Part shown: piece after piece, positions 1 to 39,214 of the stretch | Layout: every line of letters begins with the position of its first letter | Position numbering within the stretch: the stretch's first letter is position 1 | Assembly (NCBI GenBank): GCA_902524955.1 | Contig: CABZEY010000010.1 | Span: forward strand, 1 to 39,214 | DNA from: an uncultured Pelagibacteraceae bacterium | GTDB lineage: Bacteria > Pseudomonadota > Alphaproteobacteria > Pelagibacterales > Pelagibacteraceae | DNA length: 39,214 nt | Reading direction: 5' to 3' | Translations under genes and position numbers: made by a program | The notes under the pieces: model-generated | The model's database searches: none | Seen by the model: the letters and a program-made list of their open reading frames with translations, nothing else | What the model was told of the DNA's origin: nothing

Positions 1-75
1 TGAAGAGTCCTTAATAAAATTTTCTTCTAAATAAACCGAATTAGAGTTAAAATTGAAAATCTGCTGCTCTGTCAT
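1..75 (-). CDS. hdaA: HdaA/DnaA-like replication regulator, 5' end only
   Basis: Only the first 25 codons are visible; the frame is open to the window edge. The N-terminus, MTEQQIFNF followed by an acidic stretch, resembles the start of Hda-type DnaA homologues, which begin with a short clamp-binding Q-x-x-F-like peptide before the AAA+ domain. Here QQIFNF fits such a beta-clamp motif. Family knowledge: Hda proteins act with the DNA polymerase sliding clamp to inactivate DnaA-ATP after initiation. Its ATG overlaps the TGA of the preceding gene (ATGA), so the two are probably co-transcribed. A DUF2066 gene followed by hda beside purM-purN is a known order in other proteobacteria and supports the call. 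The AAA+ domain itself is not in the window. Confidence 0.6.
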   Translation of the reverse strand, partial: MTEQQIFNFNSNSVYLEENFIKDSS

Positions 76-1106
76 TTTTTCGTTAAGTAAAATTTATTTC
101 CATTTCTTTTAAAAAGAAACCCTGCATCAAATAAATATTCTTTTAATTGTTCTATAGACCCAGAGAAAAGTATTCTTGCAGAATACATTTGATTTGTTAT
201 TGCTGCATCTTCTAATGACAGAACCTTTTTATTTTTTGTTAAAACATTTTTTACTCTTATATAATCTGAAAGTTTCTTTAAGGGATAATCAAACGATATT
301 ATAGTTTTTTTTTGAGGAGCTAAAATTTGGATTTCTTTCCATGAATTGTTTAAAATATTTAACAACTTTATAAAAAAATTGCTTATTTCTTCTTGATTAA
401 AATTATCTACACCAAATTTGTTAGACGTTTTTAGTTCATTGAATTGAGATTGAACAAAAACGTTCTCTTTTTTGTCAAGTTTATCATAATCAAATAAAAC
501 AAATATAAAATCTCGAACACCATAATTGCCTGTTATTTTATCTAAACGTGCAATTTGATATGATTTGGGGTTAATATCATTTAGTAATTTAATATCTGTA
601 AGATCGCCATTTAATGGAAATGTATTTAGAAGATTGTTAAATTTATTACCTAAGTAGCTATCAAAATTATCAGTTGACCAAATCTCTAATTTATCATTTT
701 TTTTATTTATTAAAATTGTTAGTATTGGATTACTTTTGTAATTTATATATTTAATATTTTCCTTTTTAAAAAAAGAGTCAATCTTAGACTTATCAAACTC
801 AATCTTACATATTAATTCATAACTATTATTTTTTTTATATTCATTCTTTACAATAAATAATTTAAAGTACTCTTGATAGTTTTTAATTTTTGTTAAGTTG
901 TTGAAATCACTAGGTATTGTTACAAACTTTATAAAATCATCAAGTGATTTTTTTTTTATTTCATCGATAACTTTATCACGGTTTTTTTTTATTTTTTTTA
1001 TCGAGGTTGTAAATAAATAATTATCAACAATATAAATAGTAGCGTTTGCCTTGGTAACAAATAAGAATACAATTAAAAATATAATTAATTTTTTAATCAA
1101 ATGCAT
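72..1106 (-). CDS. Exported protein, probable DUF2066 family
   Basis: A 344-residue protein with a clear N-terminal signal peptide: Lys at 5-6, a hydrophobic core at about 7-17, and probable cleavage after ANA near residue 22. The mature part is Lys/Asn-rich with no membrane segment and no catalytic motif I recognise. Position is the main clue: in many proteobacteria a DUF2066 protein lies between hda and the divergent purM-purN pair, exactly as here. The function of that family is unknown; a periplasmic or envelope role is inferred only from the signal peptide. The start codon lies inside ATGCAT, whose other strand supplies the purM start, so its promoter must lie within purM coding sequence. 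No Shine-Dalgarno sequence is visible. The export call is firm; the family call is moderate. Confidence 0.6.
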   Translation of the reverse strand: MHLIKKLIIFLIVFLFVTKANATIYIVDNYLFTTSIKKIKKNRDKVIDEIKKKSLDDFIKFVTIPSDFNNLTKIKNYQEYFKLFIVKNEYKKNNSYELICKIEFDKSKIDSFFKKENIKYINYKSNPILTILINKKNDKLEIWSTDNFDSYLGNKFNNLLNTFPLNGDLTDIKLLNDINPKSYQIARLDKITGNYGVRDFIFVLFDYDKLDKKENVFVQSQFNELKTSNKFGVDNFNQEEISNFFIKLLNILNNSWKEIQILAPQKKTIISFDYPLKKLSDYIRVKNVLTKNKKVLSLEDAAITNQMYSARILFSGSIEQLKEYLFDAGFLFKRNGNKFYLTKK

Positions 1107-2135
1107 AAAAAAAAGTTAACATATAAAAAAAGTGGAGTTGATACATCAAATACAAATAATTTAGTAAAGTATATATCAAACCTCTCAAATAAAACAAAAA
1201 TTAAAGGATCAGAAATAAAAGGATTTAAAAATATTGGTGGTTTTGGCTCTTTGTTTGACCTGAAGCCACATAATTGTAAAAATCCAGTTTTAGTATCTGC
1301 TACTGATGGAGTTGGTACTAAGTTAGAAATAGCTAATAGATTAAAAAAATTTGATACTATTGGAATAGACTTGGTTGCAATGTGTGTAAATGATTTAATT
1401 GTACAAGGTGCAAAACCTTTATTTTTTTTAGACTATATAGCTATTGGAAAGGTTAAAAAAAATAAATATAGAGATATTTTAAAAGGTATTTTTAAAGGAT
1501 GTAAAATTTCAAACTGCTATTTATCTGGTGGTGAAACGGCTGAAATGCCAGGAATATATGATAATGACAAATTTGATCTTGCTGGTTTTTCGGTTGGTTT
1601 AGTTGATAAAAAAAAAATTTTAGATGGTAAAAAAATTAAAAATGATAATTTAATTTTGGCTATACCCTCTTCAGGTTTACACTCAAATGGCTTCTCTTTG
1701 GTAAGATATATCTTAAAAATTAATCGTATAAATAACAAAAAATTTTTAAACAAACTCCTTACGCCTACAAAAATTTATGTTAATGAAGTTTTAAAACTAC
1801 ATACCAAAAATTTAATTAATGGATGTTGCAACATTACCGGTGGCGGTATTATCGAAAATTTACCAAGAGTTTTGCCTAAAAATAAAGCTGCTCAAATAAA
1901 TTTAGATAAAATAAAAACTTTAAAAATTTTTAAATTTTTAAAAGATAATAAAATTTCAGATTTTGAAATGTTAAAAACTTTTAATTGTGGTGTAGGATTT
2001 TGCTTAATTATAAATAAAAAAAACCTTGAAAAAGTTAAAAAGATATTTCCAAGAAAATTTAGACCATATCCAATTGGCAGAATAATTGATTATAAATCAA
2101 AAAAAATAGTTCTTAATGGAAAAATTAAATTCTAA
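1101..2135 (+). CDS. purM: Phosphoribosylformylglycinamidine cyclo-ligase (AIR synthetase)
   Basis: PurM closes the imidazole ring of FGAM to give AIR, using ATP, in the fifth step of purine synthesis in the cytoplasm. The 344-residue length is normal. The N-terminal LTYKKSGVD matches the family's LSYKDAGVD-like opening and fixes the start at this ATG; there is no alternative ATG nearby. Further family signatures are the GGFGSLFDL segment (about 46-54), DGVGTKLEIA (about 69-78), the GGETAEMPG loop (about 142-150) and GLHSNGFSL. The gene overlaps purN by 20 bases and is surely co-transcribed with it. No Shine-Dalgarno sequence precedes the start. Its first six bases, ATGCAT, are also the start of the divergent exported-protein gene, so its promoter lies within that gene's coding sequence. 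Confidence 0.96.
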   Translation: MHKKKLTYKKSGVDTSNTNNLVKYISNLSNKTKIKGSEIKGFKNIGGFGSLFDLKPHNCKNPVLVSATDGVGTKLEIANRLKKFDTIGIDLVAMCVNDLIVQGAKPLFFLDYIAIGKVKKNKYRDILKGIFKGCKISNCYLSGGETAEMPGIYDNDKFDLAGFSVGLVDKKKILDGKKIKNDNLILAIPSSGLHSNGFSLVRYILKINRINNKKFLNKLLTPTKIYVNEVLKLHTKNLINGCCNITGGGIIENLPRVLPKNKAAQINLDKIKTLKIFKFLKDNKISDFEMLKTFNCGVGFCLIINKKNLEKVKKIFPRKFRPYPIGRIIDYKSKKIVLNGKIKF

Positions 2136-2682
2136 AAAAAAAATTGCAGTCTTTATATCTGGAAGGGGCTCAAATTTAAAAAATTTAATTGATTACTCAA
2201 AATTAAAGAAGAGTTCATTTGAAATAAATTTAGTTTTGTCTAATAAATCAAATGCCAAAGGTTTAAAATATGCAAAAACCAATAAGATTAAGAAATATGT
2301 TTTTGAGAAAAAATTATCATTATTTGAGAAAGAGGCACTTAGATTGATAAAAAAATTTGATATTAACATTGTTTGCCTTGCAGGATTTATGAGAGTACTT
2401 ACTCCTATTTTTTTAAAGAAAGTCAAGATACCTGTAATAAATATACACCCATCGCTTTTACCAAGATTAAAGGGATTAAATACGCATTTAAGGGCCATTA
2501 AAGCAAAGCACAAGTATTCTGGCTGTACAGTTCATTTTGTAGAAGAGAAATTAGACTCAGGGAAAATAATTACGCAAAAAAAAATTAGAATATTAAAAAA
2601 AGATAATCCTGAAACCTTGGCAAAAAAAATATTAAAATTAGAACATAAAGCTTATATCGAGGCTTTAGAAAAAATTATTTAA
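2116..2682 (+). CDS. purN: Phosphoribosylglycinamide formyltransferase
   Basis: PurN transfers a formyl group from 10-formyl-tetrahydrofolate to GAR, giving FGAR, in the third step of purine synthesis. The protein is 188 residues, a normal length. The phosphate-binding SGRGSN loop is at about 15-20. The catalytic Asn109 and His111 lie in INIHPSLLP and the catalytic Asp147 in KLDSGK, all as in the family. The start is the only ATG before the conserved IAVFISGRGSN strand, which forces a 20-base overlap with the end of purM. Its stop codon overlaps the convergent ndk stop by four bases, leaving no room for a conventional terminator. Confidence 0.96.
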   Translation: MEKLNSKKKIAVFISGRGSNLKNLIDYSKLKKSSFEINLVLSNKSNAKGLKYAKTNKIKKYVFEKKLSLFEKEALRLIKKFDINIVCLAGFMRVLTPIFLKKVKIPVINIHPSLLPRLKGLNTHLRAIKAKHKYSGCTVHFVEEKLDSGKIITQKKIRILKKDNPETLAKKILKLEHKAYIEALEKII

Positions 2683-3083
2683 TTTTTAAAAAATAAGTCA
2701 ATTTCAATTATAGCATTTTCAACTGAGTCTGAACCATGCACTGAATTTTTATCAATTGAAATTGCATACAAATTACGAATAGTTCCTGGTTTAGCATCTT
2801 TAGGATTGGTAGAGCCCATGAGATCTCTATTTTTTTGAACAGCATTGTCACCTTTTAAGACTATGGCAACCAATGGACCAGAACTTATATAATCACAAAG
2901 ATCTTTAAAAAATGGTTTGGAAGAATGAATAGCATAAAATTTTTTAGCAAATTCTATATCAACATGAATTTTTTTCATTTGGTCTATTATTAAATTGTTA
3001 TCTTCAAAAATTTGGATTATTTTTCCAATTAAATTTCTCTCTACTGCATCTGGTTTAATTAATGAAAGTGTTTTTTCACTCAT
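2679..3083 (-). CDS. ndk: Nucleoside diphosphate kinase
   Basis: Ndk moves the gamma phosphate from ATP to NDPs and dNDPs through a phosphohistidine intermediate and so balances nucleotide pools. At 134 residues it is slightly shorter than the usual 140 or so. SLIKPDAVERN is at 7-17, the ATP-site GSTNPKDAKPGTIR segment at about 90-103, and the active-site His116 lies in NSVHGSDS. The start overlaps the end of pepA by eight bases, so pepA and ndk look like a two-gene operon. The catalytic residues are all present. Confidence 0.97.
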   Translation of the reverse strand: MSEKTLSLIKPDAVERNLIGKIIQIFEDNNLIIDQMKKIHVDIEFAKKFYAIHSSKPFFKDLCDYISSGPLVAIVLKGDNAVQKNRDLMGSTNPKDAKPGTIRNLYAISIDKNSVHGSDSVENAIIEIDLFFKN

Positions 3084-4536
3084 AGTATTCTTCCACTAAT
3101 CTGTTTAAAAGTTTAACACCATAACCGGTTGCACCAACTGGGATGGTCTTAGTAACTTTTTTGTTCCAGGCCATGCCAGCAATATCTAAATGCGCCCAAG
3201 GTGTTTTATTTAAAATAAATCTTTGTAAAAATTGTGCAGCGGTTATAGAGCCTGCACCACCCGAATAATTTATATTTTGAACATCTGCAATTTGTGAGTC
3301 AATTAGTTTATCAAAGTTTTTATTTAGAGGTAGTCTCCAAGCTTTTTCATTGTCTTTATAACCAACTTTATTTATCCTTTCTGCTAATTGATCATTATTT
3401 GAAAACAAACCTGCATATTCGTTGCCTAGTGAAATTATTATTGCTCCAGTTAATGTTGCTAAATTTATAATAAATTTTGGTTTAAATCTTTTTTCAGTAT
3501 AAGTTAAGATATCAGCTAAAACTAATCTTCCTTCTGCATCTGTATTAAAAATTTCTATCGATTTTCCACTATAGGATTTTACTACATCCCCGGGTCTTTG
3601 CGCATTACCGTCTGGCATATTTTCGACTAATCCTATTATACCAACTGCATTAACTTTTGCTTTTCTAACAGCCAATGTTTTCATCAATCCTGCTACGGTC
3701 CCTGCTCCCGCCATATCATATTTCATTTCCTCCATAAATCTCGCTGGCTTTAATGATATGCCTCCTGTATCAAAACAAACTCCTTTGCCAACAAATCCTA
3801 AAGGCTTAGAATTCTTTTTTGCACCATCCCATTTCATTATCGCAACATAGCTTTTATTTGAACTGCCTTGCCCAACGCCTAAAAGAGCATTCATCCCAAG
3901 TTTCTTTAATTTAGTTTCATCAAGTATTTCAATTTTTAATCCATTCTTTTTAAGTTTTTTCACTTGATTTACAAAATTACTAGGGTTTAAAATGTTAGGT
4001 GGGGTTGTAACTAAATTTCTTGTTTCAGTCACTCCAGTATTGATGCTCTCTGCATACTTTAATGCTTTCTTGATAATATTTTTATTAGAACATACTAGTG
4101 ATATATTAGTTATTTTTTTTGACTGTTTTTTTTGTTTATAATTATTAAAAAAATAATTTTTTGACAAAATTCCTACTAATATGTTTTGAATTATTTTTTT
4201 ATTATTTTTTATTTTTTGAGGCAATGTATCAAAAAGAATTTCTATTCTATCTTTTTTTAATGAGGACGCTTCAGAAACAATTAAACCTCCTAAATCTTGA
4301 TACTCATAGTCAATTTTTTTTTCATTAACATTGAAGAAATAAAAATTATTAAATTTTGAATTTTTAATTTTTGAAACAAATGTAAAACCTTTTTTATTTT
4401 TAGAAGCTTTATTTTTTAAATCATTTGCAGATTTGCTATCTATAAAAGACCCCAAATTTGTTAAATTAGAGCTCTTATTTACCAATATTGCTCTAAAGTC
4501 AGAATTTTGACTATATTTAGTTGAAATATTAAACAT
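3076..4536 (-). CDS. pepA: Leucyl (cytosol) aminopeptidase, peptidase family M17
   Basis: PepA removes N-terminal residues from peptides with a two-metal active site and takes part in peptide recycling; in some bacteria it also binds DNA. The 486-residue length is typical. The C-terminal catalytic domain carries the metal and catalytic segments GKGVCFDTGGISLKP and MKYDMAGAGTV, then the family signature NTDAEGRLVLAD. The N-terminal domain is divergent and Lys/Asn-rich, as expected in this base composition. It leads the pepA-ndk pair and is divergent from lptF with a 31-base gap. The pepA/lptF divergent arrangement is common in proteobacteria and supports both calls. Confidence 0.95.
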   Translation of the reverse strand: MFNISTKYSQNSDFRAILVNKSSNLTNLGSFIDSKSANDLKNKASKNKKGFTFVSKIKNSKFNNFYFFNVNEKKIDYEYQDLGGLIVSEASSLKKDRIEILFDTLPQKIKNNKKIIQNILVGILSKNYFFNNYKQKKQSKKITNISLVCSNKNIIKKALKYAESINTGVTETRNLVTTPPNILNPSNFVNQVKKLKKNGLKIEILDETKLKKLGMNALLGVGQGSSNKSYVAIMKWDGAKKNSKPLGFVGKGVCFDTGGISLKPARFMEEMKYDMAGAGTVAGLMKTLAVRKAKVNAVGIIGLVENMPDGNAQRPGDVVKSYSGKSIEIFNTDAEGRLVLADILTYTEKRFKPKFIINLATLTGAIIISLGNEYAGLFSNNDQLAERINKVGYKDNEKAWRLPLNKNFDKLIDSQIADVQNINYSGGAGSITAAQFLQRFILNKTPWAHLDIAGMAWNKKVTKTIPVGATGYGVKLLNRLVEEYYE

Positions 4537-4567
4537 TTAAAATATGAAAAAGGTTAATACACTTTAA

Positions 4568-5644
4568 ATGCTTAAAAACAAGATATTCCAATACTTTTTT
4601 ACAGAATTTTTTAAAATTTTTTTACTAATATCTTTATCTTTCTCTTTATTGATATGGTTCACACAAGCTGCGAGATTATTGGAACTAATTACTGAATTTG
4701 GTAATCCGGTAAGTGTTTATTTTAAATATTTATTATTTAGCTATCCTAAAATTTTGCAAAATACATTTTTACTAAATTTTATAATTTCAATGTTTTTTTT
4801 GTATGCAAAACTTAATGATGCAAAAGAATTTGGAATTTATTGGTTATCTGGAGTTAGTAAATTTAAAATTTATCACTTATGCATGATAATTGGCTCAGTC
4901 GTACTATTCTTACATTTAATATTATCAATTTTTATAGCTCCATGGAGTTCATATCAAGGAAGACTAGTTTTAGGAGACTCCAAATTTACTTTGGTAAATG
5001 CTTTAGTTAAAGAGAAAAATTTTAATACTCCATTAAAAGGTTTAACAATCTATGTTGAAAATAATGATAAGAAGGGGAATTTGAATGGTATTTTTATTTA
5101 TGAAAAATCTAGAATCATTACTGCACAAAAAGGAAGAGTTTTAACAGATGGTGACAATTCATATTTAGAACTTTTTAATGGAACCTCTCAAGAAAAGAAT
5201 AATGAAAAAATTAATGTTATAAACTTCAATAGTACTATTTTTGATTTTTCAAAATATCAGCTCAGAAATACAAGCTACCCAAAATTTACAGAAAGACAAT
5301 TAAATTGGTTATTTGAAAGATTAAAAAATGAAAACTTGACTATTAAAAATCGAAATGACTTGAGAGTAGAAATAAATTCTAGGTTAATAAAACCGTTTTT
5401 AATATTAATAATATCAACCTTGATATGTTTTTTACTTTTTTCAAATAATGACAAAATCAATTTAAAAAGACTTAAGGCAACTATTTATATTCTGTCTGTA
5501 AGTCTTTTGATTATAAATCAAATAATGCTAAACTTAAGTGGAAAAAATATTAATTATACTATGATATATATTTTTTCACTCGCAACTTTCTTCATTCTTA
5601 TAAATATAGTTTTTTTTAAATTTATTAAAGGAGAGACTAAATAA
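4568..5644 (+). CDS. lptF: LPS export ABC transporter permease LptF
   Basis: LptF is one of two inner-membrane subunits that, with LptG and the ATPase LptB, extract LPS from the inner membrane for passage to LptC, LptA and LptD. The 358-residue protein shows the YjgP/YjgQ layout: hydrophobic segments near 14-34, 55-75 and 100-125, a periplasmic domain at roughly 130-265, then three C-terminal membrane segments from about 270 on. It is first in the run lptF-lptG-lptD. The stop and the lptG start share one base (TAATG), implying translational coupling. No good ribosome-binding site is seen within 12 bases of the ATG. Confidence 0.9.
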   Translation: MLKNKIFQYFFTEFFKIFLLISLSFSLLIWFTQAARLLELITEFGNPVSVYFKYLLFSYPKILQNTFLLNFIISMFFLYAKLNDAKEFGIYWLSGVSKFKIYHLCMIIGSVVLFLHLILSIFIAPWSSYQGRLVLGDSKFTLVNALVKEKNFNTPLKGLTIYVENNDKKGNLNGIFIYEKSRIITAQKGRVLTDGDNSYLELFNGTSQEKNNEKINVINFNSTIFDFSKYQLRNTSYPKFTERQLNWLFERLKNENLTIKNRNDLRVEINSRLIKPFLILIISTLICFLLFSNNDKINLKRLKATIYILSVSLLIINQIMLNLSGKNINYTMIYIFSLATFFILINIVFFKFIKGETK

Positions 5645-6741
5645 TGAAAAGATATACCCCAAATCTTTTAATTAAATATTTAATAAAAGAATTTTCTTTT
5701 TCTTTGTTAATATTTACGATTATATTTTCTTCTTTAATTTTATTTATAACTTATATTGATGAAATTTTATTTTTTAAAGATAAGGAAATAACCGATAATT
5801 TTTTTATTAAAACTTTAATACTTAGTTTAATAAAATCTCCAACACTGATTATAAACTTATCTCCCTTTATATTTTTATTTTCAGGAATATTTTTTTATGT
5901 AAAATTTTTAAGAAATAATGAAATTACACCAATGAGCTTATCTGGTTTTTCAAAAAACTTTATCACTCTAGTACCTGGAATTTATTCACTTATTTTAGGA
6001 ATACTAATTGTAGCAGTGTTATCCCCGATCACATCGGAATTATCAAAATATTACGAAACTGTTAAAACAAAATATTCTGCGAATGAAAACCTAATTATTA
6101 TGAGCGATACAGGAATCTGGATTAAGGAAAATAAAGATAATAAAATAAATATAATCAGAGCAGATATTATCAAAAAAGAAAACTTTAAGAATTTAAAAAA
6201 TATTTCTATTTTTGTTTTTAATAATAACAAATTTTCAGGAAGAATAGATGGAGATAATGTGACAATAAGGGGCAAAGTTTGGACAATTGACAATGCAAAT
6301 CAAAACTTATTAAATGAAAACAAGATTTCAAAAAATTATAAATATTACAGCCAAATAGACTTGGATAAGTTAAAAAGTTTTTTTAATAATTCAGATGTAT
6401 TTTCTATATGGAATATATTTTATGAATTACAAGAAATTAGGCAAAGAGGATATTATGGTCAAGAGCTGGTAATTAAATTGAACAAATATCTATCTCTACC
6501 ACTGTTGCTATTTTCTATGATTATTCTTTCTACAATATTTACTATAAAAACAAATTATACCTTTAACAATTTTCTATATGCATTTTTTGGAATATTAACG
6601 GGAATTATTGTTTATTTTCTCGCAGACTTATCAATTGCTTTCGGGAAAAGTGGCAAAATACCCTTAGTTTTGTCAGTTTGGATGCCGGTGATATTGATTA
6701 TGACATTTTCAACCTATAGTTTATTAAGAAGTGATGAATAA
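5644..6741 (+). CDS. lptG: LPS export ABC transporter permease LptG
   Basis: This is the partner of LptF in the LptBFG extractor. It is 365 residues with the same plan: N-terminal membrane segments (about 17-37, 60-85, 103-125), a periplasmic domain, and three C-terminal segments. A good Shine-Dalgarno sequence, AAAGGAG at 5627-5633, lies inside the end of lptF, ten bases before the ATG, one of few clear ones in this window. Assignment of LptF versus LptG rests on order and on resemblance, because the two are paralogues. The last bases overlap the start of lptD. Confidence 0.88.
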   Translation: MKRYTPNLLIKYLIKEFSFSLLIFTIIFSSLILFITYIDEILFFKDKEITDNFFIKTLILSLIKSPTLIINLSPFIFLFSGIFFYVKFLRNNEITPMSLSGFSKNFITLVPGIYSLILGILIVAVLSPITSELSKYYETVKTKYSANENLIIMSDTGIWIKENKDNKINIIRADIIKKENFKNLKNISIFVFNNNKFSGRIDGDNVTIRGKVWTIDNANQNLLNENKISKNYKYYSQIDLDKLKSFFNNSDVFSIWNIFYELQEIRQRGYYGQELVIKLNKYLSLPLLLFSMIILSTIFTIKTNYTFNNFLYAFFGILTGIIVYFLADLSIAFGKSGKIPLVLSVWMPVILIMTFSTYSLLRSDE

Positions 6742-9064
6742 ATTTGTAACCAAATTATTTACAGAACTTTCCGTGCTATTTTTGTTAAGTTTAATATTTA
6801 GCAACACGTTTGCTAGTGAATTTGAGATAAAAGCAGAAAAAGTAAATTATAAAAGTACTGAAAATAAAATTATTGCTGAAGGAAACGCATCTGCAAAAAA
6901 TCAGGATGGAAAAAAAATATTCGCAAATAAAATTATCTATTTAAAAAATAAAGGTTTAATACAAACTTTTGGAAATTCAAAATTTATTGATAATAATAAA
7001 ACGTTAACTGCAAATAAATTTTCATATAATATTAATTCAAAAATAATTAATGCGAAAGAGAATGTAGTTTTTATTGATCAAGATAAAAATAAATTTTATT
7101 TTAGTAGCTTTATATATAATGAAATAGAAGAAAAAGGTGAAGGAAACAAAATAATTGCTAAAACTTCTGATGGTTCATATTTACAATCCAAAAGTGGTAA
7201 ACTTGACAATAAAAAAAATTTAGTACAGTTAGATAATGGTGCATTTACATCATGCTCTAAAATAAAAAATTCTAAAGGAGAGTTTTGCCCTGCCTGGTCA
7301 TTAAAAAGTAAAAAAATTATTCACGACAAAAATAAAAAAACAATTACGCACAAACACGCTTTTTTTAAACTTAAAAACTTACCAATTTTATATACACCTT
7401 ATATATCTCATCCGGACCCATCAGTAAAAAGAAGGAACGGTTTTTTGCCTCCAGTCATTAAAACAATTGAAAATTTGGGAAGAACAATAAAAACGCCGTA
7501 CTTCATTGAACTTGGCAAAGATAAAGATTTAACGATTACACCAATTTATTATTTTGATGAAAACCATATATTCAACACAAGTTATAGGCAAGCTTTTAAG
7601 CATGGATTTTTAAATACAGAAACCAGTTATTCAAAGGGATACAAAAGAGTTGATCAAGAGGGAAGGACTGAGGGTTCTAGAAATTATTTTTTTGCTGACT
7701 ATACTGGTACGAAAAAAAATATAATTTTTAAAAACAATGATATTAATTTAAAAATCCAAAGAGTATCTCAGGAAAATTATCTTAAGGTAAATAAATTAAA
7801 TACAAAATTGTTTAAAGAAGATATCAGAACATTAGAGAATATTTTCAGAATTCAATCTTATGATGAAAATAAAAGATTAGATTTAAAAACAGGAATTTAT
7901 GAAAATTTAGATATTAATGATAGTTCAAAATATACTTATTTTTTACCGGATGGTATATTTTCTATTAATTCACGAAAAAATACTTTTTATAATTTAAATT
8001 TTAATAGTTATTTTCAAGGAAAAAAATTCGAAAAAACTCAGAAACAATTGAAAGTAAAAAATAATTTATCTTTATCTGGACAACAATATGTAATTAAAAA
8101 AACCGGCGTTGGTTCATCATTAAAATTGTCACTATTTAATAAGAATATTTATAATGATAACGTTGTAGGTCTTGAGGATGATTTAAATATTAATAATAAT
8201 TTTACAATTGCATCAGATAATAAGTTACCTCTTATTAAAATTGCTAAAAATTCCTATCAGTCAATTACTCCGAGAATTTTTTTGAAATATACGACAGGAA
8301 AGATGCAAAATGCTAGAGACCAAGATAAGATCCTAGATTATTCAGATGTATTTGCCATGAACAGGACAAATGATACAGACACAATAGAAACTGGCAGTAG
8401 TGCTGGTTATGGGTTTGAATACATGATTAATAAAAATAAAATTAATTCTACAAACAAACTCTATTCCTCAAAATTTAGTATCGGTCAGGTTATGAGAAAT
8501 AGCAAAGAGGATGCTTTGCCAATAAAATCTTCTTTGAACAACAAAACATCAGACTTTGTTGGAAATTTTAACTTTAGTATTTTTGGAGATAAAATTAAAA
8601 AATATGAAGAAAACAAAGATAACAAATTAACATTTTTAAAAAATTTTAATCAAAACATGTTAAGTATAAATTATAAGTATAATTTAAATAATAATTTTTC
8701 AGACACATTTAGAAATAATGTTTACTTTAAAGGAGTTTATAATGGATTTTCTGCAAATATAGTTTTTGATGAAAAAACAAGACACATTGGAAATGAGAAA
8801 TATGGAACATTAGAACTAGGAAAGGTATTTTCAAATAACTATTATTTTAAATTCCAAAATAAAAGAAATTTAATAACGGACTCGACTGAATATAATCGAT
8901 TTTCATTTAATTTTGAAAACGACTGTATTATCAGCTCTTTGACATACTCTAGAGAATTTTATTCTGATAAAGACTTAAAAAATACAAAATCATTAATATT
9001 TGGGATTACGATTAAACCATTCGCTGATAGCTTGGGTCCAGATTTAACTGAATTTATTAATTAA
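6734..9064 (+). CDS. lptD: LPS-assembly outer-membrane protein LptD
   Basis: LptD is the outer-membrane barrel that inserts LPS into the outer leaflet. A signal peptide (hydrophobic to about residue 27, cleavage near TFA-SEF) precedes an OstA/LptA-like beta-jellyroll domain (about 28-170). Next come the family signature YTPYISHPDPSVKRRNGFLPP and a long Asn/Lys/Tyr-rich beta-barrel region. I chose the ATG at 6734 (776 residues) over the GTG three bases upstream; either start overlaps the end of lptG. Two cysteines flank the GEFCPAW region and one lies near the C-terminus (NDCIIS). The adjacent Cys pair that E. coli LptD uses near its C-terminus is not seen, so any disulphide pattern must differ. 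Confidence 0.92.
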   Translation: MNKFVTKLFTELSVLFLLSLIFSNTFASEFEIKAEKVNYKSTENKIIAEGNASAKNQDGKKIFANKIIYLKNKGLIQTFGNSKFIDNNKTLTANKFSYNINSKIINAKENVVFIDQDKNKFYFSSFIYNEIEEKGEGNKIIAKTSDGSYLQSKSGKLDNKKNLVQLDNGAFTSCSKIKNSKGEFCPAWSLKSKKIIHDKNKKTITHKHAFFKLKNLPILYTPYISHPDPSVKRRNGFLPPVIKTIENLGRTIKTPYFIELGKDKDLTITPIYYFDENHIFNTSYRQAFKHGFLNTETSYSKGYKRVDQEGRTEGSRNYFFADYTGTKKNIIFKNNDINLKIQRVSQENYLKVNKLNTKLFKEDIRTLENIFRIQSYDENKRLDLKTGIYENLDINDSSKYTYFLPDGIFSINSRKNTFYNLNFNSYFQGKKFEKTQKQLKVKNNLSLSGQQYVIKKTGVGSSLKLSLFNKNIYNDNVVGLEDDLNINNNFTIASDNKLPLIKIAKNSYQSITPRIFLKYTTGKMQNARDQDKILDYSDVFAMNRTNDTDTIETGSSAGYGFEYMINKNKINSTNKLYSSKFSIGQVMRNSKEDALPIKSSLNNKTSDFVGNFNFSIFGDKIKKYEENKDNKLTFLKNFNQNMLSINYKYNLNNNFSDTFRNNVYFKGVYNGFSANIVFDEKTRHIGNEKYGTLELGKVFSNNYYFKFQNKRNLITDSTEYNRFSFNFENDCIISSLTYSREFYSDKDLKNTKSLIFGITIKPFADSLGPDLTEFIN

Positions 9065-9065
9065 T

Positions 9066-9608
9066 ATGAAACTAATTACAATAATACTTACAATATTTTT
9101 TTTTTATTCTGCAAATGCCAATGAAATTAAATCTATCGTACTTGTAGATAGCTATTCAATAACTAATGTTGATTTGATAAAAGAAATCAGAGTCAACGAA
9201 ATTTTAAAAAGAAAATCATTAAATGAAGCAGAAAAAAGAATTTTATTAAAAAATCTAATCGAAGAAAAAATTAAAAAAATAGAAGTAGATAAGAATAATG
9301 TAAATGTAAACAAAGATGCTGTAAACAAAAGAGTAAGTCAAATATTAAGTAACTATCAATTAAATGAAATCGATAAAGATGAAATTAAAAAATATATGTT
9401 CAATAAAGTTGAAATTAATATGAGGTGGAACAAATTAATCACAATTTTGTTTTCTAGAAAATTAGAGATTAATATGAATGAGTTAGAAGAAAATATTAAA
9501 AATAAAGAAAAATTGATTAAAATTGAAAAAACAAAAAAAATAAACATTATTTCAAATACATTTTATAATGAAGTAAAAAGAAAATATTTAATAAAAAATA
9601 TTAGATGA
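9066..9608 (+). CDS. SurA-like periplasmic chaperone, N-domain only
   Basis: A 180-residue exported protein: signal peptide with probable cleavage after SANA (about 18), then IVLVDSYSITNVDLIKEIRV. This resembles the start of the SurA/parvulin chaperone N-domain, which typically reads as I-x-x-V-N-D-x-x-I-T-x-x-D-L. The rest is a Lys/Glu/Asn-rich helical region, also as in that domain. No parvulin PPIase domain is present, although SurA is normally about 430 residues with one or two. Position between lptD and pdxA-rsmA is the classical surA locus. Inferred role: a minimal periplasmic chaperone for outer-membrane proteins such as LptD. It starts one base after lptD and overlaps pdxA by four. 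The export call is strong; the SurA relationship is moderate. Confidence 0.65.
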   Translation: MKLITIILTIFFFYSANANEIKSIVLVDSYSITNVDLIKEIRVNEILKRKSLNEAEKRILLKNLIEEKIKKIEVDKNNVNVNKDAVNKRVSQILSNYQLNEIDKDEIKKYMFNKVEINMRWNKLITILFSRKLEINMNELEENIKNKEKLIKIEKTKKINIISNTFYNEVKRKYLIKNIR

Positions 9609-10507
9609 ATTCAATTTGTATTTTGTTAACAGATCACGACAGTATTAATGAAAATATAATTATACAGTCTTATAAATATTTGTTGGCAATTCGGATTAAT
9701 AAAATTTATTTTATAGGATCAAAAAAAAAGTTTAAAAAAATATATAATAAATTCGGCCAAAAAAAAAAATTTGAATTTATAGACATAGAACTTAAAAAAA
9801 ATGATTTTTTTAATTATCTTAAATCTATAACAAATAGAGCTATTAAAATATGCAAGAATAAAAAAAATACAATAATCCTAAATATGCCGCTTAATAAAAA
9901 AAAATTTCTTAAGAAAAAATTTCCAGGATTTACAGAGTTTTTTTCATATCACATGGATAAAAAAATGAATGAAAATATGCTTTTATATAATGAAAAAAAT
10001 TTTTCAGTCTGCCCTCTTACAACACATATAGAATTGAAAAATGTCGAAAATAAAATAAACGAAAACAAAATAAAGAATTGTATTACTAATATTACAAATT
10101 TTTATAAAAAAATAAATAAAAAAATAAGAATTGTCATCCTTGGATTAAATCCGCATGCAAGTTCTGACTTTAATAAAAATACTAAAGACAAAAAACTTCT
10201 TTACAAAATTATAAAAAATATGAAAAAAAAAAAGATCAATATTTCAGGTCCAGTTTCAGCTGATACTGCATTTATGGAAAATTTCAAAAATAAAGTTTTT
10301 ATAGGAATGTACCATGATCAGGTTTTAATTCCTTTTAAAACTATTAATAAATTTGATGGTATAAATATTACGATAGGAAAAAAAATTTTACGAATATCTC
10401 CTGATCATGGGACTGCTAGAAACTTATTAAAAAGGGGAAAAAAAACTATAAGTAATAAGAGTTTTTTAAAATGTTTAGATTTTTGCTCTAAAAAATTAAA
10501 TGTATAA
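9605..10507 (+). CDS. pdxA: 4-hydroxythreonine-4-phosphate dehydrogenase, divergent
   Basis: PdxA oxidises 4-phosphohydroxy-threonine on the DXP-dependent route to pyridoxal phosphate. At 300 residues it is about 30 short of the usual length. The three metal-binding histidines known from E. coli PdxA are kept: His141 in LTTHIEL, His184 in LNPHAS, and His237 in MYHDQ. GPVSADTAF (215-223), NITIGKK and PDHGTA also match. Two parts are altered: the substrate-binding GHTE motif reads GFTE at 108-111, and the NPHAGE loop has lost its GE. The locus (surA-pdxA-rsmA) is conserved. It overlaps both neighbours (4 and 8 bases). Identity is secure; whether activity or specificity is unchanged is open. Confidence 0.87.
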   Translation: MNSICILLTDHDSINENIIIQSYKYLLAIRINKIYFIGSKKKFKKIYNKFGQKKKFEFIDIELKKNDFFNYLKSITNRAIKICKNKKNTIILNMPLNKKKFLKKKFPGFTEFFSYHMDKKMNENMLLYNEKNFSVCPLTTHIELKNVENKINENKIKNCITNITNFYKKINKKIRIVILGLNPHASSDFNKNTKDKKLLYKIIKNMKKKKINISGPVSADTAFMENFKNKVFIGMYHDQVLIPFKTINKFDGINITIGKKILRISPDHGTARNLLKRGKKTISNKSFLKCLDFCSKKLNV

Positions 10508-11267
10508 AAAAAAATATGGTCAAAATTTCCTTGTAAATCAAAATGTTTCAAAAAAAATTTTATTCAATGAAAAAATTACAAAGCGAAATATTCTAGAAAT
10601 TGGAACAGGGAATCTTGCGTTAAGTAAATTTATTATTTCAAATCAACCCAAAAAATTCTTAGGAGTTGAAGTTGACAGAGATTTAAGTGATATATACCAT
10701 AAAAATGAAATTTCTGATAAAATTATATTTGAAGATGCATTAAAAATAAATGAAAGAAAATTTTTTAATAACGAAAACTTTTCTATAATTTCAAACTTAC
10801 CATTTAATATATCGTCTGAACTTGTTATCAAATGGTGTAAAATCCAAAACTCGTATAATTGCATTGATAGTATGGTGTTAATGTTTCAAAAAGAATTAGC
10901 GGAACGAATTATAGCAAAAAAAGACACAAAAAAATTTGGAAGACTAACAATTATATGTAATGCTTTTTTTTCAATTAAGAAGAAACTTTTAGTATCTAAA
11001 AATAATTTTTTTCCAATACCGAAAGTAGATGCTATGGTATTAAATTTTATTCCTCACAAAATTAACAAAATTAAAAAGAAAAACTTTGAAAAGTTAGAAA
11101 AAATTACAAGAATTTTTTTCAATGAGAGAAGGAAAATAAATAAAAAAAAAATAATAAAAAATTTTTCAGTTAGTAAAATTAAAAAGTATAATCTTGAAAA
11201 TCTTTATAATTTACGTGCAGAAAACATTGACAAAGAAATTTTTTTTAAATTGAGTAATATTTTATAA
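10500..11267 (+). CDS. rsmA: 16S rRNA (adenine-1518/1519-N6) dimethyltransferase
   Basis: RsmA (KsgA) dimethylates two adjacent adenines in the 3' hairpin of 16S rRNA during late small-subunit assembly. The 255 residues are near the family norm. Visible features are the N-terminal KKYGQNFL (4-11), SAM-binding motif I EIGTGNLAL (33-41), an acidic motif II, and the catalytic-type motif NLPF at 99-102 (usually NLPY; Phe occurs as a variant). PIPKVDAMV follows at about 172-180. It closes the lptF-to-rsmA run and overlaps pdxA by eight bases. Its stop is immediately adjacent to that of the convergent gmk. Confidence 0.94.
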   Translation: MYKKKYGQNFLVNQNVSKKILFNEKITKRNILEIGTGNLALSKFIISNQPKKFLGVEVDRDLSDIYHKNEISDKIIFEDALKINERKFFNNENFSIISNLPFNISSELVIKWCKIQNSYNCIDSMVLMFQKELAERIIAKKDTKKFGRLTIICNAFFSIKKKLLVSKNNFFPIPKVDAMVLNFIPHKINKIKKKNFEKLEKITRIFFNERRKINKKKIIKNFSVSKIKKYNLENLYNLRAENIDKEIFFKLSNIL

Positions 11268-11882
11268 TTATAATTTTTTTATAATTTTTTTAAACTTAGA
11301 TTTATTAATGTGTTCAATAAATAGATCATTAATTTTTTTAGATATTTCATTTACACATTTACTTAGTTTATCGTTAATATAAACGTAGTCATACTCCTCC
11401 CAATATTTAAGGTCTTTTCTTGCGGATGATAATCTTGATATTGCTAACGATTTATTATCAAGGTGTCGTTTAAAAAGTCTTTTTTTTAAACTTGAAATAC
11501 TTGGAGGGAGTAGGAAAAAAGAATAACAATTTTTTTTGATTTTTCTTCGTAAGTTTCTTGCACCCTGCCAATCGATATCTAATAAAATAACTTTATTATT
11601 TTTATTTTGTTTTCTTAATTCACTTTTTAAAGTTCCATAATAATTATTATGAACTTTAGCAGTCTCAAGAAATTTTTTTTCTTTTTTATATTTTAAAAAT
11701 TTTTTTTTTGAAATAAAAAAATAATCAACATTATTTATTTCATTTTTTCTTGGTTTCCGTGTTGTACAAGAAACTGATAAATAAGATTTATTAATTTTTT
11801 TTAAAAGTTTCTTCGTAATAGTTGTTTTTCCAACACCGGATGGTGAAGAGATAATTATTATTAAACTATTATTTAAAACCAA
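11268..11882 (-). CDS. gmk: Guanylate kinase
   Basis: Gmk phosphorylates GMP or dGMP to the diphosphate with ATP. It is 204 residues, a normal length. The P-loop SSPSGVGKT lies at about 12-20. The GMP-binding region follows: SCTTRKPRKNE and VDYFFISKKKF, then the VILLDIDWQGARNLR segment. Lysine enrichment is heavy, in line with the AT content. It lies 13 bases after acpP and is likely the last gene of the fabD-fabG-acpP unit. In many alphaproteobacteria fabF and mltG separate acpP and gmk; here they are missing. Confidence 0.94.
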   Translation of the reverse strand: MVLNNSLIIIISSPSGVGKTTITKKLLKKINKSYLSVSCTTRKPRKNEINNVDYFFISKKKFLKYKKEKKFLETAKVHNNYYGTLKSELRKQNKNNKVILLDIDWQGARNLRRKIKKNCYSFFLLPPSISSLKKRLFKRHLDNKSLAISRLSSARKDLKYWEEYDYVYINDKLSKCVNEISKKINDLFIEHINKSKFKKIIKKL

Positions 11883-11895
11883 AGCTTAAATGAAA

Positions 11896-12132
11896 TTATT
11901 TAGAATTACTTTCAATAAATTTTACAGCATCCCCAACAGTTAAAATTTTCTCTGCTTCGCTGTCCGAAATTTCAGATCCAAATTCTTCTTCAAATGCCAT
12001 TACTAATTCTACAGTGTCTAAACTATCAGCGCCTAGATCGTCTATAAAACTTGCTTCATCTGTAACTTTTGCTATATCAACCCCCAGATGATCTACGATT
12101 ATTTTTTTTACTTTTTCTCTAACATCACTCAT
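11896..12132 (-). CDS. acpP: Acyl carrier protein
   Basis: AcpP carries growing acyl chains as thioesters on a 4'-phosphopantetheine arm. This is a 78-residue acidic protein. Ser37 in the invariant motif [10 protein letters not shown] is the phosphopantetheine site, and the four-helix pattern is conserved throughout. Its base composition is more constrained than that of its neighbours, as usual for a highly expressed gene. It has one of the best ribosome-binding sites in the window, AAAGGAG five bases before the ATG, which fits the need for much more ACP than FabD or FabG. A 50-base gap separates it from fabG. Confidence 0.98.
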
Positions 12133-12137
12133 AAATT

Positions 12138-12144
12138 CTCCTTT
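12138..12144 (-). promoter_or_regulatory. Strong Shine-Dalgarno site of acpP
   Basis: On the minus strand AAAGGAG ends five bases before the acpP ATG. Most genes in this window have no recognisable Shine-Dalgarno sequence, so this site probably marks high translation of ACP relative to its operon partners. Confidence 0.75.
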
Positions 12145-12182
12145 AGTTTAAATAAATCCTTTAAATGATTAATTTAACTTAA

Positions 12183-12917
12183 TCAAGCCATATACATCCC
12201 GCCATTAACATGTATTGTTTCACCAGTTATATAGGATGCTGCATCGGACGCTAAAAATAATACTGCATTAGCAATATCTTTGCCACTTCCAAGCCTGTTT
12301 ATTGGAATATTTTTTAATAATTCACTCTGATACTCTTCTTTAAGGTCCTTGGTCATATCTGTAGCTATGAACCCAGGTGAAACACAGTTCAATCTAATAT
12401 TTTTTTTGGCATATTCCTTTGCCAATGACTTGGTCATTGCTACAATGCCAGCCTTAGATGCTGTATAATTAGCTTGACCAGCATTTCCAGTGTGACCAAC
12501 AACTGAAGTTATATTAATTATATTTCCTGACTTTTTTCTAATCATTGATTTAATAGCAAATTGACACAAATAAAAAACAGAATTTAAATTTACGTCTATA
12601 ACATCTCTCCACTCTTCTTCTTTCATTCTTAATGTTAGATTATCTTTTGTGATACCAGCATTATTTACTAGAACATCAATACCACCTAATTCATCTATTA
12701 ATTTTGGAAATATTTTCGTAAGATCTGAATTATTTTTTAGATCTAATTGCTTTATTTTTATTTTTGGAAAATCTTTTTTTACATTTTCTAAATTTTTTAA
12801 ATTTGAACCAATCGTAAGGATTTCTGAGCTATTTTCATAAAACTCTTTCAAAATTGAATATCCAATACCCCTGGAACCACCCGTAATAATAACTTTTTTA
12901 TTTTTAAGATTATGCAT
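12183..12917 (-). CDS. fabG: 3-oxoacyl-[acyl-carrier-protein] reductase
   Basis: FabG reduces beta-ketoacyl-ACP with NADPH in each round of fatty-acid elongation. It is a 244-residue classical short-chain dehydrogenase with the nucleotide-binding TGGSRGIG at 12-19 and NNAG at about 85-88. The catalytic Ser138, Tyr151 and Lys155 lie in INITSVVG and YTASKAG. The C-terminal VNGGMYMA matches FabG. Its start overlaps the end of fabD by eight bases. The neighbours fabD and acpP make the FabG call safer than for an isolated short-chain dehydrogenase. Confidence 0.96.
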   Translation of the reverse strand: MHNLKNKKVIITGGSRGIGYSILKEFYENSSEILTIGSNLKNLENVKKDFPKIKIKQLDLKNNSDLTKIFPKLIDELGGIDVLVNNAGITKDNLTLRMKEEEWRDVIDVNLNSVFYLCQFAIKSMIRKKSGNIINITSVVGHTGNAGQANYTASKAGIVAMTKSLAKEYAKKNIRLNCVSPGFIATDMTKDLKEEYQSELLKNIPINRLGSGKDIANAVLFLASDAASYITGETIHVNGGMYMA

Positions 12918-13836
12918 AATTTTTAAAATCTTCCATATTATCTAATTTTACACATTTAATATCAAATTCAAATCTCTTAAACATATTAGTTAATGCCTTT
13001 CCCGGACCGCACTCTATACATTCTAAAATGTTATTTTCATAAAAAAATTCTATTGTTTCTCTCCATCTCACCCTATTGTAAACACAACTTATCAGTAATT
13101 GCTCTATTTCATTGCTGCTTTTAACTGGTAAAACACTAACATTCGAAACAATGGGAATTGCAGGATCATTTATTTCAAATTGTTTTAAAAAATTTTTCAA
13201 TTCATCAGCAGCAGACTTCATCATTTTACAATGAAAAGGTGCACTAACAGGTAAAGAAATTGCTTTTTTTTTCAATTCATTTTTAATTAAAATTACGAAA
13301 TTATCTATTTCTTTTTTATTGCCACTTACCACGCATTGTCCTGGACAATTATCATTTGAAATCTCAACTGATAAAAAGTTATTTTCTTCAATAAATTTTT
13401 CTAAATCTTTTACTTCAATATTTAAAATTGCTGCCATTGCACCTTGTCCGATTGGAACTGCATTTTGCATTGCTTGCCCTCTTTTTTTTAATATTTTTGC
13501 TGCATCTGCTAGCTTAATTGATTTAGCAGCTACTAAAGCTGAGTACTCACCTAAAGAGTGTCCAGCACAAAAGTTAAACTCATTTATTTTAATACCCTTT
13601 TCTTTTTTTAATGCTTCTAAAGTCGCAATACTAACAGCCATAATTGCAGGCTGTGTGTTTTCAGTTAAATTTAATTTATCAGACGCATCACCGAATATAA
13701 TTTCTGTTAATTTAAAATCTAATGCGTCATCAACTTCTTCAAAGACACGTTTCGATATACCAAAATTATCATACAAATGCTTTCCCATGCCCAAATATTG
13801 TGACCCTTGACCTGGAAAAACTATAGATTTAGTCAT
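12910..13836 (-). CDS. fabD: Malonyl-CoA:ACP transacylase
   Basis: FabD loads malonyl groups from CoA onto ACP. It has 308 residues, the family norm. The N-terminal FPGQGSQYLGMG is at 7-18. The nucleophile Ser94 is in GHSLGEYSA and the catalytic His202 in APFHCKMM. GQGAMAAIL and the C-terminal GPGKALTNM also match. It is the first gene of the fatty-acid unit and is divergent from rpsF across a 79-base gap that should hold both promoters. No strong ribosome-binding site is visible. Confidence 0.96.
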   Translation of the reverse strand: MTKSIVFPGQGSQYLGMGKHLYDNFGISKRVFEEVDDALDFKLTEIIFGDASDKLNLTENTQPAIMAVSIATLEALKKEKGIKINEFNFCAGHSLGEYSALVAAKSIKLADAAKILKKRGQAMQNAVPIGQGAMAAILNIEVKDLEKFIEENNFLSVEISNDNCPGQCVVSGNKKEIDNFVILIKNELKKKAISLPVSAPFHCKMMKSAADELKNFLKQFEINDPAIPIVSNVSVLPVKSSNEIEQLLISCVYNRVRWRETIEFFYENNILECIECGPGKALTNMFKRFEFDIKCVKLDNMEDFKNYA

Positions 13837-13915
13837 ATTTTTTTAGAATATATCTATTGAATAAAAATTAATACTCTTATATTTAACCTTTTCTTTATAT
13901 AAAAAAAATAAATTT
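13837..13915. promoter_or_regulatory. Divergent intergenic region between fabD and rpsF
   Basis: This 79-base AT-rich gap must carry promoters for two opposing operons. For rpsF, TTGAAT at 13857-13862 and TATATT at 13878-13883 form a possible -35/-10 pair, but the 15-base spacing is short. For fabD I see no convincing pair. Nothing resembling the S6:S18 leader motif is apparent. The region call is positional; the elements are weak guesses. Confidence 0.35.
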
Positions 13916-14242
13916 GTGAACATATACGAACATACATATATTACTGCACCAGAAGCAAATAAAAAAGATATAGAAAATATCGAGAAGAAGATAGGAGATA
14001 TTCTTAATAAGTCTTCTGGCAAAATTCATAAAACCGAGGACTGGGGCCTAAGAAATCTTGCATATCCAATTAAAAAAAACAACAAGGGTTATTACAGAAA
14101 TTTATACTTAGAAGGAGACAAGGATTCTATTAAAGAAATAGAAAATTTTGAAAAATTTGATGAAAAGATCATTAAATTTTTATCTATAAAGCTAAAAAGT
14201 TTACCTAAAGAAGATTCTGAATTATCAAAAGAAAAAAATTAA
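13916..14242 (+). CDS. rpsF: 30S ribosomal protein S6
   Basis: S6 binds S18 and the central domain of 16S rRNA in the platform of the small subunit. The 108 residues begin at a GTG: MNIYEHTYITAP aligns with the usual start of alphaproteobacterial S6, and no ATG is available upstream in frame. The segment EDWGLRNLAYPIKKNNKGYY (about 42-61) is the most typical part. There is no acidic C-terminal tail beyond a short lysine/glutamate end. No Shine-Dalgarno sequence precedes the start. It is the first gene of rpsF-rpsR-rplI; rpsR follows after one base. Confidence 0.94.
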   Translation: MNIYEHTYITAPEANKKDIENIEKKIGDILNKSSGKIHKTEDWGLRNLAYPIKKNNKGYYRNLYLEGDKDSIKEIENFEKFDEKIIKFLSIKLKSLPKEDSELSKEKN

Positions 14243-14243
14243 A

Positions 14244-14510
14244 ATGAGAAAAAAACAAACAAAAAAAAAAAATAGTTTTGGTTTAGGTTCCAAAATATCT
14301 CAGTTAGGAAAAAAAAACTGTCCATTAGCGAAAAAAAGTGTTGAGGAATTAAATTATAAAAACATTAAATTATTGAAAAAATATATTTCAGATTCTGCAA
14401 AAATATTACCAACCAGAATAACAAATGTGTCTCATTCAAAACAAAAGATATTAGTAAGAGAAATAAAAAGAGCGCGTGCTTTGGCCTTACTGCCATATGT
14501 AACAAATTAA
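14244..14510 (+). CDS. rpsR: 30S ribosomal protein S18
   Basis: S18 forms a dimer with S6 on the small-subunit platform. It is 88 residues, with a basic N-terminal extension of about 30 residues and then the conserved core. The core has CPLAKKSVEELNYKN (25-39), LLKKYISDSAKILPTRIT (about 43-60) and REIKRARALALLPY at the C-terminus. The IxxARALALLPY end is diagnostic. It lies one base after rpsF and two bases before rplI, consistent with a single message. Confidence 0.96.
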   Translation: MRKKQTKKKNSFGLGSKISQLGKKNCPLAKKSVEELNYKNIKLLKKYISDSAKILPTRITNVSHSKQKILVREIKRARALALLPYVTN

Positions 14511-14512
14511 CA

Positions 14513-14962
14513 ATGAAAGTCATTCTTTTAGAAAATATAAAAAAACTTGGTACAGTTGGCCAAAAAGTAAATGTAAAAGATGGTTTTGGACGAAACTTTT
14601 TATTAAAAAAAGGTAAAGCAATTTTACCTACTAAAGAAAATATTGCTCATTTTGAAAGTAAAAAAGCTGATATTATAAAAAAAAATGAATTAGAGATAAA
14701 GAGTGCAAAACAAAGTGCTGAAAAGCTAAAAGGTTGTAGAATAACTGTTTTTAAAGAAGTAATGGAAAACGGTAACTTATATGGTTCCATTACTATTAAA
14801 GAAATTTGTAACGAGTTACTCAACCTGACAAAAATTCAAATTAAACCAGAGCAAATAGAATTACCTAAAAGCATAAAGTCAAAAGGTGAATACAAATTTA
14901 AGGTAAATCTTCACGCAGATGTTCAATCTGAAGTTTCAATCGAAATTTTGCCAAAAGAATAA
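14513..14962 (+). CDS. rplI: 50S ribosomal protein L9
   Basis: L9 is an elongated large-subunit protein near the L1 stalk that affects reading-frame maintenance. The protein has 149 residues. The N-terminal RNA-binding domain is clear: MKVILLENIKKLGTVGQ, then VKDGFGRNFLLKKGKA. A linker helix (about 45-75) and a C-terminal domain with NGNLYGSIT follow. It is last in the ribosomal trio; a 72-base gap then precedes dnaB and may hold that gene's promoter. Confidence 0.96.
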   Translation: MKVILLENIKKLGTVGQKVNVKDGFGRNFLLKKGKAILPTKENIAHFESKKADIIKKNELEIKSAKQSAEKLKGCRITVFKEVMENGNLYGSITIKEICNELLNLTKIQIKPEQIELPKSIKSKGEYKFKVNLHADVQSEVSIEILPKE

Positions 14963-15034
14963 TTGCTAACTTTTCCACATATAAAATAAAATTTTTAAAA
15001 ATACAAAAAATTAGAATAAGTATATTTAATATAT

Positions 15035-16459
15035 ATGAGTTCAAACTTAGTTAATTTAGATATTTCAAAAGAAAATCAAACACCAAAAAATATAGAAGCT
15101 GAGCAAACGATCATAGGATCATTACTTGCTAATAATGAAATTTTTGACGAAATAACAGATCAGATAGACGAAAACTATTTTTTTGATCCTATCCATCAAA
15201 AGATCTATAAAATAATATCAAACTTAATATCTAAAGGTCTTTTGGCAAATCCTGTAACGATTAAAAATTTCTTTAATTCAAAAGAAGAATTAGTTGAGAT
15301 TGGAGGAATAGATTATCTTATTAAACTTACTAAAGTTTCAACTACTAAAAATCAAATTAAATTTTATTCTCAACTGCTATCTGATTTATATATTAGAAGA
15401 CAACTAATTAATATCAGTGAAGAAACTCTAGAAGAAAGCAAAAATAAAGACTTGGAAATTTCTGGAACAAATATTTTGGAAAATACTGAAAGAAAGCTTT
15501 TCGATATTGCAGAGAGGGGTGAATTTCAGAGAAGCTTTGTCACTTTTAAAGATGCATTAAAAGAAACAATAGATATGGCGACTGCCGCTTACAAAAATGA
15601 TCAAGGAATTGTTGGTGTTCCTTCGGGTCTAACTGACCTTGATGATAGACTTGGTGGATTACATAAACAAGATTTGATAATAATAGCAGGAAGACCCTCA
15701 ATGGGAAAAACTGCTCTCGCCACAAACATTGCTTTCAATGCTTCATTAAATATAAAAAAGAATAACTTGAAAACCTCAGTTGCTTTTTTTTCGCTTGAAA
15801 TGTCATCAGAACAGTTATCCACTAGAATTTTAGCTGAGCAATCAAGGATTAAATCCAATGACATTAGAAGAGGAAAAATTAATCAAGATGATTTTGAAAG
15901 ATTTATTGAAGCATCTAAAAATTTAGAAATGTTACCTCTGCATATTGATGATACACCTGCCATAACTATTTCAGCATTAAGTAATAGAGCTAGAAGACTA
16001 AAAAGAAAAGAAGGTTTAGATCTATTAGTAATAGATTATATCCAATTAATGAAATCATCTGGGTATAGAAATGAAGGTAGAGTTTTGGAAATTGCAGAAA
16101 TCACTCAAGGATTAAAAGCATTAGCTAAAGAGTTGGATGTCCCAATACTTGCTTTATCTCAACTATCAAGACAAGTCGAACAGAGAGAGGATAAAAAACC
16201 GCAACTTTCCGACCTAAGAGAGTCAGGATCAATAGAACAGGATGCAGATGTGGTTATGTTTGTATTTAGAGAACAATATTATTTAGAAAAGCAAGAACCA
16301 AAGGCAGGAACGGCTGAACATGTAGAATGGCAGGAAAAGATGAGTCAAATTCATAATGAGGCTGAAATTATTATCGGTAAGCAAAGGCATGGTCCCACAG
16401 GAGTAATCAAGCTAGAATTTGAGAGCGCATTTACTAAATTTAAGGATGCTACAAATTAA
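15035..16459 (+). CDS. dnaB: Replicative DNA helicase DnaB
   Basis: DnaB is the hexameric helicase that unwinds DNA 5'-3' ahead of the replisome. It is 474 residues with no intein. The N-terminal primase-interaction domain (about 15-120) opens with NIEAEQTIIGSLL. A linker leads to the RecA-like ATPase, which has Walker A GRPSMGKT at 219-226, SLEMSSEQLSTR, Walker B LLVIDYIQLM, and the DNA-binding LSQLSRQVEQR and DLRESGSIEQDADVV segments. It lies in the rplI-dnaB-alr order common in alphaproteobacteria. Confidence 0.97.
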   Translation: MSSNLVNLDISKENQTPKNIEAEQTIIGSLLANNEIFDEITDQIDENYFFDPIHQKIYKIISNLISKGLLANPVTIKNFFNSKEELVEIGGIDYLIKLTKVSTTKNQIKFYSQLLSDLYIRRQLINISEETLEESKNKDLEISGTNILENTERKLFDIAERGEFQRSFVTFKDALKETIDMATAAYKNDQGIVGVPSGLTDLDDRLGGLHKQDLIIIAGRPSMGKTALATNIAFNASLNIKKNNLKTSVAFFSLEMSSEQLSTRILAEQSRIKSNDIRRGKINQDDFERFIEASKNLEMLPLHIDDTPAITISALSNRARRLKRKEGLDLLVIDYIQLMKSSGYRNEGRVLEIAEITQGLKALAKELDVPILALSQLSRQVEQREDKKPQLSDLRESGSIEQDADVVMFVFREQYYLEKQEPKAGTAEHVEWQEKMSQIHNEAEIIIGKQRHGPTGVIKLEFESAFTKFKDATN

Positions 16460-16508
16460 AAATAGTTACTTTTGTAAAATTTAATTATATACCAATCACT
16501 TAATAAAA

Positions 16509-17582
16509 ATGAAATATTCAACTCCTTCATTGGATATAAACCTAAATGCTGTTAAGCACAATTATAATTTAATCAAAAAGTATTGTGGAAACTCAGAAGT
16601 CTGTGGAACTGTAAAAGCTTCAAGCTATGGTCTTGGAGGTCACAATAAAATAGTAAATAAATTAATAAAATCTGGTTGTAAAAGATTTTTTGTAGCAAAT
16701 ATTAATGAGGGGATATTTATACGAAAAAAATTTAAATCAATAACCATAAATGTTTTAAATGGATTAAATAAAAGTGAAGAAAAAATTTTTCGTAAATATA
16801 ATTTAATACCAGTTATCAATACAATTACACAGCTTAAAAAATGGTTAAAATTTAACAAAAATAAAAATAGACTTATATTACATTTTGATACTGGAATGTG
16901 CAGGTTGGGTATTCAAGAGAATAAAATTAATGAAGTTGTAAAATTAAAAAAAAAGCTAAATGAATATAGAGAAGTTATAATTATGAGTCATCTAGCTTGT
17001 TCAGGTAATAAAAAAGATAAATATAATAAGATACAAAGACAGCGATTTGAAAAAATCAAAAGAAAACTTCCTGGGTATAAATATAGTTTAGCTGCATCAG
17101 GTGGAATTTTTTTAGGAAAAAAATACCACTATGATTTAGTTCGACCCGGTATAAATCTTTATGGAGGTAATCAAAATTTTAATAAAAAAATCATGCATGT
17201 TGTTAGCCTTAGATCCCCGGTTATACAAATTAACCATTTAAAAAAGGGCGAAACAGCTGGTTACTCTAGAACTTTTAAAGCAAAAAAAAATACGGTTACT
17301 GCAACAATTCCAATGGGTTATGCAGATGGTATAGGTATTCGATTATCAAATAAAGGATATGTTCATTTTAAAGGAAAAAAACTTCCAATGATTGGGAGAG
17401 TGTCAATGGATCTAATAATAATAGATATAACTAAATTAAAAAACAAAATTAAAGAAGGAGATTTTGTAAGTATATATGATAACAAATTTACAATAGATAA
17501 TTTTGCAAATTTAACCGGAACAATTCCTTATAGAATTATTACCTGTATTTCAAAAAGATATTTAAGAAATTATAAAAATTAA
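16509..17582 (+). CDS. alr: Alanine racemase
   Basis: Alr interconverts L- and D-alanine, supplying D-Ala for peptidoglycan. It is 357 residues. The PLP-binding Lys36 lies in GTVKASSYGLG (family pattern VVKADAYGHG). The second catalytic base, Tyr252, is in AGYSRTF, followed by ATIPMGYADG and the MIGRVSMD segment. The SS in place of the usual DA/N around the PLP lysine is a mild departure. Its stop shares a base with the start of the downstream exporter (TAATG), so the two are probably translated together. Confidence 0.94.
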   Translation: MKYSTPSLDINLNAVKHNYNLIKKYCGNSEVCGTVKASSYGLGGHNKIVNKLIKSGCKRFFVANINEGIFIRKKFKSITINVLNGLNKSEEKIFRKYNLIPVINTITQLKKWLKFNKNKNRLILHFDTGMCRLGIQENKINEVVKLKKKLNEYREVIIMSHLACSGNKKDKYNKIQRQRFEKIKRKLPGYKYSLAASGGIFLGKKYHYDLVRPGINLYGGNQNFNKKIMHVVSLRSPVIQINHLKKGETAGYSRTFKAKKNTVTATIPMGYADGIGIRLSNKGYVHFKGKKLPMIGRVSMDLIIIDITKLKNKIKEGDFVSIYDNKFTIDNFANLTGTIPYRIITCISKRYLRNYKN

Positions 17583-20032
17583 TGTTAAAAAATATTTATA
17601 ATAATTCTTTACAGTACCCACTTACTATACTTTTTTTATTTTTTTTTTTTTCTGCAATTTCAATATATCAATCCAAAAATTTTGAACTTGATGCATCTGC
17701 AGATACTTTGCTAATTGAAAATGACCCAGACCTAATTTATTTAAGAGAATTAAATAAAAAATATAAGTCTGAAGAATTTTTTATTATTACTTATACCCCA
17801 AAAAACTTAACCAAAGAAAACTCTATTAAAGAATTGCAAGGTATAGTTAATAAAATAAATAATTTTACCTGGATCAGCAAAACCATTTCTGTAATAAATG
17901 CTCCATTACTGCAATCTACTAGTGAGCCATTAATTGAGAGAATTAAAAATTTAAAATACATCACCAATGAAAAAATAGATTTAGATAAAGCTATAAAGGA
18001 ACTAACCACTAGCCCAGTTTATAAAGATTTAATAATCAGTTCTGATGCAAAAACTTATGGGATTATTGCATATATAAAAGATAATAACGAATATCTAAAC
18101 GCCCTTGAGCAAAAAGCCAAATTGTTGAGTTCAGGAAATATAGATACCAAAAATTTAAATTTAATTAATAAAAAAATTAAAATACTTCAAAAGCAGCAAT
18201 CGAATAATATTAAAAATTACAATAGCTCAATCAAAAAACTTTTATCAAATTATAAATCAAATGCAGAAATCAGACTTAGTGGCATACCAATGATTGCGGA
18301 TGATATGATCACTTTTATTAAAAAGGATATTCTTGTTTTTGGTTTTGGTGTTTTTATATTTATTATATTTACCTTATGGCTAGTATTTAAGAATTTTAGT
18401 TGGGTGTTTTTTCCTTTAATAACATGCGCAGTTTCAATTATTTTAATGATAGGATTTTTAAGTACAATTGGGTGGAAAGTAACAGTAATATCATCAAATT
18501 TTATAGCATTGATGTTAATTTTAACTATGTCTATGAATATTCATTATCTTGTAAGGTATATGCAAATTGATGATGTTGATACCCTAAGTAACGTAAGAGC
18601 ACGTATTAATAAAACTTCAGAGACAATTTTTTTTCCAATTTTTTATGCTGTGCTTACAACGATTTGTGCCTTTTTATCTTTAGTATTTAGCGAAATTAAA
18701 CCAGTTATTGATTTTGGTTGGATGATGACGATAGGTTTAACTTTTTCATTGTTTTCAACTTTTCTATTTTTGCCAACTTTAATCCTGATATTTAATCCCC
18801 CGATATCTTATAATTTTAAATCATCGAATTCTAAGATTGCTGAAATTTTTTTAAGTATTTCCAAAAAAAATATTTTTATTTATTTAATTACATCTTTATT
18901 AGTTATTGCCTCGATTATGGGTATATCAAAACTAAAAGTTGAAAATAGTTTTATAAATTATTTTGATAAAGATACTGAAATTTATAAAGGGATGAAAAAT
19001 ATAGATGAAAAACTAGGGGGTACAACTCCTTTAGAAATAATTATTAAATTTAAAACAAAAAATAACTTAAAAGAAGCTGATGATAGTTTTTTAGGTGAAA
19101 CTAAAAATTATGATAATTTTTTAGGTGATGATATTTCAGAAAGTGATAATTCAAAATATTGGTTTACCCGTGACAAAATAGATAAAATCGTAGGTATACA
19201 TAAGTATCTCGAGGAGCAACCTGAAATCGGTAAAGTTTTATCCTTTTCGTCAATACTTAGTATCGCAGAAAGTTTAAATAATAATAAAAAATTAGGCAGT
19301 CTTGAAATGGGTGTACTATATCAAAAACTTCCAAAAAATATTAAAGAACAAATTATTAAACCATATATTTCAATTGAAGATAATGAGGCAAGGATATCGA
19401 TGAGGATCCTAGACTCAAAAAAAGATCTAAGAAGAAAAGAGCTTATAGATAGAATTAATAATGATCTTAAAAATAAATTTAATCTAAGTAGTGAAGATTT
19501 TAAATTAGCAGGTGTTTTGATTATTTTTAACAATCTACTTCAAAGTTTGTTTGACTCTCAAATTAAAACTTTAGGAATAGTTATGATTGGTATTTTTATG
19601 ATGTTTATAGTTTTATTTAAATCTTTCAAACTATCACTCATTGGTATTATTCCAAATTTTATTGCGGCCTCATTCGTATTAGGGTTTATTGGATTGTTAA
19701 ATATACCGCTAGATATGATGACTATTACAATTGCTGCAATTACTATCGGTATTGCTGTAGATAATAGTATTCACTACATTTATAGATTCAAATATGAAAA
19801 AGAAAAAATAAATATAGATAAAAAAGAAATCGCGAATAATTGTCATCAGTCTGTAGGTAGGGCTATAATTAGTACTTCATTTACTATTATTTTTGGTTTT
19901 TCAATACTAGTTTTGTCAAACTTTATTCCGACAATTTATTTTGGTGTTTTTACTGGATTGGCTATGTTCACCGCTTTATTTTTAGTATTAACTCTGTTAC
20001 CGAATCTGTTAGATTTATTTTATAATAAGTAA
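17582..20032 (+). CDS. RND-superfamily (MMPL-type) membrane exporter
   Basis: An 816-residue inner-membrane protein with the duplicated RND plan. There is a membrane segment at about 13-29 and a large periplasmic loop to about 250. A group of five segments spans about 252-405, a second single segment lies near 435, and a second periplasmic loop runs to about 665. A second group of segments closes the protein. The second half keeps the family motif GIAVDNSIHYIYRF near 722-736. The equivalent place in the first half, near 315-326, reads TMSMNIHYLVRY without the acidic residue. The MMPL/HpnN/YdfJ-type exporters move lipids or other hydrophobic molecules; the substrate here is unknown. It sits between alr and cvpA, where radA is often found, and overlaps each neighbour by one base. 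Confidence 0.82.
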   Translation: MLKNIYNNSLQYPLTILFLFFFFSAISIYQSKNFELDASADTLLIENDPDLIYLRELNKKYKSEEFFIITYTPKNLTKENSIKELQGIVNKINNFTWISKTISVINAPLLQSTSEPLIERIKNLKYITNEKIDLDKAIKELTTSPVYKDLIISSDAKTYGIIAYIKDNNEYLNALEQKAKLLSSGNIDTKNLNLINKKIKILQKQQSNNIKNYNSSIKKLLSNYKSNAEIRLSGIPMIADDMITFIKKDILVFGFGVFIFIIFTLWLVFKNFSWVFFPLITCAVSIILMIGFLSTIGWKVTVISSNFIALMLILTMSMNIHYLVRYMQIDDVDTLSNVRARINKTSETIFFPIFYAVLTTICAFLSLVFSEIKPVIDFGWMMTIGLTFSLFSTFLFLPTLILIFNPPISYNFKSSNSKIAEIFLSISKKNIFIYLITSLLVIASIMGISKLKVENSFINYFDKDTEIYKGMKNIDEKLGGTTPLEIIIKFKTKNNLKEADDSFLGETKNYDNFLGDDISESDNSKYWFTRDKIDKIVGIHKYLEEQPEIGKVLSFSSILSIAESLNNNKKLGSLEMGVLYQKLPKNIKEQIIKPYISIEDNEARISMRILDSKKDLRRKELIDRINNDLKNKFNLSSEDFKLAGVLIIFNNLLQSLFDSQIKTLGIVMIGIFMMFIVLFKSFKLSLIGIIPNFIAASFVLGFIGLLNIPLDMMTITIAAITIGIAVDNSIHYIYRFKYEKEKINIDKKEIANNCHQSVGRAIISTSFTIIFGFSILVLSNFIPTIYFGVFTGLAMFTALFLVLTLLPNLLDLFYNK
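19081..19140 (+). repeat. Diverged 30-bp tandem duplication inside the RND exporter gene
   Basis: Two adjacent 30-base units start TGATAGTTTTTTAGGTGA (19081) and TGATAATTTTTTAGGTGA (19111), matching at 17 of 18 bases, after which they diverge. In protein this gives SFLGETKNYD followed by NFLGDDISES, an acidic insert of ten-residue units in the second periplasmic loop. The duplication preserves the frame. Confidence 0.7.
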
Positions 20033-20583
20033 TGGAAAATTTTTTTGAATTTTTAAAAGAAAATCTCACGGTCATAGATATAATTTTTATTATTTTTATT
20101 TTATATAATTTAATTTCTGGAATAAAAAATGGTCTAATAGGAAGTCTTTTATCTTTTTCTAAATGGATCATAGCATTTTTAGCCGTAAAGTATTTTCTTC
20201 CAGTCCTAAGACCTTATGCAGATGGTATTTTATCATCTGAATTTGTAACTGATTTAATAATTGGATCTTTTATTTTTTTTATTACTTTATTCTTATTTTT
20301 GTTAATTAATAAAGGTTTAAAAAAAACAGTGAAGTGGTCAGGTATGGGTTCAATTGATACGTTATTTGGATTTTTATTTGGTGGTATTAAAGGATATATT
20401 TACTTCATTTCAATTTTCACAGTCATTAATCTCGCCCACCCTTATAACAGATGGCATGATTCTCTTAATAAAGGTGTTACCTTCGATATTATACTTTGGG
20501 GCAATGAACTTGTAGTTGAAACTTTTCCTAAAAGATACGAATACATAGATAAAAGCAAAAAAAAATTAGAAAAATTTAAGTAG
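20032..20583 (+). CDS. cvpA: CvpA family inner-membrane protein
   Basis: A 183-residue membrane protein with four hydrophobic segments at about 13-30, 37-55, 70-95 and 115-135. The family-like NGLIGSLLSFSKW lies after the first segment and GSIDTLFGFLFGGIKGY at about 104-120. In other bacteria CvpA is linked to colicin V production and envelope stress, and it is typically encoded just before purF, as here. Its precise function is unclear. The start overlaps the exporter's stop by one base. A 52-base gap follows before purF. Confidence 0.87.
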   Translation: MENFFEFLKENLTVIDIIFIIFILYNLISGIKNGLIGSLLSFSKWIIAFLAVKYFLPVLRPYADGILSSEFVTDLIIGSFIFFITLFLFLLINKGLKKTVKWSGMGSIDTLFGFLFGGIKGYIYFISIFTVINLAHPYNRWHDSLNKGVTFDIILWGNELVVETFPKRYEYIDKSKKKLEKFK

Positions 20584-20635
20584 ATACCTGCAAAGAAAAA
20601 ATGGTATTTTGCAAATATTAATATACTAAGATCAC

Positions 20636-22075
20636 GTGGACGATAGATTAAAAGAAGAATGTGGAATTTTTGGTGTCTATAACCACCCTGAAGCATCTGC
20701 ACTAGTAGCTCTTGGTTTACATGCCCTTCAACATAGAGGTCAAGAGGCTTGTGGTATTAATTCTTTTGATGGGAAAAATTTTTACTTAATTAAAAGAAGA
20801 GGACTAGTTGGTGACAATTTTACTGACCCTAATATAATTGAACAACTAAAAGGACACACTGCAATTGGACACAACCGCTATTCTACAACAGGAGCTCCTT
20901 TAATAAGAAATATTCAACCTTTTTTTGCTGACTTACATACTGGTGGCCTTGGGATTGCTCATAATGGTAATTTAACTAATGCAATTAGTATACGAGAAAA
21001 AATGGTTAGAGATGGTGCTATTTTTCAAACTACATCAGACACAGAGACACTCGTACAACTTATAGCTAGATCAAAAAGGGTTAAAACAATCGATAAAATT
21101 ATAGATGCAATATTTCAAGTCCATGGTGGGTATTCGTTAACAATTATGACTAATAAAAAACTTGTAGGGGTTAGAGATCCGTATGGAATTAGGCCTTTAA
21201 TATTAGGTAAGCTAAATGATTCATATATTTTATCTTCTGAAACATGTGCCCTAGATATTATTGGAGCTGAATTTGTTAGAGAGATAGAAAATGGTGAAAT
21301 GGTAGTTATAGATAAAAAAGGAATAGAAAGTATTAAACCTTTTCCTAAAGTAAAGCCCAGACCCTGTGTTTTTGAATATGTATATTTCTCAAGACCTGAC
21401 AGTATTGTTGGCGGGAAAGCTGTTCATGAATACAGAAAAAGATTAGGTGAACAACTTTCAAAAGAAATGAAAGTTGAAGCTGACATGGTGTCAGCAGTTC
21501 CCGACTCAGGTATTCCTGCAGCAATTGGTTACTCGAATGAATCTGGAATTCCTTATGATATGGGTATTATAAGGAATCATTACGTAGGACGGACTTTCAT
21601 TGAGCCAACACAACAAATAAGGCAACTTGGAGTAAAACTTAAACATAATCCAAACAAAGAAATTATTAAAAATAAAAAATTAATTTTAGTCGATGACTCA
21701 ATTGTAAGAGGTACGACCTCTAAAAAAATAGTTGATATGCTCTACAATGCTGGAGCAAAAGAGATTCATTTATGCATTTCGAGTCCACCGATTAAACATC
21801 CAGATTACTATGGCATAGATACACCGAATGTTAAGGATTTAATTGCCGCAAATCATTCTGTTGATGAAATAAAAAAAATTATTGGAGTAGATACTTTACA
21901 ATTTCTATCTATAGATGGACTGTACAGAGCTCTTGGATTTGACAAGAGAGATAACCAAAATCCACAATTTACAGATCACTGCTTTACTGGCGATTATCCT
22001 GTCCAACCAGTTGATCAACTTAATCAATTTGAAAAAAATAATCAATTATCTCTATTGAGCAATGTGAGGCTATAA
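20636..22075 (+). CDS. purF: Amidophosphoribosyltransferase
   Basis: PurF makes phosphoribosylamine from PRPP and glutamine, the first committed step of purine synthesis. It is 479 residues. The start is a GTG: the eight residues before Cys9 (EECGIFGVY) form the short propeptide normally removed to expose the N-terminal nucleophile, and no upstream in-frame start fits. The Ntn-type glutaminase domain shows HALQHRGQEACGI, GHNRYSTTG and AHNGNL. The phosphoribosyltransferase domain carries the PRPP loop LILVDDSIVRGTT. No ribosome-binding site is visible. The pathway links it to purM-purN, guaB-guaA and gmk elsewhere in this window. Confidence 0.97.
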   Translation: MDDRLKEECGIFGVYNHPEASALVALGLHALQHRGQEACGINSFDGKNFYLIKRRGLVGDNFTDPNIIEQLKGHTAIGHNRYSTTGAPLIRNIQPFFADLHTGGLGIAHNGNLTNAISIREKMVRDGAIFQTTSDTETLVQLIARSKRVKTIDKIIDAIFQVHGGYSLTIMTNKKLVGVRDPYGIRPLILGKLNDSYILSSETCALDIIGAEFVREIENGEMVVIDKKGIESIKPFPKVKPRPCVFEYVYFSRPDSIVGGKAVHEYRKRLGEQLSKEMKVEADMVSAVPDSGIPAAIGYSNESGIPYDMGIIRNHYVGRTFIEPTQQIRQLGVKLKHNPNKEIIKNKKLILVDDSIVRGTTSKKIVDMLYNAGAKEIHLCISSPPIKHPDYYGIDTPNVKDLIAANHSVDEIKKIIGVDTLQFLSIDGLYRALGFDKRDNQNPQFTDHCFTGDYPVQPVDQLNQFEKNNQLSLLSNVRL

Positions 22076-22078
22076 TTT

Positions 22079-22888
22079 TTAATTATAAGGATTTTTATTA
22101 TTTATAAATTTTATTATAACTATTTGATTATAAATTTTTAATTGATACAAAACCTGTTTTACAAAATAATTTTTGTAATCTTTGCTTAAAGAAGTCAATT
22201 TATTTCCGAAAGCTTTGAATATTATTGGTTTAGAATTAACTTGTCGCAAAAATTTTATTGTTGGTCTGCTTTTTTTATTGAATACTGGCTGGTGTTTGGA
22301 GAGAACTAATTTCAAAACATTATTTACATCTTTGTTCTTTATTAATTTTTTTGAATTTTCATAGATATCGTACAATTTGTTCAACAAAAATTCCTTTTTA
22401 ATATTTTTAAGTGCTGAAATAAAAATAGGTTTTAAAAGAATATTTGGAAAATTTTTTTCAAAAAAATATTTAAAATATTCTTCTTTCTTTTTTAAATTAT
22501 CTTTTATTAAATCTGTTTTATTAATAATAACAATTATATTTTTTAGTTTGTTTAAAATTAACCTAAATAACTGTTTATCATTTTTAGTTATTTCATCACT
22601 ACCATCTAGGATAAACAGAACAACATCGGAAAATTTAAGTTTTTTTAGTGTTTCAGATGTAATCAGCTTTTGGGTTTTTTCATATGATTTGGATTTTTTT
22701 TTAAGACCACCTAAATCTATTAAATTAATGTTCAAATCTTTAAATTTCTCAGAAAGTTCTATAGGGTAAATAGTTGTCCCAGAAACTTCGCTTACTTTAG
22801 AAATATTTGATCCTGCAATTTTGTTGAAAATTGTAGACTTCCCCACGTTTGGTTTACCAATAATGCAAACATTTAGACACGCAATCAT
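22079..22888 (-). CDS. der: Der-type ribosome-assembly GTPase with one G domain
   Basis: Der (EngA) normally has two tandem G domains and a C-terminal KH-like domain (about 440-490 residues) and aids 50S assembly. This protein has 269 residues: one G domain then the KH domain. G1 is GKPNVGKS at 11-18, G2 GTT at 37-39, G3 DLGG at 58-61 (usually DTAG), G4 NKTD at 123-126, and G5 SAL follows. The GLKKKSK stretch after G3, the KHQPVFNKKSRPTIKF region from about 200 and the terminal NPY match the second G domain and KH domain of full-length Der. The yfgM-bamB-der order supports the identity. The upstream gene overlaps it by one base, so the first G domain is not hidden beside it. Confidence 0.85.
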   Translation of the reverse strand: MIACLNVCIIGKPNVGKSTIFNKIAGSNISKVSEVSGTTIYPIELSEKFKDLNINLIDLGGLKKKSKSYEKTQKLITSETLKKLKFSDVVLFILDGSDEITKNDKQLFRLILNKLKNIIVIINKTDLIKDNLKKKEEYFKYFFEKNFPNILLKPIFISALKNIKKEFLLNKLYDIYENSKKLIKNKDVNNVLKLVLSKHQPVFNKKSRPTIKFLRQVNSKPIIFKAFGNKLTSLSKDYKNYFVKQVLYQLKIYNQIVIIKFINNKNPYN

Positions 22889-24144
22889 TAGTATTTGAGG
22901 ATAGAATTTTTTGTATTTATATAAAGATTATTGTTATAGATAATTGAATCTTCATAATTTCTTGCGACCTTTGACCTTGAATATTTATTAAAATTATTTT
23001 TATCTAATGCAATTTTAAAACCTTTATTATCGAAAATGTAAATCCAATTATTGCCTACTATTACATCTTTAAAGAGGATTTTTTTTTTGTTTTTAGACAT
23101 ACTTAAATTCTTATTAAATACTATTTTTCCGTTTGTTTTGTTGATCATGAAGACTCTATCTTTCCATGAGTTTATTAAATATTTTTCAGTAATTATAAAC
23201 CTGTTAGTTGAATAAATTGGTTTAGACCATTTTATTAATCCAGTCTTAATATCAATCGCATATGTATAACCATAGTTCGTTGATAGAAATATATACCCGT
23301 TTTTGTCTATTGAAATTGGACTAGATTTAAAAAGAAGTGGCTTGTTTTCAAAATTTGAAGTCTGAAAAACAAGTGACCAATTGATATTATTTTTTTTTAA
23401 ATCTAAACAATAAATTTCAGCATTATCATTTGTAAATACCAGATCATTATTGAAAATTGCAATTTGATAAGATTTGTTATCTTTTAAATCTCGCGAGGCT
23501 GTCTCAAAGCTCCAGTTTAATTTACCATTATCAGTATTAATTGAATAAATCTTACTATTGCTATTAATTAGATATAAATTGTTACTATGTACTTTTAAAT
23601 TTGATTTAAAAGGAACACCAAAATTCTTTTTCCATACTGTATCAAGGTTTGTAATATTAAAAGCATGAATATTTCCAAGACTATCAGCCACTAATAACTT
23701 ATTTTTAAAAGCAATTATTTTGAAATCAATATTGTAATTTTTATAAATTTTTCTTTTATAAATTTTTTTAGATTTAAGTGTTTTTAAATTGGTATCTAGT
23801 ATATTAATTTTAGATTTATTATTTATAGTTATAATTTTATTTTTATATATTATAAACTTATCAATATTTTTTGAAACTGATTTATTTTTTTTTTCTAAAA
23901 ATATTCTAACAGGGTAAATTAAATTGTTTTTATTTTGGTGAGACTGTGACCATTCTTTATAGGAGTGATATTTAGTTTTTTTTAAATTTTTAATAACTTT
24001 TACATCAATAGAATTTAAATTTTTTTTTTGAACTAGTACTATTTTTTCTCCTTGATTAGTAAATGATTTAATATCAACAAGCTCTTCTTTTGTTCCTCCG
24101 CATGCAATGAGGAAAAGGAAGAAAACATAGAGAATTATTTTCAT
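22888..24144 (-). CDS. bamB: BamB-like outer-membrane lipoprotein
   Basis: BamB is a beta-propeller lipoprotein that supports BamA in folding outer-membrane proteins. This 418-residue protein begins with a lipoprotein signal peptide whose lipobox LIAC places the lipidated cysteine at residue 15. After a linker come repeated PQQ-like blades with typical segments such as NITNLDTVWKKNFGVP, INTDNGKLNWSFET and IDIKTGLIKWSKPIY. Gene order yfgM-bamB-der is conserved in proteobacteria. It overlaps yfgM by four bases and der by one. Sequence divergence is high, so the BamB name rests on lipobox, blades and position together. Confidence 0.85.
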   Translation of the reverse strand: MKIILYVFFLFLIACGGTKEELVDIKSFTNQGEKIVLVQKKNLNSIDVKVIKNLKKTKYHSYKEWSQSHQNKNNLIYPVRIFLEKKNKSVSKNIDKFIIYKNKIITINNKSKINILDTNLKTLKSKKIYKRKIYKNYNIDFKIIAFKNKLLVADSLGNIHAFNITNLDTVWKKNFGVPFKSNLKVHSNNLYLINSNSKIYSINTDNGKLNWSFETASRDLKDNKSYQIAIFNNDLVFTNDNAEIYCLDLKKNNINWSLVFQTSNFENKPLLFKSSPISIDKNGYIFLSTNYGYTYAIDIKTGLIKWSKPIYSTNRFIITEKYLINSWKDRVFMINKTNGKIVFNKNLSMSKNKKKILFKDVIVGNNWIYIFDNKGFKIALDKNNFNKYSRSKVARNYEDSIIYNNNLYINTKNSILKY

Positions 24145-24710
24145 TTAAAATTTCTTTGTATCTGTTTAGCTTTTTCTAATTGATTTGATTTGATATAATA
24201 ATCATACAACAATTTTGTTTTTAATAATTTAAAATTATCTTTATTTTTTTTAATTTTAGTTAAATTTAAAATTTCATTTTCGTTAATACTATCAAAATTT
24301 AAAATTACTTTTTTAATCTCAGATAATTCAATAAACATACTATTATTAAAAACATCGGTATTATTTAAAATTTCTAGAGCTTTGTTTTTTTGATTATTAT
24401 TTATAAAATACTCTGCAAGCTTATTCATTGCTAACAATTTAATTGTATCATTTCCTTCTTCTCTTATTGTATTTAATATTTGAATTCCTTTGATATCGTT
24501 ATTATCTAATAATATCTCAGCTTCAATATATTTAGATAAAAATTGCTCTTGCTTTTTCTCATTGTAAAAAAAAAATACCTGAATTGAAATTGGTAAAACT
24601 ATAAGAATTGATGCTAATACAACAACTAGGATCTTATTTTTTTTAAAAAAATTTGAAACTTTATCTTTAAAAAGATCATCCTCTATCTGTGTTTCTAATT
24701 CATTTGACAT
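24141..24710 (-). CDS. YfgM-like membrane-anchored TPR protein
   Basis: A 189-residue protein with an acidic N-terminal tail, one membrane segment at about 28-50 (KNKILVVVLASILIVLPI) and a periplasmic helical region resembling TPR repeats, for example LAEYFINNNQKNKALEILNN. This is the layout of the YfgM family, an ancillary factor at the Sec translocon that hands secreted proteins to periplasmic chaperones. Its place directly before bamB and der matches that family's usual locus. It starts at the base next to the panB stop. Confidence 0.75.
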   Translation of the reverse strand: MSNELETQIEDDLFKDKVSNFFKKNKILVVVLASILIVLPISIQVFFFYNEKKQEQFLSKYIEAEILLDNNDIKGIQILNTIREEGNDTIKLLAMNKLAEYFINNNQKNKALEILNNTDVFNNSMFIELSEIKKVILNFDSINENEILNLTKIKKNKDNFKLLKTKLLYDYYIKSNQLEKAKQIQRNFK

Positions 24711-25478
24711 TTAATAAATATTATTTTTTGTTGGAAATTTTCTATTTTTTATATCTTTAGCATATTCTTTTACAGCTTTTTTTATATAACCTCTTAAATT
24801 TGAATATTTTTTTACAAATTTTGGTACTTTTTTAAACATACCAAGCATATCCTCCAATACCAAAATTTGACCATCGCACTTTTTGGATGCGCCAATACCG
24901 ATTATAGGTACTTTGGATAACTTCATAACCTCTTTTGCCGTTTCGTTTTTAACAGCCTCTAAAACAATCGCAAATACACCAGCCTCTTGAATATTTTTCA
25001 AATCATTTAAAATTTTGTTTTTTTCCGCTGAATTTATGCCTTTAATTTTATAATCTTTTTTTGATTGAACTTTTTGAGGTAACAACCCAATGTGACCCAT
25101 GACGTTAATTTTATTCTTAATTAAATATTGAATGATATGTTTTATTTCTTTTCCACCTTCCAATTTAACTGCATCGCATTTTGTTTCCTTTATAATTCTT
25201 AAGGCATTTTTTTTTGCCAATAAAGGATTTTTGCAAGTACCATAAGGCATATCTACAACCATCAAGGCTTTTTTAACTCCTGATCTTACAGATTTTGCAT
25301 GTCTAATCATATCATTTAAACTTACAGACCGTGTTGATGTATCACCGTAATAAGCCATTCCTAATGAGTCCCCCACCAATACGATATCACAAAATTGATC
25401 AGCAATTTCAGCGAAGAACTTATTATATGAGGTCAAACAAATAATCGGTCTTTTTTTAAAATTAATTTTCTTCTTCAT
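24711..25478 (-). CDS. panB: 3-methyl-2-oxobutanoate hydroxymethyltransferase
   Basis: PanB transfers a hydroxymethyl group from methylene-tetrahydrofolate to alpha-ketoisovalerate, giving ketopantoate for pantothenate and CoA synthesis. It is 255 residues, slightly short of the usual 263-275. Typical segments are ICLTSYNKFFAEIAD (N-terminal), DIVLVGDSLGMAYYG with the metal-binding Asp, VVDMPYGT, AVKLEGG, MGHIGLLPQ, and IGIGASKKCDGQILVLEDMLG near the C-terminus. It overlaps the upstream lyase gene by four bases and abuts yfgM, so it is embedded in the long minus-strand unit. No panC is in the window. Confidence 0.95.
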   Translation of the reverse strand: MKKKINFKKRPIICLTSYNKFFAEIADQFCDIVLVGDSLGMAYYGDTSTRSVSLNDMIRHAKSVRSGVKKALMVVDMPYGTCKNPLLAKKNALRIIKETKCDAVKLEGGKEIKHIIQYLIKNKINVMGHIGLLPQKVQSKKDYKIKGINSAEKNKILNDLKNIQEAGVFAIVLEAVKNETAKEVMKLSKVPIIGIGASKKCDGQILVLEDMLGMFKKVPKFVKKYSNLRGYIKKAVKEYAKDIKNRKFPTKNNIY

Positions 25479-26275
25479 TTCATACTTATTTTGTTAATTA
25501 CAAATTTATCAAAGTCTATTATTGAAGTTAAATTCTTTTTAAAGTTGTTGCCAGGTCTATATATCCCAAATTTTATGTGCGGTGCATGACACTTTAGCAT
25601 GTCAAAACTTTGGTTTTCAATAATTTTTTCCTCATTAAAATACATGTCCAGTATTCCGTCAGTTTTTTTAAAGTGTATTAATAATTTTATATTAACCCAT
25701 TTATTCAAAATATCTTTAACAAATATTCTATGACTACTATTTGTTGCAAGTTTGTATTTTTTAAATGAACCTTTTTTTGTTAAATTTGGAATATTTCTAT
25801 CCCTTTCAGACTCATATTTTCTTAATAATAGTCTTAAATGTTTATCTTTACCTTTCGTTTGAAGAAAAAGAATTGGTGTATTGCATTTTTTAGAGCTATA
25901 TCCGTGTATTTGAAAAAAATATTCATAATCATTTTGAAAACCATCTATTAATCTTACTTTAAACTTTATTTCATAAGAAGTATTTTTTTTAAAAATATCT
26001 TTTTGTTTTAATTCAGCTCTTTCCCAATAAGGTGCTCCATTTCTTACTTTGTTATCACTGGAACATTTTCCTATTTGCTTGTCGTTTAATTGAAATCTTA
26101 AAAATTTATTATTTTTTTCTTTTACCCAATTTAAATTTTTATTCGAGGGGAAACCACAATTATCATAAAAATATTTATTCCAATCTCTATCTTTATAATA
26201 TAAGCCTTTTGAATAACTATGAGTTGAGTTTAATAAAATAGAATTTAAAAAAAATATTACTATTATTCTTTTCAT
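25475..26275 (-). CDS. Secreted polysaccharide lyase-like protein (concanavalin fold)
   Basis: A 266-residue exported protein with signal peptide MKRIIVIFFL... and probable cleavage near residue 22. Three segments match, in order, the catalytic triplet of alginate-lyase-type (PL7 and related) jelly-roll lyases: WERAELKQ (compare RxELR), FFQIHGY (compare QIH), and HIKFGIYRPG (compare YFKAGxY). The order and spacing fit a beta-jellyroll enzyme, or the related heparin-lyase-like family PF14099. Four or more cysteines occur in the mature protein, consistent with a periplasmic or secreted site. It lies between guaA and panB, unrelated to both, overlapping panB by four bases. The substrate cannot be read from sequence; a non-enzymatic carbohydrate-binding role is possible. 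Confidence 0.65.
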   Translation of the reverse strand: MKRIIVIFFLNSILLNSTHSYSKGLYYKDRDWNKYFYDNCGFPSNKNLNWVKEKNNKFLRFQLNDKQIGKCSSDNKVRNGAPYWERAELKQKDIFKKNTSYEIKFKVRLIDGFQNDYEYFFQIHGYSSKKCNTPILFLQTKGKDKHLRLLLRKYESERDRNIPNLTKKGSFKKYKLATNSSHRIFVKDILNKWVNIKLLIHFKKTDGILDMYFNEEKIIENQSFDMLKCHAPHIKFGIYRPGNNFKKNLTSIIDFDKFVINKISMK

Positions 26276-26278
26276 TAA

Positions 26279-27841
26279 TCATTCCCACTCGATAGTTCCT
26301 GGGGGTTTTGAAGTAGTATCATATACCACTCTGTTGATACCGGGTACCTCATTAACTATCTTATTAGAAATTTCAGATAAATCAGAATGTTTAAAATAAT
26401 AATAATTTGCAGTCATACCATCCTGGGATGTAACTGCTCTCAATGCGCATACAAATTCGTAAGTTCTTGCATCGCCCATTACACCGACCGACTTAATGGG
26501 CAAAAGAACTACAAATGCTTGCCAAATTTTATGATAAAGGTTTCTTTTTTTTAATTCGTCAATAAAAATTTTATCTGCTTTTTGTAAAATCTCAATTTTC
26601 CTTTTATCTATCAAGCCCGGTATTCTTATTGCAAGCCCCGGGCCCGGAAATGGATGTCTATTTATGAGGAAATTATTTACTTTTAATAAATTGCCGAGCT
26701 TTCTTACCTCATCTTTAAACATTTCTTTAAAGGGCTCTATTAATTTAAATTTCATTTTTTTTGGTAATCCCCCGACATTGTGATGCGATTTAATGATCGA
26801 GGTTGGGCTTCCTGAGAAACTTTTGCTTTCAATTAAATCAGGATACAGCGTTCCTTGAGCAAGAAATGAAATATTTTTTTTATTTTTAGCAAAATTTTCA
26901 AATATTTTAATAAAGGTTTTCCCAATAATTTTACGTTTTTTTTCTGGATCAGAAATATTTCTAAGCTTATTCAAAAAAATCTTTTGAGCATTAATCACGT
27001 TGAAAGATTTTTTAAATTTTTTTTTAAAAATATTGATAACCTCTTTCGTCTCCCCCTGTCTCATCAAGCCTGTATCTACATAGACACAAATCAAATTCTT
27101 TTTAATTGCTTTATATAATAAATGAGCCAAAACACTGCTATCTACCCCTCCAGATAAGGCACACATTACCTTTTGATTTGAGCTAACATTTCCTTTAATT
27201 TCTTTTATTAATTTTTGTAATTTATATTTTTCAGTCCAATTTTTATTTATTTTACAAATTTTGAATAAAAAATTTGAAAATAGTTTCTTTCCATTTTTAG
27301 TATGAAATACTTCTGGATGAAATTGAGTAGTGAAAATTTTTTTTGAGTTACTTTCTAAAATCGCAAATTTAGAATTTTTTGAAGATGCAATAACATTAAA
27401 ATTTTTTGGCTTAATTATTACAGAGTCGGAATGACTCATCCATACAGTATTTTTCTTATTTACAAAAAAACCTTCCGTTAATTTAGATTTTTTTTTTTCT
27501 ATCAATTCGGCGCTACCAAATTCTTTTTTGTTTGAATACTTGGTTTTTCCACCACAAATATTAGCCACAAGTTGATGGCCATAGCATATCCCTAAAAGGG
27601 GTAATTTATTTATAAATAATTTCCATTTAACGTTAGGCGCTGATTTTGATAAAGTAGATTTTGGTCCACCTGATAAAATAATTCCTTTAATACTTTTATC
27701 CAGGTTTTGAAATTTATTAAATTTTTTGAAGTCAATTAGTTCGCAATAAACACCAAGTTCTCTTACTTGTCTTGCAATAAGTTGTGTAACTTGTGATCCA
27801 AAATCAATAATTAATATTTTATTAATATTCTTATTTTGCAT
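26279..27841 (-). CDS. guaA: GMP synthase (glutamine-hydrolysing)
   Basis: GuaA aminates XMP to GMP using glutamine and ATP. The start is the ATG at 27841 (520 residues); a TTG one codon upstream is also open but less likely. The class I glutaminase domain has Cys86 in GICYGHQL and the His-Glu pair in TQFHPEVFH. The ATP-pyrophosphatase domain has the P-loop ALSGGVDSSVL. The C-terminal dimerisation domain holds NRHPFPGPGLAIR, GVMGDARTYE and the ending PPGTIEWE. The ATG shares one base with the stop of the upstream TPR gene. With guaB two genes upstream it forms the IMP-to-GMP branch. Confidence 0.97.
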   Translation of the reverse strand: MQNKNINKILIIDFGSQVTQLIARQVRELGVYCELIDFKKFNKFQNLDKSIKGIILSGGPKSTLSKSAPNVKWKLFINKLPLLGICYGHQLVANICGGKTKYSNKKEFGSAELIEKKKSKLTEGFFVNKKNTVWMSHSDSVIIKPKNFNVIASSKNSKFAILESNSKKIFTTQFHPEVFHTKNGKKLFSNFLFKICKINKNWTEKYKLQKLIKEIKGNVSSNQKVMCALSGGVDSSVLAHLLYKAIKKNLICVYVDTGLMRQGETKEVINIFKKKFKKSFNVINAQKIFLNKLRNISDPEKKRKIIGKTFIKIFENFAKNKKNISFLAQGTLYPDLIESKSFSGSPTSIIKSHHNVGGLPKKMKFKLIEPFKEMFKDEVRKLGNLLKVNNFLINRHPFPGPGLAIRIPGLIDKRKIEILQKADKIFIDELKKRNLYHKIWQAFVVLLPIKSVGVMGDARTYEFVCALRAVTSQDGMTANYYYFKHSDLSEISNKIVNEVPGINRVVYDTTSKPPGTIEWE

Positions 27842-28260
27842 CAACTTTTTGATTTCTTTATAAGCCGATCTATTTCACTCTTTTTAGAACATAATTTACT
27901 ACAATATTTAGAAAATATTTCATATTTTTCACGCGCAAAATCATAATCCGCATCTTTAATTTTTTTTGTTATTAACAAATATAAAGCTTCTTCATTTTTA
28001 GGATCTAGTATTAATACAGTGTTTAAATATTTTTCAAACTCTTGGTTATTTTCTTTTTCTTTATGTATCTTGGCCAAGAATAAGTAGCTTTCAATATTTT
28101 TTGTATTTCTTACTATATCTTTTTCAAAATTTAATTTTGCTTTATCTATATTTTTTTTATTAAAATTCTCTTGTCCTTTTTTAAAATAAGCATTGTTTTC
28201 TTTTGAAAGCAAATTTGTACAAAAAAAACATAACAAAAATGCTATAAAAATTTTATTCAT
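27841..28260 (-). CDS. Small exported TPR protein
   Basis: The start is taken at the ATG at 28260, giving 139 residues with a signal peptide [19 protein letters not shown]. An open frame extends further upstream, but only as an overlap with guaB coding sequence. After the signal come two or three TPR-like helix pairs, for example NAYFKKGQENFNKKNIDKAK, ESYLFLAKIHKEKENNQEFEK, and LILDPKNEEALYLL. A Cys pair near the C-terminus (YCSKLCSK) may form a disulphide. It overlaps guaB by eight bases and guaA by one. A TPR protein between guaB and guaA has no obvious pathway role; function unknown, probably periplasmic protein-protein contact. Confidence 0.7.
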   Translation of the reverse strand: MNKIFIAFLLCFFCTNLLSKENNAYFKKGQENFNKKNIDKAKLNFEKDIVRNTKNIESYLFLAKIHKEKENNQEFEKYLNTVLILDPKNEEALYLLITKKIKDADYDFAREKYEIFSKYCSKLCSKKSEIDRLIKKSKS

Positions 28261-29714
28261 TAACAGGATAATTTGGCGATTGTTTCGTAATTTGCACGTC
28301 ATGAACATGACCTTCTTTAATACCAGAATTTGATATTTCAATAAATTTTGCGTTTTTTTGGAATTCTGTAATGTTTTTTGCCCCAAGATAACCCATTGAA
28401 GACTTCAAACCTCCAACTAATTGATCAATAATATTTTTTACAGGTCCTCTGTACGGCACTCGACCCTCAATGCCCTCAGGTACTAATTTAAGCTGATCTT
28501 TAATATCCTGTTGAAAGTACCTATCTGCGGAACCTCTCGACATTGCCGATATAGAACCCATGCCTCTGTAAGATTTATAAGACCTTCCTTGATAATAAAA
28601 AATTTCACCTGGTGTTTCATCTGTGCCTGCTAATAATGATCCTATCATTACTGCATCAGCTCCAGCTCCTAAAGCTTTAGCTATATCACCAGAATATCTT
28701 ATTCCCCCATCTGCTATAATTTTAATGTTTTTGTATTTATTTAAACCTTTCTTCACATTTAAAATTGCAGAAAATTGAGGAAATCCTATTCCAGCTACAA
28801 TTCTAGTTGTGCAAATTGAGCCTGGACCAATGCCTACTTTAATTGCATCAACTCTAAGTTTTGCAAGTTCAATTGCAGCTTGTTCAGTAGCAATATTTCC
28901 AGCGATCAAAGTTATTTTTGTACTTTCTTTTCTAATTTTTTTTACTACCTCTATTACTGCCTCGCTATGACCATGTGCTGTGTCAACTACTATAAAATCA
29001 CATCCAGCTTTGATTAAAGCTTTAGCTCTCTCTAAACCATCTGCCCCAACACCTACTGCAGCTCCAACAATTAAGGATTGTTTTTTATCTTTAGAAGCAA
29101 AGGGGAATTTTTCTGACTTTTCAATATCTTTAACAGTAATTAGACCTAAACATTTTTTTTTGAGAATTTGTAACAATAAGTTTTTCAATTCTATGTTTAT
29201 GTAATAATTTTTTTGCATCTGTACTTGAACAGCCTTGTTTAATAGTGATAACGTTTTTGGTCATCAATTCTTTGACTTTCATTTTATCATTTCTACTAAA
29301 TCTTAAGTCTCTATTAGTGATGATACCTAAAACAACTTTATCTTCATTCACAACTGGAATACCTGAAATATTTTTTTCTTTTATAATTTTTTTTACATCA
29401 GATATAAGATTTTTTGGACCAATTGTTATTGGATTTACTACCATCCCGGATTCGTATTTTTTTACCTTTAAAACTTCTTCAACTTGCGACTTTATAGACA
29501 TATTTTTATGTAAACACGACACTCCACCGAGTTGTGCCATAGCAATAGCTAATTTTGACTCAGACACTGTATCCATTGCTGCTGAGATTATAGGAACATG
29601 TAGTTTTATATTTTTTGATATATTTGATGATGGGTTACACGAGCTTGGTTGGACACCACTTTTCTGTGGAATTAAAAGAACATCATCAAAAGTATATGCT
29701 TTGGATATTTCCAT
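28253..29714 (-). CDS. guaB: IMP dehydrogenase, reading frame broken by one extra A
   Basis: GuaB oxidises IMP to XMP with NAD+, the rate-limiting step to GMP. The first frame runs from the ATG at 29714 through the N-terminal barrel segment ([25 protein letters not shown]) and the CBS pair to TNSQKK. There a run of nine A (29153-29161, read on the minus strand) shifts it out of frame, and it ends at a TAA 24 bases on. Sequence continues without loss in the next frame, [12 protein letters not shown] onward, through [11 protein letters not shown] with the catalytic Cys and GYLGAKN. Removing one A restores exactly 486 codons, the normal length. No other damage is seen. So it is either a sequencing or assembly error, a recent mutation, or a slippage-corrected gene. 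Confidence 0.9.
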
Positions 29715-29719
29715 ATACG

Positions 29720-29748
29720 TAATTATGATATTTTAAAAATATTGTCAA
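29720..29748 (-). promoter_or_regulatory. Possible guaB promoter with AT palindrome
   Basis: In the 34-base gap between rlmE and guaB the minus strand has a perfect -35 hexamer TTGACA (29748-29743). The perfect inverted repeat ATATTTT-T-AAAATAT follows within the spacer. The -10 is uncertain: TAATTA has the right 17-base spacing but few matches, while TATCAT is a better hexamer at only 12 bases. The palindrome could be an operator or simply AT-rich sequence. Confidence 0.35.
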
Positions 29749-30366
29749 TTATTTACAGCAATAAATATACATTTCTTTTGAATCTTGCCTACTTGATTTT
29801 GGTTTAATTATTTTTGATTTTGAAAATTTACTTTTCACGTACTCAATAATATCCTTATCTAATTCTCCATTAAAATATTTACACAAAATATTCCCACCGC
29901 TAGATAAGGTTTCATTTGCAAAATTTAATACATCAAGTGTGATTGAGTTAGTTTTGAACGAGTCTAAGCTTTTATTACCTGTCGTATTTACTGCAATATC
30001 TGAAATGATAGTATCAATTCGATTAAATTTTTCTTTTATTTTTTCTTGAATTTTCTCATCAGTAAAATCTCCTAATATAAAGGTCACTCCAGAAATTCCT
30101 TGCATATTTAAAATATCGACTGCTAAAATATTTTTAAAACCTTTTTTTACTAAAAACTGCGACCAACTACCCGGTGATGCTCCAAGATCAAGAATATTAT
30201 CTTTTTTATTTAAAAATTTAATTTTTTTATTTATTTCTTCTAACTTAAAAACTGCTCTCGACCTAAAATTTAAACTCTTAGCCTTCAAAACCAAATCATC
30301 ATTATGATGTCTTTGAATCCACCTTTTTGAGCTACCGCTTAGACTTTTCTTTTTAAATTTAACCAA
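29749..30366 (-). CDS. rlmE: 23S rRNA (uridine-2552-2'-O)-methyltransferase
   Basis: RlmE (FtsJ/RrmJ) methylates U2552 in the A-loop of 23S rRNA late in 50S assembly. It is 205 residues. SRAVFKLEEI supplies the first catalytic Lys, LDLGASPGSWSQFL is the SAM motif I, IISDIAVNTTG carries the catalytic Asp, ILCKYFNG the second Lys, and SRQDSKEMY the Glu, so the K-D-K-E tetrad is complete. It overlaps the upstream glycosyltransferase gene by eight bases. A 34-base gap then precedes guaB. Confidence 0.94.
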   Translation of the reverse strand: MVKFKKKSLSGSSKRWIQRHHNDDLVLKAKSLNFRSRAVFKLEEINKKIKFLNKKDNILDLGASPGSWSQFLVKKGFKNILAVDILNMQGISGVTFILGDFTDEKIQEKIKEKFNRIDTIISDIAVNTTGNKSLDSFKTNSITLDVLNFANETLSSGGNILCKYFNGELDKDIIEYVKSKFSKSKIIKPKSSRQDSKEMYIYCCK

Positions 30367-31276
30367 TATTAAATCTTAAACTTTTAAGAACATTACTATC
30401 GTTTAATGTTTTTAAATTTACCTTAATTCTTTTATCTTCTCTGATATCAATATCATTTACAATATAACCACCTGCCAAATGTACAATGCCAATTTTGTTA
30501 TTTGGCAAATTGGGTTCTACAAATTGCTGATTTTCCTCATCATATTTTGGTAAAAGATGATTAATAATCCAATTACAAGAAGGTGGTAAAAACTCCGTTT
30601 CTAAATTATCTACATAAACACTAACATTAATAGCTAGTCCCTCTGATCCAAATACACGACCTTTGGATAAAGCTTTTCTAAGATTTTTCTGCCAAATATT
30701 CCATCCACTACTACTTTTTCTCATCGAAAAAACACCAATATTTAGATGTGGAGCAAATGCAATTTTTCTTGCAATATATTTTTCAAAACCAGATCTTATT
30801 GCATGCTTAAAGTTTTGAGTTTTAACTGCTACTATATTGCCAAAAATCCAATTGACTTTTCCAACATCTCTATAACCTGGCGCGATTGTTTGAGTAATAG
30901 CCAATTCTTTCATTTTACATCCTTTAATTAGTAAATCTATTGCATGCCAATCATTTATCCATGCATCAGAGTCTATCCATATATAATTTTCGTAATCTGG
31001 AAAATAGTTTGGTAAAAAAGCCCTACTGACCTGGCTTTTCAACCATTCTTTATTTCTAACTTTATACCCTGGCACATCTATATCCCATTCAGCTTTTTTA
31101 ATTTGTTTTACTTTTTGCCTTAAAGTATTTATTTGCCCATCATTCATACCGGCATCTAATATACAAATGTCTACTTCTTTACTTTGATCAAAATTATTAA
31201 TTGAGTTAATAAGTTCTAATAATAATTCAAAATACTTCTCGTCAGATAAACTAACTATAACAGTTTTATTTGGCAT
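30359..31276 (-). CDS. Putative glycosyltransferase, GT-A fold, GT8-like
   Basis: A 305-residue cytoplasmic protein with no signal peptide or membrane segment. A DxD motif, Asp102-Ser-Asp104 in YIWIDSDAWI, sits after an alternating strand/helix N-terminal half, as in GT-A enzymes that bind nucleotide sugars through a metal. LNIGVFSMRKSS and the late IGIVHLAGG resemble the conserved G/N and H-x-x-G positions of GT8-type enzymes. The acceptor is unknown; a surface glycan or lipid sugar is plausible. It lies between pssA and rlmE and overlaps both. It has a recognisable Shine-Dalgarno sequence (AAGGA about seven bases before the ATG). Unlike its neighbours it is not a universal gene, so it may have been acquired. 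Confidence 0.65.
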   Translation of the reverse strand: MPNKTVIVSLSDEKYFELLLELINSINNFDQSKEVDICILDAGMNDGQINTLRQKVKQIKKAEWDIDVPGYKVRNKEWLKSQVSRAFLPNYFPDYENYIWIDSDAWINDWHAIDLLIKGCKMKELAITQTIAPGYRDVGKVNWIFGNIVAVKTQNFKHAIRSGFEKYIARKIAFAPHLNIGVFSMRKSSSGWNIWQKNLRKALSKGRVFGSEGLAINVSVYVDNLETEFLPPSCNWIINHLLPKYDEENQQFVEPNLPNNKIGIVHLAGGYIVNDIDIREDKRIKVNLKTLNDSNVLKSLRFNIG

Positions 31277-31997
31277 ATTTTTTCCTTAATTTTAAGAAAT
31301 GAATAAAACTTATAGGAATTGATAAGAGATATATAAATCCTAAAATTGTTAAAGTTTCAAAAGTATTTTGAAACAGAAAACTAAAAAACAAAACAAAACT
31401 AAGGGCTAAAAAAATAAAAATGGTTTTAGAAATCTTTACTTGTTTGATAGCATAGGTTGGAATTCTACTAATCATCAAAAATGAAACAAATGCGACGATT
31501 AACAAAATTATAAACGGACTAAGTGTGAAAAATTCATTAAAGCTTGAAAAACTAATTATCATGGGCAATAGAACTAAGCCTGCAGCAGCAGGGACAGGAA
31601 CACCTGTAAAAAAATTAATCTCCCAATTGCTTTTATTTTCAGAGTCAATATTAAATCTTGCGAGTCTCAAACAGCCTGAAACAATAAAAATTAAAGATAT
31701 AATCCAGCCATAAAAACCAAAATTATTCAAAGTCCAAAAATAAAGAATTATACTGGGGCATACTCCAAAATTTACAAAATCTGTTAGTGAGTCAAGTTCT
31801 GCGCCAAATTTAGAAGTCCCTTTAATAAGTCGAGCAATTCTTCCGTCTAAGGCATCTACTATTGATGCCAAAACAATAAAAATTAATGCTTTTTCAAAAT
31901 TACCTTCAAAAGCAAGTTTTAGTGAGTTTAAACCTAAACACAATCCTATTATTGTAATTAAATTAGGCAAGGCTACTCTAAAATAAATTTTTTTCAT
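31266..31997 (-). CDS. pssA: CDP-diacylglycerol-serine O-phosphatidyltransferase
   Basis: PssA joins serine to CDP-diacylglycerol to give phosphatidylserine at the inner membrane. It is 243 residues with about seven hydrophobic segments. The CDP-alcohol phosphatidyltransferase signature D-G-x2-A-R-x8-G-x3-D-x3-D is exact: Asp51-Gly52, Ala55-Arg56, Gly65, Asp69 and Asp73. The next enzyme of the pathway, Psd, is encoded immediately upstream with a seven-base gap, so the two supply phosphatidylethanolamine together. The start of the glycosyltransferase lies eleven bases inside its 3' end. Confidence 0.94.
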   Translation of the reverse strand: MKKIYFRVALPNLITIIGLCLGLNSLKLAFEGNFEKALIFIVLASIVDALDGRIARLIKGTSKFGAELDSLTDFVNFGVCPSIILYFWTLNNFGFYGWIISLIFIVSGCLRLARFNIDSENKSNWEINFFTGVPVPAAAGLVLLPMIISFSSFNEFFTLSPFIILLIVAFVSFLMISRIPTYAIKQVKISKTIFIFLALSFVLFFSFLFQNTFETLTILGFIYLLSIPISFIHFLKLRKKYAK

Positions 31998-32004
31998 TTA
32001 TAGA

Positions 32005-32664
32005 TTAAACTAATCTGCTAGCTAAAAGTGTTTCTCCACCGACTACGGTTTGTCCTTTTTTTACCAAAACTTTAAAATTATTTTTAAAAAATAAGTCTAC
32101 TCGACTTCCAAATCTTATAATTCCAAAACTCTGGCCTTGTTTATAATTTTCAGTATTATTACAGTAAGAAACAATTCTTCTTGCAACTAGTCCTGCGACT
32201 TGAGTTACAACAATTTCATCATTTTGTACTGATGTAATTTTAATTAAGTTTCTTTCATTATTTGTACTTGCATCATCCATTGAAGCATTAACAAAGTCTC
32301 CAGGTTTATAAAATACCTCTGAAACTTTGCAATCAATTGGAAATCTATTTACATGACAATTGAAAACATTCATAAAAACACTTACCTTAATAAACTTATC
32401 ATTCTCCATAGAAAGCTCTTTTGGACCACTCACTTCATTTTCTATCTGACATATCATTCCGTCTGCAGGGGCAACTAAAAAATTATTATCTAATATTGGG
32501 TGTCTTTCTGGATCTCTAAAAAAATAAAAAACCCAAATTGAAATTATAATACCTAAAAAACCTAAAAATTTAGAAAATAATAATAATATGAATGTAAGAA
32601 TTAAACTAATTGTTAAAAACTTTTGTCCTTCTCTGTGTAACTTTGGTAATAAAATATCTAACAT
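32005..32664 (-). CDS. psd: Phosphatidylserine decarboxylase (short, PSD-like form)
   Basis: Psd converts phosphatidylserine to phosphatidylethanolamine with a self-made pyruvoyl group. It is 219 residues, the short form found in many alphaproteobacteria. Hydrophobic segments lie at about 17-48. The core shows VAPADGMICQI, FMNVFNCHVNRFP and the processing site Gly186-Ser187 in RFGSRVDLFF, where cleavage makes the alpha subunit's pyruvoyl end. It is the first gene of the long minus-strand unit and is divergent from icd. Confidence 0.92.
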   Translation of the reverse strand: MLDILLPKLHREGQKFLTISLILTFILLLFSKFLGFLGIIISIWVFYFFRDPERHPILDNNFLVAPADGMICQIENEVSGPKELSMENDKFIKVSVFMNVFNCHVNRFPIDCKVSEVFYKPGDFVNASMDDASTNNERNLIKITSVQNDEIVVTQVAGLVARRIVSYCNNTENYKQGQSFGIIRFGSRVDLFFKNNFKVLVKKGQTVVGGETLLASRLV

Positions 32665-32716
32665 TTAAGATTGATTGATTTAATAATTTATATATAACCC
32701 CCGTTTTATTAATAAA
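32665..32716. promoter_or_regulatory. Divergent promoter region between psd and icd
   Basis: This 52-base gap must serve both psd (minus) and icd (plus). It holds TTTATATATAA around 32688-32698, which could supply a -10 on either strand, and a short C-run, CCCCC at 32698-32702, unusual in this AT-rich sequence. No good -35 at proper spacing is seen. The assignment is positional. Confidence 0.35.
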
Positions 32717-33931
32717 ATGACTAAAATCAAAGTTAAAAATCCTGTTGTTGAGCTAGATGGTGACGAAATGACAAGGATAATCTGGTCATTTATTAAAGAA
32801 AAACTCATTCTACCTTACCTTGATATTGACTTAAAATACTATGACCTTGGGATGGAAAGTAGAGACAAAACGGATGACCAAATAACGGTAGAATGCGCAA
32901 AGGCAATACAAAAATATAACGTTGGGGTTAAATGTGCAACTATCACTCCAGATGAGGACCGAGTTGAAGAATTCAAGCTTAAAAAAATGTGGAAATCACC
33001 AAATGGTACCATCAGAAATATTTTAGGTGGCACTATTTTTAGGGAACCTATTATATGTAAAAACGTACCTAGATTAGTACCTCATTGGACTAGTCCAATT
33101 GTAATTGGAAGACATGCTTTTGGAGATCAATATCGTGCAACAGATTTTAAAATTCCTGGTAAAGGAAAATTGACAGTTAAATGGGAATCTGAAAGTGGCA
33201 ACGACACAATAGAACATGAAGTTTTTGGCTTTCCATCTTCAGGTATTGCAATGACCATGTATAACCTGGACGACTCTATAAAAGATTTTGCAAGAGCATC
33301 AATGAACTATGGTCTCCAAAGAAAATGGCCAGTTTATATGTCTACAAAAAATACAATATTAAAAGCTTATGATGGTCGTTTTCGAGATATTTTTCAGGAA
33401 ATATTTGACAAAGAATTTAAAAAAGAATTTGAAAAAAATGGCTTAACTTACGAACATAGATTAATTGATGATATGGTAGCATGTGCTCTAAAATGGTCTG
33501 GAAAATTTGTGTGGGCATGCAAAAATTATGATGGAGATGTCCAATGTGATACTGTTGCCCAAGGTTATGGGTCTTTAGGTTTAATGACAAGTGTTTTAAT
33601 GACACCGGACGGAAAAACAGTTGAGTCAGAAGCAGCACATGGAACAGTTACAAGACACTTCAGGCAACATCAGCAAGGTAAGGAAACCTCAACAAATCCA
33701 ATTGCATCTATATTTGCTTGGACAAGAGGTTTATTGCATAGGGGTAAATTAGACGGAAATGATGATCTAACAAAATTTGCTAAAAGCCTAGAAGAAGTAT
33801 GTATTGAAACTGTAGAAAATGGTGAAATGACAAAGGATTTAGCTATTTTAATCGATAAAAATTCAAAATTTTTAACTACTAATCAATTTTTAGAAGCTTT
33901 AGATAAAAATTTGCAAAAAAAATTAAATTAA
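32717..33931 (+). CDS. icd: NADP-dependent isocitrate dehydrogenase (dimeric, type II)
   Basis: Icd decarboxylates isocitrate to 2-oxoglutarate, making NADPH in the TCA cycle. It is 404 residues and matches the eukaryote-like homodimeric subfamily rather than the E. coli type. Segments seen are [12 protein letters not shown] at the start, [31 protein letters not shown] with substrate-binding Ser/Asn/Arg, [18 protein letters not shown] with metal-binding Asp, and [10 protein letters not shown] with the cofactor loop. It is a single gene facing alaS, whose stop it overlaps by four bases. Confidence 0.96.
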
Positions 33932-36603
33932 ATTTCCTTAGTAACTTTATTGAAAATACTTTTTATATTTTCAAGCGTTGTCTCACCACCTCCAGATTGT
34001 GCAAAATCTTTTCGACCGCCACCGCCTTCACTACCTAATAAAGTAGATATTTTTTTAACAATTTGAACAGCATCATATTTATCTAAAAGATCTGCTGAAA
34101 CACCTGCTCCAATCGAGGTTTTTTTGTTTTCTAATGATGCGACAAGTATAATTGATTTTTTATTATTTTTGGTACTTTGGTCTATCAAATTTCTAATTTC
34201 TTTTGCAGGTAAACCTAATAATATTTGATTTGTTATAATAATATTTTCTTTACTAAATGAGCTTATTAAATTCTTACTTTTATCAGACAAAATATTTTTA
34301 GCTTTAAGTTTATTTAAATAATTTTGAGCGTCATTAATTTGTTTTTCATTTTCAAATTTCTGAAATTTTGTAGTATCACCGTTTAAATCTTTTATTAAGT
34401 TAATAATTTCATCTAACTTTTTTTGATTGTTTTGTATTTTTTCTAATGATGATATTTTTTTATTTTTTAAATATATTTTTAATTCATCTCCTCTTAAAGC
34501 TTCAATTCTTCTCACTCCAGAAGATATTGAACTTTCATTAATTATAGAAAATTCACCTATTTTGTTGGTTGTATCTACATGAGTTCCACCACATAATTCT
34601 AGGGAAAAAATTTTATTATTATTATTTCCCATTGAGATAACTCTTACTTCATCACCATATTTTTCTCCAAATAACGCCATTGCTCCTTCTTTAATTGCTT
34701 TGTCAGGCGACATTAGTCTGGTTGTTACTTTGCCGTTTTGTTGAATGAAATGATTAACCCTATTATTGATTTTATTTATTTCTGATTCATTAATTTGTTT
34801 TGAATGGCTGAAATCAAATCTTAAACGATCTGGTCCAACATATGAACCTCTTTGTGCGACATGAGTTCCAAGTTCTTCACGCAAAGCTGCATGTAATAAG
34901 TGAGTAGCTGAATGATTTGATTTTATATTTGCTCGTCTACTTTTATCAACTTCTAAAATAGAATCTTGATTAACTGCAATTTCACCCTCAATTAAAATAC
35001 CAATATGTACAAATAAAGATCCAAAAAATTTTTGAGTATCTTCAACTTTCAAAATTCCAGTTTCAGTTTTAATTGTACCTTTGTCACCAACTTGACCACC
35101 TGCCTCAGCATAAAAACAAGTCTGATTAGTGAGTAAAATTACTGAGTCATTTTTTTTTGGATTTTTATATTCTTTTCCGTTTTTAATTATTGATATTACT
35201 TTGGCTTCTGTTTTTTCTGAATTGTATCCAACAAATTCAGTTGCGCCAAATTTATCTTTTAATTCGTACCAAATTTTTTCTATTTTATCAGATCCAGAGC
35301 CTTTCCATGATTTTCTAGCCTCTTCTTTCCTTTTTTCCATCAACTGGTTAAAATTCTTAGTATCAACTCTAATATCTAGAGGCTTAAAGTAATCTTGTGT
35401 TAAATCTAACGGAAATCCGTAGGTATCATATAATTTAAATGCTATTTCACCTTTAAGTGTTTTGTTTTTAATATTCTTCATTTCATCTTTAATAATCTTC
35501 ATTCCTTTTGAAAGCATTGACTCAAATTTTTCTTCCTCATTAATTATCGTTTCCCTAATTAAATCTTTCGCTCTATCTAATTCACTGTATTCAACAGACA
35601 TATTTGCAATTAAATGATCGACCATTTTAGATAAAACAAAATTTTTAGAACCAAGAGTATTTGCATGTCTCATTGCTCTTCTCATAATTCTTCTAAGTAC
35701 ATACCCTCTACCTTCGTTTGATGGCATTAGCCCGTCAGCTATTAAAAAACATGAAGCTCTTAAATGATCAGATATTACTCTATGGCTGGCAATAGTTTCG
35801 TTGCTAACTTTTGTATTAGTTATTTCTGCACTCAAATTCACAAGCTCTTTAAATAGGTCTATTTCGTAATTGTCGTGTGTGCCCTGCAAAACAGCAGCCA
35901 TTCTTTCTAAGCCCATACCGGTATCTACGGAGGGTTTTGGTAAATTAATTCGCTTATCTTTTGATACTTGCTCATATTGCATAAATACTAAATTCCATAT
36001 TTCGATGAATCTATCACCGTCCTCATCTTTTGAACCAGGAGGTCCTCCGAATAAATTATCGCCATGATCATAAAATATTTCTGAACATGGACCGCACGGA
36101 CCAGTATCACCCATCGACCAAAAATTATCTGAAGTAGCAATTTTGATTATTTTGCTCTCTTCCAAATCTGCTATTTTTTTCCATAAATCAAAAGCTTCCT
36201 GGTCCTCAGAATATACAGTTACGCAAAGTTTATCTTTTGATAATCCAAAATCTTTTGTAATCAATTCCCATGCATAAAAAATTGCCTGTTCTTTAAAATA
36301 ATCTCCAAATGAAAAATTTCCTAACATCTCAAAAAAAGTATGATGTCTAGGAGTATACCCGACATTCTCTAAATCGTTATGTTTTCCACCAGCTCTTACA
36401 CATTTTTGTGAGGTGGTCGCTCTATTATAATCCCTTTTTTCAATTCCAGTAAAAACATTTTTAAATTGAACCATGCCTGAATTTGCAAACATGAGCGTAG
36501 GATCATTTTGAGGAATTAACGGACTAGAACTTACTACTTTATGTTTATTTTTTTCAAAAAAATTTTTAAAAGTTTCTCTTGTATCTTTTAATGTTTTTTT
36601 CAT
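33928..36603 (-). CDS. alaS: Alanyl-tRNA synthetase
   Basis: AlaS charges tRNA-Ala and hydrolyses mischarged products. It is 891 residues with full architecture: a class II catalytic core ([30 protein letters not shown], motif 2 [15 protein letters not shown], and [16 protein letters not shown]), the tRNA-binding domain, and the editing domain with zinc ligands [11 protein letters not shown] and LCGGTHVD. The C-terminal C-Ala region ends with the DHHA1-type [13 protein letters not shown]. It reads toward icd and lies 91 bases beyond recA, from which a hairpin separates it. No strong ribosome-binding site. Confidence 0.97.
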
Positions 36604-36646
36604 TAATAAGATAATTACAACTTTTAATGTATATGTCTAGTAATGG

Positions 36647-36678
36647 AAAAGGCGCCAACTTATTAAGTCAGCGCCTTT
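36647..36678 (-). terminator. Intrinsic terminator of recA
   Basis: A GC-rich inverted repeat, AAAGGCGC (36648-36655) with GCGCCTTT (36671-36678), plus an inner ACT/AGT pairing, lies about 17 bases past the recA stop. On the minus strand the stem is followed by a short T run (TTTT counting the end of the stem). It is the most convincing classical terminator in the window. The T-tract is short, so efficiency is uncertain. Confidence 0.7.
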
Positions 36679-36694
36679 AGAGATGGTAAATTAT

Positions 36695-37828
36695 TTAGTC
36701 TTTTTTCTTTTCAGTAGTAGATTTTACTTTTTCCTCTACTTTGCTAGCTTCTTCTACTTTCTCTTTTGGAAGGGGATTTCCTTCCAATTTTTCACTAATT
36801 AAACCGGCATTGGCTCGAATTGCCATTTCAATTTCGGCAGCAATATTAAGATTATTTTTTAAATATTGCTTTGCATTTTCCTTACCTTGTCCAATTTTTT
36901 CACCTTTATAAGAATACCAGGCGCCACTTTTCTCAATAATGTTTGCTTTAGCCCCAAGATCAATTAGCTCTCCCATTTTACTAATGCCTTCTCCATACAT
37001 GATATCGAATTCAACAACTTTGAATGGTGGTGCAACTTTATTTTTAACGACCTTAACTCTTGTCTGGTTACCAATAATTTCGTCTTTTTCTTTGATGGCA
37101 CCAATTCTTCTAATATCCATTCTTACAGATGAGTAAAACTTAAGAGCATTACCTCCAGCTGTAGTTTCTGGACTTCCGAACATCACACCAATTTTCATTC
37201 TAATTTGGTTAATAAAAATAACCATAGTATTAGATTTTGAAATACTTCCAGTTAATTTTCTTAAAGCCTGGCTCATTAGTCTCGCCTGTAACCCAACATG
37301 AGTATCACCCATATCACCTTCAAGTTCTGCTCTTGGTGTTAATGCAGCTACTGAGTCAACTACTAAAACTGATACGGCGCCTGATCTAACTAAAGTATCT
37401 GCGATCTCTAACGCCTGTTCCCCTGTATCAGGTTGTGAAATTAATAATTCAGAAGTGTCTACGCCTAGCTTTCTTGCATATGTTGGGTCTAGAGCATGCT
37501 CCGCATCTACAAAAGCACAAACTCCTCCTGTTTTTTGAGCTTCAGCAATAACTTGTAAAGCTAAAGTTGTTTTCCCTGATGACTCAGGACCATAAATTTC
37601 TACAATTCTGCTTTTTGGCAATCCGCCAATTCCAAGAGCAATATCTAAGCTTAGTGATCCTGTAGAAATTGCCTCTATATCTAAAGCTTGATCTTTCTGT
37701 CCAAGTTTCATTACAGAGCCTTTTCCAAAATTCTGATCAATCTGTCCGATAGCTGCTTCTAAAGCTTTTTGTTTTTCTTTGTCTGTTTCTTTAGTGGTGT
37801 TTACCACTTTCAAATTACTTTTAGTCAT
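36695..37828 (-). CDS. recA: Recombinase RecA
   Basis: RecA forms filaments on single-stranded DNA for homologous recombination and SOS induction. It is 377 residues. Walker A is GPESSGKT at 80-87; [10 protein letters not shown], the Walker B region [13 protein letters not shown]1 loop [13 protein letters not shown], and L2 region with [14 protein letters not shown] and [13 protein letters not shown] are all present. The C-terminus is charged (Glu/Lys-rich), as usual. A strong Shine-Dalgarno sequence, AAAGGA at 37840-37835, is six bases before the ATG. A near-consensus alphaproteobacterial LexA site and a GC-rich terminator flank the gene, so it is probably monocistronic. Confidence 0.98.
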
Positions 37829-37834
37829 TTCGCA

Positions 37835-37840
37835 TCCTTT
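37835..37840 (-). promoter_or_regulatory. Strong Shine-Dalgarno site of recA
   Basis: AAAGGA on the minus strand, six bases before the recA ATG. It is one of only a few clear sites in the window and fixes the recA start. Confidence 0.7.
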
Positions 37841-37875
37841 TGTTTAATTTTTTTAAACGACTCAATAAAAAAAAT

Positions 37876-37890
37876 GTACATATTTTGTTC
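37876..37890 (-). promoter_or_regulatory. Candidate LexA (SOS) box upstream of recA
   Basis: The plus strand reads GTAC-N7-GTTC, one base from the alphaproteobacterial LexA consensus GTTC-N7-GTTC; on the recA strand this is GAAC-N7-GTAC. It lies 48-62 bases before the recA start, where a repressor would cover the promoter. TATGTA within it is a possible -10. The site is inferred from the known consensus for the class; lexA is not in this window. Confidence 0.45.
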
Positions 37891-37935
37891 TCTTTTACAA
37901 TCATAATAATAAGTTATTGATTTTATTGATTAAAT

Positions 37936-39214
37936 TTAGAAAATATGTCTAATCCAATTAGTTTTTGGATTAATCTGCTTTGTTTCTAACTTTAAATATA
38001 GAGATGTAAGGTTACCAGTGACTTTTAAAAGTTTAAATCTTGAAACAATTTCATCCCTTTCAATATCTGCAAAATTTAATCTAGCAATCAATAATAATGA
38101 CCTAGAATTTAAAACGTCTAAAGTGTCTCTAGATCCATTTTCATATTCCTGAATAATTCCTTCGTAAGCAATTTCAGCTGCTTGTAATTGAGCTTTTGCT
38201 AAGTCTAATTCACTTTTTTTTAAGAGATACTCAGACCAAACATTAGTTGCAACTTTTTTTATCTCATTTTGTTTATCTTCGTAATCTAATTCTGAACTGA
38301 CATAAAGTGCTTTTTTTTCTTTATAGAAAGAATAATTTTTACCTCCAGAGTATAATGGAAATTCAACCTTTGCTTCAAATTGTGACTGGTCTCTCTCACT
38401 AATTGTAGAGCTTACGTCTTCATTTTCTGAAACTTCGAATGATACTGAAGCTTTTGGTGCAAATTTTTCTGCCGCTCCTTTAAGCAAAAGCTTTGATTTT
38501 TTTAAATTTAATTTTGCTATCATTAATTCAGGGTTATTTGATGATGCTAAATTTAAAGTTTGATTTAAATTAGATGGGAGATTTAAATCTAGGTTATCAA
38601 TCTCTTTTATATTCTTTGGCAGATAACCAATTATATTTTCAAAGTCTTTTTCATTGACAGCTAAATTATTTTCAGCCCTTATGAATTTTGCTTTTGCGTC
38701 AGCTAAGGATGATTCTGACTGTGCAAGATCAGATAACTTTATTGCTCCTCTTTCGTACCTACTTTTATCTAACTCAACCTGTCTATCAGCTAAATTTAAA
38801 TTATCTTGTGTAATGTCTAATTTTTTTTTCGAAGCCAAAACTGAAGTATATGCAGTCACGGCTTTAAGTAATACATTCTGTTCGACTTGTTTTAATTCAT
38901 TTCTTGATATTTTGACATCGGTCTTTGAGACTAAAATACTTGGTATTCCTTGTAAAATTTTTTGTTCAACTTTGATTGATTTCTTTTTTGATTGAAGGTT
39001 ACTATCGGCTATTGTAGATCCTGATCCATCTTTTTGATTCTCACGTAAAAAATCTGATTGTGAAAACTTTCCCGTAATTGATGGTTTTAAAATAGAATAA
39101 GATTGTATTAAGCTTTCATCAACTGCTTTTGCTTTTTGCCTTTGTGAATTAAGTTCTTTATTATTTATATAAGTAGATATTAATGATTGATATAAATCTT
39201 CAGATAATGCAATG
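37936..39214 (-). CDS. tolC: TolC-family outer-membrane efflux protein, 5' end missing
   Basis: The frame is open to the right edge, so the true start is outside the window; about 425 residues are visible. TolC trimers form the outer-membrane channel for type I secretion and RND efflux. Near the visible N-terminus are ALSEDLYQSLIS and TYINNKELNSQRQKAKAVDE, a classic TolC/OEP opening. The two long coiled-coil repeats follow, with RYERGAIKLSDLAQSESSLA in the first and EYENGSRDTLDVLNSRSLLL in the second. A serine/glycine loop (DGSGSTIADS) matches a turn between strands. A GTG in the middle of this frame is not the start. The nearest recA start is 107 bases downstream. Confidence 0.92.
   Translation of the reverse strand, partial: IALSEDLYQSLISTYINNKELNSQRQKAKAVDESLIQSYSILKPSITGKFSQSDFLRENQKDGSGSTIADSNLQSKKKSIKVEQKILQGIPSILVSKTDVKISRNELKQVEQNVLLKAVTAYTSVLASKKKLDITQDNLNLADRQVELDKSRYERGAIKLSDLAQSESSLADAKAKFIRAENNLAVNEKDFENIIGYLPKNIKEIDNLDLNLPSNLNQTLNLASSNNPELMIAKLNLKKSKLLLKGAAEKFAPKASVSFEVSENEDVSSTISERDQSQFEAKVEFPLYSGGKNYSFYKEKKALYVSSELDYEDKQNEIKKVATNVWSEYLLKKSELDLAKAQLQAAEIAYEGIIQEYENGSRDTLDVLNSRSLLLIARLNFADIERDEIVSRFKLLKVTGNLTSLYLKLETKQINPKTNWIRHIF

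Follow-up and report, generated by a model that had tools for sequence, protein, structure and literature searches.

A minus-strand ORF of 269 aa (ATG at 22888, stop at 22079) was located in a stretch of 39,214 nucleotides (hereafter 'the window'; contig CABZEY010000010.1 of assembly GCA_902524955.1), which constitutes contig 10 of a 971-kb, 21-contig draft genome of a SAR11-type alphaproteobacterium estimated to be 85% complete. The ORF and its neighbours were annotated by Pfam and NCBIfam profile searches, by a 22-sequence alignment of clade members, and by structure prediction, giving the following features:

22079..22888, minus strand: der, single-G-domain form (269 aa, G2 + KH)
22349..22876, minus strand: G domain, corresponding to G2 (GD2) of Der, residues 5-180
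22085..22342, minus strand: Der-type KH-like domain (PF14714), residues 183-268
22832..22858, minus strand: G1 motif/P-loop GKPNVGKST (residues 11-19) with the K-loop Asn14
22772..22774, minus strand: G2 motif, Thr39 (switch I)
22706..22717, minus strand: G3 motif D58-L-G-G61 (DxxG)
22511..22522, minus strand: G4 motif N123-K-T-D126
22409..22417, minus strand: G5 motif S158-A-L
22888..24144, minus strand: bamB-like beta-propeller gene (PF13360), the stop codon of which overlaps the der start by one base (TAATG)
24141..24710, minus strand: TPR/YfgM-like gene, same operon (weak PF09976 match, E = 0.024)
24711..25478, minus strand: panB, same operon (PF02548, E = 6.6e-91)
20636..22075, plus strand: purF, convergent neighbour and other border of the der slot (named by direct reading of the sequence rather than by a family search; position conserved in relatives)

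The Der model TIGR03594 matched the ORF over profile positions 175-431 of 432 only, that is, over the second G domain and the KH domain, far beyond chance (E = 1.7e-54) but with a score of 185.5 bits relative to a full-length cut-off of 306.7. Pfam identified MMR_HSR1 at residues 6-124 and the Der KH domain PF14714, with a best stretch at residues 183-252 (38.8 bits, cut-off 27.3). By contrast, the Era model TIGR00436 matched residues 6-176 only, at 64.1 bits (cut-off 116.25), and the MnmE models (TIGR00450/NF003661) gave 66.7 bits relative to a cut-off of 252.6. All five G motifs were present, and G11, K12, P13, N14, G16, K17, S18, T19, T39, D58, G61, N123, K124 and D126 were invariant across 22 sequences with 27-76% identity to the window protein, while S158 was at least 90% conserved. 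The sequence-only reading had noted a change of G3 from DTAG to DLGG; this change is real but mild, as the motif reads DTGG, DSGG, DVGG or DTPG in relatives and only D58 and G61 are fixed, in keeping with the DxxG rule. Residues after the switch I Thr39 are also altered relative to Der. Since bamB shares one base with der, purF ends three bases from its stop codon, and the open frame extends only 13 codons upstream of the ATG (282 aa), there is no room for a first domain at this locus. Neither a full-length Der nor a stand-alone first domain was found elsewhere in the same (85% complete) genome: of the ten Der-profile matches, eight were named (der itself, MnmE, Era, IF-2, Obg, LepA, YchF and TypA), and the other two were located in frames of 424 and 696 aa, too long for a lone G domain.

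The reduced architecture was not restricted to one draft genome. Out of 297 genomes of the order (Pelagibacteraceae/SAR11, by the titles of named relatives), none had a Der above the family cut-off, and 49 carried a match over the G2-KH part of the profile (17 among the 150 high-quality genomes). In comparison, 369 of 387 Alphaproteobacteria genomes at least 90% complete contained a full-length Der above the cut-off. Genera and families are referred to here by number (g1 and so on, and f1 and so on, respectively). Single-domain Der occurred in genera g1, g6, g8 and g12 of family f1 and g15-g18 of family f2, including the single-contig genomes G005, G006, G012 and G180 (lengths of 1,237,371, 1,160,202 and 1,284,727 for G005, G012 and G180, respectively) and named MAG records (L088-L090). 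The simplest reading is a single loss of the first domain at or before the ancestor of both families, and the clade formed one group in a domain tree (89/78, a node not starred). Among the class genomes that seemed to lack Der at E 1e-40, family f27 carried a diverged two-domain Der, and genome G624 had both domains in adjacent frames (G1, then G2-KH; contig C2, 513-1978), possibly due to a frameshift, a sequencing error or a true split. Eight others showed no Der; these included near-complete genomes of other alphaproteobacterial families (for example, G470, G463, G687 and G423), for which either assembly gaps or independent losses could be the cause.

The identity of the remaining G domain was examined by phylogeny and by profile comparison. 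A first domain tree included fast-evolving f27 and f122 sequences and was distorted by long branches, and the analysis was repeated without them. In the resulting tree of 55 G domains the SAR11 domain joined Der G2 (88/87 support), but the tree was short and not decisive, as forcing the domain to group with G1 (AU test, p = 0.10) or Era (p = 0.35) was not rejected. Profiles built from G1, G2, Era and MnmE domains, however, placed G2 first for 19 of 19 clade members (95-137 bits, relative to 59-93 for G1, 44-68 for Era and 39-64 for MnmE). What the short domain tree could not resolve was settled by the Der-specific KH domain, which was above the PF14714 cut-off in each Der-bearing relative tested, and by the conserved gene order: a bamB-like gene lay beside full-length der in 28 of 35 other alphaproteobacterial loci, and the SAR11 loci retained panB-TPR-bamB-der in both families, with purF-cvpA facing it in f1. 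dN/dS ratios in nine pairs were 0.016-0.066 (several dS values being close to saturation), indicating that the short gene is under strong purifying selection.

AlphaFold prediction using the clade alignment gave a model with pLDDT 90 and pTM 0.87. The best matches to this predicted structure in the PDB were EngA/YphC bound to B. subtilis 45S particles (9bsl, Z 27.3, 253 residues, 2.3 A; 9bs0, Z 26.7) and mitoribosome-bound EngA of trypanosomatids (6yxx, 7aoi and 7am2; Z 24-27), found in large-subunit intermediates and consisting of far longer chains (497-576 aa). Free EngA crystal forms matched less well (Z 21-23, rmsd 2.7-3.9), as did the older E. coli EngA-50S model 3j8g (Z 20.7, rmsd 4.0), while Era aligned over the G domain only (168-175 residues). 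For the KH domain, the structural match extended to residue 265. This fits, but does not prove, a G2-KH unit set in a ribosome-bound arrangement; the arrangement comes from AlphaFold, the training data of which may include such structures.

In several sister genera the gene was absent altogether. The 22-sequence Der profile of the clade identified no Der in seven genomes of genus g4 that are single contigs at 99-100% completeness, nor in tested genomes of g2, g3, g5, g7, g9 and g10 (the g7 and g9 genomes being only 83% and 77% complete, respectively); only frames of MnmE and Obg size were found, and PF14714 was absent from all genomes of g2, g3, g4, g5 and g10 tested. In g2 (locus L196, 5550-8400) and g3 (locus L197, 3697-6495) the panB-(TPR)-bamB/purF neighbourhood was intact, with bamB and purF about 2 and 10 bp apart, respectively, where der should be. 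Interestingly, Era was missing from the same genera (for example, in the complete or near-complete genomes G010, G023, G031, G061, G067, G008, G009 and G011; lengths of 1,308,759 and 1,456,888 for G031 and G061). Altogether, 50 of the 297 genomes had Era, and the clade's own Era profile found only MnmE- and Obg-sized frames in the der-less genomes. Among the high-quality genomes, 17 had both genes, 4 had Era only (in one of these, G028, der is cut at a contig end), none had Der only, and 129 had neither. EngB (YihA/YsxC, about 200 aa) may be missing too, as Der-profile searches that pick it up in other Alphaproteobacteria showed no EngB-sized match in the SAR11 genomes tested, although its own model was not used.

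Taken together, these results identify the ORF, in the old bamB-der position, as the der (engA) orthologue reduced to G2 plus KH, as the sequence-only reading had proposed; the two observations that reading had named as capable of overturning this, a full-length der in the same genome or a tree placing the domain with Era or another family, were both sought, and neither was obtained, although the genome is 85% complete, so that the statement about it rests on its complete relatives, and the tree alone excludes neither G1 nor Era. The reading needs one extension, as the reduction is clade-wide and looks like an intermediate stage; the protein thus does not show which part of Der is 'indispensable', as had been suggested, since even G2-KH has been lost in the sister genera.

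How the protein works is inferred, without experimental data on ribosome binding or GTPase activity. In full-length EngA, GD1 sits near the L1 stalk, GD2 in the P-site space, and KH points towards the peptidyl-transferase centre (PTC) (PMC13278734). GD1 is the fast GTPase, while isolated GD2-KH of B. subtilis, a laboratory construct with the same domain content, binds nucleotide (GDP/GMPPNP) normally and is K+-stimulated, but hydrolyses about 150-fold more slowly than GD1 (PMC3466195). The most probable explanation, held with fairly good confidence, is that the first G domain was lost once and that the SAR11 protein still acts as a GTP-dependent late 50S assembly factor, binding pre-50S with G2 in the P-site region and KH reaching towards the PTC, and leaving after slow GTP hydrolysis by G2. 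Lacking the L1-stalk contact and the fast GTPase, it would be a one-switch placeholder rather than a two-switch machine. The function of the first domain could be either dispensable under slow growth and genome streamlining, or taken over by other factors such as ObgE, a partner of EngA in reconstitution (PMC13278734), which is retained in the genome of the window.

A functional shift, in which the protein no longer acts on the 50S but on another RNA or on the 30S, appears unlikely. It would be compatible with the Era-like layout (one G domain followed by one KH domain), with the strong sequence drift (27-41% identity to the window protein outside g1, g8 and g12), and with der and era being missing from the same genera, which could reflect linked roles. 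However, the genomes also keep a separate, normal Era, so that an Era substitute is not needed, the KH domain is of the Der type, the predicted structure aligns with ribosome-bound EngA over more than 250 residues, and the gene neighbourhood is unchanged. It is more doubtful still that loss of G1 was the first step of pseudogenisation and that the remaining ORF has little function: although sister genera have lost the gene entirely, two of them with an otherwise intact locus, the low dN/dS, the invariant GTPase motif residues across two families, the intact frames in the sampled loci and the persistence of the reduced form through the deep divergence of two families all speak against it.

Derivation from the first G domain, or from another TRAFAC GTPase secondarily fused to the Der KH domain, is similarly improbable; the AU test does not exclude G1 or Era, and sequence matches to both domains of Der were obtained, but the G2 profile scored best in 19 of 19 members, the match to G2 and KH is continuous and collinear, and parsimony speaks against it. 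An artefact of the fragmented draft assembly, with the true gene full-length or the first domain encoded elsewhere, is ruled out by the complete genomes with the same architecture, and bamB and purF abut the gene on both sides.

It is likely, although not demonstrated, that the SAR11 order dismantled Der in two steps, by loss of the first G domain in its common ancestor followed by precise loss of the whole gene, together with era, in several genera including g4, with the genus of the window preserving the intermediate stage. These free-living bacteria would then assemble ribosomes with neither of two GTPases regarded as near-universal or essential. EngA was essential in every system tested (PMC10448771) and is kept even by all Mollicutes surveyed (PMC4014445), and Era loss was reported only for extremely reduced groups (PMC10582724); no description of single-domain Der, or of Der/Era loss in SAR11, was found in the open-licence literature. 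While homology and position are those of Der, the protein lacks the double G domain that defines the family. A lineage keeping only G2-KH, beside sisters that keep nothing, is a natural deletion series, and suggests that the first, fast GTPase domain can go before the second.

A related reduction was noted outside the order, in family f27 (genomes G528, G339 and G596; loci L129, L130 and L131, respectively). No Era was found in G339 and G528 with the SAR11 Era profile, and the two-domain Der of this family has a first G domain that is still physically present but eroding, with the P-loop and DTPG present and the NKxD (G4) motif missing in L129, probably representing a convergent, earlier stage of the same reduction.
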